Notes under the pieces: generated by a model
Told to the model about the DNA's origin: nothing
Database searches by the model: none
The model's input: the letters and a program-made list of their open reading frames with translations, nothing else
Origin: Algorimicrobium echini
GTDB lineage: Bacteria; Bacteroidota; Bacteroidia; Flavobacteriales; Flavobacteriaceae
Assembly (NCBI RefSeq): GCF_900115185.1
Contig: NZ_FOVN01000003.1
Location: forward strand, 86,511 to 150,510
DNA: 64,000 nucleotides
Direction of reading: 5' to 3'
Translations under genes and position numbers: made by a program
In this document: piece by piece, positions 1 through 64,000 of the stretch
Numbering within the stretch: position 1 is the stretch's first letter
Layout of the letters: every line of letters starts with the position of its first letter

Positions 1-63
1 GACAGTGATGAAAATGCAGCTATAGAAGGTGCTTTTCATTTTTCTGGTCGTGAAATGTTTTAA
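1..63 (+). CDS. C-terminal end of an unidentified protein (partial)
   Basis: The frame is open from the first base and ends in TAA at 61-63. The last residues read EGAFHFSGREMF. A strong terminator follows 22 bases later, so this is plausibly the true 3' end of a gene that starts left of the window. Twenty residues are too few to assign a family. Confidence 0.55.
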   Translation, partial: DSDENAAIEGAFHFSGREMF

Positions 64-85
64 TTATAAAGCAACTTATAGATAT

Positions 86-123
86 AAAAGCCTAAAATGT
101 TAATACATTTTAGGCTTTTTTTA
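86..123 (+). terminator. Rho-independent terminator
   Basis: A 14-bp perfect stem (AAAAGCCTAAAATG at 86-99, its complement at 106-119) closes a 6-base loop and runs into a T tract. It sits directly behind the partial gene at the left edge and insulates it from the protease gene. Confidence 0.85.
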
Positions 124-163
124 TTCTAAACGGTATCTTCGTAACATTCTAAAAAAGAATGCT

Positions 164-2734
164 ATGAAAAAAACAAACTATGCTTTATTAGTTTGTGTCC
201 TGTTTTCTACCTTATTATTAGCTCAAAATAAACAAAAAGCTATAGATAAATTGAAGCTGAATACACAAGCTCAAATTACAGTTAACTCGCAATCTGGTGT
301 TCCAGAATTTATTAGGTTTCATGAGCCAATAACCCTATCAGGTGTTACACTTCATGAAAAAATTCAAATGTTTTTGGAAACCAATAAAGGGCTATTTAAT
401 GACACACAAGATTTAAGCAACTTCACATTTCAACTCGCTAGAAAAGACAATTATGGTTTTCAAAGTGTAACCCTGAATCAGCATCATCAAGGTGTTCCTG
501 TTTTTGATGGCCAATTGCGATTTCATTTTAATCATTCTAATCAACTAACTGCAATTAATGGCAACTACATTACAAATATTAAAGTAAATGCTGTTCCTTC
601 AATTTCAGAGCAAGCGGCAAATGCTGCTGCTCTAAATATGTTAGCAAAACAAGATATTAACTATTCTGGTGAAACCGTTTTTGCACACAAAACCAATTTA
701 TTTGTTTTTCAAAAAGGCCTTATTGAAAATAATTTGGGTTCTAGTTATTTGGTTTATGAAGTAGAAGCCAGAAATGATGCGGATGTTCGTGAATATGTAT
801 ATATCAATGCGCATGATGGTACTTTGGTGGAGCAATTTACTGGTATGCCACATGCACTAGATCGTATTGTTTACGAAGGAGATACAACTACTGTTGCTTG
901 GCAAGAGGGTGATGTTTTTCCAGGTAATTTGACTATTTGGCAGCGAAATGAGGTGGTAGCTTCTGGTCATGTTTATAATTTTTTTAATAATGCTTTTGGG
1001 TATGTGTCTTATAATAATGCGGATGCGCAAATGATAACCATTAATAACAGTAACATTCCCAATTTTAATTGTCCTAATGCAAACTGGAATGGAGTTTCTG
1101 CTAACTATTGTAATGGTACAGCAACTGATGACGTGGTTGCGCATGAATGGGGACACGCTTATACTGAATATACAAGTGGCTTAATTTACGCATGGCAATC
1201 GGGTGCAATCAATGAATCGTTTTCAGATATATGGGGAGAAACGGTTGATTTATTAAATGATTACGCGGATGAAGATGATGATGTATCCTTAAGAACGGGC
1301 TGCAATAGTTCTGACCGTTGGCGAATTGGCGAAGATGCGACTGCCTTTGGTGGTGCTATTCGCGATATGTGGAATCCACCATGTAATAACGACCCAGGAA
1401 AAGTAACTGACGGCATATATAGATGCGGCGAAGGTGATTTTGGAGGTGTTCATTCTAATTCTGGTATTCCAAATCACGCCTATGCACTTTTGGTTGATGG
1501 AGGTACCTATAATGGACAAACTATTAATGGCATTGGCTTGACAAAAGCAGCACATATTTTTTGGCGTGCGCAAAGCACCTATTTAACAGCTACTAGCGAT
1601 TTCTTTACGCTGGCAGACGCGCTTGAAGCATCTTGTACAGATTTATTAGGTATTAATTTAGAAGGATTGTCTACAGAAAATGCACCTGCAGGACCATCTA
1701 ATGAATTTCTAACCATGGCAGATTATAACGAATTAGTAAAAGCTATTCTTGCCGTAGAATTACGTATCGAACCAGAGCAATGCGGATTTACAGCAGTAAT
1801 TGGTATGGCTCCAGATCTGTGTCAAAACGCTCAAGATAATCCAATTTACGTTGAAGATTGGGAAACAGGAGTTGATGGCTGGACAGTCTATCAATTACAA
1901 ACATCATCAACCTGGATTGCACGAGATTGGCAAATACAAAGCAGTTTACCAAGTGGTAGAATTGGAAGCGGTATGTTTGCTGTAAATGCGCCAATTGGTG
2001 ATACCTATGGTGGTAATTGTCAAACTAGTTTTCAAAATGGAATTATGAGTTTGGAAAGTCCTGTCATTGAGATACCTGACTTTAATGAAGGCACATTTGA
2101 AATGGCCTTTAATCATTACGTTTCAACTGAACCAAATTGGGATGGTGTAAATATTAAATATAAATTAGATACTGGTAATTGGACATTAATTCCTGTTACA
2201 GCATTTATTGTAAACGGTTATAATGATGCCATTAATCCAGCTTCAGATGGCAATGATAATCCAATGGAAGGACAAGATGCTTTTACTGGTTCGGATGGTG
2301 GATCGAATAGTGGTAGTTGGGGAACAAGTGTCATTAATCTATCTGCTTTAGGTGTTGTTGCTAATAGTAACATTCAATTTAGATTCGATTTAGGAAGTGA
2401 TGGTTGCAATGGACGAGAAGGCTGGTTTTTAGATGAAGTTACGGTTTACAACTGTGCTTATGCCTTATCTGTTGAAGATTTTTCAGCATTGGAAAACGGC
2501 ATAAAAGTATACCCAAACCCGTCTCACGGTCAGTTTATTATGAAAAATATGGATCATCTTAATTTAGTTAAAGCGGATGTTATGGATATTAATGGCCGTT
2601 TAGTTAAATCTATAGATTTATCAAATATTCAGGATTCAGCCACTATAGATATATCGAGTGTGGCTTCGGGTTTATATTTTATGAAAGTTTACAGCCAAAA
2701 TGCAAATACCGTTATAAAACTGATAAAAGAATAA
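164..2734 (+). CDS. Secreted M4 (thermolysin-type) metalloprotease with T9SS sorting domain
   Basis: Predicted secreted zinc endopeptidase. A signal peptide at residues 1-20 ends in LLLAQ. A propeptide of FTP/PepSY type covers roughly 50-220. The zinc motif HEWGH is at 327-331 and the third ligand glutamate is in NESFSD at 350-355 (E351), which reproduces the thermolysin spacing of 20 residues between the second His and the Glu. A MAM/jelly-roll-like region at about 560-770 (VEDWETGVDGW) probably binds substrate or matrix. The last 80 residues (VYPNPSHGQF, ending in VIKLIKE) form a type A sorting domain for export by the type IX system. It is a monocistronic gene between two terminators. Family and export route are secure; the substrate is unknown. 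Confidence 0.93.
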   Translation: MKKTNYALLVCVLFSTLLLAQNKQKAIDKLKLNTQAQITVNSQSGVPEFIRFHEPITLSGVTLHEKIQMFLETNKGLFNDTQDLSNFTFQLARKDNYGFQSVTLNQHHQGVPVFDGQLRFHFNHSNQLTAINGNYITNIKVNAVPSISEQAANAAALNMLAKQDINYSGETVFAHKTNLFVFQKGLIENNLGSSYLVYEVEARNDADVREYVYINAHDGTLVEQFTGMPHALDRIVYEGDTTTVAWQEGDVFPGNLTIWQRNEVVASGHVYNFFNNAFGYVSYNNADAQMITINNSNIPNFNCPNANWNGVSANYCNGTATDDVVAHEWGHAYTEYTSGLIYAWQSGAINESFSDIWGETVDLLNDYADEDDDVSLRTGCNSSDRWRIGEDATAFGGAIRDMWNPPCNNDPGKVTDGIYRCGEGDFGGVHSNSGIPNHAYALLVDGGTYNGQTINGIGLTKAAHIFWRAQSTYLTATSDFFTLADALEASCTDLLGINLEGLSTENAPAGPSNEFLTMADYNELVKAILAVELRIEPEQCGFTAVIGMAPDLCQNAQDNPIYVEDWETGVDGWTVYQLQTSSTWIARDWQIQSSLPSGRIGSGMFAVNAPIGDTYGGNCQTSFQNGIMSLESPVIEIPDFNEGTFEMAFNHYVSTEPNWDGVNIKYKLDTGNWTLIPVTAFIVNGYNDAINPASDGNDNPMEGQDAFTGSDGGSNSGSWGTSVINLSALGVVANSNIQFRFDLGSDGCNGREGWFLDEVTVYNCAYALSVEDFSALENGIKVYPNPSHGQFIMKNMDHLNLVKADVMDINGRLVKSIDLSNIQDSATIDISSVASGLYFMKVYSQNANTVIKLIKE

Positions 2735-2754
2735 ATAGTAAGTATATCTTAAAC

Positions 2755-2785
2755 AAAAAATCCTGCAAATTGCAGGATTTTTTGT
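2755..2785. terminator. Terminator between convergent genes
   Basis: Stem AAAAAATCCTGCAA / TTGCAGGATTTTTT, flanked by A on one side and T on the other, so it can act in both directions. It lies between the protease gene and the end of the minus-strand recF cluster. The following 2786-2920 shows no gene. Confidence 0.8.
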
Positions 2786-2920
2786 TTTTGAAAATATTTT
2801 TGAATTTCACTAACCTTTCTTAGTGTCATGAGAAATATGAAATATTCTCGCGATTGTTTTAAATTAAAGTTTAACGAGTATTTATTCTATGTTTTGTGTC
2901 ATATTTTAAAGAGCAAACAA

Positions 2921-3217
2921 CTAACGAAGCACTATTTCCTTAATAATTTGCTTCCCTAGATGATCATTCAGCATCGTTACAATTTTTTCTTTTCCGTAGC
3001 TTAACTCCTCCCGAAGCACGCTAGAACTTAATTGAACATATAATATTTCACCTTTTAACTGAATAGCAGTTGTGTAATTATTGACACCATTTCCCATCAT
3101 GTTTTGCCAAGCATCTTGAACGTTTATGGCATTTAGCCCTTGTTCCAATCTGTTGGTTTCTACAAATTCTTTTAAAGCGTCAGCAATGGATAAATTTTCG
3201 TTATTTCGTTTGGCCAT
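2921..3217 (-). CDS. DUF721 (DciA-like) protein
   Basis: A 98-residue protein of the DUF721 family. DciA members of this family are known to act on the replicative helicase DnaB in bacteria lacking DnaC or DnaI. The core pattern is visible: an N-terminal helix (IADALKEFVETNRLEQGLN), then the tryptophan segment VQDAWQNMMG, then a beta-rich half with LYVQLSSSVLREEL and a C-terminal helix. It lies at the end of a recF-lipoprotein-DUF721 minus-strand run with 31 bases to its upstream neighbour. The replication link with recF is consistent with the family. A direct helicase role here is inference. Confidence 0.82.
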   Translation of the reverse strand: MAKRNNENLSIADALKEFVETNRLEQGLNAINVQDAWQNMMGNGVNNYTTAIQLKGEILYVQLSSSVLREELSYGKEKIVTMLNDHLGKQIIKEIVLR

Positions 3218-3248
3218 ATGTTTTATCCACGATGGTGGAACTCTGTTT

Positions 3249-3680
3249 TTAATTAATATTTATGGGTTTGTAGCGCTTGTACAAAAATATCGCGTTGTTT
3301 TTATTTATTACCTTTAATTGATTTTTCGTGGCTAGTAAAACCGTTTCTTTCCAAGTATCAAATGGTGTTTTATAGTACACGTTCATGCTGTCATTTTCAA
3401 TTTTTATGGTAAAGTTTTCTGCATCTTTGGATGTTTCAAAAGTACCCATAAAATTGGGTTTCATTTTTTTTCGAATGCCTGTTTGAGAATCTTCTAAACT
3501 AATAAAATCTACGGTGTCATTATAAGAATACTCTTTGGTACTCCCGTCATTTAATATAACACGCTCAATTTCCCAATACCCTTCTAAATGTTCCAAATAG
3601 TCTTCGGGATTATTAGTGCAACCAGATAAAACCATCATCAGAACTAGGAGAGTGGTAATTTTTTGAAGTTTCTGTATCAT
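3249..3680 (-). CDS. Small lipoprotein, unknown function
   Basis: 143 residues. The N terminus is a lipoprotein signal with hydrophobic core and lipobox VLSGC (Cys21). The mature part starts with EGYWEIERVILNDG, and later strands (MKPNFMGTFETS, MNVYYKTPFDTWKE) suggest a small lipocalin-like beta barrel as in many Bacteroidota lipoproteins. It sits between recF and DUF721 with short gaps (14 and 31 bases) and is probably cotranscribed, although no link to DNA metabolism can be read from its sequence. Function unassigned. Confidence 0.75.
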   Translation of the reverse strand: MIQKLQKITTLLVLMMVLSGCTNNPEDYLEHLEGYWEIERVILNDGSTKEYSYNDTVDFISLEDSQTGIRKKMKPNFMGTFETSKDAENFTIKIENDSMNVYYKTPFDTWKETVLLATKNQLKVINKNNAIFLYKRYKPININ

Positions 3681-3694
3681 AATTAAAAATGGTT

Positions 3695-4774
3695 CTATAA
3701 TTTAAAAATTTCGTAGGATTGGTGTACTTGTTTAACCACTGCTTCAGTACGATCTGCGTGTGTATCGCTTATAAAAAGTTGGCCAAAATTTTCATCATCC
3801 ACCAATTTTATAATTTGAGATACGCGTTGTTCATCTAATTTATCAAAAATATCATCTAAAAGCAAAATGGGATTCACTTGGCTTCTAGATTTTATAAAAT
3901 CGAATTGCGCCAATTTCAAAGCGATTAAAAAAGATTTTTGCTGACCTTGGCTCCCAAATTTTTTAATAGGATGTTCGGCAATGTTAAAAATCAAGTCGTC
4001 TTTATGAATGCCAACACTGGTATATTGTATGGCTTTATCTTTATTAATTACGGTTTTTAAAAGCATTTCTAAACGATGATTTGTTAAATCGCTTTCATAA
4101 ACCAATTCTACGGACTCGTTTCCACTACTAATAGCCTTATATCGTTCCTTAAAAATGGGGATAAACGTTTCTAAAAATGCTTGACGTTTTCCATGAATTT
4201 CATGCCCATATTGATCTAGTTGTAAATTGTAAACTTCTAAAGTGTCTTGATTAAAAGTATGATTTAGAGCAAAGTATTTCAAAAGTGAATTTCGTTGTGC
4301 GACTACTTTATTATACTTTAAAAGGGTGTTTAAGTAATTTTTATCACTTTGTGAAATAACACCATCCATAAACTTTCGTCTGGTAGCACTCCCTTCAATA
4401 ATTAAATCCCGATCGGCTGGTGAAATAATCACTAAAGGTAAAAAACCTATATGGTCACTATATTTATCATAAATTTTACCGTTTCGTTTGATAATCTTTT
4501 TCTGACCGCGCTTTAAACTCACTACAATTTTTTCTGAGACCTCATTTTTTTCATATTCCCCGTTCACAACAAAGAAGGCTTCATCATGTTTTATGTTTTG
4601 AGACGCAATGGGATTAAAATAACTTTTTCCAAATGACAGATGGTAGATAGCATCTAAAACATTGGTTTTACCCACGCCATTATTACCAACAAAGCAGTTT
4701 ATTTTTTCATTGAAAACAAAGCTACGCTCATCAAAATTTTTATAATTGAGTACCGATAAGGATTTCAGAATCAT
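3695..4774 (-). CDS. recF: DNA replication/repair protein RecF
   Basis: 359 residues, normal for RecF, an SMC-like ATPase that binds gapped DNA and helps RecR/RecO load RecA. The opening [11 protein letters not shown], the Walker A motif GNNGVGKT at 30-37, the ABC-type signature region GSQGQQKSF and the Walker B segment [11 protein letters not shown] near 300-310 are all present. It is the first gene of a minus-strand run with a lipoprotein and DUF721. The run is divergent from the TPR-ribH pair. Confidence 0.97.
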
Positions 4775-4867
4775 ATAAAAAGAAACTTAAATGGGGTTTT
4801 ACGTAAAGGATGTGCAAATTATTGAAAAATAACAAATAAATAGGCTTTCTAATCTAAAGAAAAATTA

Positions 4868-4875
4868 TATTTTTG
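4868..4875 (+). promoter_or_regulatory. Bacteroidota -7 promoter element for the TPR-ribH pair
   Basis: TATTTTTG matches TAnnTTTG and is followed by GCAC, 22 bases before the ATG of the TPR gene. No clear -33 TTTG is seen at the expected distance. Confidence 0.5.
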
Positions 4876-4896
4876 CACCGCATTAATTAAAAATAT

Positions 4897-5670
4897 ATGG
4901 CAACGTACAAGAAGAGAGGATATAAACCAGAAACAAAAGAAGAAAAGCAGCATGATGTTGAAGAACACTCAACAACAGCTGAAGTTTTTAACACACTTGA
5001 TGAAAGTGCCTCCAAGACGGAAGATTGGGTAATTGGCAATCAGAAATACATTTTTATTATTATTGGTTTGGTAGCAGCCGTCGTTTTAGGATATTTAGGT
5101 TATAATGAGTTTATAGCTAAACCAAAGCAAACGGAAGCTATGAATGATATGTACCAAGCCCAAAAATACTATGATCAAGCAGTAAATGCAACATCTGAAA
5201 AAGATTCGTTATTTAGCTTGGCTTTAAATGGTGGTGAAGGTAAATTTGGTATGTTAGATATAATCTCTGAATATAGCGGAACACCATCGGCTAATATGGC
5301 AAATTATTATGCTGGTATGGCATATTTGAATATGAAAGATTACAAAAATGCCGTGTCGTATTTAGGTAATTTTTCAAGTGATGATGAAATCTTAGCACCA
5401 ATGGCTAAAGGCTGTATCGGTGATGCCTTTGTACAATTAAACCAACAAGAAGATGCGTTAGGTTATTATGAAGAAGCTGCTAAAATGCGCTCGAACGAAT
5501 TTACAACACCAATGTTTTTATATAAAGCAGGTATTATAGCTTTAGATTTAGGCAAAACAGATGTAGCGCTTAAACATTTTAAAACTATTAAAGAAAACTA
5601 CCCAACCTCTACTGAAGGGACTAATATTGACATCTTTATTGGAAAAGCAGAGGCTTTGGCAAGTAACTAA
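4897..5670 (+). CDS. Membrane-anchored TPR protein (YfgM/BamD-like layout)
   Basis: 257 residues. A charged cytoplasmic N terminus (1-48) precedes one transmembrane helix at about 51-69 (IFIIIGLVAAVVLGYLGY). A periplasmic region of tetratricopeptide helices follows, with units such as MANYYAGMAYLNMKDYKNAV, AKGCIGDAFVQLNQQEDALG and YKAGIIALDLGKTDVALKHF. This is the layout of YfgM-type scaffold proteins that associate with the secretion machinery. It is three bases upstream of ribH and surely cotranscribed, a pairing common in flavobacteria. The partner protein cannot be told from sequence. Confidence 0.85.
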   Translation: MATYKKRGYKPETKEEKQHDVEEHSTTAEVFNTLDESASKTEDWVIGNQKYIFIIIGLVAAVVLGYLGYNEFIAKPKQTEAMNDMYQAQKYYDQAVNATSEKDSLFSLALNGGEGKFGMLDIISEYSGTPSANMANYYAGMAYLNMKDYKNAVSYLGNFSSDDEILAPMAKGCIGDAFVQLNQQEDALGYYEEAAKMRSNEFTTPMFLYKAGIIALDLGKTDVALKHFKTIKENYPTSTEGTNIDIFIGKAEALASN

Positions 5671-5673
5671 TAC

Positions 5674-6153
5674 ATGGCTACAGAAAATAAAAATTTATCA
5701 GAATACGATAAAGCTACAATCCCAAACGCGAAAAACTTTCGGTTTGGGATTGTTGTTTCAGAATGGAATGATACCATAACGGAAGGACTTTATAAAGGCG
5801 CAATCCAGGCTTTATTGGATAATCATGTTTTAGCAGAGAATATTATTCGTTGGAATGTTCCCGGTAGTTTTGAGTTAATTTATGGTTGTAAAAAAATGCA
5901 ACAACAGCAAGTTGATGCCGTTATCGCTATTGGTAGTGTTATTCAAGGCGAAACCAAACATTTTGATTTTGTATGTGAAGGCGTTACTCAAGGCATTAAA
6001 GACCTAAACGTTTTGCAGAATGTGCCTGTTATTTTTTGTGTTTTAACAGATAATAACATCCAACAGTCTATAGATCGTTCCGGTGGAAAACATGGAAATA
6101 AAGGTACAGAAGCCGCTATTGCTGCTATAAAAATGGCCGAATTGAATAAGTAG
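5674..6153 (+). CDS. ribH: 6,7-dimethyl-8-ribityllumazine synthase
   Basis: Penultimate enzyme of riboflavin synthesis, joining 5-amino-6-ribitylaminouracil with 3,4-dihydroxy-2-butanone 4-phosphate. 159 residues, a usual length. Diagnostic segments are FGIVVSEWN (25-32), PGSFELIYG (63-71), GSVIQGETKHFDFV with the catalytic His96, and SIDRSGGKHGNKGTEAA with the phosphate-binding Arg135. No FMN riboswitch fold is seen upstream; expression probably depends on the promoter before the TPR gene. Confidence 0.97.
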   Translation: MATENKNLSEYDKATIPNAKNFRFGIVVSEWNDTITEGLYKGAIQALLDNHVLAENIIRWNVPGSFELIYGCKKMQQQQVDAVIAIGSVIQGETKHFDFVCEGVTQGIKDLNVLQNVPVIFCVLTDNNIQQSIDRSGGKHGNKGTEAAIAAIKMAELNK

Positions 6154-6193
6154 ACTTTCTAAACTCTTACATTTTTTTACAGGCGTTTATAGG

Positions 6194-6217
6194 CATGAGC
6201 CAATTTCATGAGCCAAT
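6194..6217 (+). repeat. Short direct repeat in the ribH-mutL leader region
   Basis: CATGAGCCAAT occurs at 6194-6204 and 6207-6217 with a 13-base period, about 60-85 bases before the -7 element of the next operon. It could be a tandem regulator site or chance. Confidence 0.3.
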
Positions 6218-6277
6218 CAGCAGGATATTGTTAACAATTTTTGGCAAACAGGATGTCCTTTTTCCTTGCAAATTCAG

Positions 6278-6285
6278 TACTTTTG
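6278..6285 (+). promoter_or_regulatory. -7 promoter element of the mutL operon
   Basis: TACTTTTG fits TAnnTTTG and is 28 bases before the GTG start of the first small gene. No convincing -33 element. Confidence 0.5.
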
Positions 6286-6313
6286 AAGTTAAAGCAACTA
6301 ATTAGAAAGTAAA

Positions 6314-6520
6314 GTGGCTAAAAAAAATAAACGCTTTAATTACAAACCAAGATTCCAAGATGCTACTGAAAAAAATCAATCCGATGATATTCAGACAAAA
6401 TGGCAAAGTTTAAAAGGTACTAGAAAGCGAAAAAGTAATTTTCTAACCTCTCCTTTATTTTTGGTCTTGTTTTTGATTACTATATTAATAGTGATTTATG
6501 TTCTAGGTCGCTATGAATAA
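6314..6520 (+). CDS. Small single-pass membrane protein, unknown
   Basis: 68 residues from a GTG start; no nearer ATG gives a sensible product. A basic N terminus (KKNKRFNYKPRFQD) is followed by a polar stretch and one C-terminal transmembrane helix at about 46-64 (FLVLFLITILIVIYVLG). The N-terminal motif resembles that of the next gene (KKYSYTPRHY), so the two are probably diverged relatives. First gene of the run into mutL. No family recognised. Confidence 0.6.
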   Translation: MAKKNKRFNYKPRFQDATEKNQSDDIQTKWQSLKGTRKRKSNFLTSPLFLVLFLITILIVIYVLGRYE

Positions 6521-6529
6521 TACACGATT

Positions 6530-6814
6530 ATGGGAGTTTTTAATACACGAAAAAATAAAAAATACAGCTACACACCACGTCATTATAAAGGTGAAGGAAA
6601 TCCCTACGAAATAAAGCATAAGTTTGATGATTTTCGCTCAACCGTTGGAAGTAGTGGTGGTTTAAAAACAAAGATAAATACCGCTTGGGACGATTATAAA
6701 AACAATGCTGATGAACATGCCAATAGACGTGTATTGATCATTATTGCGGTTTTAGTTTTTATATTTTTACTGATAATTGGTTTCGATTTATCCATATTCC
6801 TTCCTGAAAACTAA
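6530..6814 (+). CDS. Small membrane protein related to its neighbour, unknown
   Basis: 94 residues with a basic aromatic N terminus (RKNKKYSYTPRHYKG), a helical middle (YEIKHKFDDFRSTVG) and one transmembrane helix at about 67-88 (LIIIAVLVFIFLLIIGFDL). Homologues in flavobacteria have sometimes carried a riboflavin-synthase label, which the sequence does not support; the label probably came from adjacency to ribH. Its stop overlaps the mutL start (TAATG), so translation is coupled to mutL. Confidence 0.7.
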   Translation: MGVFNTRKNKKYSYTPRHYKGEGNPYEIKHKFDDFRSTVGSSGGLKTKINTAWDDYKNNADEHANRRVLIIIAVLVFIFLLIIGFDLSIFLPEN

Positions 6815-8667
6815 TGGCAGACATTATTCAATTATTACCCGATCATGTTGCCAATCAAATTGCTGCAGGTGAAGTTGTTCAAAGGCCAGCTTCCGTAGTA
6901 AAAGAGCTTTTAGAAAATGCTATTGATGCCCAAGCTTCCGAAATTAAACTACTTATAAAAGATGCCGGAAAAACCCTCGTTCAAGTAATTGATAATGGTT
7001 CTGGGATGAGTGTTACAGATGCGCGTTTTAGCTTTGAGCGTCATGCAACATCTAAAATTAAATCGGCTGACGATTTATTTCAACTAAGTACTAAGGGATT
7101 TCGTGGCGAAGCATTGGCAAGTATTGCTGCTATTGCTCATGTGGAGCTAAAAACCAAACAAGAATCAGATGATGTTGGCACGCAAATAGTTATTGCGGGT
7201 AGCGAAGTGAAAGCGCAAGAAGTTGTTGTAACACCAACAGGAACCTCTATTGCTGTTAAAAATTTGTTCTTTAATATTCCAGCACGTCGTAATTTTTTAA
7301 AATCGAATACGGTTGAATTGCGTCATATTATTGATGAGTTTCATCGGGTAGCATTAGCGCATCCTTCTATTCAATTTTCTATGTATCATAACGGTAGTGA
7401 AACATTTCACTTGCCAATCAGTAATTTCAGACAACGCATTGTCAATATTTTCGGCACTAAAACCAATGAAAAATTAGTTCCTGTAAATGAAACAACTGAA
7501 GTTTTAACCGTTTCAGGATTTGTAGGAAAACCAGAATACGCCAAGAAAACACGTGGCGAACAATTCTTTTTTGTCAATAATCGTTTTATAAAAAGTGCCT
7601 ATCTGAATCATGCCATAAATTCTGCATTTGATGGTTTATTAAAAGATGGCACACATGCGAGTTACTTTTTAGATTTAACCGTAAATCCGCAAACCATTGA
7701 TATTAATATTCATCCAACAAAAACAGAAATTAAGTTTGATGATGAGCATACCTTGTATGCTATTTTAAGGTCCGCAGTAAAACATAGTTTAGGGCAATTT
7801 AGTATTGCACCAGTTTTAGATTTTGATCGTGACGCAAATTTTGATACACCTTATAATTTCCAAAACAAGCAGGCTAAAGCACCTAAAATTGAAGTAGATC
7901 GGGCTTTTAATCCATTTCAAGAAGAAAGACAATCTAAATCATCTTTTAGTCCATCATATAAAAAAGAACCAGCAGGAAGTTGGGAAAGTCTGTACGTTGG
8001 TATGGAATCTAAAAGCACTAAATCTGCAACCGATTTTAATGAAATCCAGTTTGAAAGTTCGGAAGAAACCAGAAATATATTTCAAGACGATGCCAGTTTA
8101 GATACGAAGCAATCTACCTACCAATTACATAATAAATATGTAGTGAGTACCATAAAATCAGGTATGTTGGTTATAGATCAGCATCGTGCACACCAACGTA
8201 TTTTATACGAAAGTTTTTTAAAGCATATTACTATTAAAGAAAGCGTGAGTCAGCAATTGTTATTTCCTGTTTTAGTATTTTTATCGCAACAAGAAATGGA
8301 TTGTATTAAAGGTGTTCAGGAAGATTTAGAGCACACTGGTTTTGTTTTTGCCAATTTTCATAATGATCATATTGAAATATCAGGTGTTCCTATCAGTGTT
8401 CCCGAAAGTGAAGTGACTGTTATTTTAGAACAATTAATTAGTGATATTGAAAACGAAGTACCAGATTCACATTTTAGTGCTACAGATTTGTTAGCAAAAT
8501 CCATGGCGAAGAGTTTGGCTATAAAAAGAGGGCAATCTTTAACTTTAGTGGAACAAGAGCATTTGGTTAATAGTCTATTTGCTTGTAAAGAGCCAAATAG
8601 TTCACCGACCAACAAAGCAACTTTCGTTACAATTAGCGTTGATGAAATAGATAAAAAATTTATTTAA
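6814..8667 (+). CDS. mutL: DNA mismatch repair protein MutL
   Basis: 617 residues. The N-terminal GHKL ATPase is complete: ELLENAIDA at 31-39, DNGSGM at 60-65 and TKGFRGEALASIAAIA at 93-108. A low-complexity linker at about 340-420 leads to the C-terminal dimerisation domain. The endonuclease-type motif reads DQHRAHQR at 455-462, where the usual form has DQHA and a Glu. The C-terminal CPHGRP zinc segment is replaced by SPTNK, so nicking activity is doubtful. It couples MutS recognition to downstream excision. One-base overlap with the upstream small gene. Confidence 0.96.
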   Translation: MADIIQLLPDHVANQIAAGEVVQRPASVVKELLENAIDAQASEIKLLIKDAGKTLVQVIDNGSGMSVTDARFSFERHATSKIKSADDLFQLSTKGFRGEALASIAAIAHVELKTKQESDDVGTQIVIAGSEVKAQEVVVTPTGTSIAVKNLFFNIPARRNFLKSNTVELRHIIDEFHRVALAHPSIQFSMYHNGSETFHLPISNFRQRIVNIFGTKTNEKLVPVNETTEVLTVSGFVGKPEYAKKTRGEQFFFVNNRFIKSAYLNHAINSAFDGLLKDGTHASYFLDLTVNPQTIDINIHPTKTEIKFDDEHTLYAILRSAVKHSLGQFSIAPVLDFDRDANFDTPYNFQNKQAKAPKIEVDRAFNPFQEERQSKSSFSPSYKKEPAGSWESLYVGMESKSTKSATDFNEIQFESSEETRNIFQDDASLDTKQSTYQLHNKYVVSTIKSGMLVIDQHRAHQRILYESFLKHITIKESVSQQLLFPVLVFLSQQEMDCIKGVQEDLEHTGFVFANFHNDHIEISGVPISVPESEVTVILEQLISDIENEVPDSHFSATDLLAKSMAKSLAIKRGQSLTLVEQEHLVNSLFACKEPNSSPTNKATFVTISVDEIDKKFI

Positions 8668-8677
8668 GTAAAATTTT

Positions 8678-9448
8678 ATGATGAATAATATTACCGATAC
8701 TGTCAAGCATTTAATTATCATAAATGTCGTTATGTTTGTCGGCACCTTAACGGTAGGAGGAAACCCAATTGGTGAAAACGTCTCCTTTTATAACTGGTTC
8801 GCGTTGCATTTTCCTCAAAATGCCACGTTTCAACCATGGCAGATTATTACACATATGTTTATGCATGGTGGTTTTATGCATATTTTCTTTAATATGTTTG
8901 CTTTATGGATGTTTGGTACGGCTGTTGAACAACGCTTTGGTGATAAAAAATTCTTGTTTTTTTACATATCATCAGGTTTAGGTGCAGCACTTTCAATGAT
9001 TGGTTATTATTATTTTAGTTTTTATTCAGGACTCAACGTTTTAACTGAAGCTGGAATAGATAAAGCAAAAATTATAGAAACTTTAAATTCGGGTATGTAT
9101 AATACAGCTTGGCAACAAATAATGGGAGCTACAGATATGCAGCAATTTATTACTGTTTTTAATAGTACTATGGTAGGAGCGTCGGGAGCTATTATGGGTG
9201 TTTTAGTCGCTTTTGGTATGTTGTATCCTGAATCTAAATTGATGTTGATTTTCCTGCCTGTCCCTATTAAAGCCAAGTATTTTATACCAGGTATTATTGC
9301 ATTAGATTTAATTTCTGCTATTACTGGACAATCCTTTTTTAGTCCAAGTAATACCGCTTATGTAGCGCATCTTGGTGGTGCTTTATCCGGTTTTTTAATT
9401 ATGTGGTATTGGAAAAAAACGCAGTTCAATAAAAACCGTTGGGATTAG
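8678..9448 (+). CDS. Rhomboid-family intramembrane serine protease
   Basis: 256 residues, about six transmembrane helices. The rhomboid hallmarks are in place: an HGGFMHIFFNMFALW segment, the nucleophile in GASG (Ser169) and the catalytic His231 in AHLGGALSG. It should cleave transmembrane substrates within the inner membrane. It lies 10 bases after mutL and one base before a second rhomboid. Substrate unknown. Confidence 0.93.
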   Translation: MMNNITDTVKHLIIINVVMFVGTLTVGGNPIGENVSFYNWFALHFPQNATFQPWQIITHMFMHGGFMHIFFNMFALWMFGTAVEQRFGDKKFLFFYISSGLGAALSMIGYYYFSFYSGLNVLTEAGIDKAKIIETLNSGMYNTAWQQIMGATDMQQFITVFNSTMVGASGAIMGVLVAFGMLYPESKLMLIFLPVPIKAKYFIPGIIALDLISAITGQSFFSPSNTAYVAHLGGALSGFLIMWYWKKTQFNKNRWD

Positions 9449-9449
9449 T

Positions 9450-10334
9450 ATGACGAATTTAAACCAAGACATACAGAATAAATTGCAGCATCTCAATATT
9501 TTTGAGAAGCTGATTGTTGCCAATTTGGTTATATATTTAATAGGATTATTAGTGTCTCTACTTTTTAAATCCGATTTCAATTGGTTTGAATTGCCGAGTG
9601 TTTTTGGTAATTTTATTACGCAACCTTGGAGTGTTATTACCTATGCTTTTATACATTATGATTTTTGGCACTTCTTTTTTAATATGATTTGGCTCTACTT
9701 TATTGGCGGCATGTTTACCAATTTATTTTCCAAAAAAATGGGGCTAAACGTGTACTTTCTAGGAGCTATATCTGGCGGTTTGTTGTTTTTATTGGGTTAT
9801 AATTTGTTCCCAGATTTATTTAAGTCACCTTCGCGTTTGGTAGGAGCTTCAGCAGCTATCCGTGCATTGTTAATTTTTTTATGTGCCTACATGCCTAGTA
9901 TGGAAGTTCGTTTTTTCACCTTTAATTTAAAACTTTGGTACATTGGAGCAGCTATTGTTGTTTTTGATATTTTAGGTATAATTGCGGGAATTAAAGACCC
10001 GATAAGTGGAAATGCTGGTGGTAATTTAGCGCATTTAGGAGGTGCTATTTTGGGGTATATTTATGCCAAAAAGTTAGAGCAGGGTAAAGATATTGGGAAA
10101 GGGTTTGGGTCTTACATGGATCAGTTTGTGGGTCTCTTTTCGAAATCTAAAAAATCACCATTAAAAACCGTTTATAAGAAGAAGTCAGATAAAGTAGCTG
10201 GTTTTTCAAAAGAAGAATTTAATCAGTTTAATAATCAGAAAAAAATAGATGTCATCCTTGATAAAATTAGTAAAAGCGGTTATGATAGTTTAACAGAAGC
10301 CGAAAAAGAGTTTTTGTTTAAAGCTGGAAAATAA
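9450..10334 (+). CDS. Second rhomboid-family protein with C-terminal soluble tail
   Basis: 294 residues. The rhomboid fold is clear (HYDFWHFFFNMIWLYF, AHLGGAILGYIYA) with Ser134 and His195 as the dyad, but the nucleophile motif reads GASA instead of GASG. After the membrane domain, a 90-residue basic tail ends in a small helical element (IDVILDKISKSGYDSLTEAE). One base separates it from the preceding rhomboid, so the two are cotranscribed. Probably active, since flavobacterial relatives share this arrangement, but reduced or altered activity is possible. Confidence 0.88.
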   Translation: MTNLNQDIQNKLQHLNIFEKLIVANLVIYLIGLLVSLLFKSDFNWFELPSVFGNFITQPWSVITYAFIHYDFWHFFFNMIWLYFIGGMFTNLFSKKMGLNVYFLGAISGGLLFLLGYNLFPDLFKSPSRLVGASAAIRALLIFLCAYMPSMEVRFFTFNLKLWYIGAAIVVFDILGIIAGIKDPISGNAGGNLAHLGGAILGYIYAKKLEQGKDIGKGFGSYMDQFVGLFSKSKKSPLKTVYKKKSDKVAGFSKEEFNQFNNQKKIDVILDKISKSGYDSLTEAEKEFLFKAGK

Positions 10335-10420
10335 GATGCTATTTTAAGGATTTACAAGTTATTGCTAAATAAAGTAGTGGGTAGCGTTAAAGTTTAGCTC
10401 ACCATTTTCATTTAAATTAT

Positions 10421-11443
10421 ATGAAAAACTTAAAGTTAATAGATAAAATAATATACCTTATTAATGGTCTATTAGCCTTTGTTTTGTTGTTATCGTATTT
10501 GCTGCCTTTTGTTCCGCCTAAAACGTTTGCTTTATTATCTGTGTTGAGTTTGGGTGTGCCTTTCTTGATTCTTATAAATGTTATTTTCTTTTTATATTGG
10601 TTAATTAAGCTCAAAAAGCAGCTTATTTTATCATTGGTTGTTTTAATCATAGGGTATTTTAGTTTTGGGTCTCTATATAAATTTTCTTCAGAGGATGATG
10701 AAATTCATGATTACCAATTAAAAGTCATGAATTATAACGTGCGCTTATTCAATTTGTATGATTGGATTCCTGAAAAAGGTATTGCAATGAAAATGGTGGA
10801 TTTAATAAATGATAAAGCACCAGATGTGCTGACCATTCAAGAATACCATCCACATCCTGATGTTAATTTATCGTCTTTTAAGTATAAATTCGAAAAATTA
10901 TCAGGAAATAAAACCAAGTACGGTCAGGTTATTTTATCACAATATCCCATTATCAATTCGGGTTCTGTAGAATTTCCTGAAACATCAAACAATGCCATTT
11001 TTGCTGATATTGTTAAAGCTGATGATACGATTCGTATTTATAATATTCATCTACAATCCTTAAAAATAGATGCTAATATGGACAAGTTGCAGCAGGAAGA
11101 TTCTGAACGCTTATTAAAACGTATTGAGCAAACCTTTGAAATGCAGCAGCTCCAAACCGAATTGTTTTTAGAGCATAAAGCTGCTTGTCCTTATAAGGTT
11201 ATTATCTCTGGCGATTTTAATAATACCGCATTTTCTTATGTTTATAAGGAGTTGAAAGGCAATTTAAAAGATACCTTTAAGCAAGCAGGAAATGGATTTG
11301 GTAGAACATACGACTTCAAGTTTTTTCCAATCCGAATTGATTTTATACTCAGTGATCCTTCCTTTGAAATAACAGATTTTAAAACCATCGACAACAAATA
11401 TTCGGATCATTACCCGATAATGACTACCTTGAAGTTACATTAA
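10421..11443 (+). CDS. Membrane-bound endonuclease/exonuclease/phosphatase (EEP) family protein
   Basis: 340 residues. Two or three N-terminal transmembrane helices (about 12-30, 38-62, 68-86) anchor a periplasmic or cytoplasmic EEP domain. Family landmarks are MNYNVRLF (103-110), the metal-binding Glu in TIQEYHP, IYNIHLQS, ISGDFNN and the terminal YSDHYPI. Such proteins hydrolyse phosphodiesters in nucleic acids or phospholipid head groups, and the substrate is not evident here. Its 3' end overlaps the convergent DUF6122 gene by nine bases. Confidence 0.88.
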   Translation: MKNLKLIDKIIYLINGLLAFVLLLSYLLPFVPPKTFALLSVLSLGVPFLILINVIFFLYWLIKLKKQLILSLVVLIIGYFSFGSLYKFSSEDDEIHDYQLKVMNYNVRLFNLYDWIPEKGIAMKMVDLINDKAPDVLTIQEYHPHPDVNLSSFKYKFEKLSGNKTKYGQVILSQYPIINSGSVEFPETSNNAIFADIVKADDTIRIYNIHLQSLKIDANMDKLQQEDSERLLKRIEQTFEMQQLQTELFLEHKAACPYKVIISGDFNNTAFSYVYKELKGNLKDTFKQAGNGFGRTYDFKFFPIRIDFILSDPSFEITDFKTIDNKYSDHYPIMTTLKLH

Positions 11444-11743
11444 TGCACAGTCGGCAGAATCTGCAATAATGTGAATTACCAATCCGATACCAATTAATCT
11501 GGTTTTCTTCGGGATTAATAACAGCACATACAACCCAATTGCCCAATAAGTATGTAATGGATGAAAGTTAATACTACACCTATTTGGATCAAAAATGGGT
11601 GTTGCTAATAGGTGATCTAAATCTATAAGCATGGTTGCTACCATAATAAGGTATGCTTTTAACCAATAGGTTCTGTAAAACGCTACAGCTATTACTAATG
11701 GCAGTAAGAAGTGCAAATTATAATGAACGAGGTTTTGTAGCAT
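11435..11743 (-). CDS. DUF6122 family membrane protein
   Basis: 102 residues starting at the ATG whose A is shared with the stop of the upstream WbqC gene (TAATG). This is preferable to the TTG two codons earlier. Three to four hydrophobic helices with conserved polar spots HYNLHFLLP, LIDLDHLLATP, FDPNRCSINFHPLHT and HIIADSADC. The His/Asp pattern within membranes resembles metal-dependent hydrolases of the YdjM type, but this is speculative. Last gene of the parA-to-DUF6122 cluster. Confidence 0.78.
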   Translation of the reverse strand: MLQNLVHYNLHFLLPLVIAVAFYRTYWLKAYLIMVATMLIDLDHLLATPIFDPNRCSINFHPLHTYWAIGLYVLLLIPKKTRLIGIGLVIHIIADSADCALM

Positions 11744-12363
11744 TACCAAACTATTTTTTGCGACTCTAGGTAATTTAAAGCATTTGGGCCTTCATTACAG
11801 AGTAAATCTATAATACTTAAGTTGTTAATGAAACCATGCTTATCATTAAATACTTGAATATAAGACTCAAAACTTGGTGCTTTTTCGCCTTTAGCTTTTA
11901 CTAAATGCCGTAAATCTGTATATTGAGTGGGTTTTTTTTCAAAAGTGGTTGTTTGGTTGGTTTTAATTTCTAATTGCAAGCAATTACAAACAGTCTGAAA
12001 ACATTGTAAGTTAAAATCGAGCAGACTAGAAACTGGTTCTTCAAATAACGGCCTTAACTCATCTTCATAAAACTCAAAAAAAGGGGAAGTTTTATAGGCC
12101 GATTCAATAGATTTCCAGTGGTTTCGCTGCCAGTTTTCCTCATTAAAAGTAAGTACATCCACATATTTCTGACGGTCTTTTTGAGTATGAACAACGGGAA
12201 TATTTAATAGCAATTTTCCATTAGCACCATAAATATAAGTTCTGTTTCTGTAGGTTTGTTTTTGGAAATTATCAGCCATTTCAAAGGTAATAGTTTCCGC
12301 CTGACACATAGCGACAAAATGCGCAACATTAGGGAAATATGTTGGGTGAATAAGGATGTTCAT
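11743..12363 (-). CDS. WbqC family protein
   Basis: 206 residues. It matches the WbqC family, found in polysaccharide and natural-product loci and suggested to act as transferases. Evidence is the N-terminal HPTYFPNVAHFVAMC, the basic KQTYRNRTYIYGANG with LLNIPVVH, and the WQRNHWKSIESAYKTSPFFEFY block. It follows lepB by 34 bases on the same strand and overlaps the DUF6122 gene by one base. Chemistry unknown. Confidence 0.85.
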   Translation of the reverse strand: MNILIHPTYFPNVAHFVAMCQAETITFEMADNFQKQTYRNRTYIYGANGKLLLNIPVVHTQKDRQKYVDVLTFNEENWQRNHWKSIESAYKTSPFFEFYEDELRPLFEEPVSSLLDFNLQCFQTVCNCLQLEIKTNQTTTFEKKPTQYTDLRHLVKAKGEKAPSFESYIQVFNDKHGFINNLSIIDLLCNEGPNALNYLESQKIVW

Positions 12364-12397
12364 TTGTAGAGATACTTGTTGAATCTACAGCTAATAA

Positions 12398-13993
12398 TTA
12401 GCTAGTGGCTTTTTTATGTTTACGCCATTTACTAAAACCAAACCAAGCGGCTAATAAAACCAAAAATGGAATAAAATACGAAACCGGTTCACCACTACCA
12501 TTTACGGTTGTAAATAAACGTTCCCAACGAATTTTTTCTTTAATCCCTTGGCCATTGCTGTTATAACTCATCCATATAAATACTGGCTTACCAACTACAT
12601 GATCAAATGGGACAAATCCCCAAGAACGCGCGTCTAATGAGTTATGACGATTGTCACCCATTAACCAATAATAATCTTTCTGGAACGTATAACTGGTTGC
12701 AACGTCACCGTTAATAAAAATTTGGTTACCTCTAACTTGTAAGGTGTTATTTTCATATTCTGTAATGGCACGTTTGTAAAGTGGTAAAACCTCTAAATTT
12801 AAGTCAACCGTTGCGCCAGCTTCTGGAATATACAAAGGACCAAACCAATCATTATTCCAATTGTAATTAGGGTCATGAGGAAAAACACTTGGTTCGCGTT
12901 CACCTTTTTCACGTTTAAGAGGTTCTATACTCTTAACATTTGGATGATTTTTAAATTTAGCTAAATTTTCATCTGAAATACCTGGAAAATAACTCACAGA
13001 ATAATCCTGATTGTACTGTGGGAAATCGGTTATATTATATCTGCTTGATAGTATGTAATTGTTGAATGGCCCATTTTTGGTTTCTACTTTATACGAAAAT
13101 TGCAATTTAGCTCTATCAGGTAGGGCGTTCTGCTTGCCATTAATATAAACAAAACCATTTCTAACTTCTAAAGAATCGCCAGGAACACCAACGGCGCGTT
13201 TTACATAATTGGTTTTCTTATCAACAGGTTTGTAATAATTTCTATCTGCTGTTTTATACATGTTGTATAATGTATCTACAGGCCAGTTGAAAACCACAAT
13301 ATCATTGTGTTTAATGTCTTGAAAACCAGGTAAACGTAAATAGGGTAGTGATAGTTTATTTATAAATGATGTGTTTCTATTTTCTACATTGTCGTCATAT
13401 AAATACGATTTTTTATTAATAAATGGAATCGTATCATGCACCATTGGAGCTGCTACTGTAGACATCGGTACACGCGCACCATAATGGAATTTACTCACAA
13501 ATAGGAAATCGCCAACCAGTAATGATTTCTCTAAAGATGACGTAGGAATTGTATAGGGTTGTATCAGATAGGTGTGAACAACCGTTGCCGCAACTATAGC
13601 AAACAGTATCGAGCTTACCCAATCTCCTAAAGGTGTTCGCGGATGTAAACTTCTGTCTTTTACATGGTGCACATCTACAGCATAATTTAAATAGTAATTA
13701 TAAAAGCCTAAAGTGAATAAAGCTAAAATGGTATCTGTTGTCGAATTCTTTCCAAAACTTCTAGCGGTTTCCACCCAAACAACAGGAAACATGATAAGGT
13801 TAACAATTGGTAAAAAGAGTAGAATAGTCCAATACCAAGGGCGATTAATAATTTTCATTAAAATAACCGCGTTGTAAACAGGTACGAATGCTTCCCAAGC
13901 TTGTCTACCAGCTTTTATATATAATTTCCAAGTTCCTAAACCATGAATAATTTGGATGATTAGGATAACTAATAGCCATTGTGATAGTGCCAT
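12398..13993 (-). CDS. lepB: Signal peptidase I, extended flavobacterial form
   Basis: 531 residues, far longer than the 324 of the E. coli enzyme. Residues 1-115 form an extra polytopic membrane domain (WKLYIKAGRQAWEAFVPVYN type). A standard S26 domain follows: IPTSSLEKSLLVGD holds the nucleophile Ser153, the general base Lys265 is in YVKRAVGVPGDSLE, and GDNRHNSLDARSWGFVP is box E. A long insertion of about 110 residues sits between the lysine box and box E, and a final transmembrane helix lies near 508-524. It removes signal peptides from exported preproteins. It follows dapB in the cluster. Confidence 0.94.
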   Translation of the reverse strand: MALSQWLLVILIIQIIHGLGTWKLYIKAGRQAWEAFVPVYNAVILMKIINRPWYWTILLFLPIVNLIMFPVVWVETARSFGKNSTTDTILALFTLGFYNYYLNYAVDVHHVKDRSLHPRTPLGDWVSSILFAIVAATVVHTYLIQPYTIPTSSLEKSLLVGDFLFVSKFHYGARVPMSTVAAPMVHDTIPFINKKSYLYDDNVENRNTSFINKLSLPYLRLPGFQDIKHNDIVVFNWPVDTLYNMYKTADRNYYKPVDKKTNYVKRAVGVPGDSLEVRNGFVYINGKQNALPDRAKLQFSYKVETKNGPFNNYILSSRYNITDFPQYNQDYSVSYFPGISDENLAKFKNHPNVKSIEPLKREKGEREPSVFPHDPNYNWNNDWFGPLYIPEAGATVDLNLEVLPLYKRAITEYENNTLQVRGNQIFINGDVATSYTFQKDYYWLMGDNRHNSLDARSWGFVPFDHVVGKPVFIWMSYNSNGQGIKEKIRWERLFTTVNGSGEPVSYFIPFLVLLAAWFGFSKWRKHKKATS

Positions 13994-14054
13994 ATATTTT
14001 ATTTTGTCTTAATTGGTCGGTAGCAGGTTTTTTCTGTTACCTATTTTTTTTGTT

Positions 14055-14756
14055 TTAACCTATATTTAACACATCTTTCATGGTGTAAACGCCAGTTTTG
14101 TCTTGTAGCCATTCTGCAGCTATTACAGCGCCTAAAGCAAACCCTTCCCGATTGTGTGCTTCGTGTTCAATAGTTATGGTATCTGTTTTGCTAGTGTACG
14201 AAACAGCATGTGTACCAGATACATCTTCAATACGTTTGGCTGTAATAGGGATTGTGTTTTCTTTATTTGAAAGTAGGCTCCAGTCGGTATATGTGTTATG
14301 CTCTGAAATAATAGATTCTGCTAACGTAATAGCCGTGCCACTTGGTGCATCTAGTTTTTGAGTATGATGAATTTCTTCCATTGAGACTTTATAGGACTCT
14401 AATTTCGACATCATTTTTGCTAATTGTTTATTCAATTCAAAAAAAATGTTGACACCTAAACTAAAATTCGATGCATAAATAAAAGCACCATTTTCCTCTT
14501 GGCATAATGCTTCTGCTTTCTTATAATTGTCTAGCCAGCCAGTTGTTCCCGAAATTACAGGAACACCATTTTTAAAACATTTTACCACATTAAAAAAGGC
14601 TGCGTTGGGTACACTAAAATCTATAGCAACATCTGCTGTAGTAATGTCGTAACCATCTTCATCGTTGGTTTTAATAACAATTGTGTGTCCACGACTAATA
14701 GCTATTTTTTCAATGGTTTTACCCATTTTACCATATCCTAATAGTGCTATTTTCAT
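14055..14756 (-). CDS. dapB: 4-hydroxy-tetrahydrodipicolinate reductase
   Basis: NAD(P)H-dependent step of the diaminopimelate/lysine pathway. 233 residues, shorter than the 273 of E. coli but typical for Bacteroidota. The Rossmann motif GYGKMG is at 7-12, GTTGW at 70-74, and the catalytic segment HHTQKLDAPSGTA has His130/His131 and Lys134. Two bases separate it from the upstream DUF5683 gene, so it belongs to the parA-parB operon. Confidence 0.97.
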   Translation of the reverse strand: MKIALLGYGKMGKTIEKIAISRGHTIVIKTNDEDGYDITTADVAIDFSVPNAAFFNVVKCFKNGVPVISGTTGWLDNYKKAEALCQEENGAFIYASNFSLGVNIFFELNKQLAKMMSKLESYKVSMEEIHHTQKLDAPSGTAITLAESIISEHNTYTDWSLLSNKENTIPITAKRIEDVSGTHAVSYTSKTDTITIEHEAHNREGFALGAVIAAEWLQDKTGVYTMKDVLNIG

Positions 14757-14758
14757 GC

Positions 14759-15361
14759 TTAAAATTTAAAATTTACGGTAATGCCTAAATTACCAGTATT
14801 ATCAAACTCATTAATTTTGTAATGTGGCTTAAAGCTTAAGTTGTCATCTACGTTATATTGTAATAAATGAGCATCCACATTAGCCCAGATGATGTTTAGA
14901 GCATAAATACCTAAAGTAACCAAAAGTGATATCTCCCTATTACGGCTTAATGTTTTTTGCGCTTCACGTAATCCATCATCATTAATCGTTCCGTAGAATT
15001 CATCATCGGTAAATCCAGCTAAACGTCTTTTATAAGCATCTCTATATCGATTATACTCTTTATTATTATCTAGATAAAAATAAACACCAACACCTAGGCC
15101 AGCGTAGATAACAGGTATTTTCCAATATTCTTTTAGATAAGCATGGCCTAAACCAGGAAGTACAGCCGAGTAAAATGCGGCACGAGCAGGAGCTAACGGA
15201 TCAATAGGATCTGAAACAATATTATTAGCTTCTACTTGCAATTCTTCTGGTGTTTCTGTTTGGACTTCTTTCTTGTCTTCAGAATTTTTATCGTCTTGAG
15301 CCCAAGTATTGCAGCAGAAAGCCAAGATAATAACCAGCGCTATGGCATATTTATTCAGCAC
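14759..15361 (-). CDS. DUF5683 domain protein, membrane
   Basis: 200 residues from a GTG start that lies inside the end of parB (11-base overlap); no in-frame ATG is closer. A signal peptide (ALVIILAFCCNTWAQ) is followed by an acidic linker and a DUF5683 region with AAFYSAVLPGLGHAYLKEYWKIP, a transmembrane segment VIYAGLGVGVYFYLDNN, a charged loop and a second helix. It ends in beta strands as in envelope proteins. It is regularly found behind parAB in flavobacteria. Function unknown. Confidence 0.83.
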   Translation of the reverse strand: MLNKYAIALVIILAFCCNTWAQDDKNSEDKKEVQTETPEELQVEANNIVSDPIDPLAPARAAFYSAVLPGLGHAYLKEYWKIPVIYAGLGVGVYFYLDNNKEYNRYRDAYKRRLAGFTDDEFYGTINDDGLREAQKTLSRNREISLLVTLGIYALNIIWANVDAHLLQYNVDDNLSFKPHYKINEFDNTGNLGITVNFKF

Positions 15362-16253
15362 GTTTTACCAATTTTAAAATACGATTAAAATCTTCTTCCG
15401 AATGAAATGGAATAGAAATATTACCTTTTCCATTTTTAGACACTTTAACGTTTATTTTATGTCCGAAGTATTCCGAAAAATCTTTAATTCCTTTTTTTAC
15501 AAATTTAGGAAGTTCTTCTGGTTCTTTTGGTGATTTTAACGTTTTATCCGTTTGAAAATCACGTACTAAAGTTTCCGTGTCTCGAACCGATAATTTATTG
15601 GTAATTATCTTTTCGTAAATATCCAATTGGCGACTCTGGTCCTCAATGGTAATTAAAGCACGACCATGACCCATAGAAATAAAACCGTCACGCATACCAG
15701 TTTGGATAATAGGATCCAGTTTTAGTAAGCGTAAATAATTAGCAATTGTGGAGCGTTTTTTACCAACACGATCACTCATTTGCTCTTGCGTTAGATTGAT
15801 TTCGTCAATTAATCGTTGGTAGGATAATGCTATTTCAATAGGGTCTAAATCTTGACGTTGTATGTTTTCAACCAAAGCCATTTCAAGCGATTCTTGGTCG
15901 TTTGCAATTCTAATATAGGCTGGAATGGTTTCCAAACCTATCAATTTAGAAGCTCTAAAACGACGTTCACCTGATACCAATTGAAATTTGTTAAAATCTA
16001 ATTTTCTAACAGTAATTGGTTGAATAACTCCTAATTCTTTAATTGAAGATGCTAATTCCCGTAAGGTTTCTTCGTTAAAATTAGTTCGTGGTTGAAATGG
16101 GTTTATATCGATGGAATCTATATCCAATTCAACAATATTACCAATAACTTGATCGGCATTTTTATCCTGACTCGTTTTTATATCGTTTGAAGGGTCTTTC
16201 AATAAAGCTGATAAACCTCTACCTAAAGCCTGTTTCTTGGTTGCCTTCGCCAT
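15351..16253 (-). CDS. parB: Chromosome partitioning protein ParB
   Basis: 300 residues. The N-terminal ParB/Spo0J CTPase domain shows NPFQPRTNF (51-59), GERRFR (95-100) and ENIQRQDLDP (129-138). A helix-turn-helix region (EQMSDRVGKKRSTIANYL) that reads parS follows, and a C-terminal dimerisation helix closes the protein. It works with ParA just upstream (three-base gap). No parS palindrome was recognised nearby. Confidence 0.96.
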   Translation of the reverse strand: MAKATKKQALGRGLSALLKDPSNDIKTSQDKNADQVIGNIVELDIDSIDINPFQPRTNFNEETLRELASSIKELGVIQPITVRKLDFNKFQLVSGERRFRASKLIGLETIPAYIRIANDQESLEMALVENIQRQDLDPIEIALSYQRLIDEINLTQEQMSDRVGKKRSTIANYLRLLKLDPIIQTGMRDGFISMGHGRALITIEDQSRQLDIYEKIITNKLSVRDTETLVRDFQTDKTLKSPKEPEELPKFVKKGIKDFSEYFGHKINVKVSKNGKGNISIPFHSEEDFNRILKLVKRAE

Positions 16254-16256
16254 GTT

Positions 16257-17021
16257 TTAGGAGTTTTTATTAATAATTTCTTTGGCCAAACTTAAGTAAT
16301 TCGTGGCGCCTTTGCTTGCTGCATCATAATTAATAATGCTTTCGCCATAACTAGGTGCTTCACTTAAACGCACATTTCGCTGTATAATAGTTTGGAAAAC
16401 CATATCATTAAAATGTTTTTGAACCTCTTCTACCACCTGATTAGATAGGCGTAAACGCGAATCATACATTGTAAGAAGTAAACCTTCAATATCTAACTCC
16501 GTATTGTGAATCTTTTGCACACTTTTTATGGTATTTAAAAGTTTTCCAAGACCTTCTAAAGCAAAATATTCACATTGTATAGGAATTATTACAGCATGAG
16601 CTGCTGTTAAAGCGTTTAATGTTAATAACCCTAACGAAGGTGCACAATCTATAAGAATATAGTCGTAGTCATTAACAATATCACCCAACGCTTTTTTAAG
16701 CATGTACTCACGTTCGTCCTTGTCTACTAATTCAATTTCTATAGCAACGAGATCTATATGTGCTGGAATAACATCCAGATTTGGTGTATCAGTTTTGATT
16801 ATGGCTTCTTTGGCAATATTGGAATGCTCTAGAAGTTGGTAGGTTCCAATTTCAACACTTTCAACATCAATACCCAATCCAGAGGTTGCATTTGCTTGTG
16901 GATCGGCATCTATTAGGAGTACTTTTTTTTCAAGTACGCCTAGGGAAGCAGCTAAATTTATTGAAGTGGTTGTCTTTCCAACACCGCCTTTTTGATTAGC
17001 TATAGCTATTATTTTACCCAT
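16257..17021 (-). CDS. parA: Chromosome partitioning ATPase ParA
   Basis: 254 residues of the Soj/ParA type: deviant Walker A KGGVGKTT at 11-18, DADPQANATSGLG for switch I, and the Walker B region YILIDCAPSLGLLTLNA. It forms nucleoid-bound dimers that move ParB-parS complexes. First gene of the seven-gene minus-strand cluster. The 440-base intergenic space upstream separates it from the divergent nirK unit. Confidence 0.97.
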   Translation of the reverse strand: MGKIIAIANQKGGVGKTTTSINLAASLGVLEKKVLLIDADPQANATSGLGIDVESVEIGTYQLLEHSNIAKEAIIKTDTPNLDVIPAHIDLVAIEIELVDKDEREYMLKKALGDIVNDYDYILIDCAPSLGLLTLNALTAAHAVIIPIQCEYFALEGLGKLLNTIKSVQKIHNTELDIEGLLLTMYDSRLRLSNQVVEEVQKHFNDMVFQTIIQRNVRLSEAPSYGESIINYDAASKGATNYLSLAKEIINKNS

Positions 17022-17333
17022 TAATTGATTTGGTTTAATTACGCGTAAAAATACAATTATTTGTGGGTTTAGAAAATGGAAGTTGTTAACAAACGTTAAA
17101 CAAGATTCCTTTTTTTTAAGGTAACTGATTTTAATGTGTTTATAAAGTTATTTAGGATTATCGGTAGCTGTTTAAAATATAAAACCTGCTTTATATTTTA
17201 TAATAAATCATAATATAAGGTGCTTCAAACAGAAAAAAATCTCTAAAATAAATTGTTAAAGAAATTGTAAAATTAGTGGCCGTTCATCTATATGAACTGA
17301 TTAAACTTTGAAAAATTTTCAATTAGTTTTAAT

Positions 17334-17381
17334 TTAAAAACTTAAAAACTTAAAAACTTAAAAACTTAAAAACTTAAAAAC
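17334..17381 (+). repeat. Six tandem copies of the octamer TTAAAAAC
   Basis: Six perfect copies with an 8-base period end exactly at the first base before the TGAT palindrome. The A5 runs recur every 8 rather than 10-11 bases, so they are not phased with the helix. The array could work as an UP-like AT element or as a slippage-prone spacer. Confidence 0.9.
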
Positions 17382-17393
17382 TGATAATTATCA
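17382..17393 (+). promoter_or_regulatory. Candidate Crp/Fnr-family activator site
   Basis: The perfect 12-base palindrome TGATAATTATCA has the core TGAT-N4-ATCA of Fnr-type sites (consensus TTGAT-N4-ATCAA). It is centred at 17387.5, about 41 bases before the start point expected from the -7 element at 17417-17424, which is the class II activator position. There is no -33 element, as expected for an activator-dependent promoter. The cognate regulator is not in the window. Confidence 0.6.
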
Positions 17394-17416
17394 TATTACA
17401 GGCTTACATGGTTATT

Positions 17417-17424
17417 TATCTTTG
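17417..17424 (+). promoter_or_regulatory. nirK: -7 promoter element of the nirK operon
   Basis: TATCTTTG fits TAnnTTTG. It lies between the TGAT palindrome and the inverted repeat at 17431-17454. Expected start point is near 17428. Confidence 0.6.
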
Positions 17425-17430
17425 AACTGT

Positions 17431-17454
17431 AATTAGGATAAAGTTATCCGAATT
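17431..17454 (+). promoter_or_regulatory. Candidate Rrf2/NsrR operator at nirK
   Basis: Arms AATTAGGATAA and TTATCCGAATT, separated by two bases, pair at 10 of 11 positions. The site covers about +3 to +26 of the predicted nirK transcript, a repressor position. The same element (TAGGATAAA, three bases, TATCCGAA) recurs before ric, and a related copy precedes the Rrf2 regulator gene. Confidence 0.65.
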
Positions 17455-17462
17455 AAAGCAAA

Positions 17463-18956
17463 ATGAAAACACTAATTAATTATTATACGATTATGAAAAC
17501 ACAAAAAAGTATGAATCGCGTTTATCCAATGATTTTATTGTTGGTTTTTACAGTATTTTTAATGGGATGCATGAACAACGAGAAAACAGTTTATGATAAA
17601 GCGGAAGATATTCCAGTTAGTCAGGAAATGATTGCGGAATTAACATCACCACCACATGTGCCTACTCCTGTTGGAGCAAGAAAAGCAAAAAAACTGATTG
17701 TTAAAATGGAGATATTGGAAGAAGAAGGAGAAATGACCGATGGTGTAAAATATGTGTATTGGACATTTGGAGGTACCGTTCCAGGTAGTTTTATACGAAC
17801 ACGTGTAGGAGATGAAGTCGAATTTCATTTACAAAACCACCCAGATAATAAATTACCTCACAATATCGATTTACATGCTGTAACGGGACCAGGAGGCGGA
17901 GCAGAGTCTTCATTTGTGGCGCCAGGTCATGAAAAAGTTTTTTCTTTTAAAACATTAAATCCAGGATTGTATGTGTATCACTGTGCAACTGCTCCAGTTG
18001 GAATGCATATAGCAAATGGTATGTATGGTTTGATATTGGTAGAGCCAGAAGGAGGGTTACCTCCAGTAGATAAAGAATACTACATAATGCAAGGCGATTT
18101 TTATACCAAAGGCGCTAATGGTGAACGTGGTTTACAGCCTTTTGATATGCAAAAAGCGGTTGATGAAAAAGCAGATTATGTGGTTTTTAATGGTAAAGTG
18201 GGTGCCTTAACAGGCGATAATGCTATTACAGCAAAAGTAGGAGAAACGGTTCGTTTGTTTGTTGGTAATGGTGGACCAAATCTGGTATCTTCATTTCATG
18301 TAATTGGAGAAATATTTGATAAAGTACATGTAGAAGGTGGCGATATGATAAACGAAAATGTTCAAACAACATTGGTTCCTGCTGGTGGTGCTGCTATTGT
18401 TGAGTTTCGCGTTGATGTTCCTGGAACCTTTATTCTAGTAGATCACTCCATATTTAGAGCTTTTAACAAAGGTGCTTTAGGGATGTTGAAAGTAGAAGGT
18501 GAAGAGGATACTAAAATTTATTCTGGCGAAATTCGTGATGATATTTATTTACCAGAAGGACCAGGCATTCAAAGTATGCCAACTACAGACGAAATCGTAG
18601 AATCCGAGATTCCAGCTAAATCATTTGAAGAGCAAATGGAATATGGTAAGCAAACCTATATGCAAACATGCTTTGCTTGCCATCAAGCAGAGGGTCAAGG
18701 TGTGCCAAATGCATTTCCGCCTTTGGCTAAATCAGATTATCTCAATGCAGATGTAGATCGCGCTATTGGTGTTGTACTTCACGGATTAACTGGAGAAATA
18801 ACTGTTAATGGTGAAAAATACAATAGTGTAATGACCAGACAAACCTTATCTCCAGATGAAGTTGCTAACGTTTTAACCTATGTGTATAATAGTTGGGGTA
18901 ACTCTAAAAAAGTGGTTACAAAAGAAATGGTAATGAAAGTTAAAAATCAAAAATAA
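17463..18956 (+). CDS. nirK: Copper nitrite reductase NirK, lipoprotein with C-terminal cytochrome c
   Basis: Reduces nitrite to NO at the cell envelope. 497 residues. The signal peptide ends in a lipobox (LMGC, Cys36). Two cupredoxin domains carry the full ligand set: His133, Cys174, His182 and Met187 for type 1 copper; His138, His173 and His328 for type 2 copper; Asp136 and His279 as catalytic pair. The spacing matches classical NirK almost exactly. A class I cytochrome c domain follows with CFACH at 403-407 and probable axial Met457, so electrons can enter through the heme. An ATG at 17493 would give a more usual signal peptide and is an alternative start. First gene of a four-gene operon. 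Confidence 0.95.
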
Positions 18957-18961
18957 TAATT

Positions 18962-19741
18962 ATGAAAACCCAGGCCTTTAGATTGTTACTTGTTTTATTA
19001 GTTTTTCAATCGGTTGTTTTTGCACAATCTGAAGGCATGGTATTCATTGAGGGAAGCCGTTATATTCCCCTTTACGGAAGAGATTCAACCGTTGTGGAAG
19101 TTAAGGATTTTGAAATGGATATTTATCCGGTTACGAATTCTGAATACATGGATTTTGTAACAAAATATCCAAAGTGGCAAAAATCTAAAGCCTTAAAATT
19201 GTTTACCGATAAAAGCTACTTGGCTAATTGGAAAAACGATTTAGAGTTTAAAGATTCTGAACACCCTAACAGTCCAGTAACCTATGTTTCTTGGTTTGCT
19301 GCTAAAGACTATTGTGAATGTCAAGGCAAACGGTTACCTACTGTAGACGAATGGGAGTATGTTGCAATGGCAGACCAAACAACTAAAGATGCTCGTGTAA
19401 AACCATCATATAATGAGCAAATATTAGCATGGTATGAAGCTCCAAGGTCTAACGAAAATTCCATTGGACAAAATCCTAAAAATGTTTGGGGAGTGCACGA
19501 TTTACATGGCCTAGTTTGGGAGTGGACTATGGATTTTAATTCGGTATTAATTACAGGCGAATCTCGCAAGGACGTAGATAAAGACAGCAATTTATTTTGT
19601 GGAAGTGCTGCCGTAAACGCAACCGATTTAATGAATTATGCCGCTTTTATGCGTTATGCAATTCGCGGGAGTTTAAAAGCAAAATATTCCATGAAAAATT
19701 TGGGCTTTCGCTGTGTGAAAGATACCAACAAAATAAATTAA
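18962..19741 (+). CDS. nirV: NirV-like formylglycine-generating-enzyme-family protein
   Basis: 259 residues with signal peptide (LLLVLLVFQSVVFAQ) and one FGE-sulfatase (SUMF1-like) domain: MDIYPVTNSEYMDFV, VTYVSWFAAKDYCEC, KRLPTVDEWEYVA, VHDLHGLVWEWTMDF and AIRGSLKAKY near the end with LGFRCV. NirV proteins of this family are known neighbours of nirK in several denitrifiers. Their role in maturation is unsettled. Five bases after nirK and two before the SCO gene. True formylglycine activity is doubtful, and no sulfatase is nearby. Confidence 0.85.
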   Translation: MKTQAFRLLLVLLVFQSVVFAQSEGMVFIEGSRYIPLYGRDSTVVEVKDFEMDIYPVTNSEYMDFVTKYPKWQKSKALKLFTDKSYLANWKNDLEFKDSEHPNSPVTYVSWFAAKDYCECQGKRLPTVDEWEYVAMADQTTKDARVKPSYNEQILAWYEAPRSNENSIGQNPKNVWGVHDLHGLVWEWTMDFNSVLITGESRKDVDKDSNLFCGSAAVNATDLMNYAAFMRYAIRGSLKAKYSMKNLGFRCVKDTNKIN

Positions 19742-19743
19742 AA

Positions 19744-20457
19744 ATGAAAACACTAAAATATATTATGGTATCACTTTTTGCTATTCTAGCGTTAGAAAGT
19801 TGCCAATCAGATAAAAAAAGTTCAGCTCAAATTACCGAAGTATACCAATGCCCTATGCAATGTGAGGGTGATAAAACATATCATGAATTTGGTAGCTGCC
19901 CTATTTGTAAAATGGACTTAAAAGCAGTAGATAACACTTTAAAAAAAACTATCAATGAAGGTATTTCAGATGCATCAATTTTCAATTTAACATCTCAATG
20001 GCACACAGAAGAAAACCAAGTAATCCACTTGGAAGATTTAAAAGGAAAAACCTTGGTTATGGTTATGATTTATACATCATGTAAAGCAGCTTGTCCAAGG
20101 TTAGTTGCTGACATGAGAAATATTGAAGCTCAAATTCCTGATAACAAAATTAAAGATATCCAATTTGTTATGGTAAGTATTGACCCAGAAACGGACACAC
20201 CAGAACGTTTAAAAGCTTTTGCTGTAGAAAATATTATGGATGATGAACAATGGACGTTTTTGCAAGGAACTGAAAGCAGTGTTAGAGAATTTGCTAATGT
20301 ATTATCTGTTAAGTATAAAGAAATTTCACCGATAGATTTTTCACACTCCAATATTATTTCGGTTTTCAATGCGCAAGGAGAACTGATGCATCAACAAGAA
20401 GGTTTGGGAGTTGATAATAAGGAAACAATCCAAACAATTTTGCAAGTAACCCCATAA
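19744..20457 (+). CDS. SCO1/SenC copper chaperone with N-terminal heavy-metal-binding domain
   Basis: 237 residues from the ATG at 19744. A longer frame starting inside nirV exists but would add 49 unrelated residues ahead of an obvious lipoprotein signal (LALESC, Cys20). Residues 33-60 form a heavy-metal-binding motif, YQCPMQCEG and CPICKMDLK. The SCO thioredoxin-like domain follows with CKAAC (Cys113, Cys117) and His201 in DFSHSN, the copper(I) ligands of the family. It likely supplies copper to NirK, given its place in the operon; a cytochrome oxidase client is also possible. Confidence 0.9.
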   Translation: MKTLKYIMVSLFAILALESCQSDKKSSAQITEVYQCPMQCEGDKTYHEFGSCPICKMDLKAVDNTLKKTINEGISDASIFNLTSQWHTEENQVIHLEDLKGKTLVMVMIYTSCKAACPRLVADMRNIEAQIPDNKIKDIQFVMVSIDPETDTPERLKAFAVENIMDDEQWTFLQGTESSVREFANVLSVKYKEISPIDFSHSNIISVFNAQGELMHQQEGLGVDNKETIQTILQVTP

Positions 20458-20510
20458 ATGAAATAAGTTTTCTGGCATGTAAATCGTCATGCAATGTAAA
20501 TGAGAATCGT

Positions 20511-21776
20511 ATGAAAAGAATTGTAATTGTCATACTCCTTGGAGTAATGAAACAGACCCTTTTTGCTCAAAATTTTGAAATTTCAGCAGCGGTTAGACCT
20601 CGCTTTGAATACAGACATGGCTACAAAACCTTGAAGGTGGATTCGCTGGACGCTGCCTCTTTTGTATCGCAACGAACCCGATTAAATTTCGCTTATGGTA
20701 GTGAGAAAATCAATGCCTATATCAGTATTCAAGATGTGCGTGTTTGGGGTGATGTACCTACTTTAAATACCGCTGATAATAATGGAACAGCCATCCATGA
20801 AGCTTGGGCAGAATTACTATTAACACCAAAATTCTCATTGAAATTAGGACGACAGGAAATCTCTTATGATGACGAACGAATATTTGGAGCTGTTGGTTGG
20901 GCACAACAGGCTAGAAGTCATGATGCTTTATTGGCAATTTATAAACCAAATTCTAACAACCAATTTGAATTGGGTTTAGCGCTTAATGCCAATTCAGAAA
21001 GTGTTTTTGAAACTATTTACACGTTAAATAACTACAAGTCCATGCAATACATTTGGTATCACACAAAGCTATCACCATTAGATTTAAGTGTTTTAGCACT
21101 TAATAACGGATTGGCTTTTATAGAAAATGGTAAACAAGAAGTAGACTATAACCAAACATTTGGTGCGCATGCAAAACTGGATCCAAGTCCGTTTAATGTA
21201 GAAGCATCACTGTATTTTCAGACAGGAAAAATTGCTAACCGAAAGGTTCAAGCTTATAACGCCTCCATTTATGGATCTTACACTTTTAAAAATGGATTAA
21301 AACCAGGTTTGGGTGTTGAGTATCTTTCAGGAACCGATATGGATGCAACCAACTCCCATATTAATTCCTTTAACCCATGGTATGGAACCAACCATAAGTT
21401 TAATGGTTTGATGGATTATTTTTATGTTGGAAACCATATTAATTCTGTTGGGCTGGTTGATGTATATGCCAATCTAACATATAGTACTGAAACGTTTTCA
21501 GTTTCCGTAATGCCACACATGTTTTCATCTGCTGCAACAATAACCAATTCATTAAATAATGAAATGGATTCCTATTTAGGTACCGAAATTGATGCTACAA
21601 TAACTTACAAATGGACAAAAAGTGTGAGTTTTCAAGCAGGCTATTCTCAAATGTTTGCAACAGAAAGCATGGCTGTTTTAAAAGGCGGAAATCCGCATGC
21701 AACAAATAATTGGGCTTGGGCTATGATTACTATAAAACCTAGTTTATTTAAAACAAATTTAAAATTTAGCGAATAG
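20511..21776 (+). CDS. Alginate-export-family outer-membrane porin
   Basis: 421 residues with a signal peptide ending TLFAQ and a beta-barrel body of repeated amphipathic strands. The opening (ISAAVRPRFEYRHGY, SQRTRLNFAYGS) and WAELLLTPKFSLKLGRQEI are typical of the alginate_exp family (AlgE-like). It is the last gene of the nirK operon, 53 bases after the SCO gene. It may admit nitrite or another anion, but that is inferred only from position. Confidence 0.82.
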   Translation: MKRIVIVILLGVMKQTLFAQNFEISAAVRPRFEYRHGYKTLKVDSLDAASFVSQRTRLNFAYGSEKINAYISIQDVRVWGDVPTLNTADNNGTAIHEAWAELLLTPKFSLKLGRQEISYDDERIFGAVGWAQQARSHDALLAIYKPNSNNQFELGLALNANSESVFETIYTLNNYKSMQYIWYHTKLSPLDLSVLALNNGLAFIENGKQEVDYNQTFGAHAKLDPSPFNVEASLYFQTGKIANRKVQAYNASIYGSYTFKNGLKPGLGVEYLSGTDMDATNSHINSFNPWYGTNHKFNGLMDYFYVGNHINSVGLVDVYANLTYSTETFSVSVMPHMFSSAATITNSLNNEMDSYLGTEIDATITYKWTKSVSFQAGYSQMFATESMAVLKGGNPHATNNWAWAMITIKPSLFKTNLKFSE

Positions 21777-21815
21777 CAACAATGTGTTCGGTTAATAGTT
21801 TAGTTGACTATTCGT

Positions 21816-22277
21816 TTATTTCCAAAATTCATCAGTTATATTGTCTTTAAAAGATTCTGGCTGGTGAATTTTTTCAATATATTGAAGCTGCGCTTCTGAA
21901 GCCACTTTTTGAATTTCAGGAAATAAAATGCGTTCCTCAAAACGGATATGTTTCTCCAATTCTTCTTCAATTTTATTTAATGATTTTTCTAAATTAGGCT
22001 CTTTGGTAAATAAACGTTTTAAACGTCTATGATCTGCTAGCGCTTTTTTTACTAACTCATTATCGGAATCTAGAATGGTAAATATTTCAGTTTCTTCTAA
22101 TTCAAAATGAGGAATTAAATGATTTTCAAAAAACCAGTCTGCGTAGGATTTTATACGGTCAGCTGATACGTTTTTACTAAAGCCAGATCTTATTTTCCAG
22201 GATAATAATAAACCATGATGATGTTCTCTACTCAATGGCTGCAAAGCTTTATGACGTTTAAGAGGTTTCTGTTCCAT
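21816..22277 (-). CDS. Hemerythrin-domain protein
   Basis: 153 residues forming a four-helix bundle with the diiron ligand pattern of hemerythrins: REHHHGLLLSWKIR, HLIPHFELEETEIF, DHRRLKRLF and HIRFEERILFPEIQ. Its start lies 20 bases inside the upstream membrane-protein gene, so the two are translationally linked. Family members bind O2 or NO or donate iron. Next to Ric and NirK, an NO or iron role is likely. Confidence 0.88.
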   Translation of the reverse strand: MEQKPLKRHKALQPLSREHHHGLLLSWKIRSGFSKNVSADRIKSYADWFFENHLIPHFELEETEIFTILDSDNELVKKALADHRRLKRLFTKEPNLEKSLNKIEEELEKHIRFEERILFPEIQKVASEAQLQYIEKIHQPESFKDNITDEFWK

Positions 22278-23460
22278 AATGTTTTTGTTTAAAATAACTG
22301 ATTAAAATAAGTGCTATACTAACGGGAAGGAGCATACTGACTACAAATAAAATTAGATAATAATTGGGTAAAAGGCCAATACCTAAATAGTAAAAAGCAC
22401 CTTGAATAAATAAAATAGTTTCGGTTAAAATAAAACCAAGTAAAAATAAGGGTAATCCAATAGAAATATAAGGACTTGGTTGAATAGTTTTAGACTGTAT
22501 TAAAAAGGCAAATAAAAAACCACTTATAACACCTAACATAGTTAAGTGAATGAACCCAATAATAAAATTGTGATGTTCAAATAATTCTGATGAAAATTGT
22601 GGAATTATAGATAAAGTTTGCAAGGCTATTTTAGTTATAAAACATCCTAACGAAAACTGATACATCCTAATTACCAGTTTAGGTGAGTTGTCTTTAAAAG
22701 TTTGAAATTTAGGTTTTATAATTTTTATAAAATAGTAAAGTGAAACGATTTGTAAGAAGATGCCTAACCCGTTAATCCAATAGAGTAGTAGATGGTTTGC
22801 AAACCATTGTATTGGTAAAGCAAAGGTTAAAATAGTAGCTAAAATAATGTATTTAAAGAATGCTTTTGCGTTTTCGGACCATTCAATCTGTAATTGATGG
22901 CAGGCTATGGCTACAACGCCAAGGAGGAACCAGCCATTAAATTGAAAGTTTAAAAAAAACTGAATTGCAATTTGATAAAAAGCAGATGCTTGACCTAATA
23001 AACCAACGGCTGGACCTAAACACCAAACACCAAAAGTGGACAATACCATGAATATTAATGATGCTTTAACTACATGTTTTACAAGTATGTTTTGAATGTG
23101 CAGATCTTTCCAAATCAGATACACAAAGTAATAACTACAAAAAATATGTAATGTTGAAAAGCCAATTGAGATAGCAGCATACCCTTGAAGCGGAAAACTA
23201 ATCATCATACCAATAACAGCAATCTGTGTCACCCAAAACAATTTAGTATAAATCAGTTTATTTTCTGAAACAAAATAATAAGAAAAAAGAGTATACAACA
23301 TTAAATATGCCCAGCCCAACATAGCAACATGAGAATGAGCATGAGTAAGAAACCGATAATTAATAGCAATAGGATTTACAGATACATAGCGCAACGTTAA
23401 ACCCATTAGCGCTGCAATTAAGAAATTGACTAAACAGATTAGGACTCGGTTTTTAGGCAT
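22258..23460 (-). CDS. Polytopic membrane protein, heme-copper-oxidase-like or NnrS-like
   Basis: 400 residues with about eleven or twelve hydrophobic helices and no soluble domain. Near the second helix it has three closely spaced histidines (THAHSHVAMLGW, His40, His42, His44). Near residue 310 there is a second His-containing helix (IIGFIHLTMLGVISG). This resembles the heme-ligating helices of heme-copper oxidase subunit I or NnrS, but the full ligand set of NorB cannot be established by eye. It overlaps the hemerythrin gene and neighbours ric, which suggests a part in NO handling. Exact function open. Confidence 0.6.
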   Translation of the reverse strand: MPKNRVLICLVNFLIAALMGLTLRYVSVNPIAINYRFLTHAHSHVAMLGWAYLMLYTLFSYYFVSENKLIYTKLFWVTQIAVIGMMISFPLQGYAAISIGFSTLHIFCSYYFVYLIWKDLHIQNILVKHVVKASLIFMVLSTFGVWCLGPAVGLLGQASAFYQIAIQFFLNFQFNGWFLLGVVAIACHQLQIEWSENAKAFFKYIILATILTFALPIQWFANHLLLYWINGLGIFLQIVSLYYFIKIIKPKFQTFKDNSPKLVIRMYQFSLGCFITKIALQTLSIIPQFSSELFEHHNFIIGFIHLTMLGVISGFLFAFLIQSKTIQPSPYISIGLPLFLLGFILTETILFIQGAFYYLGIGLLPNYYLILFVVSMLLPVSIALILISYFKQKHYGTETS

Positions 23461-23485
23461 TCATTAATAGGTTTTAAATAAAAAA

Positions 23486-23568
23486 ACACGTCTCTTGTTG
23501 AAACCATAACTTACAATAAATATTCCCTCTAATAAAATATGTATTTGTAAAATTAACAAGAGACGTGT
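23486..23568. promoter_or_regulatory. Long-range perfect inverted repeat upstream of the membrane-protein gene
   Basis: ACACGTCTCTTGTT at 23486-23499 and its exact complement at 23555-23568, with 55 bases between. It lies 26-108 bases before the start of the 400-residue membrane protein, in its leader or promoter. No T tract follows the stem, so it is not an ordinary terminator. A paired regulator site or a structured 5' leader are the main options. Confidence 0.6.
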
Positions 23569-23604
23569 AAAATTAAACAAACTATTAACTACTAATTTTA
23601 GTAA

Positions 23605-23636
23605 AACTGGAAGATAAATTACTTTAACTTCCAGTT
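23605..23636 (-). terminator. Probable terminator of ric
   Basis: Read on the minus strand, AACTGGAAG and CTTCCAGTT form a 9-bp stem with a 14-base loop, followed by TTTTACTAAAATT. It lies 26 bases past the ric stop. Confidence 0.6.
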
Positions 23637-23661
23637 ATTGAAAATAACAAGTGCTATTAAT

Positions 23662-24399
23662 TTATTCTGCGAAAAAGCGCTGCTCCAATTTGGCAGCTTC
23701 TGGGAATAAGATGTTATTTTCCAAGTGGATATGCAGATGTAAATCCTTCTCAAACTCCTCTAACATAGCAAACGTTACTTTATACGTATTACATGCATCT
23801 GCTGGAGGTGTATAATTATTTGTTATTAATGCTATTTTTCTAAATCGTTCGCCTTCATTGTCATGTTCTTCCATCATCATAGCAATTGGGTTTTCAACGG
23901 TTCCAAAATGTGGTGCTTCAATAGCTTGACCATCTAATGAGGCCTTTACCATTTTTTTAATGAATGGAAAAAGTATTAATTCTTCTTTTTTCATATGTGC
24001 AGACAATTCACCAGCACTACCTGTAAAGAGTTCATTAATTTTAAATAACTCCGGATGATTACCTCCATGAACGCGACATAGTTTATCTAAAAACTGGCGC
24101 AGTACAGGAATTTTTTCTTCAACATATCGGTGGTGAGTTTTCTCAATATAATCTGCAAGTAAATCTAGAGGCCAGGATTTATAGTCAATTGCATTATTAC
24201 TGTTAGAATTTAAAACGGCGTCTAGTTTATTTAATAATTCATCAGGGTTTACACCATTTTTATTACAAACTTCTTCAACAGTTCGGTGTCCTTTACAGCA
24301 AAAATCTATTCCATAGTTACTAAATACGGCAGCGGTTCTGAAGTCATCGGCAACAAATTCACCAATGGGTTTACTCAAGTTTTTATGTAATGTTTCCAT
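23662..24399 (-). CDS. ric: Iron-sulfur cluster repair di-iron protein (Ric/ScdA/YtfE)
   Basis: 245 residues. The N-terminal ScdA_N/DUF542 domain has DFCCKGHRTVEEVC with the Cys34-Cys35 pair. The C-terminal hemerythrin-like diiron domain shows HHRYVEEKIPVL, HGGNHPELFK, HMKKEELILFPF, MMEEHDNEGERF and HIHLENNILFPEA. It restores Fe-S clusters damaged by NO or peroxide. It lies directly downstream of the Rrf2 regulator gene, with its own copy of the shared operator 13-33 bases before the start codon. Confidence 0.94.
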   Translation of the reverse strand: METLHKNLSKPIGEFVADDFRTAAVFSNYGIDFCCKGHRTVEEVCNKNGVNPDELLNKLDAVLNSNSNNAIDYKSWPLDLLADYIEKTHHRYVEEKIPVLRQFLDKLCRVHGGNHPELFKINELFTGSAGELSAHMKKEELILFPFIKKMVKASLDGQAIEAPHFGTVENPIAMMMEEHDNEGERFRKIALITNNYTPPADACNTYKVTFAMLEEFEKDLHLHIHLENNILFPEAAKLEQRFFAE

Positions 24400-24411
24400 A
24401 CTCTTATTTTT

Positions 24412-24432
24412 ATTTCGGATATTTTTATCCTA
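24412..24432 (-). promoter_or_regulatory. Candidate Rrf2/NsrR operator at ric
   Basis: On the minus strand it reads TAGGATAAA, three bases, TATCCGAA. The inner GGATA and TATCC arms are perfect, with four bases between. It lies just before the ric start codon. Apart from the middle bases it matches the nirK site almost base for base. Confidence 0.65.
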
Positions 24433-24462
24433 TTTATAATTAAATTTTTTTATAATATTTTT

Positions 24463-24897
24463 TTAAATCTTTAGAAAGGATGCACCTGCTTTAATATCAA
24501 GTGCTAGTTCTTCCAGGTTTGTTGTTTCAAGCATGATTTTCAAGTCATTACGGATGTCTTTAAATTTATCATGTACTGGACATGGGTGATTTTCATCGCA
24601 GGTATGTAAGCCTAATCCACAGCCGTTATATATTTTATCGCCATCAATAGCCTTTACGATCTGTTCTAATTTAATTTCCGAAATTTGCTTCTTATTTATT
24701 TCAAAACCACCATGGGCTCCTTTAACAGAGTTAATGATGTTATGTCTTGCTAAATCTTGCAGAATTTTGGCCGTAAATGCTTCAGGCGAAGCAATTTCTT
24801 TAGCAATTGCCTTTAAACTCACCCGTTTCTCTTGGTAAGAGTTTAAAGCAATAAAAATGGATGCTTTGATGCCGTATTCACACGCTTTAGAAAACAT
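24463..24897 (-). CDS. Rrf2-family transcriptional regulator, NsrR-like
   Basis: 144 residues. An N-terminal winged helix (SLKAIAKEIASPEAFTAKIL as recognition region, then GAHGGFEI as wing) is followed by a three-cysteine Fe-S site: Cys93 in NGCGLG, Cys100, and Cys106 in CPVH. That spacing is of the NsrR/RsrR kind that binds a cluster and senses NO or redox. It is next to ric and near nirK, and its own promoter contains the shared operator, which suggests autorepression. NsrR is the best guess; IscR is less likely because no isc genes are present. Confidence 0.85.
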   Translation of the reverse strand: MFSKACEYGIKASIFIALNSYQEKRVSLKAIAKEIASPEAFTAKILQDLARHNIINSVKGAHGGFEINKKQISEIKLEQIVKAIDGDKIYNGCGLGLHTCDENHPCPVHDKFKDIRNDLKIMLETTNLEELALDIKAGASFLKI

Positions 24898-24914
24898 AGT
24901 TTAGTTTTATGGTA

Positions 24915-24946
24915 CAAATGTAAAACATATTTTTAATTCAGACAAA
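24915..24946 (-). promoter_or_regulatory. Promoter of the Rrf2 regulator gene
   Basis: On the minus strand, TTTG at 24946-24943 and TACATTTG at 24922-24915 are separated by 20 bases, a textbook Bacteroidota -33/-7 pair. The leader to the ATG at 24897 is only about 14 bases. Confidence 0.65.
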
Positions 24947-24958
24947 TTTATCCGAATT
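24935..24958 (-). promoter_or_regulatory. Candidate Rrf2/NsrR operator overlapping its own -33 box
   Basis: Arms AATTCAGACAA and TTATCCGAATT, two bases apart, match at 9 of 11 positions, and the symmetry extends outward through TTTT and AAAA (24931-24962). It shares TTATCCGAATT with the nirK site and covers the -33 element, as expected for autorepression. Confidence 0.6.
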
Positions 24959-25009
24959 AAAAATATGTAAATTATTATTAGGTTTAATATGTGTTGATTA
25001 TCAGGTGTT

Positions 25010-27133
25010 TTAATCAATTAGTATGTCCAAAATTTGTATGGCTGCATCGCTAATTTTTGTTCCAGGACCAAAAACGGCAACAGCACCAGCATCAAATAAA
25101 TACTGATAATCTTGTTTTGGAATAACACCACCTACAATAACCATAATATCTTCACGTCCATACGTTTTTAAGGCATCAATAACCTGTGGTACTAATGTTT
25201 TATGTCCAGCAGCTAAAGACGAAACCCCTAAAATATGGACATCATTTTCAACAGCTTGTTTGGCTGCTTCTTGTGGTGTTTGAAAAAGAGGGCCTATATC
25301 CACATCAAAACCAACATCAGCATAGCCCGTAGCGACAACTTTGGCACCACGATCGTGACCATCTTGTCCCATTTTAGCTATCATAATTCGTGGACGTCTG
25401 CCTTCTTGTTCTGCAAATTTATCGGCTAATTCTTGAGCTTTTTTGAAAGACTCATCATCTTTAATTTCTTTACTATACACGCCTGAAAAGGATTTAATTT
25501 GTGCTTTATAACGTCCGAAAGCTGCTTCAAGTGCATCGCTAATTTCGCCTAATGAAGCGCGTTCACGAGCTGCTTCTACGGCCAAAGCTAATAAATTATC
25601 TTGATTTGATTTTGCGGCAGCTGTTAAAAGACCTAATGCTGCTGTTACTTTTTTGGAATCTCTTGTAGCCTTAATCCTATTTAAACGTTCAATTTGAGAT
25701 GTTCTTACTGTTTGATTATCCACTTCTAATGTGGTAATAGGAGCTTCTTCAGCAAGTCTATATTTATTAATACCCACAATAATATCTTGATTGGAATCTA
25801 TTCTAGCTTGTTTGCGTGCAGCAGCTTCTTCAATTCGTAATTTTGGTATTCCGGCTTCTATAGCCTTTGTCATACCGCCAAGATCTTCTACTTCCTCAAT
25901 AAGTTTCCAAGCTTTTTCAGCGATATCATGTGTTAACTTTTCTACATAATAACTCCCTGCCCAAGGATCGACAGTTTTGGTTATTTGTGTTTCTTCTTGT
26001 AAGTATATTTGTGTATTTCTAGCAATACGAGCAGAAAAATCAGTTGGTAGTGCAATAGCTTCATCCAAAGCATTGGTGTGTAAACTTTGTGTACCACCAA
26101 AAGCAGCAGCTGCTGCTTCAATTGTTGTTCTTGCCACATTGTTAAACGGATCTTGTTCCGTTAAGCTCCAACCCGATGTTTGGCAGTGCGTACGCAAGGC
26201 CAAAGATTTTTCGTTTTTAGGGTTGAATGGTTTTATAAGTTTTGCCCAAAGCATTCGTGCGGCTCGCATTTTGGCAATTTCCATAAAATGGTTCATACCA
26301 ATTGCCCAAAAAAATGATAATCGAGGTGCAAAGGTGTCAATATCCATACCCGCGGCAATTCCCTTTTTAACATATTCTAATCCGTCGGCTAGGGTATAGG
26401 CCAATTCAATATCGCAGGTGGCTCCAGCTTCTTGCATGTGGTAACCCGAAATACTGATGCTATTGAATTTGGGCATATTTTTGCTTGTGTATTCAAAAAT
26501 ATCTGAAATGATTTTCATGGAAGGCGTTGGTGGGTAAATGTAAGTATTGCGGACCATGAATTCCTTTAAAATATCATTTTGGATGGTTCCAGCAAGAGCT
26601 TCTGGTTTCACACCTTGTTCTTCAGCTGCTACAATATAAAATGCCATGATTGGTAAAACGGCACCATTCATAGTCATAGAAACACTCATTTTATCTAAAG
26701 GTATTTCATCGAAAAGAATTTTCATATCCTCGACAGAGTCTATAGCAACGCCTGCTTTTCCAACATCTCCAACAACTCGCTCATGGTCTGAATCGTAACC
26801 ACGATGTGTGGCTAAATCGAATGCTACGGATAGCCCTTTTTGTCCGGCGGCTAAATTTCGTTTATAGAAGGCATTACTATCTTCGGCGGTCGAAAAACCT
26901 GCATATTGCCGTATAGTCCAGGGTCTTCTAACATACATCGTGCTATAAGGTCCACGTAGGTTTGGTGTTATGCCCGCAGCAAAATTGAGGTGTTCCAAAT
27001 TTGCAATATCTGCTTTAGAATAAACAGATTGTATAGCGATATCTTCCGCGGAATTGAACGTTTCAATGGATTGATTTTTACGTTGCGTATCTGTTGAATT
27101 TAATTGAATATGTTGAATGTTTTTCCGACTCAT
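25010..27133 (-). CDS. scpA: Methylmalonyl-CoA mutase, large (catalytic) subunit
   Basis: Adenosylcobalamin-dependent interconversion of succinyl-CoA and methylmalonyl-CoA, linking propionate metabolism to the TCA cycle. 707 residues. The barrel domain begins with [20 protein letters not shown] and contains [19 protein letters not shown]. The C-terminal B12 domain has [13 protein letters not shown] with the cobalt ligand His593. No cobalamin riboswitch is seen upstream. A small lipoprotein gene and the small subunit gene lie on the same strand beyond its start. Confidence 0.96.
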
Positions 27134-27181
27134 AATAAGATTTTTGATTAACTGAAAAATTTAAACCTAGTGTTTAGGGAC

Positions 27182-27784
27182 TTAATGGTCCATTTCATCT
27201 ACAGGTTTTTCTGTTATAGTTGATGGGTCAATATCTACTAATTGTGCGTAATATATGCTTAACGCAATAAATGTTGCTAAATATTTATCGTTATCAATAG
27301 TCTTTATATATTTTTTTGCTGGTGGCGCCAAAATATCAACGCGTATGCTATTGGTGTTAATTAAAGATTGAATAGTAGTTGCAAATTCTTTGCTACCAAA
27401 ATTATCTGTTAAGCAACTAAAAACTTGTGCGTTATAGTTCATGTTGTTACCATTCCATAATTCAGGTTTGTTTTTTAATGCTTTTAAAACCTTCATTGTA
27501 TGTGGTGTTACAATGGCTTCATATGGAATTTGATTATAGGTAACAGCTATTAAAAATTGATTATAGGCACTTCTAATATTAGATTTTTTCTGTTTATAAT
27601 AATTTAAAATATCAGCCTCAAAGGAGTGTAAAGCTTCATTGTAAAGTTGGGCATCTGGAATACTACAAGTTATTACTTGTTCTTCTTGTGCGTACTTGTA
27701 ATCACTGAATGAAGACTCTTCATGTTTACAGTTATAGAAAGTAATACTCACTATAAGAAAGGCAAGCTTTAAAACTAATTTCAT
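27182..27784 (-). CDS. Lipoprotein of unknown function between the two mutase genes
   Basis: 200 residues with a lipoprotein signal (TFYNC, Cys19). The mature part is helical with two further cysteines (VITCSIPD, FSCLTDNFG), and no catalytic motif stands out. It is 10 bases downstream of the small-subunit gene and 48 bases upstream of the large-subunit gene, so it is probably in the same transcript. An envelope lipoprotein inside a cytosolic B12 enzyme operon is unexpected. Not recognised. Confidence 0.7.
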   Translation of the reverse strand: MKLVLKLAFLIVSITFYNCKHEESSFSDYKYAQEEQVITCSIPDAQLYNEALHSFEADILNYYKQKKSNIRSAYNQFLIAVTYNQIPYEAIVTPHTMKVLKALKNKPELWNGNNMNYNAQVFSCLTDNFGSKEFATTIQSLINTNSIRVDILAPPAKKYIKTIDNDKYLATFIALSIYYAQLVDIDPSTITEKPVDEMDH

Positions 27785-27794
27785 CTGTTTACTT

Positions 27795-29165
27795 TTAATT
27801 TTCGGTTTTTAAACGGTCTTGTTCTGACTTTTCAGCAAGTCGTTTTTCAACTATGGGCTCGATGAGTGTTTTTCGAGATTGGGTTTTTACGAATGGATAT
27901 AACTCTAATTCGTTACTCATTTTATCAGATTCATTGGGATGTTTATTTGTTCCAAGTAAGGTGATTTTTCCAGTATCAAATTGCTCCTGCTCTTTGATAG
28001 CACTTTCTTTTATTTTACGTTGAATGGTACCTTCTTTTAACTGCTTTAGAAAACCGCCATTGGCTTCAATATCTTTAAAAAGCTCCAGTCCTTTTTCGGC
28101 TAATTGATTGGTTAACGTTTCAATGTAGTAGGAACCTTCTGAAGGGTTTTTAACTTGATCTAAATAACTTTCATGCTTTAAAATAAGGAGTTGGTTGCGT
28201 GCAATCCGATCACCAAACTCGTTGTTTTTATGGTAAATAGCATCATATGGCATGTTATAAATGGTGTTGGCACCTCCTAAAATTGCGCTCATACATTCTG
28301 TAGTTGTACGAAGCATGTTGGTATTGTAATCGTAAATCGTTTTGTTACGTTTAGTTGGTGTTGTAAAAACATGGCATTCGGTATTAAAATCATATTCGGT
28401 TGCCAACGATTGATATAAAACGCGTAAGGCACGAATTTTTCCTATTTCAAAAAAGTAATTGGAACCGATTGCTAAACGAAAAACAGCTGTAAATGATTGT
28501 TTTTCGGACACTGATAAGTGTTCGTGTAACTGATTGAAATATTCATTAATATGCGATAAGGCATAGGCTAATTGTTGTACCATATTGGCGCCAGCGTTTT
28601 GATACAAAGTTGTATTAACTGTAATGGAGTTGGTTAGTTTTACGATGTTTTGTAAAGCTTTATGGTCTGCTTCCAAATTGGTGAACCAATTACCAGATTG
28701 TGCTAAATTTCCTATTATATCTGTTTGAACAATGATTTGACTGTTAGTACCAAAATCCATGATTTTTTCAACAAAGGCTTCAGATAAAAATTGTAATTCA
28801 AAAAAGATGGTGGTTTTTTGTATATCAATATTTTTGAGGAGGTTTTCAATAGAAATGGAATCGTCAGGAATAATAAAATGGATACTTTCTGCACCATGCT
28901 TTAAAGCAGAAACAGCAATGCCGTTAGCAATTTCTATTTGCTGTACAAATATAGTTTGGCAAATATTCCATGATGTTTGTGGAATGGCATTAATTGAGGT
29001 GGTTTTTAAAGTATCTTGATGATAAAATGGCTTCACATTAATCCCTTCGTTTGACTGCCAAATAAGTGTTTCGTTATAATCGGCGCCTTTTAAATCGGAT
29101 TGAATTTTTTGTTTCCATTCTTTTGAAGATACTTCAGGAAACTCGCTAAATAAAGGTTTAGTCAT
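27795..29165 (-). CDS. mutA: Methylmalonyl-CoA mutase, small subunit
   Basis: 456 residues from the ATG at 29165 (MTKPLFSEFPEV), which leaves only an 8-base overlap with the upstream DivIC-like gene. An in-frame ATG at 29195 would add ten residues and overlap more. The protein matches the mutase barrel (EWKQKIQSDLKGADYNETL, GSYYIETLTNQLAEKGLELF) but stops before any B12-binding domain, as expected for the non-catalytic partner, here shorter than the roughly 600-residue form of other bacteria. It forms the heterodimer with ScpA. Confidence 0.92.
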   Translation of the reverse strand: MTKPLFSEFPEVSSKEWKQKIQSDLKGADYNETLIWQSNEGINVKPFYHQDTLKTTSINAIPQTSWNICQTIFVQQIEIANGIAVSALKHGAESIHFIIPDDSISIENLLKNIDIQKTTIFFELQFLSEAFVEKIMDFGTNSQIIVQTDIIGNLAQSGNWFTNLEADHKALQNIVKLTNSITVNTTLYQNAGANMVQQLAYALSHINEYFNQLHEHLSVSEKQSFTAVFRLAIGSNYFFEIGKIRALRVLYQSLATEYDFNTECHVFTTPTKRNKTIYDYNTNMLRTTTECMSAILGGANTIYNMPYDAIYHKNNEFGDRIARNQLLILKHESYLDQVKNPSEGSYYIETLTNQLAEKGLELFKDIEANGGFLKQLKEGTIQRKIKESAIKEQEQFDTGKITLLGTNKHPNESDKMSNELELYPFVKTQSRKTLIEPIVEKRLAEKSEQDRLKTEN

Positions 29166-29484
29166 TTTTATTTTCTTTTGGAATACTATCTTCATATTCT
29201 ATTATAAAGATTTCTTCATTGGCTTTCTTCATGTAATATTTTTCGCGTGCTAATTTTTCAACACCCAAATCGTTACTTAATTCTTTTATAGCTTTTTTGT
29301 CTTTTTCAATTTCTCTATTGTAATATTCTTTTTCTGTTTCAAGTTCTTCGATTTCAGTATTTAATTCGTGGTGAATTAAATAGGAATTGGCATCAAAAAA
29401 TAGCATCCAAACAGCAAAAACTAAAACGATTAAGAAAAAAATATTCTTAAAAGGTTTTACATATTTATAGTTGAGCTTGGCCAT
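29158..29484 (-). CDS. Septum formation initiator (FtsB/DivIC family)
   Basis: 108 residues: a short basic N terminus, one transmembrane helix at about 13-29 (IFFLIVLVFAVWMLFF) and a periplasmic coiled coil (LNTEIEELETEKEYYNREIE), followed by GVEKLAREKYYMKKANEE, the family's C-terminal signature. It joins the FtsL/FtsQ-type divisome subcomplex. It overlaps udk by one base and mutA by eight. Confidence 0.9.
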   Translation of the reverse strand: MAKLNYKYVKPFKNIFFLIVLVFAVWMLFFDANSYLIHHELNTEIEELETEKEYYNREIEKDKKAIKELSNDLGVEKLAREKYYMKKANEEIFIIEYEDSIPKENKND

Positions 29485-30092
29485 TACACTAAACGTTGAT
29501 TGATAATGGTTTTAACGATATCGACTGCTACGGTGTTATATTTATTGTTTGGAATTATAATATCTGCATATTCTTTCATAGGCTCAATGAATTGTTGATG
29601 CATGGGTTTTAATGTGTTTTGGTAGCGGCTTAAAACTTCATCTAAATCACGACCACGTTCAGAGATATCTCGTTTCAAACGACGTATTAAACGCTCATCA
29701 CTATCAGCATGAACAAATATTTTAATATCAAACATTTCTCGTAATTCTGGATTGGTTAGGATTAAAATACCTTCAACAATCATTACCTTTCTAGGGTGTG
29801 TTAAAATAGTATCGCCTGTTCGGTTATGCTTTATGAAAGAATAAACCGGTTGATGAATATCATTTCCTTTTTTTAATTCTTTTAAATGCGATTCTAATAA
29901 TTCAAAATCAATGGATCGTGGATGATCAAAGTTAATTTTTACACGTTCATCAAAGGACAAATGTGTTGTGTCTTTATAATATGAATCTTGAGAGATGACG
30001 CCAACTTCACCTTCTGGAAGTTGATCAAGAATCTGATTAACTACGGTTGTTTTTCCACAGCCTGTACCGCCAGCTATACCAATAATAAGCAT
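29484..30092 (-). CDS. udk: Uridine kinase
   Basis: 202 residues. It phosphorylates uridine and cytidine in pyrimidine salvage. P-loop GGTGCGKTT at 8-16, SQDSYYKD, the nucleoside-binding NFDHPRSIDF, and RRLKRDISERGRDLDEVL for the lid. First gene of the run udk, divIC-like, mutA, lipoprotein, scpA with short overlaps. Confidence 0.96.
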   Translation of the reverse strand: MLIIGIAGGTGCGKTTVVNQILDQLPEGEVGVISQDSYYKDTTHLSFDERVKINFDHPRSIDFELLESHLKELKKGNDIHQPVYSFIKHNRTGDTILTHPRKVMIVEGILILTNPELREMFDIKIFVHADSDERLIRRLKRDISERGRDLDEVLSRYQNTLKPMHQQFIEPMKEYADIIIPNNKYNTVAVDIVKTIINQRLV

Positions 30093-30188
30093 GAATTATT
30101 TTTTTAGTTATGGTTACAAATTTAGTTATTTACTATGGAATTTATTGGTTGATTTATTTAAACTTATTCAACTATAACTAATTTGAAT

Positions 30189-31292
30189 TTATTTTGGAAT
30201 AATTTTTACAATTCCCAAGTTTTCTATACCAGCATAAATATAACCATCAGGGCCTAGAACAACTGATCTTACTCGACCTAAACCATCTAATAAGCGCTCT
30301 TCTTTTATAATTTTTTTTCCTTTTAAATAGCACAAATCTAAATATTGAAATTTTAGAGAACCAACGAGTAGATTGCCCTTCCATTTTGGATAAACATTAC
30401 TGGAAATAAAAGCCATACCACTTGGTGCAATGGAGGGGTCCCAATAATGGATAGGTTGAGTTAAACCTGGTAAGGTGGTTTTATCTGTGATTTCCGTACC
30501 AGAATAATTTTTACCATATGTTACTTTAGGCCAACCGTAATTGTGGCCTCCTTCAATAATGTTAATTTCATCGCCACCTTTTGGTCCGTGTTCATGACTC
30601 CAAATTGCTCTAGTTTCTGGATGAATTGCCATACCTTGTGGATTACGATGCCCATAGGAGTAAATAGCCTTTTTTGCATTTGGTGACTGTACGAATGGGT
30701 TGTTTTCAGGAATCGTTCCGTCATCATGTAAACGATATATTTTTCCGCCATCCAGGGTTACATCTTGAGGATTAATATCCCGTTCACCTCGATCGCCAAT
30801 GGAAAAAAATAAAAAATTATCTTTATCAAACACCATACGTGATCCGAAATGCTGACCAGCTTTTGTGTTTGGAGTGGCTTTGTATAAAACTTGAAAATCA
30901 GTTAAAGCGTTGTTTTTTAATTTTGCTCGTGCTATAGCTGTATGTCCACCGTTTCCGACACCTCCTGATGAAGCGTATGAAAAATATATCCATGCATTTG
31001 TTTTATAATCTGGGTGAAGTGCAACATCCATTAAACCGCCTTGTCCGTAAACATGAATTTCAGGAAGTCCCTTGATAAGTGTTTTCTTACCATTTTTAAA
31101 ATGAATAAGTTCTCCTGATTTTTCGGTTATCAGTATGGTATTGTCTGGTAAAAAAACAAAGCCCCATGGAATATTTAAATCTGGAACAATTACCTGATAA
31201 TCGTGGGATTTATTTATAGGATTTTTGTCCTGTGCGCAAGATAATGTAGTAATGGCTAGTAAGTATAAAAGTATGTAAAAGCGTGATTTCAT
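30189..31292 (-). CDS. PQQ-dependent aldose sugar dehydrogenase-like lipoprotein
   Basis: 367 residues, a six-bladed propeller of the soluble glucose/aldose dehydrogenase (GDH-B/Asd) family. The signal ends in a lipobox-like TLSC. Landmarks are NIPWGFVFLPDN, GQGGLMDVALHPDY, FGSRMVFDKDNFLFFSIGDR, SYGHRNPQGMA, IWSHEHGPKGGDEINI and HYWDPSIAPSGMAF. These proteins oxidise sugars with PQQ and calcium. No PQQ synthesis genes are present here, so the cofactor would be scavenged. It stands alone next to tRNA-Pro. Confidence 0.87.
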   Translation of the reverse strand: MKSRFYILLYLLAITTLSCAQDKNPINKSHDYQVIVPDLNIPWGFVFLPDNTILITEKSGELIHFKNGKKTLIKGLPEIHVYGQGGLMDVALHPDYKTNAWIYFSYASSGGVGNGGHTAIARAKLKNNALTDFQVLYKATPNTKAGQHFGSRMVFDKDNFLFFSIGDRGERDINPQDVTLDGGKIYRLHDDGTIPENNPFVQSPNAKKAIYSYGHRNPQGMAIHPETRAIWSHEHGPKGGDEINIIEGGHNYGWPKVTYGKNYSGTEITDKTTLPGLTQPIHYWDPSIAPSGMAFISSNVYPKWKGNLLVGSLKFQYLDLCYLKGKKIIKEERLLDGLGRVRSVVLGPDGYIYAGIENLGIVKIIPK

Positions 31293-31354
31293 GTTTAATG
31301 TAATATATCTATAAATTTAAAAAAATTTTATTGCATGATTCTAAAGAAAAGCTA

Positions 31355-31362
31355 TATATTTG
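31355..31362 (+). promoter_or_regulatory. -7 promoter element of tRNA-Pro
   Basis: TATATTTG followed by GCAC fits TAnnTTTG, with ATTGC 21 bases upstream as a weak -33 element. It lies 50 bases before the mature tRNA end. Confidence 0.6.
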
Positions 31363-31411
31363 CACCTCGGTTTTAGAAAGTCTATTTTTAAAACTAATAA
31401 GATAACCAATT

Positions 31412-31489
31412 CGGGGTGTAGCGTAGCCCGGTTATCGCGCCGCGTTTGGGACGCGGAGGTCGCAGGTTCGAATCCTGCCACCCCGACCA
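31412..31489 (+). tRNA. tRNA-Pro (UGG), CCA encoded
   Basis: The acceptor stem CGGGGTG pairs with CACCCCG. The anticodon stem CCGCG/CGCGG closes the loop TTTGGGA, giving anticodon TGG. The T arm contains GGTTCGAATCC. An encoded CCA end and a terminator follow. Confidence 0.97.
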
Positions 31490-31492
31490 AGG

Positions 31493-31527
31493 AAGCCTAA
31501 AATCTGAATGGATTTTAGGCTTTTTTT
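31493..31527 (+). terminator. Terminator of tRNA-Pro
   Basis: Stem AAGCCTAAAATC / GATTTTAGGCTT with a 6-base loop and a T7 tail, starting four bases after the CCA end. The stem sequence resembles that of the terminator at 86-123. Confidence 0.85.
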
Positions 31528-31548
31528 ATACCTTGATGTCGTCATTGT

Positions 31549-31692
31549 TAGACAAACGAAAGTCATGGTATAAAAAGGTGTCACCAGCACCAGCAGTTTA
31601 GGCTTAATTGAGCAATGATTCCTCTTCAGAATCAGCGTAGCTAATCGATAGGAATTTTTTCTATTTCCATTTTCTAGACGAATGAAGTCATG
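31549..31692 (+). repeat. Imperfect direct repeat in a gene-free stretch
   Basis: TAGACAAACGAAAGTCATG (31549-31567) and TAGACGAATGAAGTCATG (31675-31692) differ by two substitutions and one missing base. They lie 126 bases apart in the 225-base space between the tRNA terminator and the barrel gene. No ORF or conserved RNA was recognised here. Confidence 0.35.
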
Positions 31693-31752
31693 TTTGGAGG
31701 CTCATTTATTCGAAAAGAAAGGTATTGCTGGCATGAATCACCATCCCGAAAA

Positions 31753-32898
31753 TTATTTTCTGTTATTCCAAGCGCATCCAAATATAATGTAATAACCAAA
31801 ATCATTATTAGACCAAGCAACATCTACGCCCATTCGGATTTTAAATTTACGAGCAATTAAATACCTAAAACCAGTTCCATAATTATAAATTAAATCCGAT
31901 TCCGCGAAGGACTCATTTTCCTTAACAGCTTTAGCTAATCCACCAAACCCAATAAGACTCCAGCGCATTGTGAAATCAAAGCGGTGTTCGGTTTCAATTA
32001 AATGAGTAGACCTTCCTTGATAGCGCATTTTAGGAACACCACGCAAATTAATATAGGGTTCGGTATAAAAAGGTGATTCATTAAACTGAAATTCAGATGC
32101 CCAACGAAAACCACTTACCAATTGTGGTATAAATTTGTGATAATATTGAGTGGAGAGTTCTAAATTGCTAAAGTTGTAATCACTTCCAGTCCATTCTGCA
32201 TTAAAATGATATGTTGCATTTACCAAAAAACCAGTGTCTGGTGTAAAAATGTTATCACGGTTATCAAACTCTAACGCAATTCCAGGACTACTTAATGTGG
32301 TTTTTAACGATTTTTCATCTAAAAAATTAGGTAACGATTCAAAGTCAAATTTTGGGGTAACCTCGTTTTTAAGAAATAAATACTCAATTCCTATAAACAA
32401 GCCCGTGTTATTAATTTCTTTCATAATAGAAAGTAGTATAGGAAGTGCTTTGAAATTAAATGCAAATTGTTTCTCACCAACTATAGGTACTGTTCTGTAA
32501 AAATCAATATTAACAGATGAATAAGCCATCATAGCTTGATATTTTAAGCCATATTTTGGTAAGTTGGCCATTCTAAAAGCGCCTACCATCCATGTGTCAT
32601 TTGCAGTGTAGCCGCCAAATAATGAGGTAATATTAGGTGGTGTGTATCTACCTTCAATTTGGTTTTTATTTGGGCTAATAAAAATAGGCGTAATGACACC
32701 GCCTATATTTCCTAAAGCAGGCTCTGTAATAGGTTGAATTAATGGAATAAAGCCTTTTGGGTTTAACAAAAAATCACTAAAATCAATTTTATTATCTAAT
32801 GAATCTCTTAATACATTTTTTTTGTCATTTTGAGAAAAACCCTTGTTAACAATAATAAGTGATAAAATAAAAAAAAGAAGTATTGTTGAGTTTCTCAT
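31753..32898 (-). CDS. BamA/TamA-like outer-membrane beta-barrel protein
   Basis: 381 residues with a signal peptide ending NKGFSQ. The body is a C-terminal Omp85-type barrel: TTLSSPGIALEFDNRDNIF, TPDTGFLVNATYHF, the loop segment INLRGVPKMRYQGRST, and a final strand ending FGCAWNNRK. It lacks POTRA repeats, so it is a short surface-antigen-like barrel rather than BamA itself. It stands alone on the minus strand. Role unknown. Confidence 0.83.
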   Translation of the reverse strand: MRNSTILLFFILSLIIVNKGFSQNDKKNVLRDSLDNKIDFSDFLLNPKGFIPLIQPITEPALGNIGGVITPIFISPNKNQIEGRYTPPNITSLFGGYTANDTWMVGAFRMANLPKYGLKYQAMMAYSSVNIDFYRTVPIVGEKQFAFNFKALPILLSIMKEINNTGLFIGIEYLFLKNEVTPKFDFESLPNFLDEKSLKTTLSSPGIALEFDNRDNIFTPDTGFLVNATYHFNAEWTGSDYNFSNLELSTQYYHKFIPQLVSGFRWASEFQFNESPFYTEPYINLRGVPKMRYQGRSTHLIETEHRFDFTMRWSLIGFGGLAKAVKENESFAESDLIYNYGTGFRYLIARKFKIRMGVDVAWSNNDFGYYIIFGCAWNNRK

Positions 32899-33050
32899 TT
32901 AGATACCGTTGGTGCTTTCTTGATTAAATTTAGTTATTTTTTGTTTAATTATGTTCAAACTAAATTTTTTTCTTGCTTTCTTATTGGAAATTTAAACGTT
33001 AATTTTATTATAAGACGTTGGGCTTCTATGGTATTCCCACTAATAATTGT

Positions 33051-33058
33051 TAGTTTTG
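33051..33058 (+). promoter_or_regulatory. -7 promoter element of slyD
   Basis: TAGTTTTG fits TAnnTTTG, 29 bases before the ATG. No good -33 match. Confidence 0.5.
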
Positions 33059-33086
33059 CGTTAATTTTAAAATTAAATACATTTTT

Positions 33087-33515
33087 ATGAGTCATGTAAA
33101 AGAAAATGATACTGTACAAGTTCATTACACAGGAAAATTAAGTAGTGGTCAAGTTTTTGATAGTTCTGCTGATAGAGAACCTTTAGAATTCACACTTGGT
33201 CAAGGTATGCTAATTCCTGGTTTTGAAAAAGCAGTTTTAGATATGAAAGTTAGTGACAAGAAAACAGTTGTAATTGATAAAAACGAAGCTTACGGAGACG
33301 TTCAAAAAGAATTGTTTCACGAAGTTAAAAAGGATCAATTACCTCAAGATATCAAACCGGAAGTAGGTATGGGTCTAGCGTCTAAAAACCCTGATGGCAC
33401 TGAACACCAGTTTCGTGTTGCTGCTGTTAACGATGATCACATCATTGTTGATGGAAACCATCCTTTAGCGGGTCAAGATTTAACTTTTGAATTAGAGTTG
33501 ATATCTATTAAATAA
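33087..33515 (+). CDS. slyD: FKBP-type peptidyl-prolyl isomerase, SlyD-like
   Basis: 142 residues. The FKBP core is VQVHYTGKL, GQVFDSS, EFTLGQGMLIPGFEKAVLDM and NHPLAGQDLTFEL. The chaperone insert-in-flap domain sits at about 66-120 (KNEAYGDVQKELFHEV). There is no His-rich metal tail as in E. coli SlyD. It is a folding catalyst with chaperone activity, monocistronic between its own promoter and terminator. Confidence 0.94.
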   Translation: MSHVKENDTVQVHYTGKLSSGQVFDSSADREPLEFTLGQGMLIPGFEKAVLDMKVSDKKTVVIDKNEAYGDVQKELFHEVKKDQLPQDIKPEVGMGLASKNPDGTEHQFRVAAVNDDHIIVDGNHPLAGQDLTFELELISIK

Positions 33516-33536
33516 AATATTTTAAACAGTTATTAT

Positions 33537-33570
33537 AAAAAAGCTTGAGTATTTTACTCAAGCTTTTTTG
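33537..33570 (+). terminator. Terminator of slyD
   Basis: A 15-bp stem (AAAAAAGCTTGAGTA and complement) closes a tiny TTT loop and ends in T6, 22 bases past the stop. Confidence 0.85.
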
Positions 33571-33726
33571 TTTTATAGAATAGGAAAGAGGAAACGTATG
33601 TTACAAAGACACATTTATTCTGTTGTATAATTACCTAATTAAGATAATATTTTCTTAAATTAGTAGTAAATCCATTAAATATAAAATGGGTTTGAGGTTT
33701 TAATCAATTAACTAAAATAAAATAAA

Positions 33727-34056
33727 ATGGGAAAAGAGAGTAGTACATTATTAGGCATATTAGCAGGGACTGCCATTGGCGTAACTCTAGGAATTTTATT
33801 TGCACCAGATAAAGGATCTAATACAAGACAGCGTATTGCTGATGAAGCTGGAAATGCTCGTGATAAAATGAGTGAAAGCGCTCATCATTTAAGAGATAAA
33901 GTTGCTGATACAGTTTCTAATAAAAAGGAAGATTTTGATCACCAATTAGAAGCAATTGTTAGTAATGTAAGTCATAAGACCGAGGATATTATCACGAGTT
34001 TAGAACAAAAATTAAGCGACTTAAAAGCTAAAAATAAAAAGTTCCAAAAATCATAA
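33727..34056 (+). CDS. YtxH-domain stress protein, copy A
   Basis: 109 residues. A glycine-rich membrane segment (LLGILAGTAIGVTLGILF) is followed by APDKGSNTRQRIADEA, the YtxH signature, and a long amphipathic helix or coiled coil ending KAKNKKFQKS. First gene of a three-gene unit repeated at 48442. YtxH proteins are general-stress proteins of unknown mechanism, probably membrane-attached helical rods. The gap to the next gene is five bases. Confidence 0.88.
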   Translation: MGKESSTLLGILAGTAIGVTLGILFAPDKGSNTRQRIADEAGNARDKMSESAHHLRDKVADTVSNKKEDFDHQLEAIVSNVSHKTEDIITSLEQKLSDLKAKNKKFQKS

Positions 34057-34061
34057 TTTAA

Positions 34062-34412
34062 ATGAATATTTTCGAGTCATTAAATGAAACTACCAGTAAA
34101 ATAACTGATGCAGGACAAACTTATATTGAGAAATCTCAAGAGTATTACAAACTTAAAATTTTTCAACAATTAACCGTCTCTATAAGTATGGTGGCGAAAG
34201 CCATAGTTATTGGTGGTTTGTTGGCCATAGGTTTGTTATTTTTAGCTTTTTCAGTAGCGTTAGCTATTGGTGAGTGGCTGGGCCATTTGGCTTTAGGTTA
34301 TCTTATCGTTGCTGGTGTTTTTATATTAACAACAGGTATTCTTTATTGGAAACGAGCCTTTATTAATAAAATTATTATTAAGAGTCTTTCCCCTAAATTT
34401 TTTGATTCTTAA
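34062..34412 (+). CDS. Holin-X-like (DUF1469) membrane protein, copy A
   Basis: 116 residues. The amphipathic N terminus (NIFESLNETTSKITDAGQ) is followed by two transmembrane helices (about 45-70 and 78-98) and a basic C terminus. It fits the phage-holin-like/Actinobacterial Holin-X family, which in chromosomes is linked to envelope stress and not to phage. It is the middle gene of the duplicated module; the paralogue at 48778 shares ESxxxKxxxA, the LKxFQQLT motif and SMVAK. Confidence 0.83.
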   Translation: MNIFESLNETTSKITDAGQTYIEKSQEYYKLKIFQQLTVSISMVAKAIVIGGLLAIGLLFLAFSVALAIGEWLGHLALGYLIVAGVFILTTGILYWKRAFINKIIIKSLSPKFFDS

Positions 34413-34415
34413 ATT

Positions 34416-34616
34416 ATGAGAAACTACCAGTCTTTTACTGAAATAGAGTCCGATTTGAAACGATTGGATTTAGAACGAAAAATTGCTTTAGAAGAAATGA
34501 AGCTTCTTAAAACAGAATTTAAGGAAGATTTGAAACCTTCAAACTGGATAAGTACATTAATGAATGTTGCTGGCAAATATGGTCTATATGTTCTCATGAA
34601 AAAAATTTGGAAATAG
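34416..34616 (+). CDS. DUF6327 family protein, copy A
   Basis: 66 residues with a heptad-like charged helix (EIESDLKRLDLERKIALEEM, then KLLKTEFKEDLKP) and a short hydrophobic C terminus (GKYGLYVLMKKIW). Third gene of module A, three bases after the Holin-X-like gene. Copy B at 49175 is clearly homologous. It may be a peripheral partner of the membrane protein before it; function unknown. Confidence 0.83.
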   Translation: MRNYQSFTEIESDLKRLDLERKIALEEMKLLKTEFKEDLKPSNWISTLMNVAGKYGLYVLMKKIWK

Positions 34617-34628
34617 TAGTCTTTTAGG

Positions 34629-34655
34629 AAATCCATATTTAAATATGGATTTTTC
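34629..34655 (+). terminator. Terminator of module A
   Basis: AAATCCATAT / ATATGGATTT stem with a 4-base loop and TTTTC tail, 13 bases after the DUF6327 stop. Confidence 0.7.
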
Positions 34656-34777
34656 ATTACCAATTGTCAGTTTTTATGCTTTTTATAATGTATTTACGAT
34701 AAGGATTTTATCTTTTGTGGCATTTTTAATGTTATTATAAACGTAATTTTAGGTTATTAATAATTAAAATAATAATT

Positions 34778-35314
34778 ATGAAAACACTTAAAACACTTAT
34801 AGCAGTAAGCTTACTTTTGATAACGTTTGGTACTGCTGCACAAAACGACAAAGACAAAAAAATAATGAAAGATGCCGAGCATGCTAAATCCATGATTATG
34901 GAAAAAGATGCTGGATTCGAAAAATTTTTCTCAAACGCTTCTGGGTATGTTATCTTTCCTAATGTAGGTAAAGGCGGCTTAATTATTGGAGGAGCCAGTG
35001 GAAATGGCGTTGTGTACGAAAATGGTAAAGCCATTGGAATGGCAGACTTAAAAGAATTAAGCGTTGGCTTTAAAGCTGGTGGTCAAGCCATTGTTGAAGT
35101 TATTTTCTTTGAAACCGATGAAGCTTTAGCAAATTTTAAAAATGGAAATTATGAATTTGGCGCTGAAACATCAGCTGTAGCTGTAGATAAAGGTGTGTCA
35201 CAAAACACTAATTATAGCGATGGTGTCATTGTATTAACGATGCCAAAAGCAGGTTTGATGGCCGATATTTCAGTTGTAGGTCAGAAATTTAGCTACCATG
35301 CATTTAAAATGTAA
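34778..35314 (+). CDS. SYLF-domain (Ysc84-like) lipid-binding protein
   Basis: 178 residues with a cleavable signal peptide (LLLITFGTAAQ). The SYLF domain follows: FFSNASGYVIFPNVGKGGLI, IGGASGNGVVYENGKAIG, GFKAGGQAIVEVIFFETD and a C-terminal GLMADISVVGQKFSY. Eukaryotic SYLF domains bind phosphoinositides; bacterial ones are secreted, with unknown ligand. It stands alone between two terminators in the stress island. Confidence 0.9.
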   Translation: MKTLKTLIAVSLLLITFGTAAQNDKDKKIMKDAEHAKSMIMEKDAGFEKFFSNASGYVIFPNVGKGGLIIGGASGNGVVYENGKAIGMADLKELSVGFKAGGQAIVEVIFFETDEALANFKNGNYEFGAETSAVAVDKGVSQNTNYSDGVIVLTMPKAGLMADISVVGQKFSYHAFKM

Positions 35315-35337
35315 CAAAACAAAACAACAAAACTATT

Positions 35338-35366
35338 AAGGTTGACTAATGGGTCAGCCTTTTTTA
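35338..35366 (+). terminator. Terminator of the SYLF gene
   Basis: AAGGTTGAC / GTCAGCCTT stem (one G-T pair) with 6-base loop and T-rich tail, 23 bases past the stop. Confidence 0.75.
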
Positions 35367-35425
35367 TGTTAATTTAACCTACCACATTTAGCAAGTACAG
35401 TTTGTAATCTATAAATTTAATCAAA

Positions 35426-36319
35426 ATGAGTTCCATAAAAAGTAATACATTTAAACTAAAACATTTGCCATCGCTAATAGTAGATACTTATAAGGCATGG
35501 GAGGCAAATGACCCGTTTAGATTAAGTGCTGTTGTAGCTTACTATGCCGTTTTATCCTTGCCAGGCTTATTGGTAATTATCATTAATTTAGTTGGTTATT
35601 TTTGGGGTGTAGAAATTGTACAGGGCCAGCTTACTAATGAAATTTCTCGAGCTTTAGGAAGCGACGCTGCAGCCTCCATACAAACCATGATGGTGGAAAC
35701 ACAAAACACTGAAAAAAGTACCTTAGCAACCATTTTAGGAATTGGAACTTTAATTTTTGGTGCTACTGGTGTATTTTATCATTTACAATTGTCAATTAAT
35801 CAGATATGGAAAATTAGTTCAGAGAATAATATGTCCTTTGGAAAAATGCTGTTGGATCGCGCACGCAGTTTTGCATTTATTTTAGCAATTGGATTTCTCA
35901 TGCTTATAAGTTTTTTAATTACTACGGCTATATCAGTACTAAATGGTTATATAAGAAGTCTGCTTCCAGACCTTATTGTTTATATAGCTTTTATTTTAGA
36001 TTTTTTAGTGTCTGTAGGTATAATAACAGTTTTATTTGCTCTAATTTTTAAATTTTTACCCGACGCCAAAATTAAATGGAAAACCGTTTGGATTGGTGCC
36101 ATAATTACTTCGGTACTATTTGTTTTTGGTAAATTTCTATTGGGTTTATACTTCGGACAAGCTAATCCAGGCTCTACTTATGGTGCCGCTGGAACTATTG
36201 TGTTAGTGTTACTTTGGGTTTCTTATTCCTGTTTAATCCTATTTTTTGGTGCACAATTTACATGGGTCTATGCCGAACGTTATGGCTTTGGTATTAAGCC
36301 GAGTTCTAAATCTGATTAA
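35426..36319 (+). CDS. YihY/BrkB-family inner-membrane protein
   Basis: 297 residues with about six transmembrane helices. Family marks are DPFRLSAVVAYYAVLSLPGL, GATGVFYHLQLSINQIW, PDAKIKWKTVWIGA and the C-terminal YGAAGTIVLVLLWVSYS. YihY/BrkB proteins were once annotated as RNase BN. Their true role, perhaps transport of an envelope precursor, is unsettled. Monocistronic with its own terminator. Confidence 0.93.
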   Translation: MSSIKSNTFKLKHLPSLIVDTYKAWEANDPFRLSAVVAYYAVLSLPGLLVIIINLVGYFWGVEIVQGQLTNEISRALGSDAAASIQTMMVETQNTEKSTLATILGIGTLIFGATGVFYHLQLSINQIWKISSENNMSFGKMLLDRARSFAFILAIGFLMLISFLITTAISVLNGYIRSLLPDLIVYIAFILDFLVSVGIITVLFALIFKFLPDAKIKWKTVWIGAIITSVLFVFGKFLLGLYFGQANPGSTYGAAGTIVLVLLWVSYSCLILFFGAQFTWVYAERYGFGIKPSSKSD

Positions 36320-36330
36320 TAGTATTACAA

Positions 36331-36363
36331 AAAAATATCCCTAAAATACATTTAGGGATATTT
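36331..36363. terminator. Bidirectional terminator between YihY and CsbD genes
   Basis: A perfect 13-bp stem (AAATATCCCTAAA and complement) with loop ATACA. It lies between convergent genes with A and T tracts on the two sides. Confidence 0.8.
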
Positions 36364-36393
36364 CATTACTGGTATTCACTCTAAAAAAAATGA

Positions 36394-36579
36394 TTACCAC
36401 TCATTAATTTCTCTTTTAATTTCCTCTTTGGTCTTACCTGTTTTTTCTTGAAGTCTTCCAACCATTTCGTCGAATTTTCCTTCTGTGTAAGTTACATCAT
36501 CATCAGTAAGTTTTCCATATTTTTGTTTAAACTCACCTTTTACTTGTTTCCATTTTCCTTCTAATTGATCGCTATTCAT
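36394..36579 (-). CDS. CsbD-family stress protein
   Basis: 61 residues matching CsbD: SDQLEGKWKQVKGEFKQKYG, then LTDDDVTYTEGKFDEMVGRL and KTGKTKEEIKREI. Small, very hydrophilic general-stress protein. It is transcribed divergently from the Rho-N protein across a 204-base AT-rich region in which I see no exact TAnnTTTG element for either gene. Confidence 0.92.
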   Translation of the reverse strand: MNSDQLEGKWKQVKGEFKQKYGKLTDDDVTYTEGKFDEMVGRLQEKTGKTKEEIKREINEW

Positions 36580-36783
36580 GACTTTTTAAATTTTAAATTA
36601 GTAATCTGTTTTTTGTATTTATAAAGATACATTTGACTTTAATGGATTTTGAACTCAATTAATAAAAATATGGCAGCAATGCATTTTTATGCCAATTAAT
36701 GGCATTCATTTTTTATTTGATTAGGTTAATGGTAGTTATCTGAAATCTGCATATTTGATTTATATAAATTAAAAAAAATAATT

Positions 36784-37023
36784 ATGGATATTCCAAGTGT
36801 AAAAAACGAAGATCAATATGAAGCTTTAAGAGACAAAGGTTACAGCAAAGAAAAATCGGCAAGAATTGCCAATTCACCTAATTCTGGAAAAAAGGGAGGA
36901 AAAGCAAAACCTTATGAGGATTGGACTAAAGATGAACTTTACAAACAAGCACAAAATGTAGGTATTGATGGGCGATCTAAAATGAATAAATCTGAATTAA
37001 TTAAAGCATTGCGAAATAATTAA
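36784..37023 (+). CDS. Small Rho-N/SAP-like domain protein
   Basis: 79 residues. The N-terminal half (NEDQYEALRDKGYSKEKSAR, then IANSPNSGKKGGKAKP) is basic and glycine-rich. The C-terminal half (YEDWTKDELYKQAQNVGIDG, then KSELIKALRNN) is a Rho termination factor N-terminal/SAP-type helix-extended-helix fold that usually binds nucleic acid. It lies 43 bases ahead of the AI-2E-family gene. A stress-induced nucleoid or RNA-binding role is plausible but not shown. Confidence 0.82.
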   Translation: MDIPSVKNEDQYEALRDKGYSKEKSARIANSPNSGKKGGKAKPYEDWTKDELYKQAQNVGIDGRSKMNKSELIKALRNN

Positions 37024-37066
37024 AACATATAATAATGTATTTTTACATAAAGCAACCTAACATTTT

Positions 37067-38086
37067 ATGAACATTATTCCACCTAAAGTCATCCGACAGC
37101 TATTTTTGCTTATTCTTATTTTACTGGTTTGTATTTTAATTTTTCGCGAAATGACACCTTACCTTTCAGGGGTATTAGGGGCTGTTACCATTTATGTCTT
37201 GTTACGTAAAACAATGACTAAATTGGTGAAACGTGGATGGAATCCAAATTTGGCAGCAGTTTCACTTATGCTAATGTCCTTTTTTGCCATATTGTTGCCC
37301 ATAGCAGGTGCGGCATTCATGTTGGGGAATAAAATTAGTAAAGCGGTTGAAAATTCAGAACGTGTTACTAAAATTGTCAAATCGCAATTAGCAGATATTG
37401 AAAGTCGGTTTGGTTATAATTTAACATCTGAAATAGATGCGTCTGCTATTTCTGGTTGGATGTCTGAAAATCTTCAAAGTTTTGCTGGTGGTACTTTTAA
37501 CACTGTTATTGGTATTTCTATCATGTATTTTATGCTGTTTTATATGTTTACCAACCGAAAACAGTTGCGGGAATCCTTAATGGATTATATTCCAATAAAT
37601 CAGGAAAATTTAAAAATAGTAGGTAAAGAAATGCATGCTATGGTTAGAGCAAACGCACTTGGTATTCCTTTGGTAGCTATTGCTCAAGGAATTGTTGCAC
37701 TTATAGGATTTTTAATTTTTGGGATAGAATCGCCATTTTTCTGGGCTGTTATTGTTACAATTGGCTCCATGGTACCCTTTGTAGGAAATATGTTAGGTAC
37801 ACTTCCTGTTTTTATTTTAACCATTGCAAGTGGCCATACATTTGAAGCCTGGGGAATTCTCATTTATGGAATTGTAGTCGTTGGATCTACAGATAATTTA
37901 ATTCGTTTATTCGTCCTTCAGAAACTTGATGATGTTCACCCGTTAATCACCCTAATTGGTGTTATTATAGGAATTCCACTTTTTGGTTTTATTGGTTTAA
38001 TTTTTGGCCCTTTATTAATTAGTTTGGCCTTGGTAATTATTCGTATTTACAAAAAAGAATATGCCAGTCTAACAAATTCTATATAA
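37067..38086 (+). CDS. AI-2E family (PerM/YdiK-type) transporter
   Basis: 339 residues with eight hydrophobic helices in the family arrangement: a paired N-terminal hairpin, a soluble middle (SRFGYNLTSEIDASAISGWM), then VTIGSMVPFVGNMLGTLPVF and the terminal LITLIGVIIGIPLFGFIGLI. Despite the name, most members are putative antiporters of unknown substrate; no autoinducer genes occur here. Confidence 0.92.
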   Translation: MNIIPPKVIRQLFLLILILLVCILIFREMTPYLSGVLGAVTIYVLLRKTMTKLVKRGWNPNLAAVSLMLMSFFAILLPIAGAAFMLGNKISKAVENSERVTKIVKSQLADIESRFGYNLTSEIDASAISGWMSENLQSFAGGTFNTVIGISIMYFMLFYMFTNRKQLRESLMDYIPINQENLKIVGKEMHAMVRANALGIPLVAIAQGIVALIGFLIFGIESPFFWAVIVTIGSMVPFVGNMLGTLPVFILTIASGHTFEAWGILIYGIVVVGSTDNLIRLFVLQKLDDVHPLITLIGVIIGIPLFGFIGLIFGPLLISLALVIIRIYKKEYASLTNSI

Positions 38087-38099
38087 AGAGCCCTATCAT

Positions 38100-39053
38100 T
38101 TAAAATCGGTAAAGGATTTTTAAACTACCATAAGAGTGGTTTTTAGTTCTATCAAATTCGCCAGTATTAAACTGCATGGAGAAAATAGCCGCAAAACGTT
38201 TAAATGAATACTGAACTCCAGCGTGAGAAGTGAAAATATAGTGATTAATTTGGGTTTCAGGTTTTGTTAAATTTGTATCAAATATATTGCCTTGAATGGT
38301 AGCGTTGTAGCCATTAACTTTAAAGCCTATGCCATAATTTATAAACCATTCAGCATGGTCATTATTAGAAAATAGACCATTATTGGTGCTAACAGACGCA
38401 TTTATCTTGTTAAGCTTTCCTAATCTGAAATTTAATTTTGGCCATAAATAGGTGTGGATATTACCTAAAGAAGCCTCAACAGAAGCATAGGTGTCCATAA
38501 AACCAACACTGTAAATTTCATGTGCAAAGCTGCTTACCACATTCAAACCAAATTGATTTGGTATCTGGTCACTCCAATCCACTAATTCGTCGCCAGTAAT
38601 ATGGCCATGTATGTAATTTTGAAAAGCACCTGCTTGGGAAGCTTGACCTAAAATTCCTACTTCCAAACCTAGTCTAAAATACGATTTTTCAAAAATATAA
38701 TTAGAATGAAATTCAGCATAACTCCAACCAGCATAAGGTCTTTCAATAATTTCATCGTCATTAGAATCATCGTTTCTATAATTGGGTGTATACGCTTCAA
38801 TATTTAATCCAACACTAAAAGACTGGCCTAAATTGTTTTTAAATAGCTTATTTAAAAAACTATTTTCGTTTGCTTTCCAACGAAACATGCCGCTTAATCC
38901 ATAGGTGTAATTTCTATCTGAAGTATTGTAAATTACAAAATAATCGTTATCCGTTGCTAACTCTATTTCATTAGCATATGTTTTATGCTCTTGAGAGAAT
39001 GCAATTGTGTTTAAGAGGATTAAAAAAATAGTGAGCCAGGTGTATTTAATCAT
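38100..39053 (-). CDS. LpxR-family lipid A deacylase-like outer-membrane protein
   Basis: 317 residues with signal peptide (LLNTIAFSQ) and a 12-strand barrel of the LpxR/DUF2219 family: ELATDNDYF near the mature N terminus supplies the Asn-Asp pair, DRNYTYGLSGMFRW follows, and IHGHITGDELVDWSDQ matches the His/Trp region. LpxR removes the 3'-acyloxyacyl chain from lipid A. Where the family usually has a conserved Glu after WxxQ, this one appears to have Gln, so catalysis should be tested. Confidence 0.85.
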   Translation of the reverse strand: MIKYTWLTIFLILLNTIAFSQEHKTYANEIELATDNDYFVIYNTSDRNYTYGLSGMFRWKANENSFLNKLFKNNLGQSFSVGLNIEAYTPNYRNDDSNDDEIIERPYAGWSYAEFHSNYIFEKSYFRLGLEVGILGQASQAGAFQNYIHGHITGDELVDWSDQIPNQFGLNVVSSFAHEIYSVGFMDTYASVEASLGNIHTYLWPKLNFRLGKLNKINASVSTNNGLFSNNDHAEWFINYGIGFKVNGYNATIQGNIFDTNLTKPETQINHYIFTSHAGVQYSFKRFAAIFSMQFNTGEFDRTKNHSYGSLKILYRF

Positions 39054-39072
39054 GTGTTATTTTTTAAAAACA

Positions 39073-39080
39073 CAAAGATA
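39073..39080 (-). promoter_or_regulatory. -7 promoter element of the LpxR-like gene
   Basis: TATCTTTG on the minus strand, 20 bases before the ATG. No -33 partner seen. Confidence 0.45.
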
Positions 39081-39244
39081 TTTTTTGATGCGTAACCCAT
39101 AAAACTCGATTACTATTTTTATTAACGCAATAAAATTTAGCCGACTTATTTTGATTGCATCAATATTTTTGGGTTTCACGGCAATTAATATAACACATAT
39201 TAAATACTTTGCAGTGTTGAAAAAAAAGTTAGAATAAAAATGCT

Positions 39245-39853
39245 ATGACATCCCCAAAACAAATTCAATTAGAAAATATTGCAGAAACGGATTTTGAGAT
39301 ATTCGCATTGCTTAAGCAGCGTTATAGTCCGCGAATATTTAACAATGAACCAATTAAGTCGCGACATATTAAACAACTTTTTGAAGCTATACGTTGGTCT
39401 GCCAGTTCAAACAATTTGCAACCATGGCGATTTATTTATGCTGAAAAGGGCACAAAAGGGTTTCAAAATATTTTTGATTGCTTAAGCGATTTTAATCAAA
39501 CTTGGGCAGACAACGCACCATTTTTAATGCTGGCAGTATACAAGGAAAATGATAATGAAGGCAAGGAAAACTTTCATGCCTTACATGATTTAGGACTGTG
39601 TTTAGGTGCCATGACAGTTCAGGCTCAATATTTAGGCATTGGTGTGCATCATATGGCAGGTGTAAATTGGAAAGAAGCACACGCTAAATTACAGGTGCCT
39701 GAAGGTTATCATGTAGCAACGGCTATTGCTTTAGGATATTATGGTGGTGACTTAAACGATTTACCTGAAGAATTACAAAAACAAGAGACTGATAAACGAC
39801 ATAGAAACCCTCAAGAAAGCTTTGCTTTTAGAGGGATGTGGAATGAAAAATAA
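39245..39853 (+). CDS. Nitroreductase-family flavoprotein
   Basis: 202 residues, FMN-binding nitroreductase fold: KQRYSPRIFNNEPI at the N terminus with the SxR motif, EAIRWSASSNNLQPWRFIYA for FMN binding, HDLGLCLGAMTVQAQYLGIG for the dimer helix, and ATAIALGYYGG. Likely reduces quinones or nitro compounds with NAD(P)H. It is 25 bases upstream of an F420-type reductase gene, and the two are probably cotranscribed. Confidence 0.92.
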   Translation: MTSPKQIQLENIAETDFEIFALLKQRYSPRIFNNEPIKSRHIKQLFEAIRWSASSNNLQPWRFIYAEKGTKGFQNIFDCLSDFNQTWADNAPFLMLAVYKENDNEGKENFHALHDLGLCLGAMTVQAQYLGIGVHHMAGVNWKEAHAKLQVPEGYHVATAIALGYYGGDLNDLPEELQKQETDKRHRNPQESFAFRGMWNEK

Positions 39854-39878
39854 TGTAAAATTTTAAAAAAAATAAATT

Positions 39879-40520
39879 ATGAAAATAGGAATAATAGGAA
39901 GTGGAAACATAGGTGGAAATTTAGGGAAGCACTGGGCAAAAGCAGGACATGAAGTGTTGTTTAGTTCTAGGCATCCAGAAAGTCTTCAGCCTTTGGTGCA
40001 AGAAAGTGAAGGTCGTGCAAAAGCAGTAAGCGTTACAGATGCCTTTGAGGCCAATGCAGATGTTTATTTATTAGCAACACCTTTTGAAGCCATTGATGAG
40101 CTTGCAGAAGTTTATGCTGGAGAGTACGGGAACAAACTTATTATTGATGCTACAAACCCTTATCCAGAGCGTGATGGTGAGATGGCTCAAGATGTTCGTG
40201 ACGCTAACTATAACGCTACGGAATATACGGCTATGAAGTTTAATACAGCTAAAACCGTAAAGGCTTTCAATACCATTAAGGCTGAAGATTTACAAAAACG
40301 TGCGTTTAGTGATGTGGATAAAATAGCCATTCCATTTGCCGCACAAGACGAAGAAAGTAAACTAGTAGCTAGACAGCTCATTGAAGATATTGGATTTGAA
40401 CCATTGTACATAGGAAGTTTGAGTGACACAAATATTATGGATCCAGACCAAGCTATTTATGGGAAATCCTTATCCCGTGAAGATTTACAGTATTTAGTTA
40501 ACGCAGCACGAACAGCGTAA
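39879..40520 (+). CDS. NADPH-dependent F420-reductase-like oxidoreductase
   Basis: 213 residues. An N-terminal Rossmann motif GIIGSGNIGGNLG (3-15) and SSRHPESL give the NADP-binding fold of the F420_oxidored family; FNTAKTVKAFNTIKAEDL and the C-terminal helices complete it. Flavobacteria lack F420, so the natural electron partner is probably a flavin or another cofactor. It follows the nitroreductase and ends in a terminator. Confidence 0.87.
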   Translation: MKIGIIGSGNIGGNLGKHWAKAGHEVLFSSRHPESLQPLVQESEGRAKAVSVTDAFEANADVYLLATPFEAIDELAEVYAGEYGNKLIIDATNPYPERDGEMAQDVRDANYNATEYTAMKFNTAKTVKAFNTIKAEDLQKRAFSDVDKIAIPFAAQDEESKLVARQLIEDIGFEPLYIGSLSDTNIMDPDQAIYGKSLSREDLQYLVNAARTA

Positions 40521-40544
40521 TGCAATTTAACTTGAAAAATTAGA

Positions 40545-40570
40545 AGAGGCGATGTATCGTCTCTTTTTTT
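40545..40570 (+). terminator. Terminator of the nitroreductase pair
   Basis: AGAGGCG / CGTCTCT stem (one G-T pair) with loop ATGTAT and a T7 tail. Confidence 0.75.
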
Positions 40571-40754
40571 ATTGAATTTTAAGAGTAATTCTATGGTTAA
40601 TACCTTCTAAAAACATCATTTATTTACAACTTGTGTTTTTAGAAATTCTGAACATCAGCTTACTAACAAATTATTGATTTAGATTTCTATTTATATCATT
40701 TAATTCGTATATCTTTAGTTGGTAAAAAATGTAAAAGATAAGGATTAATCTTCC

Positions 40755-41294
40755 ATGACACTTTTTGTAAAATATGATTTTGATTTGGTTTGTAAAACCG
40801 TAGTGAAAGAACAGCTTAATTTGCTTGACATTGCGCATACCATTACCAGTCTAGGTGAAATTAAAATTCATGACGCTTTAGAAGCAGAAAAGCGTGAGCT
40901 ATTAGATGCAGCTTTAAAACGATACGGGATCCAAATTTTGTCAAATCAAAAGGAGACTTTAGTAGAGCGGATTAAACACACTATAGATGATATGTTACAG
41001 AACACAGATTTACGTACTGTAAAAGTTTCTAGTTATTTGTCGGACGCCTTAAATTATTCTTATGCGCATTTGTCTACTGTCTTTTCTGAAAGCACCTACA
41101 CATCTATTGAAAATTATATGATACTAAAGAAGGTGGATTTGGTAAAAGAACGTATTTGTAACACAGATTTAACATTAACTGAAATAGCTTATCAACTAGA
41201 TTATAGTAGTGTAGCTCACTTATCTGGACAGTTTAAAAAAACAACGGGATTAACACCAAGTGTTTTTCAGCGTATTATGAAAAATAGAAACTAA
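40755..41294 (+). CDS. AraC-type regulator with short N-terminal region
   Basis: 179 residues. The C-terminal half holds the two helix-turn-helix units of AraC/XylS proteins (VSSYLSDALNYSYAHLSTVF and LTLTEIAYQLDYSSVAHLSG, ending in KKTTGLTPSVFQRI). The N terminus is too short for a cupin ligand domain and has no recognised sensor. It is 20 bases ahead of a response regulator gene and likely cotranscribed with it and the kinase, an unusual partner for a single-domain receiver. Its targets may be the stress genes around it. Confidence 0.87.
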   Translation: MTLFVKYDFDLVCKTVVKEQLNLLDIAHTITSLGEIKIHDALEAEKRELLDAALKRYGIQILSNQKETLVERIKHTIDDMLQNTDLRTVKVSSYLSDALNYSYAHLSTVFSESTYTSIENYMILKKVDLVKERICNTDLTLTEIAYQLDYSSVAHLSGQFKKTTGLTPSVFQRIMKNRN

Positions 41295-41314
41295 TAAAAA
41301 AATAAATTATAATC

Positions 41315-41761
41315 ATGAGTGACATGCTTTTAAACATTGCTTTGGCAGATGATGATGAGGATGATAGAATGTTATTTAGTGAAGCCATAGAAGAAATTGA
41401 CATGCGCACTAAATTATCACTATTTAATCATGGGCAAGAGCTTATGGATTACCTAACATTACCTAATGTTGTTCTGCCAAATCTCATCTTTTTAGACTTA
41501 AACATGCCAATTAAAAATGGGAAACAATGTTTAAAGGAAATTAGAAACAACCCTAATCTAAAAGATTTATGTGTGGCTATTTACTCCACATCATCTTCAG
41601 AAAAAGATATTGAAGACACTTTTTTAAATGGGGCAAATATTTATGTAAATAAGCCCAATAACTTTAGTAAATTGCGGGAAGTGGTAGAGAAAGTACTACA
41701 GCTCAATTGGCAATATCATACCTCAAATTTGAATAAAGATACCTTTCTCTTCCGTATCTAA
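41315..41761 (+). CDS. Single-domain response regulator
   Basis: 148 residues, a CheY-like receiver alone. Acidic pocket DDDEDD (12-17), phosphoacceptor Asp61 in LIFLDLNMPIKNG, switch region AIYSTSSSEKD and Lys in VNKPNNF. No output domain, so it acts through protein contact, perhaps in a relay with the AraC-type protein before it. Five bases before the histidine kinase gene. Rcp1-type receivers commonly pair with PAS kinases in this way. Confidence 0.92.
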   Translation: MSDMLLNIALADDDEDDRMLFSEAIEEIDMRTKLSLFNHGQELMDYLTLPNVVLPNLIFLDLNMPIKNGKQCLKEIRNNPNLKDLCVAIYSTSSSEKDIEDTFLNGANIYVNKPNNFSKLREVVEKVLQLNWQYHTSNLNKDTFLFRI

Positions 41762-41766
41762 ACTCT

Positions 41767-44361
41767 ATGAATTTTAAACGCGTATATACGTCTACTAAAA
41801 CTTATTTTGTGCTTTCTTTTATGGCACTTGTGTTATTGGTTTTTACGTCAACCATGGCATACAAGCAAATTGTGGGAATGCAAAAATCGGCAGAAATGGT
41901 CTCCCATTCTTTGCATGTGTATAATGCCATTAGTTTGTTAACAGCGCATTATACGGAAGCAGATTCGGAAGAATTTAGAGATGCGCTTTTAAACACAAAC
42001 AAAAAAGAAAGAATCTATAATAATTATCAAGAAGAAGGTCGTGTTATCATGGATAGCCTAGCGAATTTAGTTCGTGATAATCCTTCACAAACAAAACGAC
42101 TTGAAAGCTTACAGGTACTTTTAAATGATTTATACAAGCAACTTCAGGATTTAGATAAAACAGATTTAGAAGCAGATAATACCCTTTTACAATACAGAGA
42201 AGCTCAAAAGTCTATTATTAGTATTTCCTTATATCAAATTAGAAGTCTTAAAAATGAGATGTTAGGTGAAGAACAGCGTCTTATGGAATTAAGACAGAAG
42301 ACCTACGAATCAGATAAATCGTTAGCACCTTTATTATTACTACTGCTTGCTTTTTTGGCTTTATTGGTTTTTGTACTCTCATTTTTAAGAATATATAGAA
42401 ATAAACTCCGTATTCGACAATCGGAGAACTTCCTTAAAAATGTTTTAGGCACTACTGATAATGTGGTAAATTATTACGAACCAATTTTTAATGAAGAAAA
42501 TGATGTTGTAGATTTCACCATTATTTTTGCCAATGCTTGTAACCGTGATTACTTTGGTTTAGAACCCGACGATATGATAGGAAAAACGGTTCTTGAAGTG
42601 TTTCCTTTTTTAAAAGATAGCGGCAATTTTAATCATCTTGTAGCGTGTTATCGCAATCAAGATAAGGTGAAATTTAAAAGTCAGGTACTAATGAATGATT
42701 CTACCATGTGGTTTGAGTCATTAATTACACCACTATCCGAAGGTATTTTAATTACGGCTAGAAATATTACTGTTGAAGAAGAAGCTAAAAATACCCAGCT
42801 ACAGTTTAGAAAGCGATTAGAAAAGCAAAATTTAATTTTATTGGATAATCGTGCTTTATTAGCTAATATTTTTAAGAGTATTTCACATATTGTAATTCAC
42901 TTAAAAAGTATTCGGAATGCTGAAGGCCGTATTCATGATTTTGAAATTGTTTTTGTTAACGACCGGATTAGTCCAGTAACTGGTGATATTCCAGAGGAAA
43001 TAAAAAATAAAAACGTATCAGTAGTATTTCCAGAAGTTTTTAAAACAGGTGTTTTCGAACATTTGGTAACTACCATTGAAAATAACAATACTATAGAATA
43101 TACTGTTCCTTATGAAAAAGAAAATAGAACACATTGGTTTTCCACAACAGCCATAAAATTAGGAGATGGAGTTACAGTTACTATTCGCGATGTAACGGAG
43201 GAAAAAGAGAAGTCCAATCAGCTAATAAAACTCAATGAACAGTTAGTCATTAGAAACTCCATTTTAAATGATGCTGAAAGTATAGCTAAAATTGGAAGTT
43301 TTTTATGGTATAGAGATTCAGATACCAGTGAGTTATCAGATAACTTTTATCGTATTTTAGGGTTTGAGCCCAATGCGTTTACATCTTCATCAAAAAAGTT
43401 CAGAGACTTTATTCATCCTGATGATTTGGCAACCTATGATTTAAAGTTAAATGAATCTTTAAACGGACTTACCTCTGAAGAGTTTACTTATCGTATTGTA
43501 ACAAAGCAAGGTGAAACTAAATTTGTAAAAACAAATGGACAATTTCTGGAAAAAGATGGACAAACGGTTATGATTGGTGTGGTTCAGGATGTTACGCAAA
43601 GTATTTATGCTGCTGAAGAATTACGAAAAAGTAATTTAGAGTTACAACAAAGTAATGCTGAATTAGAATCGTTTAATCGTGTGGCAAGTCATGATTTGCA
43701 AGAGCCATTACGGAAAATTCAACTCTTTATTTCAAGAATTGAAGATATCGAGAGAACAAACTTTTCGGAAAAAGGAACTACCTATTTTAATAAGGTGAAA
43801 AATGCAGCACAGCGGATGCAAAATCTTATCAAAAATTTATTGGCTTACTCTAGAATAGATAGTAGTAAAACAGATTTAGAAACAATTGATTTAAATGATG
43901 TTTTAAGTAAAGTTCAAGAGGACCTTATTAATATGATAAAGGATACGCAAGCTGAAATTATTTCAGATCAGCTGCCAGAAATTCAAGGTATATTTTTCCA
44001 AATGGAACAATTATTTGCAAACCTTATAGCTAATGCCCTTAAATATAGAAATAAGACCAAGTCCCCAAAAATTACAATTCAAGCTGTTACAGTTGGTGCC
44101 TCGGAAGTACCAGGCAATATAAATTTAATAAGTAAGTCCTACTATAAAATCACGTTTAAGGATAATGGTATTGGCTTCGATACCAAGTATTCTGAAAAGA
44201 TATTTGAGGTTTTCCAACGGTTACATCAAAAAACAGAATATACAGGTACTGGAATAGGATTAGCCATCTGTAAAAAAATTGTTGAAAACCATTACGGTTA
44301 TATTCACGCTACCGCTAAATTGGGTGAAGGTGCTCAATTTATAATCTTTTTACCAGCTTAA
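41767..44361 (+). CDS. PAS-domain sensor histidine kinase
   Basis: 864 residues. Two transmembrane helices (about 12-30 and 192-208) flank a periplasmic helical CHASE3-like sensor. Three PAS regions follow (about 222-330, 360-470, 500-615; the last has ELSDNFYRILGFEPNAF). The HisKA helix has the phosphorylated His642 in RVASHDLQEPLRKIQ, and the ATPase boxes are NLIANALKYRN, DNGIGFD and GTGIGLAICKKIV. The layout resembles bacteriophytochrome-type kinases without the chromophore domain. Third gene of the AraC-receiver-kinase operon. Confidence 0.93.
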   Translation: MNFKRVYTSTKTYFVLSFMALVLLVFTSTMAYKQIVGMQKSAEMVSHSLHVYNAISLLTAHYTEADSEEFRDALLNTNKKERIYNNYQEEGRVIMDSLANLVRDNPSQTKRLESLQVLLNDLYKQLQDLDKTDLEADNTLLQYREAQKSIISISLYQIRSLKNEMLGEEQRLMELRQKTYESDKSLAPLLLLLLAFLALLVFVLSFLRIYRNKLRIRQSENFLKNVLGTTDNVVNYYEPIFNEENDVVDFTIIFANACNRDYFGLEPDDMIGKTVLEVFPFLKDSGNFNHLVACYRNQDKVKFKSQVLMNDSTMWFESLITPLSEGILITARNITVEEEAKNTQLQFRKRLEKQNLILLDNRALLANIFKSISHIVIHLKSIRNAEGRIHDFEIVFVNDRISPVTGDIPEEIKNKNVSVVFPEVFKTGVFEHLVTTIENNNTIEYTVPYEKENRTHWFSTTAIKLGDGVTVTIRDVTEEKEKSNQLIKLNEQLVIRNSILNDAESIAKIGSFLWYRDSDTSELSDNFYRILGFEPNAFTSSSKKFRDFIHPDDLATYDLKLNESLNGLTSEEFTYRIVTKQGETKFVKTNGQFLEKDGQTVMIGVVQDVTQSIYAAEELRKSNLELQQSNAELESFNRVASHDLQEPLRKIQLFISRIEDIERTNFSEKGTTYFNKVKNAAQRMQNLIKNLLAYSRIDSSKTDLETIDLNDVLSKVQEDLINMIKDTQAEIISDQLPEIQGIFFQMEQLFANLIANALKYRNKTKSPKITIQAVTVGASEVPGNINLISKSYYKITFKDNGIGFDTKYSEKIFEVFQRLHQKTEYTGTGIGLAICKKIVENHYGYIHATAKLGEGAQFIIFLPA

Positions 44362-44483
44362 CCACTCTCAAATTCGCGTTTCAAATTCTTCAACGAAGGA
44401 GTAATTATAAATTTAAAGGTTCAGTATGTGTCTCTAAAAGCCTTGTATTTATCTGTAAATCAGTGTTTTTAATTCAAAATCTA

Positions 44484-44518
44484 AAAATTGTGTAACACAA
44501 TGCCAAAATTGTGTAACA
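44484..44518 (+). promoter_or_regulatory. Direct-repeat operator candidate before an AraC gene
   Basis: The 14-mer AAAATTGTGTAACA occurs at 44484-44497 and again at 44505-44518, a 21-base period or two helical turns. AraC-type proteins bind such same-face direct repeats. The site ends 110 bases before the AraC-family gene. The surrounding 44362-44628 has no ORF. Confidence 0.6.
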
Positions 44519-44628
44519 GAAAAGGGTCTTACTTATTCGATCTTTACACTATCATTAATTCAGGAAAATCCCTTTTTAATGATTCTTATTAAAAACGAGA
44601 ATAATTTACTAACTTAAATACGACCTTT

Positions 44629-45657
44629 ATGAAAACTGCATATCTTCAAGCCAAAACAATAGAAGCTACTTTCCAACAATTACAAAATACATTTGGGGGA
44701 AAATTTACAGTAGACTACAAAGAACATACTTTAGAAGTAGATAGTGAATTAGGAAAAGGTATCATAAAAGGTGTGCCGTTTAAGGATGGTATTACATATT
44801 TAGAGTTTGACATGGTTTTTTATCATGACTTTGTGTTATCTATAAACACACCAGATAAAAATCCAATTTACTTTACGTATTGTTCTAAAGGTCAGTTAGG
44901 TCATAGTTTTGGTGAAACAGGAGAAAAGCGTGTGCTTGGAAGTTTTCAAACTGGAATTTTAACAAGTAGACAAGCTGAAGAAAATTTGCTTTACTTTAAG
45001 AAAGATGAACAATTAAAAACAACACTTATTACTGTTCAAACAACAGGAAGTGCAAATCATACGGATGCCCAAGGTTTAAAGTCTAAATTACATGATACAT
45101 TTTTCAAAAATTTTGATAAAGAGAATTTTGTTTACATAGGATCTCATAATTTAAAAATATCTGAAAAAATTGATCAGTTACAAGCCATTACTCAAAAAGG
45201 ATTGGTAAGAAGTTTATTAATTCAAGGTTTGGTTCATGTTATTCTAGCATTGGAAATTCAACAACATTCAGATGATTTAAAAAATAGAAGTCAGAACACA
45301 GGAACACTTACGGTATCTGAAATGGCAACCATTAAAACCGTTTCAGATTATGTAAATGAAAATTCAGAATCACAAATAACTATCACAGATTTATATAGTA
45401 AATTTGGTTTATCGCCTTCAAAACTTCAAGAAGGATTTAAATTAATGCATGGTCATACCGTAACCGAATATATTAGAGAGGTTCGTATTAAAAAAGCAGA
45501 AGATTTGCTAAAGAATACGGATATGAATATTTCGCAAGTGGTGTATACCATTGGACTTACCAGCAGAAGTTATTTTTCTAAAATATTTAAAGAAAAATAT
45601 AACTGCAGTCCAAAAGACTACAAGTTTGCACAGCGTGAATTAGCTATGTCAGCCTAA
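44629..45657 (+). CDS. AraC-family transcriptional regulator, long form
   Basis: 342 residues. The C-terminal AraC domain (about 240-335) contains ITDLYSKFGLSPSKLQEGF and MNISQVVYTIGLTSRSYFSK, ending in KEKYNCSPKDYK. The N-terminal 230 residues are mixed alpha-beta with no clear cupin motif, as in the flavobacterial YSIRK/PchR-like group. It is probably autoregulated through the direct repeats upstream. The next genes encode a cysteine-rich copper protein and a PNPOx-like stress protein, which are candidate targets. Confidence 0.88.
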   Translation: MKTAYLQAKTIEATFQQLQNTFGGKFTVDYKEHTLEVDSELGKGIIKGVPFKDGITYLEFDMVFYHDFVLSINTPDKNPIYFTYCSKGQLGHSFGETGEKRVLGSFQTGILTSRQAEENLLYFKKDEQLKTTLITVQTTGSANHTDAQGLKSKLHDTFFKNFDKENFVYIGSHNLKISEKIDQLQAITQKGLVRSLLIQGLVHVILALEIQQHSDDLKNRSQNTGTLTVSEMATIKTVSDYVNENSESQITITDLYSKFGLSPSKLQEGFKLMHGHTVTEYIREVRIKKAEDLLKNTDMNISQVVYTIGLTSRSYFSKIFKEKYNCSPKDYKFAQRELAMSA

Positions 45658-45701
45658 AATCTAATTAAATTCAATTAGTTTTTTTAGCAGTTACGAGATT
45701 A

Positions 45702-45709
45702 TAAATTTG
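45702..45709 (+). promoter_or_regulatory. -7 promoter element of the copper-binding protein gene
   Basis: TAAATTTG fits TAnnTTTG, 53 bases before the ATG. An inverted repeat TATTCT/AGAATA follows in the leader. Confidence 0.5.
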
Positions 45710-45761
45710 GGTAGAATGGTGTTATTCTAAATAAAAGAATACTAATTTAAACCGATATAAA

Positions 45762-46079
45762 ATGATACGTAATTACGAAAGTTGCATTAAAGCTTGCCAG
45801 CAATGTATGTTGGATTGCCAGCATTGTTTAACTCAAATGTCTCCTATGGAAAGCCATAACAGTTGTCCTAATTGTTGTGCACAGTGTATAGATGCCTGTT
45901 TAATTTGCATAAAATTTATGGTGTCAGACAGCCCATTTGTAAAAGAATACTGCCGTCTTTGTGCAGAAATTTGCGAATGGTGTGCCAAACAATGCATGCA
46001 GCATAACCATAGTCATTGCCAAGAATGCGCTGCATCTTGTTTAGCTTGTGCAGAAGCTTGTAGAGAACACGCAGCCTAA
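45762..46079 (+). CDS. Four-helix-bundle copper-storage-like protein (Csp family)
   Basis: 105 residues with 21 cysteines, many in CxxxC or CxxC spacing along helices (CIKACQQCMLDCQHC, CCAQCIDACLIC, CAEICEWCAKQC, CAASCLACAEAC). This is the pattern of Csp3-type cytosolic copper(I) storage bundles and DUF326. There is no signal peptide, so the product stays in the cytoplasm. It could buffer copper for or against the many copper enzymes nearby, including NirK. Confidence 0.9.
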   Translation: MIRNYESCIKACQQCMLDCQHCLTQMSPMESHNSCPNCCAQCIDACLICIKFMVSDSPFVKEYCRLCAEICEWCAKQCMQHNHSHCQECAASCLACAEACREHAA

Positions 46080-46114
46080 AACACAAACAATTATTAATTA
46101 TTAAAATTTACATT

Positions 46115-46627
46115 ATGAGCACTAGAAATTATACTAAAGATAAAAATGGACTTGATAAAATGCGGGCGTTAATTGATGCGCCAAAAATTGTCATGTTAGC
46201 AACACAATTACGTAAAACACCTTTTTCCGTTTGTCCAATGACTTTACAACAAATGGATGATCAAGGAGACTTATGGTTTTTTACCTCAAAAACTAGTAGC
46301 CATTTTACAGATATTCAAGAGGATAATCGGGTTCAAATAATTTATACCGATGAGGATAAACAAAAATACATTTCTATTTATGGTAACGCAACTCATATTA
46401 TTGATGACGAAAAGGTTGATGAACTTTGGAGTCCAGCCTTGAATACTTGGTTTGAAGGTAAAGATGACTCCAATTTAGCCTTATTGAATATTAATATGGA
46501 AAATGCCTATTACTGGGACTCTATTCAAAATAAACTAGTGTCCTTCTTTAAAATTGTTGAAGGTTCTATTACAGATAAAACACCAGATTTGGGAGAAAAA
46601 GGACATGTTAATCTTCAAAATCATTAA
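46115..46627 (+). CDS. Pyridoxamine-5'-phosphate-oxidase-like stress protein (GSP26 type)
   Basis: 170 residues with the split-barrel flavin-binding fold: KIVMLATQLRKTPFSVCPMT, GDLWFFTSKTSSHFTDIQ, RVQIIYTDEDKQKYISIYG, and the acidic ALNTWFEGKDDSNLALLNI block of general stress protein 26. It probably binds FMN or FAD and is not a true PdxH. It lies 35 bases after the copper protein gene and ends in a terminator. Confidence 0.88.
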   Translation: MSTRNYTKDKNGLDKMRALIDAPKIVMLATQLRKTPFSVCPMTLQQMDDQGDLWFFTSKTSSHFTDIQEDNRVQIIYTDEDKQKYISIYGNATHIIDDEKVDELWSPALNTWFEGKDDSNLALLNINMENAYYWDSIQNKLVSFFKIVEGSITDKTPDLGEKGHVNLQNH

Positions 46628-46648
46628 AAACAAAAGCCTATTACAACT

Positions 46649-46681
46649 AAAAAGCGCAACATAAATTGCGCTTCTTTTTTT
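46649..46681 (+). terminator. Terminator of the copper-protein/PNPOx unit
   Basis: AAGCGCAA / TTGCGCTT stem with loop CATAAA and a T-rich tail, 23 bases after the stop. Confidence 0.8.
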
Positions 46682-46726
46682 TGATATAAACTGAATTACT
46701 TAAGCTATTATAGAATATATAGAAAC

Positions 46727-46879
46727 TTAAAACCATTCAAAATATAATCCTGAAACAATTACTGCAATTACTAAAATTATAAGCGCAACAATTACAAATG
46801 TTGCTGTAAAAATGGTTTTGTTATCATCTTGTAATAAATAATCTTCTCTGTCTGAATCTTTATCTTTAACTACTGGCAT
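46727..46879 (-). CDS. Small membrane protein of 50 residues
   Basis: An ATG-to-TAA frame of 51 codons on the minus strand. It has an acidic N-terminal tail (MPVVKDKDSDREDYLLQDDN) and one long transmembrane helix at about 26-45 (FTATFVIVALIILVIAVIVS), then LYFEWF. It lies 11 bases after the stop of the upstream ALDH gene and is probably cotranscribed. The clean topology and position argue for a real small protein. No family recognised. Confidence 0.65.
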   Translation of the reverse strand: MPVVKDKDSDREDYLLQDDNKTIFTATFVIVALIILVIAVIVSGLYFEWF

Positions 46880-46890
46880 AATTTTTATTT

Positions 46891-48255
46891 TTAAAGGTTA
46901 ATATATACTGTTTTTTTGTTTACAAATTCATGGATGCCTTCTATTGATAATTCACGTCCATAGCCTGATGCTTTTGTTCCGCCAAATGGCAACCGAGGAT
47001 CAGATTTTACTAATTCATTAATAAAAAAGGCACCATCGGGAATTTGATTTATTTGGTGTTTTGCAGTTTCTGTGTCTTTTGTAAAAACCATACTACCTAA
47101 ACCGTATTTAGAGTTGGCTGTCATTTTATATGCTTCATCGGCATTGTTAACTTTAATGATAGCGGCAACGGGTCCAAAGGTTTCTTCATCAAAAACTGGC
47201 ATTCCTGGATTTACATCTGTAATAATTGTGGGCTCAAAAAAAGCATCCTTTATAGTGTTACCAATTTTTATTGTCGCCCCATTTTTAACAGATTGATCCA
47301 CCTGTTTTTTAAGCGTGTCTGCTAAATCTTTACGAGCCAAAACACTCAATTCAGTGTCATCTTTTAAAGGGTCTCCAATTTTAATATTAGAAACTTTCTT
47401 TATTAATTTTTCTAAAAACTCATCGTAAATTGGTGCTTCAACAATAAAGCGTTTTGCAGCAATACAACTTTGTCCTGTATTTTGCATTCTGGCATTTACC
47501 ATAGTATCTAAATACGTATCCAAATCTGCATCAGCCAAAACAATACAAGCATTATTTCCACCTAATTCCAAAACAGTTTTTTTAAGATTTTTTCCTGCTA
47601 GAGCGGCAATATGCTTACCTGCTTTTTCACTTCCTGTTAAAGAAACGGCTTGAAGTCGGTTATCAGCAATAATCGTTTCTATTTGATCATGACTAGCTAA
47701 TAGCGTTTGAAAACATCCTTTTGGAAAGCCACTTTCTTCAAATAAGTTCTGAATTGCTAAAGCACAACCAGTAACATTACTAGCATGTTTTAGTAAAACT
47801 GTATTTCCTGCTGCTATGGTTGGAATTGCAAATCGTAATACTTGCCAAAATGGATAATTCCATGGCATAATTCCTAATATGCAACCCAACGGGTCATAGC
47901 TAATAAAGCTTTCCGAAGCATCGGTTTCTATGAGTTCATCAGCTAAAAATTCATCTGCATTCGTCACGTAGAAATCGGTTAACAAGGCACATTTTTCAAT
48001 TTCAGCTCTACTTTGGGAAATTGGTTTCCCCATTTCTTGAGTCATTAACGTGCTATAAGATTCCTTGTTTTTTAACAAGTTTTCAGCTAACTGCTTAAAT
48101 AAATCTGTCCGCTCTTTAATATCTGTGCTTCTCCAATTTTGAAACGTTTGGTGAGCACGACTTAAATAGTTTTCAACCATTTCATTAGAGAACTGTTTGT
48201 AACTATCTAAAGTTTCACCATTATAAGGGTTTACGGTATTAATTATTTGAGACAT
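46891..48255 (-). CDS. NAD(P)-dependent aldehyde dehydrogenase, succinate-semialdehyde type
   Basis: 454 residues. Aldehyde dehydrogenase motifs are complete: GIMPWNYPFWQVLRFAIPTI for NAD binding, SLTGSEKAGKHIA, the general base in VLELGGNNACIVL and the catalytic Cys in NTGQSCIAAKRF. The protein is closest in layout to short succinate-semialdehyde dehydrogenases (GabD/SadC type). Its 186-base upstream region is shared with the divergent YtxH copy B. Confidence 0.93.
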   Translation of the reverse strand: MSQIINTVNPYNGETLDSYKQFSNEMVENYLSRAHQTFQNWRSTDIKERTDLFKQLAENLLKNKESYSTLMTQEMGKPISQSRAEIEKCALLTDFYVTNADEFLADELIETDASESFISYDPLGCILGIMPWNYPFWQVLRFAIPTIAAGNTVLLKHASNVTGCALAIQNLFEESGFPKGCFQTLLASHDQIETIIADNRLQAVSLTGSEKAGKHIAALAGKNLKKTVLELGGNNACIVLADADLDTYLDTMVNARMQNTGQSCIAAKRFIVEAPIYDEFLEKLIKKVSNIKIGDPLKDDTELSVLARKDLADTLKKQVDQSVKNGATIKIGNTIKDAFFEPTIITDVNPGMPVFDEETFGPVAAIIKVNNADEAYKMTANSKYGLGSMVFTKDTETAKHQINQIPDGAFFINELVKSDPRLPFGGTKASGYGRELSIEGIHEFVNKKTVYINL

Positions 48256-48441
48256 ATGCTTTGTTTTAATAGAACTAAATTAGTTTATAATGTTTGGAGA
48301 ACTTAACGTATTCCATAAAACAATTAACGCGATACAAGAAATTGTTTTACGTCAATAATTAAATGGTTAGCGTTAATGTAAACGCCTTATTATCATGATA
48401 TTTGACATATTGAATTACATGTTTAACTAAAAAAAAATATT

Positions 48442-48771
48442 ATGACAAATAACGGAAGTACAGGTTTAGGAATTTTAGCTGGAGCAGCAATTGGAGCAGT
48501 ATTAGGAATTTTATTTGCGCCAGACAAAGGAAGTGCAACGAGACAGCGTATTGCAGATGAAGCGGAATTACAAAAACAACGTTTAGCATCATCAGCATCA
48601 GATTTGCGTGATCGGGTTGCATCAACAGTCAGTACGGAAAGACACAATTTAGAAGATAGAGTAGAATCTCTAGTAACCGATGCGAGTTATAAAGCTGAAG
48701 ATGTTATTACAACTTTAGAAGCTAAACTTAAAGATCTAAAAGCCAAGAATAAGAAACTTCAAAAATCATAA
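48442..48771 (+). CDS. YtxH-domain stress protein, copy B
   Basis: 109 residues, the same length as copy A at 33727 and closely related: GLGILAGAAIGAVLGILF, then APDKGSATRQRIADEA, and the same tail KAKNKKLQKS. Main differences are in the central coiled coil (RLASSASDLRDRVASTV). Module B has the same gene order and spacing logic as module A. Its upstream region contains TTTTACGTCAAT, also found before the DUF1328 gene. Confidence 0.88.
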   Translation: MTNNGSTGLGILAGAAIGAVLGILFAPDKGSATRQRIADEAELQKQRLASSASDLRDRVASTVSTERHNLEDRVESLVTDASYKAEDVITTLEAKLKDLKAKNKKLQKS

Positions 48772-48777
48772 GTGATT

Positions 48778-49134
48778 ATGAACGTTTTTGAATCAATTGG
48801 AGATAAAACAGATAGAGCTACAGATATTGGTGAGAAATACATAAAAGTTTCTCATCAATATTTTCGGCTTAAGCTATTCCAACAACTTACATTTTCAGTG
48901 AGTATGGTTGCAAAGCTTGTGGTAATCGGTGCTTTTATCATTTTAGGAATCATTTTTGGGGCTGTAGCAGTAGCCATCAGTATTGGTAATTTTTACAATA
49001 GTTTACCAATTGGGTATTTATCAGTTGCCATGCTATTTTTCTTATTAGGATTGATATTGTATTTTACTAGAAAATCTATCAATACCTTCATAATAAAAAA
49101 AATGAGCTTGAAATTCTTCACCGAAGACGATTAA
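48778..49134 (+). CDS. Holin-X-like (DUF1469) membrane protein, copy B
   Basis: 118 residues from the ATG at 48778. An upstream GTG two codons earlier is possible, but this ATG gives MNVFESIG, aligned with MNIFESLN of copy A. Two transmembrane helices (about 46-69 and 77-99), KLFQQLTFSVSMVAKLVV in common with copy A, and a basic C terminus. Six bases after YtxH copy B. Confidence 0.83.
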   Translation: MNVFESIGDKTDRATDIGEKYIKVSHQYFRLKLFQQLTFSVSMVAKLVVIGAFIILGIIFGAVAVAISIGNFYNSLPIGYLSVAMLFFLLGLILYFTRKSINTFIIKKMSLKFFTEDD

Positions 49135-49174
49135 GTTTTTTTACCATTAACAATACCATGAAACTAGATAAACT

Positions 49175-49384
49175 ATGAAACCAAATTACACGAATTTTAA
49201 CGACATTGAAGCCGATCTTAAATTGTTGAATTTAGAACGTAAGATTGCTTGGGAAGAATTAAAATTATTGAAAACAGAACTTAAAGATGATTTCAGACCA
49301 TATAATTGGATTGAGCCAATAATTAAAGGTGCTAGTAAATATGGTGTATTTGTACTTTTTAGAAAACTTTTTTCAAAGCATTAA
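49175..49384 (+). CDS. DUF6327 family protein, copy B
   Basis: 69 residues. The charged helix DIEADLKLLNLERKIAWEEL, then KLLKTELKDDFRP, parallels copy A almost residue for residue. The end (SKYGVFVLFRKLFSKH) is amphipathic. Forty bases after the Holin-X-like gene and 50 before a hemerythrin gene; there is no terminator between, so the run may continue. Confidence 0.82.
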   Translation: MKPNYTNFNDIEADLKLLNLERKIAWEELKLLKTELKDDFRPYNWIEPIIKGASKYGVFVLFRKLFSKH

Positions 49385-49434
49385 ACAACTAAAATAAACT
49401 AAAACAATTAATAAAACTTACAAAACCAAAAACC

Positions 49435-49869
49435 ATGACTATTTTTGAGGCCATAAGAGAAGATCACGATATTCAACGCGATTTGTTAAATAAACTTGTT
49501 GAAACATCTGGTGATACCAAGACAAGAGACAGTATTTTTAAAGATGTACGAAAACAACTTCAAGTTCACGCTGATGCAGAAGAGCGTCATTTTTACAAAC
49601 CTTTAATAAGTAATGATATGATGCAAGACCATGCCAGACATGGTATTGCAGAACATCATGAAATTGATGAACTTATAGAACAGCTAGAAGACACTGAACG
49701 CGATGCATCTTCTTGGCTGAAAATTGCTAAAGATTTAAAACATAAAGTGGAGCACCATCTAGAAGATGAGGAGCATAGCTTTTTTCAATTAGCAGGAAAA
49801 GTTTTTAGCGATAACCAAAAAGAAACGCTAGCAGCTTCCTACCAAAGTTACATGAAAAAAAATCTGTAA
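49435..49869 (+). CDS. Hemerythrin-domain protein of the stress island
   Basis: 144 residues, a four-helix diiron bundle: IREDHDIQRDLLNKL, VHADAEERHFYKPL, GIAEHHEIDELIEQL and KVEHHLEDEEHSFFQL supply the His/Glu/Asp ligands. It is unlike the hemerythrin in the NO island and closer to the cation-binding hemerythrins of general-stress loci. Probably iron or oxygen related. Confidence 0.9.
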   Translation: MTIFEAIREDHDIQRDLLNKLVETSGDTKTRDSIFKDVRKQLQVHADAEERHFYKPLISNDMMQDHARHGIAEHHEIDELIEQLEDTERDASSWLKIAKDLKHKVEHHLEDEEHSFFQLAGKVFSDNQKETLAASYQSYMKKNL

Positions 49870-50021
49870 GTATAAAAATTATCGCACCATTTGATTGCGT
49901 TAATTTTAATCTTTTTCAGATTAAATTACGTGTAATTTCATATGTATTTTAGTATATATAAAAAGATGATTAGCAATAAACGTCTTATAATAAATTACTT
50001 AACAATTAAATACATTTTATT

Positions 50022-50471
50022 ATGAATCCATACACAAAAGAAGTTGGTAGTAAGCTAAACGCGCTACTAGAAAAAAACTACGATGCAGAAAAAGGTTATA
50101 AAAAGGCAGCTGAAAATACCAATCACACAGCCTTAAAGAATTATTTTAACCGAAAAGCAGCTGAACGTTATGATTTCGGACACCAATTAAAATCAGAAAT
50201 TAAAAACTTTGGTGAAGAGCCAGATAAAGGAGGTAGTGCTACTGGTTCTGCACATAGAGCTTGGATGGATGTAAAAGCCATTTTTTCAAGTGATAACGAA
50301 GAGTCTATGTTAGAAGAAGCCATTCGTGGAGAAAAGGCATCTGTAGAAGAGTACGAGGAAGTACTTAATGAAACAACATTGCCAACATCCACAAGAGATT
50401 TGGTTTTAAAACAAAAAAATATAATCTCTCAAGAGTTAAATACAATAAAGGGACTAGAAGATATTAAATAG
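50022..50471 (+). CDS. DUF2383 (PA2169-type) four-helix-bundle protein
   Basis: 149 residues. The ferritin-like helical fold is suggested by EVGSKLNALLEKNYDAEKGY, NYFNRKAAERYDFGHQLKSE, the glycine break GEEPDKGGSATG, then AHRAWMDVKAIFSSDNEESM and GEKASVEEYEEVL. These match the DUF2383/PA2169 family. Biochemical role unknown; typical companion of general-stress genes. A terminator follows. Confidence 0.87.
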   Translation: MNPYTKEVGSKLNALLEKNYDAEKGYKKAAENTNHTALKNYFNRKAAERYDFGHQLKSEIKNFGEEPDKGGSATGSAHRAWMDVKAIFSSDNEESMLEEAIRGEKASVEEYEEVLNETTLPTSTRDLVLKQKNIISQELNTIKGLEDIK

Positions 50472-50495
50472 TCTTTTTTATTTTAATACAAGATT

Positions 50496-50525
50496 AAGGG
50501 TTCTGACAACAGAACCCTTTTTTTA
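50496..50525 (+). terminator. Terminator of the DUF2383 gene
   Basis: Stem AAGGGTTCT / AGAACCCTT with loop GACAAC and T7, 24 bases past the stop. Confidence 0.85.
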
Positions 50526-50664
50526 TGATACACCTTTACTTTTTTTTTAGCTATTTGAGTTAAAGGATAATTTGATTGAGCAATTTTTTACGTCAATGTA
50601 TTACGATCTTTATAGTATAGAAAGTTGATAGTCAGTTTTCTAATTAACCATTAAAACAAATATT

Positions 50665-50823
50665 ATGTTACGTTGGACAATCATTTTTATAGTATTAGCA
50701 ATCATTGCCGGAATTTTAGGTTTTGGAGGAATTGCTGCTGGAGCAGCAGGTATTGCTAAAGTATTATTTTTTATTTTTATAGTACTTTTTATTATTTCAC
50801 TTATTCGTGGAAGAAAAGCTTAA
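50665..50823 (+). CDS. DUF1328 (YtjA-type) small membrane protein
   Basis: 52 residues: [20 protein letters not shown], then [18 protein letters not shown] and a basic end SLIRGRKA. Two hydrophobic helices with a GxxxG/AxxAG turn fit DUF1328/YtjA, a stress-linked family. It is only 53 codons long and easily missed. The leader has TTTTACGTCAAT 70-80 bases before the ATG, shared with the module B upstream region. The next gene is nine bases away. Confidence 0.88.
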
Positions 50824-50856
50824 GCAAATTTAATGAACCATTTAAACACAATTATT

Positions 50857-51033
50857 ATGAGAAAATTTCTTTATATATTTCTAGTGGCATTTAGTATGTC
50901 ATTAGTTTTACCGAGTTGTAGAGACCAAAAAAACGATAGCGTTGAAGATGTAGCTGATGATGTAGGAGATGCTGCCGAAGATGCAGCAGATGATGTTGAA
51001 GATGCTGTTGAGGACATTACGGATGACAATTAA
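50857..51033 (+). CDS. Small acidic lipoprotein with Asp/Glu-rich repeats
   Basis: 58 residues from ATG 50857, which places a standard lipoprotein signal at the N terminus (MRKFLYIFLVAFSMS, lipobox VLPSC). A frame opening at 50833 would add eight residues. The mature part is almost only D, E, A and V in a repeated pattern (VADDVGDAAEDAADDVEDAV), likely an amphipathic acidic helix. It probably shares a transcript with DUF1328. No family; a cation-binding or surface-charge role is a guess. Confidence 0.72.
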   Translation: MRKFLYIFLVAFSMSLVLPSCRDQKNDSVEDVADDVGDAAEDAADDVEDAVEDITDDN

Positions 51034-51064
51034 CAAGGATTTAAGAATTTGGTTAGTAGTAATT

Positions 51065-51106
51065 AAAACAGGTGTTTTACTTTTATAGTTTAACACCTGT
51101 TTTTAT
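51065..51106 (+). terminator. Terminator of the DUF1328/lipoprotein unit
   Basis: Perfect 12-bp stem AAAACAGGTGTT / AACACCTGTTTT with a 15-base loop, then T5. Confidence 0.75.
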
Positions 51107-51126
51107 AATTTTTAAATAAACGTATT

Positions 51127-51450
51127 ATGGAACAAGAACGAAACGAATTAGATTATATTAAAAAATACCAGGCTCGCGGTTATACTAGCAGCTTTAAATG
51201 CAATAATGATGTGCTAATTGAATTAACAAGTAAGAAAGCCTATAAGCCTAATCAAATTTTTATTAAGCGGACACAGCGTTTTGAAGGGTTAAGTAATCCA
51301 TCCGATATGTCTATTTTGTATGCTATAGAAACGGAAGATGGAAAGAAAGGTCTTGTAACGGCTAGCTATGGAATTGATAGCGATACAGATTTAGATACGT
51401 TTTTTAAAAACATACCTAAAGAGAATGACCATTCCAATGATGTTATTTAA
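51127..51450 (+). CDS. Conserved small protein, unknown
   Basis: 107 residues of soluble alpha-beta type: LDYIKKYQARGYTSSFKCN, then IELTSKKAYKPNQIFIKRTQ, a SDMSILYAIETEDGKKGLV strand pair, and an acidic tail. Homologues are sometimes labelled phosphoribosylpyrophosphate synthetase, but no PRPP motif is present and that name is not supported. It ends four bases inside the convergent ArsC-like gene. Confidence 0.72.
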   Translation: MEQERNELDYIKKYQARGYTSSFKCNNDVLIELTSKKAYKPNQIFIKRTQRFEGLSNPSDMSILYAIETEDGKKGLVTASYGIDSDTDLDTFFKNIPKENDHSNDVI

Positions 51451-51881
51451 CTTTTATCTTGAGATCTGGCATCATCAGACGCTTCTTCCTTATCAAAATA
51501 TTTAGAAATTTCTGATGGTGTTTCAATAAAATGAAACGTTTTTCCATCAATTAAAATGGGGCAACGTAAACTGCTTGGGTGATTTTGTAATACTTTAATC
51601 CAATCGTCATTAGATAAAGAAGCATCTTCAGTTTTATAGTTATTTTTAAAGTCTGGATGCTCTTGGTTTACCAAACCAGATAGATTTGTATTTAAATTGG
51701 CGGCAATTTCAGCCCATTGGGTTCCAGTTACTTTAGTTTTAGAAATATCAATAGCCAAGATACCACGATCGGAGGCATTTACATATGCATATGCTTGTTG
51801 ACCTAAAGAGTTTTCGGAATTATAATAAAGAATTACTTTTCCATTATCTGTTGCAATTGTACCCATAAAATCTTCTTTCAT
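51447..51881 (-). CDS. ArsC/Spx-like thioredoxin-fold protein lacking the catalytic Cys
   Basis: 144 residues. The fold pattern follows arsenate-reductase-like proteins: VILYYNSENSLGQQAYAYV, AIDISKTKVTGTQWAEIA, LSNDDWIKVLQNHPSSLRCP, then ILIDGKTFHFIETPSEI. The N-terminal CxxC or CxxS of active ArsC is replaced by NSENS, so this is unlikely to reduce arsenate. It may be a Spx-like regulator or a redox-inert partner. The acidic tail is unusual. Monocistronic. Confidence 0.68.
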   Translation of the reverse strand: MKEDFMGTIATDNGKVILYYNSENSLGQQAYAYVNASDRGILAIDISKTKVTGTQWAEIAANLNTNLSGLVNQEHPDFKNNYKTEDASLSNDDWIKVLQNHPSSLRCPILIDGKTFHFIETPSEISKYFDKEEASDDARSQDKS

Positions 51882-52061
51882 TTTTTATTTATAAATCTAT
51901 CTCTATTCAGTATGACAAGATAACACAATAAAAATAAATTTTAACTCCAAAACCAAACAGAGTCACTTATTTTAATACAACCTTCGCAAAGGATATCAGT
52001 AAAACTAATCGGTCCATAATAACTTTTAATAAGTTTGCTGTAAGGTTTCTGTTAAAAAATC

Positions 52062-52069
52062 TACTTTTG
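52062..52069 (+). promoter_or_regulatory. -7 promoter element of trxB
   Basis: TACTTTTG fits TAnnTTTG and is followed by CAT, 22 bases before the ATG. A TTTG lies 24 bases upstream, slightly far for a -33 box. Confidence 0.55.
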
Positions 52070-52091
52070 CATTACTAAATTTACAATTATT

Positions 52092-53072
52092 ATGTCTGAA
52101 ACTATAGAAAAAATAAAATGCTTAATTATAGGTTCTGGTCCCGCTGGTTATACAGCGGCTATTTATGCTGCCAGAGCTAATATGAAACCTGTATTATATC
52201 AAGGTACACAGCCAGGAGGTCAGTTAACAACAACTAATGAGGTTGAAAATTTTCCGGGTTATCCAGAAGGTATTACAGGACCTGCAATGATGATTGAGCT
52301 TCAGCAACAAGCAGAGCGCTTTGAAACCGATGTGCGTGATGGCTGGGTAACTAAAGTCGATTTTTCTGGTGATGTTCACAAAGTTTGGGTGAATGAAACA
52401 AAGGAAATTCACTGCGATACCGTTATTATTTCTACAGGAGCCTCTGCAAAATATTTAGGGTTAGATTCGGAACAAAAATACTTAAAATTAGGTGGTGGTG
52501 TTTCGGCATGTGCCGTTTGTGATGGATTTTTCTACAGAAACCAAGAAGTTGTAATTGTTGGAGCTGGCGATAGTGCTTGCGAAGAAGCACACTATTTATC
52601 TAAACTGTGTAAAAAAGTAACCATGTTGGTAAGACGTGATGAGTTTAGAGCCTCTAAAATCATGGCAGCTCGCGTTAAAAAAACTGAAAATATTGAAATT
52701 TTATTCAATACCGAAACAGATGAGGTTTTAGGTGATGGACAAGTTGTAACTGGTGTGCGTGTGTTTAACAATCAAACAAATGAGAAACACGAAATTCCAG
52801 CAACTGGATTTTTTGTAGCTATTGGACACAAACCGAACACGGATATTTTTAAAGACTTTTTAAATCTAGATGAAACAGGTTACATTATAAATGTACCTGG
52901 AACTTCAAAAACAAATGTGGAAGGTGTTTTTGTATCTGGTGATGCTGCTGACCATGTTTACAGACAAGCAGTTACTGCTGCTGGCACAGGATGTATGGCT
53001 GCTTTGGATGCCGAGAGATGGTTGGCCGCAAAAGATGCTGATTTTGAAGTTAGCACTTCAACTTATAACTAA
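52092..53072 (+). CDS. trxB: Thioredoxin reductase
   Basis: 326 residues. FAD motif GSGPAGYTAAIYAARA near the start, the redox disulfide Cys140-Cys143 in CAVC, the NADPH motif GAGDSACEEAHYLSKL and the C-terminal FAD motif GVFVSGDAADHVYRQAVTAA. It reduces thioredoxin with NADPH and supports repair under oxidative and nitrosative stress. Own promoter and terminator; no thioredoxin gene beside it. Confidence 0.97.
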   Translation: MSETIEKIKCLIIGSGPAGYTAAIYAARANMKPVLYQGTQPGGQLTTTNEVENFPGYPEGITGPAMMIELQQQAERFETDVRDGWVTKVDFSGDVHKVWVNETKEIHCDTVIISTGASAKYLGLDSEQKYLKLGGGVSACAVCDGFFYRNQEVVIVGAGDSACEEAHYLSKLCKKVTMLVRRDEFRASKIMAARVKKTENIEILFNTETDEVLGDGQVVTGVRVFNNQTNEKHEIPATGFFVAIGHKPNTDIFKDFLNLDETGYIINVPGTSKTNVEGVFVSGDAADHVYRQAVTAAGTGCMAALDAERWLAAKDADFEVSTSTYN

Positions 53073-53090
53073 TTTGTTAATTATAAAATA

Positions 53091-53122
53091 AAAAAAACCG
53101 AAGCATTTGCTTCGGTTTTTTT
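53091..53122 (+). terminator. Terminator of trxB
   Basis: A stem of AAAAAAACCGAAGCA and its complement around a one- to three-base loop, 19 bases after the stop. A and T tracts suit both directions. Confidence 0.85.
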
Positions 53123-53136
53123 GTGCTTTGTTTCTT

Positions 53137-53199
53137 TCAAAATAGAAACATATAGAGCGTTATAATGAGTGTGATAATAATTTTTGATAGCGTAGTCAT
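53137..53199 (-). CDS. Possible 20-residue hydrophobic micro-ORF
   Basis: ATG at 53199 and TGA at 53137 on the minus strand encode MTTLSKIIITLIITLYMFLF, a plausible single membrane helix. It lies downstream of the PspC gene beyond the TGAT repeat. Composition alone could produce this in AT-rich DNA, so confidence is low. Confidence 0.3.
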   Translation of the reverse strand: MTTLSKIIITLIITLYMFLF

Positions 53200-53203
53200 G
53201 ATT

Positions 53204-53239
<36 letters not shown>

Positions 53240-53273
53240 TTTGTACGCAAGCCATTAAGCAGTATAAGTGGTT

Positions 53274-55100
53274 TTAGTTGCTATCGGTAGTTATTTCTAT
53301 ACCGTTTTTGTCAATATTTACTCTAACTTCCTCACTATTGGCTTTTAGGCCATCTTCATTGAGTTCTAGACTAGAATCAACAGATTTTATACGTACACCG
53401 TTTTCATTTATCTTAACACTAGAGTCATCGTCGTTAACATTTATGTTTATGTTATAATCGTCTTCTGGGCAATCCTCACAAATAACACCATCGTTAATTA
53501 TTTTTAAATAATGTTCTTCCATTCCGTTGTCTAAAATGTCATTATAATAACTGGAATTTCTATGAAAATTGTATGTGTTATCATCGGCATAAAGAGTACT
53601 TCCTTCCGGTAAATACACGGTAATTTCTACTTCCTGATCACTAAATTTATTATTAATATCGGTAGTTAAAAAAGCATCTAAAATTAAAGTTTTACCTCTT
53701 AATTCATAATTATAATTAATGTTTTCGGCACGTTTTTTTGCTAATAAAAAGTCACTCCCGTCAGCTTGCTTTTCAATAGTTAGGTAGCCTAAAGAATCTC
53801 TTGTCGATTTGATAATTAGTCGAATATCTGTTGAGTAAATGATTTTTTCATTATTATCATCATAAGCTAATCGCGTAGAATTACCATGTCTGTTAAAATT
53901 TTTATTGTAGGTAATATTCTCGGCCATTTTTATAACCAAAGTATCATTAGCGGTAATGTTTAAGGTGTCTTTTTGAGAAACACTCGCATCAAAAGCGTGC
54001 TGTGTTGCTTGTTTAATGCCAATTATGGTTAAACCAATAATAGCTACTAACCAGAGTCCTAATAATGAGAATTTAGCAATATTACCAATAGATTTTAAGT
54101 TGTTTACCAGAATTTTTAATCCCAGATAAAAGACAAAAAAGAAAGGAATACCAATGGCAAAAAAGAATAGCATAGATACGAGCCATATAGGTGTGTTGGC
54201 AGCGTTTGCAGCTTCTAATAATTCAAAACCAGGAATCTGGATAAAATCGGTTATTCCAACTGTAAATAAACCAATAAGTAAACTAATTAAGGTTCCTGCA
54301 CCTACAATAATTAAAATAATACCAATAAACTTGGCAATCACTTTAAAAAAGAACACAAATATATTTCCAATGGCATCAAAAAAACTTTGTGAACTTGATT
54401 TAATACTATTTCCATGCTTTTGAAAATTGACGTTTTTGGCAGCACCAGACACTGAATCGGAAACCGATTTAGCGGTTCCAGATAATGAATCGCTTACATT
54501 TTTGGCAACATCAGAAACGTTATCAAAGCCATCTTTAATTTTTTTTTCAATATTACTAATGTTAACAGGCTCACCAGTCATGGTAAGCTTGTCAGCAGTC
54601 GTTTTGGCTTCAGGAATTAAAATCCATAACAAAATATATAAAAAGAACCCTGTGCCTGCACCAAATATTAAAATAATCCATAATAACCGAATCCAGATGG
54701 TGTCTATCCCAAAGTAGTGGCCTAATCCAGCAGAAACACCTCCAATATATGAGTTTTCGGTATCTCTGAACAGTTTTTTATTTGGACTTGTTTTGCGTTG
54801 GTATTGACTTTTTGGCTCGTCTTCAAAGATTTCATCGTCTACCAAATAGTCTTCTGGTTGCCCCATTATGGTGATAACATCGTCTACTTCTTTATTCCCA
54901 ATTACTTGTTTATCGTGTTTTATACGCTCACTAAATAATTCGGCAATCCGGGCTTCAATATCTGAAATAATTTCAGATCGTCCTTGAGAGTCTGTAAATG
55001 AACGTTTTATAGCCTCAAGATAGCGTTGTAATTTTAAGTATGCATCTTCATCAATGTGAAAAAAGATACCTGCTAAATTTATGTTGACTGTTTTATTCAT
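53274..55100 (-). CDS. PspC-domain envelope stress protein
   Basis: 608 residues. A cytoplasmic N terminus (1-100, HIDEDAYLKLQRYLEAIKRS, IISDIEARIAELF) is followed by a PspC domain at about 108-165 (KKLFRDTENSYIGGVSAGLG, DTIWIRLLWIILIFG), several more transmembrane helices, and a large extracytoplasmic beta-rich region (about 380-608) with repeated short strands near the end (INENGVRIKS, ELNEDGLKAN). It is paired with a PadR-type regulator that overlaps its start by one base, an arrangement common in Bacteroidota. Probable envelope-stress sensor. Confidence 0.88.
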   Translation of the reverse strand: MNKTVNINLAGIFFHIDEDAYLKLQRYLEAIKRSFTDSQGRSEIISDIEARIAELFSERIKHDKQVIGNKEVDDVITIMGQPEDYLVDDEIFEDEPKSQYQRKTSPNKKLFRDTENSYIGGVSAGLGHYFGIDTIWIRLLWIILIFGAGTGFFLYILLWILIPEAKTTADKLTMTGEPVNISNIEKKIKDGFDNVSDVAKNVSDSLSGTAKSVSDSVSGAAKNVNFQKHGNSIKSSSQSFFDAIGNIFVFFFKVIAKFIGIILIIVGAGTLISLLIGLFTVGITDFIQIPGFELLEAANAANTPIWLVSMLFFFAIGIPFFFVFYLGLKILVNNLKSIGNIAKFSLLGLWLVAIIGLTIIGIKQATQHAFDASVSQKDTLNITANDTLVIKMAENITYNKNFNRHGNSTRLAYDDNNEKIIYSTDIRLIIKSTRDSLGYLTIEKQADGSDFLLAKKRAENINYNYELRGKTLILDAFLTTDINNKFSDQEVEITVYLPEGSTLYADDNTYNFHRNSSYYNDILDNGMEEHYLKIINDGVICEDCPEDDYNININVNDDDSSVKINENGVRIKSVDSSLELNEDGLKANSEEVRVNIDKNGIEITTDSN

Positions 55101-55438
55101 TATTTCGTGTTTTTTTGACGGGTTACTATATTAACTGCATTTTGTAGTTCGTTCCAAGTTGTGGTTAATTCATTTAAAAACAACTTGCCGGTTTCGGTAA
55201 GACCATAATACTTTCGTGGTGGCCCAGATGTGGATTCTTCCCAACGATAATTAAGAAGTCCTGCGTTTTTTAGTCTGGTTAGTAGCGGATAAATAGTTCC
55301 TTCCACAACCAGTAATTTGGCATCTTTTAAAGTATCTAGTATTTCGGCAACATAAGCGTCATCATCTTTTAATACCGAAAGAATACAATACTCTAAAACA
55401 CCTTTACGCATTTGTGCTTTTGTGTTTTCTATTTTCAT
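55100..55438 (-). CDS. PadR-family transcriptional regulator
   Basis: 112 residues: an N-terminal winged helix of PadR type (RKGVLEYCILSVLKDDDAYV, DTLKDAKLLVVEGTIYPLLT, RLKNAGLLNYRWEESTSGPP, RKYYGLTETGKLFL) and a short C-terminal dimer helix. Its stop and the start of the PspC gene share one base (TAATG), so it very likely controls that operon. Confidence 0.93.
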   Translation of the reverse strand: MKIENTKAQMRKGVLEYCILSVLKDDDAYVAEILDTLKDAKLLVVEGTIYPLLTRLKNAGLLNYRWEESTSGPPRKYYGLTETGKLFLNELTTTWNELQNAVNIVTRQKNTK

Positions 55439-55512
55439 ATGTGTCTTTTAATTTTAATTAAGGCAAGCCGCTTATAGCTTGTTTCTCCTAAAAATATTTT
55501 TAATCTGTTCAT
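55435..55512 (-). CDS. Possible 25-residue leader ORF coupled to PadR
   Basis: A minus-strand ATG at 55512 opens 25 codons (MNRLKIFLGETSYKRLALIK, then IKRHI) and the TGA overlaps the PadR ATG as ATGA. The peptide is basic. Such overlap suggests translational coupling, but length is within chance. Confidence 0.32.
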   Translation of the reverse strand: MNRLKIFLGETSYKRLALIKIKRHI

Positions 55513-55597
55513 TTTTTGATTGTTTGTTTGTCTTTCAACAAGATTGATTATTGATTGCCAAACCATGAGGTAGGCATGATGAAAATTTTACGCGTAA

Positions 55598-56044
55598 TTA
55601 TTTTAAAAAATTAATTGTTAATGGGTATTTAAATGCCTGACCATCTCTTGCGGATAGAGCAGCTTTAACGATAAACACTAGTTCTAAAATAAAACCAATT
55701 ACAGCTAGAAATCCTAAACCTCCAGTTATGTATAATAGCGGTGAAGGTTTACTGATGTTAATCTGGATACTATCAAACATATTAAAATCTAATAAGTCTA
55801 AACCACTAAAAAGATTGAATACAAAAAATGGGACGGTAATCATGCCAATTATTAAAGCATATAATAAAATACTCATTTGAAAATTTATAGCCTGTTTACC
55901 ATGAGCATCTACAAATTCGGATTTGTCTTTATTCATGACCCATAATACTAAAGGACCAATAAAATTTCCAAACGGAATCATAAACCTAGAGAAGGTAGAT
56001 AAATGAATAAAAGTGGCTATGTTTTTTTGGTGATTATCAATCAT
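55598..56044 (-). CDS. DUF4870-family membrane protein
   Basis: 148 residues with four hydrophobic helices. The DUF4870 signature is visible: FIHLSTFSRFMIPFGNFIGP, then VMNKDKSEFVDAHGKQAINF, followed by QMSILLYALIIG and the final FILELVFIVKAALSARDGQAF with KYPLTINFL. It is a small membrane protein of unknown function, upstream of DUF4442 in divergent orientation. A TATATTTG element precedes it. Confidence 0.92.
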   Translation of the reverse strand: MIDNHQKNIATFIHLSTFSRFMIPFGNFIGPLVLWVMNKDKSEFVDAHGKQAINFQMSILLYALIIGMITVPFFVFNLFSGLDLLDFNMFDSIQINISKPSPLLYITGGLGFLAVIGFILELVFIVKAALSARDGQAFKYPLTINFLK

Positions 56045-56072
56045 TTTTAAAAGTATATAATAGTTTCTTATG

Positions 56073-56080
56073 CAAATATA
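56073..56080 (-). promoter_or_regulatory. -7 promoter element of the DUF4870 gene
   Basis: TATATTTG followed by CAT on the minus strand, 29 bases before the ATG at 56044. Confidence 0.5.
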
Positions 56081-56186
56081 TGTCTAAAAGAAGGTATTAT
56101 GCAATACAAAGTACTTAAATTTAACATAAAATTAACAATTAGCCATTCGTTTATTTTCGATATATTTATAAAAAATAATAGACCCA

Positions 56187-56642
56187 ATGACTGTTTCTCC
56201 TAGCAAACTCAATATGTTTTTAATGTTCAAATTACCAGCAGCTTATTTTACCGGTGTCCGAACAAAAATATTAGATTCAGAGCACTGTGTTGTAACTGTT
56301 AAGCATAGATGGATCAATCAAAACCCATTTAAATCCATGTTTTGGGCAGTGCAAGGTATGGCTGCCGAACTAACAACTGGTGCTTTAGTCATGCAGAAAA
56401 TTAAGAGTAGTGGTCAAAATATTTCAATGCTAGTGGCATCCAATAATGCTAGTTTTACTAAAAAAGCTACAGGTATAATTACATTTGTTTGTCAAGATGG
56501 GCTTAAAATAGATGAGGCTATAAAGCGAACCATTGAAACAGGAGAAGGTCAAACAATTTGGATGCATGCTATTGGAACAAATACTGATAATGTTAAAGTT
56601 TCTGAGTTTAACTTTGAATGGACTTTAAAATTAAAGCAATAA
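56187..56642 (+). CDS. DUF4442 (hotdog-fold) protein
   Basis: 151 residues. The DUF4442 family belongs to the hotdog thioesterase superfamily. Visible pattern: KLPAAYFTGVRTKILDSEHC, VTVKHRWINQNPFKSMFWAV, QGMAAELTTGALVMQKIKSS and a strand-rich C terminus. The conserved HRWINQNPFKSMFW block around the central helix is typical. Predicted acyl-CoA-binding or thioesterase activity; substrate unknown. Confidence 0.87.
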   Translation: MTVSPSKLNMFLMFKLPAAYFTGVRTKILDSEHCVVTVKHRWINQNPFKSMFWAVQGMAAELTTGALVMQKIKSSGQNISMLVASNNASFTKKATGIITFVCQDGLKIDEAIKRTIETGEGQTIWMHAIGTNTDNVKVSEFNFEWTLKLKQ

Positions 56643-56731
56643 CGATAGGGTGTTTTTTTTTAAAATTATATGTAACAAATACTAAAAATTGCTAACCTAT
56701 AATATGTATCAATCTTATAAACCCAAAAATT

Positions 56732-57532
56732 ATGAATGCACACGAAATTGATTATGCCATATATGGTGAAGAAATGCAATATGTTGAAATAGAATTAGAT
56801 CCGCAAGAAGGTGTGGTTGCCGAAGCTGGTAGTTTTATGATGATGGATGATGGGATTAAAATGGAAACCATTTTTGGTGATGGCTCAACCAAAAACAAAG
56901 GGTTTATGGGTTCTATTTTGGGTGCTGGAAAGCGAATTCTTACGGGTGAAAGCTTATTTATGACCGCTTTTTATAATAATTTAGTTGGGAAAAAGCGCAT
57001 TAGTTTTGCATCACCATATCCTGGAAAAATTTTACCAATTGATTTAACAGAATTTGGAGGTAAATTTATTTGTCAGAAAGATGCTTTTTTATGTGCTGCT
57101 AAAGGAGTTACTATTGGAATTGAGTTTAGTAAACGTTTAGGGCGCGGACTTTTTGGAGGTGAAGGTTTTATTATGCAAAAGCTAGAAGGTGATGGTATGG
57201 CATTTGTCCATGCTGGAGGAACCATGGCTAAACGTGTTTTATTGCCTGGCGAAATTCTTCGTGTAGACACAGGATGCATAGTTGGTTTTACACACAGTAT
57301 AGATTACGATGTGGAGTTTGTAGGAGGTATTAAAAACACTATTTTTGGTGGTGAGGGACTTTTCTTTGCTAAACTACAAGGCCCTGGAACCGTCTATATT
57401 CAATCGTTACCATTTAGCCGTTTAGCAGGTCGCGTTCTTGCATCAGATCCTCAAGGCGGTGGGAAAGATAAAGGTGAAGGCAGTATATTAGGTGGATTAG
57501 GTAATTTGTTGGATGGTGATAACCGTTTCTAA
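56732..57532 (+). CDS. TIGR00266/AIM24-family protein
   Basis: 266 residues with a glycine-rich double beta-prism fold: [117 protein letters not shown]24 in yeast affects mitochondrial membrane organisation; the bacterial role is unknown. The following 57533-57745 shows no ORF. Confidence 0.9.
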
Positions 57533-57745
57533 TTTTTTCAACAACCTATTAACAATCCTCTAATAAAGGTAAAGCTAAATGGATTAAGAGCTTACGGATA
57601 TTTTTAATGCTTTAAAGTTAATGCTTGCTGTTAAAGTTTTGTTTAGGTTTAAGAAGCAATCTCTTTTTTTACTATATTTATAGAAACCTTAAAAGATAAA
57701 ATTGCCTATAAATAAATCTACTTTTTAACCTAAAATTTTTAAGAA

Positions 57746-57943
57746 ATGGCCAGAGCAATGTTCGAGTACACTAAAACGGTACTCAATAAAGTGAGCTTTG
57801 ATGCAACATTATTTTGCAGAGAAGTACAAAAAGCCCTTCAAAGATTACTCCCTTATGAAATTGAAGAACTAAAGATCTTTATCGAATCTTTGGTAAGGCA
57901 AAACCCAGATTTAGATCAGTGTTTAGTATATTTAGAAACATAA
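57746..57943 (+). CDS. Short helical protein, unknown
   Basis: 65 residues, largely helical and soluble (FEYTKTVLNKVSFDATLFCR, EVQKALQRLLPYEIEELKIF, IESLVRQNPDLDQCLVYLET). Good start context and its own terminator support expression. The proportions suit an adaptor or small regulator, but no family is recognised. Confidence 0.7.
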   Translation: MARAMFEYTKTVLNKVSFDATLFCREVQKALQRLLPYEIEELKIFIESLVRQNPDLDQCLVYLET

Positions 57944-57944
57944 A

Positions 57945-57975
57945 TAAAAGCGACCATCATAGGTCGCTTTTTTTA
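57945..57975 (+). terminator. Terminator between the 65-residue gene and oxyR
   Basis: AAAAGCGACC / GGTCGCTTTT stem with loop ATCATA and a long T tail. The A tract makes it usable for the convergent oxyR gene as well. Confidence 0.85.
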
Positions 57976-58911
57976 TTTTGGTAGTGGACTAACTATATTA
58001 ACACTTTGAAATGCAATTGCACCTCTAATTATTCCCGAAATTACGTTGTGCATAGCATCAACAATTTGCATTTTTAGTTCACTTTTATGATACAGTAAGC
58101 TCACTTCTCTTGCTGGTGATGGCTCTATAAAGTAGTGTAGGTTTTGTTTTGCTTTTTCACTTAAATCTAACGTGTGTAAATAGGGGAGTAATGTCATTCC
58201 TAATCCTTCATCTGATAGTTTAATTAGCGTTTCAATGCTGCCACTTTCTAATTGAAATTGATCGTCATTATGGTTTTTAAAGGCTTTACATAAATTGATA
58301 ACGCCATCTCTAAAACAATGACCATCTTCTAGAAGTAGCATATCATCTATCTCTAAATCTTCCGTATTTAATTTAGATTTATTATGTAATCTATGATGTT
58401 TAGGAATATAGCCAACAAATGGCTCAAAATATAGAACACGCTCTTTAATATAGTCGTTTTCAAGAGGTGTTGCTGCAATAGCTGCATCTAAATGGCCTTC
58501 TTTAATACGCGATATAATTTCTTCAGTTGTTAGCTCTTCAATTTTTAATTTAATTTTTGGGTACTTTTTTATAAATGCTTTTAAAAACATAGGCAACAGC
58601 GTTGGCATAATGGTTGGAATAATTCCTAATCTAAACTCACCGCCTATAAACCCTTTTTGCTGATCTACAATATCCTGAATTCTATAGGATTCATTAACAA
58701 TATTCTTGGCTTGGTTTACTATTTTTTTTCCAACTTCAGTTAACTCAATAGGTTTTTTACTTCTATCAAATATTAAAACCTCCAACTCATCTTCTAATTT
58801 TTGAATCTGCATACTCAAGGTTGGTTGGGTAACAAAACAAGTTTCAGCAGCTTTGGTGAAATTCTGCTGTTCGGCTACTGCTAATACGTAGTATAGTTGT
58901 GTAATAGTCAT
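57973..58911 (-). CDS. oxyR: Hydrogen-peroxide-sensing LysR-type regulator OxyR
   Basis: 312 residues from ATG 58911. A TTG three codons upstream is less likely. The N-terminal LysR helix-turn-helix is TITQLYYVLAVAEQQNFTKA, TCFVTQPTLSMQIQKLEDEL. The redox pair Cys199 and Cys208 in DGHCFRDGVINLCK has exactly the numbering and spacing of E. coli OxyR, so the disulfide switch should be intact. Transcribed divergently from dps across about 106 bases. Confidence 0.95.
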   Translation of the reverse strand: MTITQLYYVLAVAEQQNFTKAAETCFVTQPTLSMQIQKLEDELEVLIFDRSKKPIELTEVGKKIVNQAKNIVNESYRIQDIVDQQKGFIGGEFRLGIIPTIMPTLLPMFLKAFIKKYPKIKLKIEELTTEEIISRIKEGHLDAAIAATPLENDYIKERVLYFEPFVGYIPKHHRLHNKSKLNTEDLEIDDMLLLEDGHCFRDGVINLCKAFKNHNDDQFQLESGSIETLIKLSDEGLGMTLLPYLHTLDLSEKAKQNLHYFIEPSPAREVSLLYHKSELKMQIVDAMHNVISGIIRGAIAFQSVNIVSPLPK

Positions 58912-58983
58912 AAGTATCAATTTAGACTATAAAAATATAAAAACTATCAATAAAACTTATGCTAAAACCTCTTAAATATGTTA

Positions 58984-58991
58984 TAAATTTG
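58984..58991 (+). promoter_or_regulatory. -7 promoter element of dps with possible OxyR region upstream
   Basis: TAAATTTG fits TAnnTTTG, 26 bases before the dps ATG. No -33 box is seen; two CTAT tetramers at 58927-58930 and 58943-58946 in AT-rich DNA could be part of an OxyR site. Confidence 0.45.
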
Positions 58992-59017
58992 AGTATAACT
59001 TAAAAATAGATAATATT

Positions 59018-59497
59018 ATGACATTGAATACAATAGGATTAGACCAAAAAGAAACCAAAGACATTGCACAAGACTTAAATGTTTTATTAGCCAATTTTCA
59101 AGTGTATTATCAAAATTTAAGAGGTGTTCACTGGAATATTAGAGGCAAACGTTTCTTTGATTTACATGTTAAATTTGAAGAATTATACACAGATGCCAAT
59201 ATGAAAGTTGATGAGATTGCAGAACGCATATTAACATTAGGTGAAACACCATTACATACCTTTGACGATTATACCAAAGCTGCTAAAGTGCCAGTTGGTA
59301 AAAACGTATCTGAAGATGAAAAAACAGTGCGTTTAATTGTTGACTCGCTTTCAGAATTACTAAAAATAGAACGTGGTATTTTAGATAAAACAGATGAAGT
59401 AGGTGATGAAGGTACTAATGCCATGATGAGTGATTTTATTACCGAACAAGAAAAAACAGTTTGGATGTTTAAAGCTTGGTTAAATGAAACTGTATAA
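59018..59497 (+). CDS. dps: Dps-family DNA-protecting ferritin
   Basis: 159 residues. The ferroxidase-site pattern at the dimer interface is present: NFQVYYQNLRGVHWNIRGKR, FFDLHVKFEELYTDANMKVD and EIAERILTLGETP. Dps stores iron with peroxide and shields DNA. It is adjacent and divergent to OxyR, which activates dps in other bacteria. A strong terminator follows. Confidence 0.95.
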   Translation: MTLNTIGLDQKETKDIAQDLNVLLANFQVYYQNLRGVHWNIRGKRFFDLHVKFEELYTDANMKVDEIAERILTLGETPLHTFDDYTKAAKVPVGKNVSEDEKTVRLIVDSLSELLKIERGILDKTDEVGDEGTNAMMSDFITEQEKTVWMFKAWLNETV

Positions 59498-59514
59498 TAA
59501 TTAATTTTTGACTT

Positions 59515-59554
59515 AAAAAAAGCGAACTGCACAGTGTCAGTTCGCTTTTTTTTA
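59515..59554 (+). terminator. Terminator of dps
   Basis: A 14-bp stem (AAAAAAGCGAACTG and complement) with loop CACAGTGT and T8, 18 bases past the stop. Confidence 0.88.
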
Positions 59555-59565
59555 TTTGCTATTTT

Positions 59566-59985
59566 TTAAAATCGGATATTAATTTCTGTATCTTCTTTCA
59601 ATTCAAATTTAGCGTCATTAAAGTTTGGTGGTCCCATTAGCATAGGGTTATTAGACATACCATAATTTTCCTTTGGCATACCATTGGCTTCAAAATCCAT
59701 TCGTGAATTATCATTCTCATCATGAACGACCATTACGGCATAGTTTCCTTGTTTGACATTCTCAAATGAAGCAATGGCTTGACCATCTATGACTTTTACT
59801 TTTGCACTTTGAATGCCATCTGCTTTCATAAATGTATCGGCAGAATGTAAACCTATTAATACATGTCCTTTAGCATTCAATGGGTTTTCAATAATCACTT
59901 TTACTGTGTAAGTTTTTAAACTGTCTTGTGCATGAGAAATAAAAGATGTTAAGGCAAAAGCGATAATAATAGCAAGCGTTTTCAT
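59566..59985 (-). CDS. DUF2141 secreted protein
   Basis: 139 residues with a signal peptide (IIIAFALTSFISHAQ). The mature part is an Ig-like beta sandwich of the DUF2141 family: VKVIIENPLNAKGHVLIGLH, VIDGQAIASFENVKQGNYAV, MVVHDENDNSRMDFEANGMP, KENYGMSNNPMLMGPPNFND. The DENDN acidic segment is conserved. Secreted or periplasmic; role unknown. It stands alone between dps and the DUF58 operon. Confidence 0.9.
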   Translation of the reverse strand: MKTLAIIIAFALTSFISHAQDSLKTYTVKVIIENPLNAKGHVLIGLHSADTFMKADGIQSAKVKVIDGQAIASFENVKQGNYAVMVVHDENDNSRMDFEANGMPKENYGMSNNPMLMGPPNFNDAKFELKEDTEINIRF

Positions 59986-60105
59986 AATTGTTGGTTTTTA
60001 AATTAATACAGTGTAAATGTAAATGCAATCACTAGGTTCTAAAAAGTTATTAAACTGAACTGTCGCTTTTTTAGGATGGATTGTAACATGATTAGAAAAA
60101 CCAGT

Positions 60106-61437
60106 TTAAATTAGTCCACGTGCTTTAATTTCTAGGTACTTATTAATAGTATTCAGTGTTAAATCTTCTGGAGGTGTTAGAATACTCTGAATGCCGTGTT
60201 TTTGAAGTTCGTTAATAATGAGTTTCTTCTCAAAAACAAATTTTTCGGCAATGGTTTTTTCGAATATTTCAAAAGTGTTACGTGATTCTTTCTGTGTTAA
60301 TTTATCCAATTCGGTATTTTCAAAAAAGATAACTACCAAAACATGATGTTTGGCTATGGCTTGTAAATACGGCAATTGTCTGTGTAAAGCATCTAGGGTT
60401 TCAAAATTGGTGTAGAGTAATAATAAGCTTCGTTGATTTAAACTACGCTTCACATCAATATATAGCCTGGAGAAATCAGATTCCGAGAAATCGGTATCCA
60501 AATTATAGAGGGTTTCCATAATCTGATTCATTTGTGATGGTCTACGTTCAGCCACCACTTTATTGGCTATTTTTCTAGAAAATGCAAACATACCAGCCTT
60601 ATCCTGCTTTTTTAAAGCCACATTACTAATAACAAGTGTGGCATTAACGGCATAATCTAAAAGGCTTAACCCATTAAAAGGCATTTTCATAGCACGACCT
60701 TTATCTATAACGCTGTATATGGGTTGAGAACGCTCATCTTGAAACTGGTTAACCATTAATTGTCCGCGTTTAGCTGTCGCTTTCCAGTTAATATTCCGAA
60801 TATCATCTCCTTGCACGTAGTCCTTAATTTGTTCAAACTCCATAGTGTGACCAATGCGTCGAATTTTTTTTAACCCAAATTCGAATATCTTATTAGAAAA
60901 TGCCAACAGCATATATTTTTTCAGTTGAAGAAATGATGGATAATTGGGAACCATAGCGTCATTTCCAAATTGAAAACGACGGGTTATAAAGCCAATAGGT
61001 GATGTTGCAAATACATTTAAGTTTCCAAAATGATATTCGCCACGTTCCAAAGGACGCAAGGTGTAGGTTATTTTTTTGTCTGTTAGCTTATCAAGTTGGG
61101 TATCTATTTCAAAATCGCGCTTCTGATATTGAAACGGCATTTCGTCTATCAGTTTTAAAGTTACCTTATAATTATACGTGTTTTTCAGTCTGATTTCAAT
61201 AGGATTCTCATCACCATTACTCAATTTTTCGGGAAGTAATCGTTCGGCATCTATTCCATTCTGCTTGAATAACAAAATACTGTCTATTAGAACAAGTCCA
61301 AGAAAAACACCAAAAAGCATGATGCTTACAGCTAACAATCCTGGAAATTGGTAAGCCATTAAAAATAAAAAGGCAAAAACCATTAAGGCAGCAAAAAACC
61401 GAAATTCTAAATAGATATGTTTAAAAATACGTTTCAA
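60106..61437 (-). CDS. DUF58 (vWA-like) protein of the MoxR operon
   Basis: 443 residues. N-terminal transmembrane hairpin (about 13-50), a beta-rich middle, then the DUF58 core: EFEQIKDYVQGDDIRNINWK, ATAKRGQLMVNQFQDERSQP and the MIDAS-like vWA strand PIYSVIDKGRAMKMPFNGLS. It starts with TTG immediately behind the MoxR stop and in the same frame, so initiation probably depends on termination of the upstream gene. Likely substrate or partner of the MoxR ATPase. Confidence 0.9.
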   Translation of the reverse strand: MKRIFKHIYLEFRFFAALMVFAFLFLMAYQFPGLLAVSIMLFGVFLGLVLIDSILLFKQNGIDAERLLPEKLSNGDENPIEIRLKNTYNYKVTLKLIDEMPFQYQKRDFEIDTQLDKLTDKKITYTLRPLERGEYHFGNLNVFATSPIGFITRRFQFGNDAMVPNYPSFLQLKKYMLLAFSNKIFEFGLKKIRRIGHTMEFEQIKDYVQGDDIRNINWKATAKRGQLMVNQFQDERSQPIYSVIDKGRAMKMPFNGLSLLDYAVNATLVISNVALKKQDKAGMFAFSRKIANKVVAERRPSQMNQIMETLYNLDTDFSESDFSRLYIDVKRSLNQRSLLLLYTNFETLDALHRQLPYLQAIAKHHVLVVIFFENTELDKLTQKESRNTFEIFEKTIAEKFVFEKKLIINELQKHGIQSILTPPEDLTLNTINKYLEIKARGLI

Positions 61438-62439
61438 TTATCTCGGTATTTCAATCGTTTCAAGAATCTGATCAACAACTTTATCAACCGTAAAAGCTTC
61501 CATTTCACGCTCTGGCGTTAGTACCAAGCGATGTTTTAAAACCGCTTTAGTACAGCGTTTTATATCGTCTGGAGTAACAAAATCACGACCTTGAATAGCT
61601 GCATTTGCTTTGGCAGCATTTAAAATAGCTATAGAGGCACGTGGTGAAGCACCTAAATACAAGTTGGCATTATTTCTGGTATTGTTAACTATAGAAGCAA
61701 TGTAATGTAGTAAATGATCTTCCACCAAAACTTGTTTTATTAAGCCTTGGTACCGAATAATATCAGATGCTTTCAAAACAGAATTAATTGTGCTATAATC
61801 TAATTGATCTTCCCGTTTGTGGTTGTCTATTAGAATCTGAATTTCATCATCTAACGATGGGTAATCGACATTAATTTTAAACAAAAAACGGTCTAATTGT
61901 GCTTCAGGTAAACGGTAGGTTCCTTCTTGTTCAATTGGGTTTTGAGTGGCAAAAACCAAAAAAGGCGGTTCCATGATAAACTGATTGTTGTCAATGGTTA
62001 TTTGGCGTTCTGCCATGACTTCAAACAAAGCAGCTTGCGTTTTTGCTGGCGCTCTGTTAATTTCGTCTATTAGAATAATATTAGAAAAAATAGGGCCTTT
62101 TTTATATTCAAATTCATTAGTTTTTACATTAAAAATAGAGGTTCCTAAAATATCACTTGGCATTAAATCGGGTGTGAATTGAATTCTGCTAAAATCGACA
62201 TCCAAAGTACGAGCTAAAAGTTTGGCGGTAACCGTTTTTGCTACGCCAGGAACACCTTCTATAAGGGTGTGTCCATTAGATAAAATGGAAATAATAAGTA
62301 GTTCAACCATGTCATTTTGACCAACAATTATTTTACCAATTTCTTTTTTTATATTCTCAACATGTGCTTGTAGAGGCTTAAGATCAATTCTATTTGTGAA
62401 GTTTAAATCTTCGCTGTCGTGTTGGTTACTATCTTCCAT
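61438..62439 (-). CDS. MoxR-family AAA+ ATPase
   Basis: 333 residues. Walker A EGVPGVAKT at 61-69, Walker B and sensor region IILIDEINRAPAKTQAALFE, the pore-loop and arginine-finger stretch EQEGTYRLPEAQLDRFLF, and the lid with ASPRASIAILNAAKA. MoxR proteins act as chaperones on vWA-domain partners, here the DUF58 protein directly downstream. It overlaps DUF4350 by one base. Confidence 0.96.
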   Translation of the reverse strand: MEDSNQHDSEDLNFTNRIDLKPLQAHVENIKKEIGKIIVGQNDMVELLIISILSNGHTLIEGVPGVAKTVTAKLLARTLDVDFSRIQFTPDLMPSDILGTSIFNVKTNEFEYKKGPIFSNIILIDEINRAPAKTQAALFEVMAERQITIDNNQFIMEPPFLVFATQNPIEQEGTYRLPEAQLDRFLFKINVDYPSLDDEIQILIDNHKREDQLDYSTINSVLKASDIIRYQGLIKQVLVEDHLLHYIASIVNNTRNNANLYLGASPRASIAILNAAKANAAIQGRDFVTPDDIKRCTKAVLKHRLVLTPEREMEAFTVDKVVDQILETIEIPR

Positions 62440-63638
62440 TATATATTGTTTTTTGTAAAATGTTCTATTTGTTTGTTTAAGCTAATAAGCTCTTTTTCGG
62501 TGTGGTTATTTTTCGATTTTAAATATGTAATCAAATCGATAAGTGATTTAGTGTCTTGAACGGTGTTTGATGATTTAACCGCCAGTTTCTGAATAAAACG
62601 CTCACTAAATTCATTGGTTTCCAAGTAATATGAGGCGCGTATAAATTCTAAAAAATACATAATTTTTTTATGAATGATATTTGAATAATCGCCATGTTGA
62701 TAATATAAATCGCCAATAGTCTGGGTGAATTCAACTGTTGAATTTTTCAATGGCTCCACTACAGGAATAATGCGTTGAGTACGTTTTCCTTTAAAAATTA
62801 CAAAAACTATTAAACCCAATAAACTAATATAGAAAGTCCATTTTAAAGCAGGGTTGCTTAACACAAAACGCAGTGGACTTTTAATAACTTTCCGGCCACT
62901 TTTGTAATAATTATCCCAAAGGAGGTTATTTTCTGTTGGTAAATAGGATAAAACGGTTGCTGCATAATCCGCTTTATCATTTAATAAATGGTAATTTGTA
63001 AAGGCAAACGGATTGCTATGCACATAAAAAGCACCACCATTATTTCCGTAAGGTGTTTTTATAAAATTAACTTCTTTAAGTAGCTCCTCTTCATCCTTCA
63101 TGTAGCCTAAAACAGTGGCTTTGGTGGTGTCTATAGAAGTAAAATAACTATTTTCAATAACATCATCAAATAAGCGTTCGTTGTTTTTCAAGGCTTTATT
63201 AGTGAAAATGGACTTGGAGGGATCTTTGAAAAACCCATCATAATCGCGATCTATTTCTATATTTAAGGAATCGGCAAAGGTTCCATAAATATAATTAGTA
63301 CTTATAAAAACAGAATTTCCATTTTCAACAAAATTTAATAGTGCTTCAGACCCTTCATCTTCAATACTGATATAATCATTTATAAGAATGAGTGTTGTGT
63401 TTTCAGAAGTATTAAAATCCTTCAAACGTTCATAAAGGCTTTTATCAGAAGTTTTTAATGGGTTAGATGTAAATGGTTCCAACTCATGATAAAGCACATA
63501 ACAACCAAGTGGAATTTTATCGGCAGCAGAGTAGGAGTTTCGCCAATTTAGGGGTTTGGGTTTGGTAACTTCGGCAATCATTAACAACACGATAATGGCA
63601 CCAATGCTATACAAAGCTATTTTTGAGCGTTTATCCAT
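62439..63638 (-). CDS. DUF4350 membrane protein of the MoxR operon
   Basis: 399 residues. One N-terminal transmembrane helix (about 8-24), an extracytoplasmic domain with PKPLNWRNSYSAADKIPLGC and a GATase-like region (TTLILINDYISIEDEGSEAL), a second transmembrane helix near 268-285 (FYISLLGLIVFVIF) and a cytoplasmic helical tail. The family occurs between MoxR and DUF4129 genes and is likely part of the same complex. It overlaps DUF4129 by eight bases. Confidence 0.88.
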   Translation of the reverse strand: MDKRSKIALYSIGAIIVLLMIAEVTKPKPLNWRNSYSAADKIPLGCYVLYHELEPFTSNPLKTSDKSLYERLKDFNTSENTTLILINDYISIEDEGSEALLNFVENGNSVFISTNYIYGTFADSLNIEIDRDYDGFFKDPSKSIFTNKALKNNERLFDDVIENSYFTSIDTTKATVLGYMKDEEELLKEVNFIKTPYGNNGGAFYVHSNPFAFTNYHLLNDKADYAATVLSYLPTENNLLWDNYYKSGRKVIKSPLRFVLSNPALKWTFYISLLGLIVFVIFKGKRTQRIIPVVEPLKNSTVEFTQTIGDLYYQHGDYSNIIHKKIMYFLEFIRASYYLETNEFSERFIQKLAVKSSNTVQDTKSLIDLITYLKSKNNHTEKELISLNKQIEHFTKNNI

Positions 63639-64000
63639 TAATGCGTTTATTTAAGGTTAAAAAATCGTCTTGGTTTTTGTTGAAAGCATTCTCGTCTATA
63701 GCAAACTCGCCATACCAAACGTAGTCGTAGATATAGGAGATACGCTTAAATAACTGTTTGATACTATCATCTGAAATTTCATTAAGATAGTCAGAATTGG
63801 TTTTGTCATAATGCCAATCTATGATATTTTTATTGGTTAAATTTTTAAGAGATTTTAGGTACAGATAGCGTGTGGCTAATCGATAGTTTTTCTCTTTTAA
63901 AGCTACTTTTATTAGGTTTTCAAAATTAACTTGCTGGATGTCCTCTTCAATATATCCAAAGTTCTCGATGGTTTTTTCTTCGGTTTTAAATACAGAACTC
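63631..64000 (-). CDS. DUF4129 protein, C-terminal part (partial)
   Basis: The frame is open to the right edge and ends with TAA at 63631-63633, eight bases inside the DUF4350 start. The visible 122 residues contain ENLIKVALKEKNYRLATRYL, YLKSLKNLTNKNIIDWHYDK, TNSDYLNEI and IYDYVWYGEFAIDENAF, the pattern of the DUF4129 C-terminal domain. The DUF4129-DUF4350-MoxR-DUF58 order is a recognised operon. N-terminal part lies outside the window. Confidence 0.85.
   Translation of the reverse strand, partial: SSVFKTEEKTIENFGYIEEDIQQVNFENLIKVALKEKNYRLATRYLYLKSLKNLTNKNIIDWHYDKTNSDYLNEISDDSIKQLFKRISYIYDYVWYGEFAIDENAFNKNQDDFLTLNKRING

Follow-up and report, generated by a model that had tools for sequence, protein, structure and literature searches.

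Results and Discussion

The window, by which we mean the whole stretch of 64,000 nucleotides analysed here, encodes a copper nitrite reductase (nirK), an iron-sulfur cluster repair protein (ric) and an Rrf2-family regulator (rrf2), and carries copies of one palindrome before all three genes. The features of the locus, numbered by window position, are the following.

17382-17393, + strand: Fnr-like activator box of nirK, TGATAATTATCA, 23 nt before the -7 box, a geometry kept in the nirK promoters of 30 of 34 relatives
17417-17424, + strand: -7 box of nirK, TATCTTTG, of the Bacteroidota type TAnnTTTG
17433-17452, + strand: nirK operator, TTAGGATAAAGTTATCCGAA, pattern and matrix match, its first base 51 nt beyond that of the Fnr-like box
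17493-18956, + strand: nirK, copper nitrite reductase with a C-terminal cytochrome c domain (TIGR02376, 355.3 bits, cut-off 296.3; PF00034)
18962-21776, + strand: FGE-sulfatase-domain protein, SCO1/SenC protein with heavy-metal-binding domain and alginate-export/porin-like protein, following nirK
21816-22277, - strand: hemerythrin-domain protein, near ric in many of 79 related loci too
22258-23460, - strand: protein without Pfam or NCBIfam match, by eye a membrane protein, likewise near ric in many of the 79 loci
23662-24399, - strand: ric (ytfE/scdA), iron-sulfur cluster repair di-iron protein (TIGR03652, 247.4 bits, cut-off 204.7)
24414-24433, - strand: ric operator, ATAGGATAAAAATATCCGAA, pattern and matrix match, conserved in relatives
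24441-24448, - strand: possible degenerate -7 box of ric, AAAATTTA (consensus of relatives AAAATTTG), starting 15 nt before the operator
24463-24897, - strand: rrf2, Rrf2-family regulator of 144 aa, probably an Fe-S protein (TIGR00738, PF02082, alignment of 35 sequences)
24915-24922, - strand: -7 box of rrf2, TACATTTG, at the usual distance from TTTG
24937-24956, - strand: rrf2 operator, TTCGGATAAATTTGTCTGAA, pattern match, conserved in relatives; operator positions 11-14 (24943-24946) form the -33 box TTTG

Comparison with start distances in relatives favours 17493 over 17463 as the start of nirK. Our comparison sample comprised 79 loci that encode proteins related to this Rrf2 regulator, with the reversed pattern as control, and the order of the genes after nirK is common to many of them.

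The operator is a 20-bp palindrome with the consensus WTMRGAYAWNNWTRTCYKAW. A sequence-only reading of this DNA had placed palindromic sites at nirK, ric and rrf2, and all three are present no more than one to two bases from where it put them. Its three-base spacer did not survive, as that form fails at all three places, also with three mismatches allowed; the half-sites are separated by two bases. The overlap that it described between the rrf2 operator and the -33 box is borne out, with TTTG lying inside the operator and TACATTTG following at the usual distance. Allowing up to three mismatches, TTMGGATAWNNWTATCCKAA matches the window five times against 0.89 expected, a number reached in none of 100 shuffles. 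Scored with a matrix trained on the rrf2 and ric sites of relatives, with the window left out, the three sites obtain 26.4, 23.9 and 20.4, the next-best place 15.1 (position 33639) and the reversed window at most 9.4, while a site of at least 20 is present in one of 200 simulated 64-kb sequences. The look-alike at 33639, located before a gene that we named YtxH-like by eye, was dropped because the site is absent in the sole ortholog among the 79 loci (L016; best score -10.9).

The exact degenerate form occurs four times in the genome, always before NO genes, and its reversed control not at all. Absence of a fourth copy, as first read, thus holds within the window and fails genome-wide: the fourth lies at C15:179923-179942, 29 kb beyond the window, at the head of a nosZ/copper-receptor cluster. 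Fourteen further places differ by one mismatch; among the 11 inspected (L014, L095-L104) eight are inside open reading frames, and the three intergenic ones (L101, L102 and L103) precede genes without an evident NO role. Upstream of the organism's own norC, the Fnr-like box described below is present and the operator was not found. Only one match to quinol-type NO reductase was obtained at E ≤1e-10, a 455-aa frame that we judge to be just a cNor-like protein because of its 28% identity.

Lack of conservation in relatives carrying the same genes had been named beforehand as a result that would refute the proposed nirK-ric-rrf2 regulon. At up to two mismatches the operator stands upstream of rrf2 in 74/79, of ric in 66/75 and, in part, of nirK in 18/35 cases (controls 4/79, 5/75 and 1/35), which supports the regulon as proposed; it also proved larger, with nos and copper uptake added here. 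A matrix scan of the 79 loci returned 179 matches against three in reversed sequence, 158 of them at rrf2, ric, nirK or nos and 13 at quinol-type norB. Predicted targets in relatives further include quinol-type and cytochrome-type NO reductases, a truncated globin and flavohemoglobin.

Among the 29 best loci of a phylum-wide search, the operator is found in 24 rrf2 promoters, including eight of the ten outside the family (control 0/29). Twenty lower-scoring rrf2 promoters (L228-L247) gave a score of at least 10 in three cases, 3/9 within the class and 0/11 outside it; the gene start of L237 in this distant set is off by about one base, which makes its operator distance approximate. A sample of the family has the site in 16/20 rrf2 promoters, and in 7/16 ric promoters where the Rrf2 protein is present versus 1/13 in genomes without a close Rrf2. 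A site scoring at least 10 is missing from five of the 29 best phylum promoters and four of the 20 family ones, in L201 and L206 despite an unchanged recognition-helix region, and one genome (G023) has no close Rrf2 match, yet a site of 12.5 before ric. Hymenobacter volaticus carries one copy before rrf2, where the flanks are GC-richer, and another between rrf2 and hmpA. Across 100 family genomes the exact degenerate form matches 46 times versus 29 for the reversed pattern. This raw count is little above chance, so the case depends on where the sites lie: 31 of the 42 exact places in other family genomes are at rrf2 or NO-type genes.

Promoter architecture

The promoters of nirK, nos and norC share a second element, the Fnr-like box, exactly 23 nt ahead of their -7 boxes; it was not found at the organism's own ric or rrf2. 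In a search permitting 21-25 nt to the -7 box, the 23-nt arrangement recurred in 30/34 nirK and 11/13 nos upstream regions of relatives, in 0/79 of rrf2 and in 0/75 of ric, with controls at 0. Such a palindromic box at a fixed distance from the -7 box is a feature of Fnr-like class II promoters. As it shares its promoter with this box, nirK is not governed by the Rrf2 operator alone. An operator scoring at least 9 accompanies 40 of 71 Fnr-box promoters, and relative to the box it starts only at -24 to -22 (17 promoters) or at +50 to +54 (23 promoters), nos-type genes having it only at the upstream position. With the nirK transcript beginning some 6 nt past the -7 box, as predicted, the nirK operator would span approximately +3 to +22. 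The -7 box of rrf2 begins 32-35 nt after the operator start in 71/75 operator-bearing loci. Position 14 of the operator is G in 49/74 rrf2 sites versus 5/66 ric sites (nominal Fisher p 1.5e-13), and this G completes the -33 TTTG in the rrf2 operators. For ric, the columns of the possible -7 box are conserved in 65 loci, with the final G in 41/65.

The Rrf2 protein

The regulator belongs to the Rrf2 superfamily (TIGR00738, 85 bits, cut-off 73.3; PF02082, 83.4 bits, cut-off 30). With the NsrR equivalog model of NCBIfam it reaches 27.8 bits, far below the cut-off of 182, and we rejected its classification as NsrR on this score. It also stays below the cut-offs of the IscR model (TIGR02010, 52.4 bits versus 207.55) and of the SUF regulator model (57.2 bits). 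A monomer structure model suggests RsrR, CymR and IscR as the closest folds, with NsrR lower-ranked. What it does share with NsrR is an operator upstream of its own gene and a set of predicted NO-response targets. Its cysteines follow the pattern C93-x6-C100-x5-C106, and these three together with C6 and H109 are invariant among 35 aligned sequences, E7 being nearly so. The NsrR-type three-cysteine Fe-S pattern claimed at first reading is present in the three invariant cysteines, with a spacing one residue longer than that of Cys93/Cys99/Cys105 in Streptomyces NsrR, according to the part of the source used here (PMC5411485). H109 follows the third cysteine with two residues in between. A second Rrf2 paralogue of 32% identity (C8:966040) is encoded near norCB-like genes and has a related site (12.3) in its own promoter.

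Proposed regulation

We consider it likely, judging from sequence, that the operator belongs to the adjacent Fe-S Rrf2 protein, a repressor of NsrR-like function that would gate Fnr-activated denitrification promoters. A three-cysteine and probably Fe-S-bearing dimer would repress its own gene, ric, nirK and the nosZ/copper-uptake cluster. When NO is absent, the cluster-bearing dimer would occupy RGAYA-N4-TRTCY, a site placed over the -33 box at rrf2, at the beginning of the transcribed region at nirK and ric, and directly before the activator box at nos. NO, the presumed signal, would destroy the cluster, whereupon the dimer would leave the DNA and the genes would be expressed. At nirK and nos the Rrf2 protein would act as a second gate, the activator being an Fnr-like protein whose site lies 23 nt ahead of the -7 box, at about -41.5. 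A candidate for it is encoded at C15:200494 (PF13545, 58.8 bits, N-terminal CEQC). Because of the second gate, full expression of nirK and nos would require little oxygen and NO together; ric and rrf2 would respond to the Rrf2 protein alone.

The same operator could be read by this protein in response to cluster status, iron or redox, as in IscR, RirA or RsrR, instead of NO itself. The IscR and SUF models outscore NsrR, all below cut-off, RsrR, CymR and IscR rank above NsrR in the structure model, and H109 is placed in what we take to be the manner of the IscR histidine ligand. The predicted targets, however, are the NO genes nirK, ric, nos, quinol-type norB, hmpA and a truncated globin, and no isc or suf gene was recognised by eye among the downstream proteins, judged from the first residues of each, so that we regard this signal as unlikely. 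That the Rrf2 protein instead activates, or has a dual role, at sites immediately preceding the Fnr-like box would fit protein contacts at the very tight upstream position (-24 to -22, 17 sites). We find it distinctly unlikely, as sites that follow the -7 box, like those at +50 to +54 and at ric, or that cover the -33 box, like those at rrf2, are in repressing positions.

The reader of the palindrome might also be another protein, either the paralogue near norCB, whose promoter has the related site, or an unrelated regulator, the neighbouring rrf2 being simply a further target. This appears very improbable, since this rrf2 has the site well conserved in its own promoter, with little variation in distance, across the family as well as further families of the class, and since the site is mostly absent before ric in genomes without a close Rrf2, even if the latter difference is modest (1/13 versus 7/16). 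A chance origin of palindromes in AT-rich intergenic DNA is practically negligible and was rejected on the site positions and the reversed-sequence, shuffle and simulation controls. Loose forms are indeed frequent, with 43 genome matches at up to three mismatches, below the 65 of the control, and the family-wide excess of the exact form is small (46 versus 29). Against this stand four matches versus none in the organism's own genome, all at NO genes, the 31/42 family places, the 179 versus three matrix matches and the copies with GC-richer flanks in Hymenobacter.

A wider reading is, in our estimate, evenly balanced between true and false: the class Bacteroidia would have an NO regulon under a non-NsrR Rrf2 sensor with its own ligand set (Glu7 or Cys6 for Asp8 and a longer Cys loop), which would gate Fnr-activated promoters from only two operator positions and link the detoxification of NO with N2O reduction and the import of copper. 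Flavobacteria commonly carry clade II nosZ, and the flavobacterial switch for N2O reduction is, to our knowledge, poorly known; if true, the regulon would be a candidate answer for the control of nosR-less clade II nosZ clusters in the phylum. Clade II nos scaffolds in metagenomes are enriched for Rrf2 genes, for which the part of that report considered here gives no operator (PMC6264515). Titles and abstract openings, drawn from a literature scope outside which most subscription journals fall, contain no description of the operator or its regulon for Bacteroidota. The operator, the list of targets and the promoter logic are concrete enough for tests in a culturable strain, and the matrix can serve to annotate NO-type genes across the class.

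Comparison with known systems

As in NsrR of E. coli, Neisseria, Bacillus and Streptomyces, an Rrf2 protein with three cysteines is associated with a palindromic operator and a site in its own promoter. NsrR regulons include nirK, norB, ric/dnrN and hmp (PMC1274295, in part), and the targets predicted here and in relatives cover nirK, norB, ric and hmp. Unlike NsrR, the system has its own 20-bp operator and includes nosZ and copper uptake among its predicted targets. The cysteine spacing is x6/x5 compared with x5/x5 in Streptomyces NsrR, the sole NsrR compared for spacing, where the consulted part of the source gives Asp8 from the partner subunit as fourth ligand (PMC5411485); no Asp is found here, and Glu7 or Cys6 stands at about its place in an alignment by eye.

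The predicted fold is closest by E-value to RsrR, a Streptomyces Rrf2 Fe-S regulator (6hsd, TM 0.67), at a sequence identity of 20%. RsrR uses a Glu of its N-terminal region as a cluster ligand, and we know of no denitrification targets of it. It is termed redox-sensitive in the portion of PMC5411485 drawn on.

HcpR, not NsrR, is named for Bacteroides in the part of PMC1274295 considered, and is like the present protein a nitrogen-oxide regulator predicted in Bacteroidota; unlike it, HcpR is of the FNR-like family, and its regulon in most Bacteroides is given there as consisting of hcp genes alone. The same part of that source gives the DNR box as CTTGATnnnnATCAAG. As in denitrification control by DNR, NnrR or FNR, a TGAY-N4-RTCA box precedes nirK, nos and nor. 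Unlike in those systems, the box keeps a constant distance of 23 nt to the Bacteroidota -7 box that follows, ric and rrf2 have none, and at nirK and nos it is accompanied by an Rrf2 operator within either of two ranges of position.

Operator copies in the window and in the genome

A pattern search of the window returned three copies of a 20-bp palindrome, the predicted landing site of the Rrf2 protein:

17433-17452, plus strand, upstream of nirK
24414-24433, minus strand, upstream of ric
24937-24956, minus strand, upstream of rrf2

The sequence-only reading, which had joined these genes into a candidate NO regulon, located the palindromes correctly to within one or two bases, and its gene names were borne out (nirK, TIGR02376; ric, TIGR03652; the third an Rrf2-family regulator). 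Its three-base spacer has to be replaced: such a pattern misses all three sites even with up to three mismatches, and the half-sites lie 2 bases apart. With the two-base spacer and up to three mismatches, 5 matches were found in the window vs 0.89 expected, a count reached in 0 of 100 shuffles. The degenerate form WTMRGAYAWNNWTRTCYKAW matches exactly four times in the 3.31-Mb genome of A. echini, while its reversed pattern gave no match there at zero mismatches. Three of these matches are the window sites and the other lies at C15:179923-179942, 29 kb past the window, so that the earlier remark that there is no fourth copy describes the exact matches in the window but not those in the genome.

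A weaker look-alike palindrome at 33639-33658, ahead of a YtxH-like gene, is not conserved in the sole ortholog found (locus L016). The longest nirK frame begins at 17463, start distances of relatives favour 17493, and an 8-base unit (AAAAACTT) is repeated in tandem at about 17335-17381, directly upstream of the nirK Fnr-like box. The nirK product carries a cytochrome c domain at its C-terminal end.

Conservation of the operator

Conservation was assessed in 79 loci encoding Rrf2 relatives at 65–94% identity by searching the 250 bp before each gene for sites with at most two mismatches from the degenerate form, using the reversed upstream sequence as control. The operator precedes rrf2 in 74/79 loci (control 4/79), ric in 66/75 (control 5/75) and nirK in 18/35 (control 1/35). 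A matrix trained on rrf2 and ric sites, 87 of them distinct from one another, with the 10% quantile of the training scores as threshold, gave 179 hits vs 3 in the reversed loci when all 1.54 Mb were scanned, a scan that is partly in-sample. Of the hits, 158 belong to four genes, namely rrf2, ric, nirK and the cytochrome gene of nos; the remaining 21 lie upstream of quinol-type norB (13), of the CNGKC/copper-receptor operon (6) and of a hemerythrin-PAS protein (1), and at a place without a listed gene in locus L056 (1).

Outside the training set, where some genomes may be of the same species as training loci, 395 genomes of the phylum were searched with the Rrf2 profile, which reached E 1e-35 in 74 of them. 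The best 29 loci of this search, our own apart, carry an rrf2 promoter site scoring at least 10 in 24 cases (reversed control 0/29), namely 16/19 in the family and 8/10 in other families of the class. Among 20 further, lower-scoring rrf2 promoters, 3 reach this score (controls 0), 3/9 within the class and 0/11 outside it. In the family sample, rrf2 promoters, mostly of genomes without an exact match there, show a site in 16/20 (control 0). Among ric upstream regions it was found in 7/16 from genomes with the Rrf2 vs 1/13 from genomes that lack a close one (no match at all, or at best about 1e-32), a modest difference. On a Hymenobacter volaticus plasmid, the gene for a 52% identical regulator stands ahead of hmpA, with one site (score 13.4) 40 nt upstream of rrf2 and a second (score 16.0) between the two genes, both with GC-richer flanks. 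Plasmids of Acinetobacter (L265, L266) carrying tet(X3) also encode an Rrf2 protein, 56% identical to that of the window, with IS elements and resistance genes nearby and a weak upstream site (score -0.8).

The exact degenerate form occurs at 46 places in 28 genomes of the 100-genome family sample, a bare count only a little above chance level since the reversed pattern gives 29; the positions are more informative. Outside our own genome, 31/42 places belong to NO-type or regulator genes, standing ahead of the copper-receptor operon, a truncated globin, rrf2, ric, norB, norC, nirK or nos, or else following rrf2 immediately within its gene series. One, at a contig end adjoining a nosY-like gene (G089), was assigned to neither group, and 10 lie within genes, at contig ends or ahead of genes without an evident NO role (two in G014, one each in G016, G027, G029, G041, G058, G060, G084 and G099).

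Promoter architecture

Bacteroidota promoters have consensus -33/-7 boxes. At rrf2, the -7 box TAnnTTTG begins 32–35 nt past the operator start 71 times in the 75 loci with an operator, and in 44/75 the second half of the operator includes the -33 TTG, invariably at one fixed place. The rrf2 copy had looked diverged in the sequence-only reading because its second half carries this TTG. G at operator position 14 occurs in 49/74 rrf2 vs 5/66 ric sites (Fisher p 1.5e-13, a nominal value given the relatedness of the sequences). The ric promoters have a conserved AAAATTT(G), beginning 15 nt before the operator; each of its first seven columns is kept in 56–65 of the 65 loci, the G in 41. The layout is similar for downstream nirK operators, which begin 15–19 nt after the -7 box start.

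In A. echini, a second element is common to the promoters of nirK, nos and norC: the Fnr-like box TGAY-N4-RTCA, placed exactly 23 nt before TAnnTTTG. With a spacing of 21–25 nt permitted, this pair was found in 30/34 nirK and 11/13 nos upstream regions of the 79 loci, all at 23 nt, and upstream of neither rrf2 (0/79) nor ric (0/75; reversed controls 0). The A. echini genome holds 10 such promoters vs 1 in the control, among them 17382-17424 (nirK) and others on L249 (contig C15) and L254 (contig C8). They also precede hemN-, ccoS-ccoN-, hpf-like and copper-receptor genes (named by eye), and the hemN, ccoS-ccoN and hpf types are the usual company of an Fnr regulon. The Fnr-like promoters would form a second, larger regulon; at C15:200494 the genome encodes an Fnr-like protein whose N-terminal part contains CEQC.

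The 79 loci hold 71 Fnr-like promoters, against 0 in the reversed control. Searching from -80 to +110 relative to the box, we found an Rrf2 operator scoring at least 9 in 40 of them, and none in the other 31, which include a few nirK and nos promoters. The operators start only at -24 to -22 (17; 10 nos-type, 7 nirK) or +50 to +54 (23; 22 nirK, 1 hemerythrin-PAS gene), and in A. echini at +51 for nirK and -23 for nos. Inheritance of a single promoter is one explanation for the shared arrangement; the position data argue against it as the whole explanation, since nirK uses both ranges and nos shares one.

The fourth palindrome, C15:179923-179942, heads a same-strand series of cytochrome c, fasciclin-like protein and nosZ, followed by nosL, nosD, nosF and nosY (named by eye), a small CNGKC protein, a YtkA-like lipoprotein and a TonB-dependent receptor. 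NosZ was named from a relative's frame (TIGR04246, 404 bits, covering part of the protein only) and similarity by eye. The best model for a relative's receptor, 70% identical to ours, is copper-receptor TIGR01778 at 129 bits, under the cut-off of 472. The CNGKC protein and receptor recur together, in most cases with the lipoprotein, in L249 (10066-13559), L044, L047 and L126/L142; these receptors share a GACTDKMDP stretch and match the copper-receptor model weakly, and in several relatives the operon has an Rrf2 operator of its own.

The Rrf2 protein and proposed mechanism

Across 35 aligned sequences including that of the window, no variation occurs at C6, C93, C100, C106 or H109, and hardly any at E7. 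The predicted structure (mean pLDDT 83; residues 91-110 at 59 and 74) matches the folds of RsrR, CymR, IscR and NsrR. The protein stays under the curated cut-offs of both NsrR and IscR; filing it as NsrR was therefore rejected, and we describe it as NsrR-like in predicted function. Orthologs that have the site differ little in their recognition-helix region; in L201 and L206 this region is unchanged, yet these lack the site. A second Rrf2 paralogue (32% identity; L251, contig C8, about 2984-3499), beside norC-norB-norQ/D-like genes (by eye), has a related site (ATAGGACTAAAATATCTTTT, score 12.3) immediately before its -7 box and may be an NO-reductase-specific regulator.

Most likely, a cluster-bearing Rrf2 dimer would cover the promoter or start region of rrf2 and ric and so repress them, while at nirK and nos it would add an NO gate, opened by NO, on top of an Fnr-type, low-oxygen promoter. 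The norC promoter of A. echini has the Fnr-like box and no Rrf2 operator, an arrangement that would provide NO reductase at low oxygen ahead of NO build-up.

For proteobacteria, Bacillus and Streptomyces the available part of PMC1274295 predicts regulons of NsrR, and for Bacteroides one of HcpR, and it names no Rrf2 regulon in Bacteroidota; that of PMC6264515 places Rrf2 genes close to clade II nos clusters. According to the accessible sections on Streptomyces NsrR, its site spans 23 bp (PMC9338935), and the protein uses Cys93, Cys99 and Cys105 together with Asp8 from the partner subunit (PMC5411485), compared with C93, C100 and C106 in the Rrf2 protein of the window.
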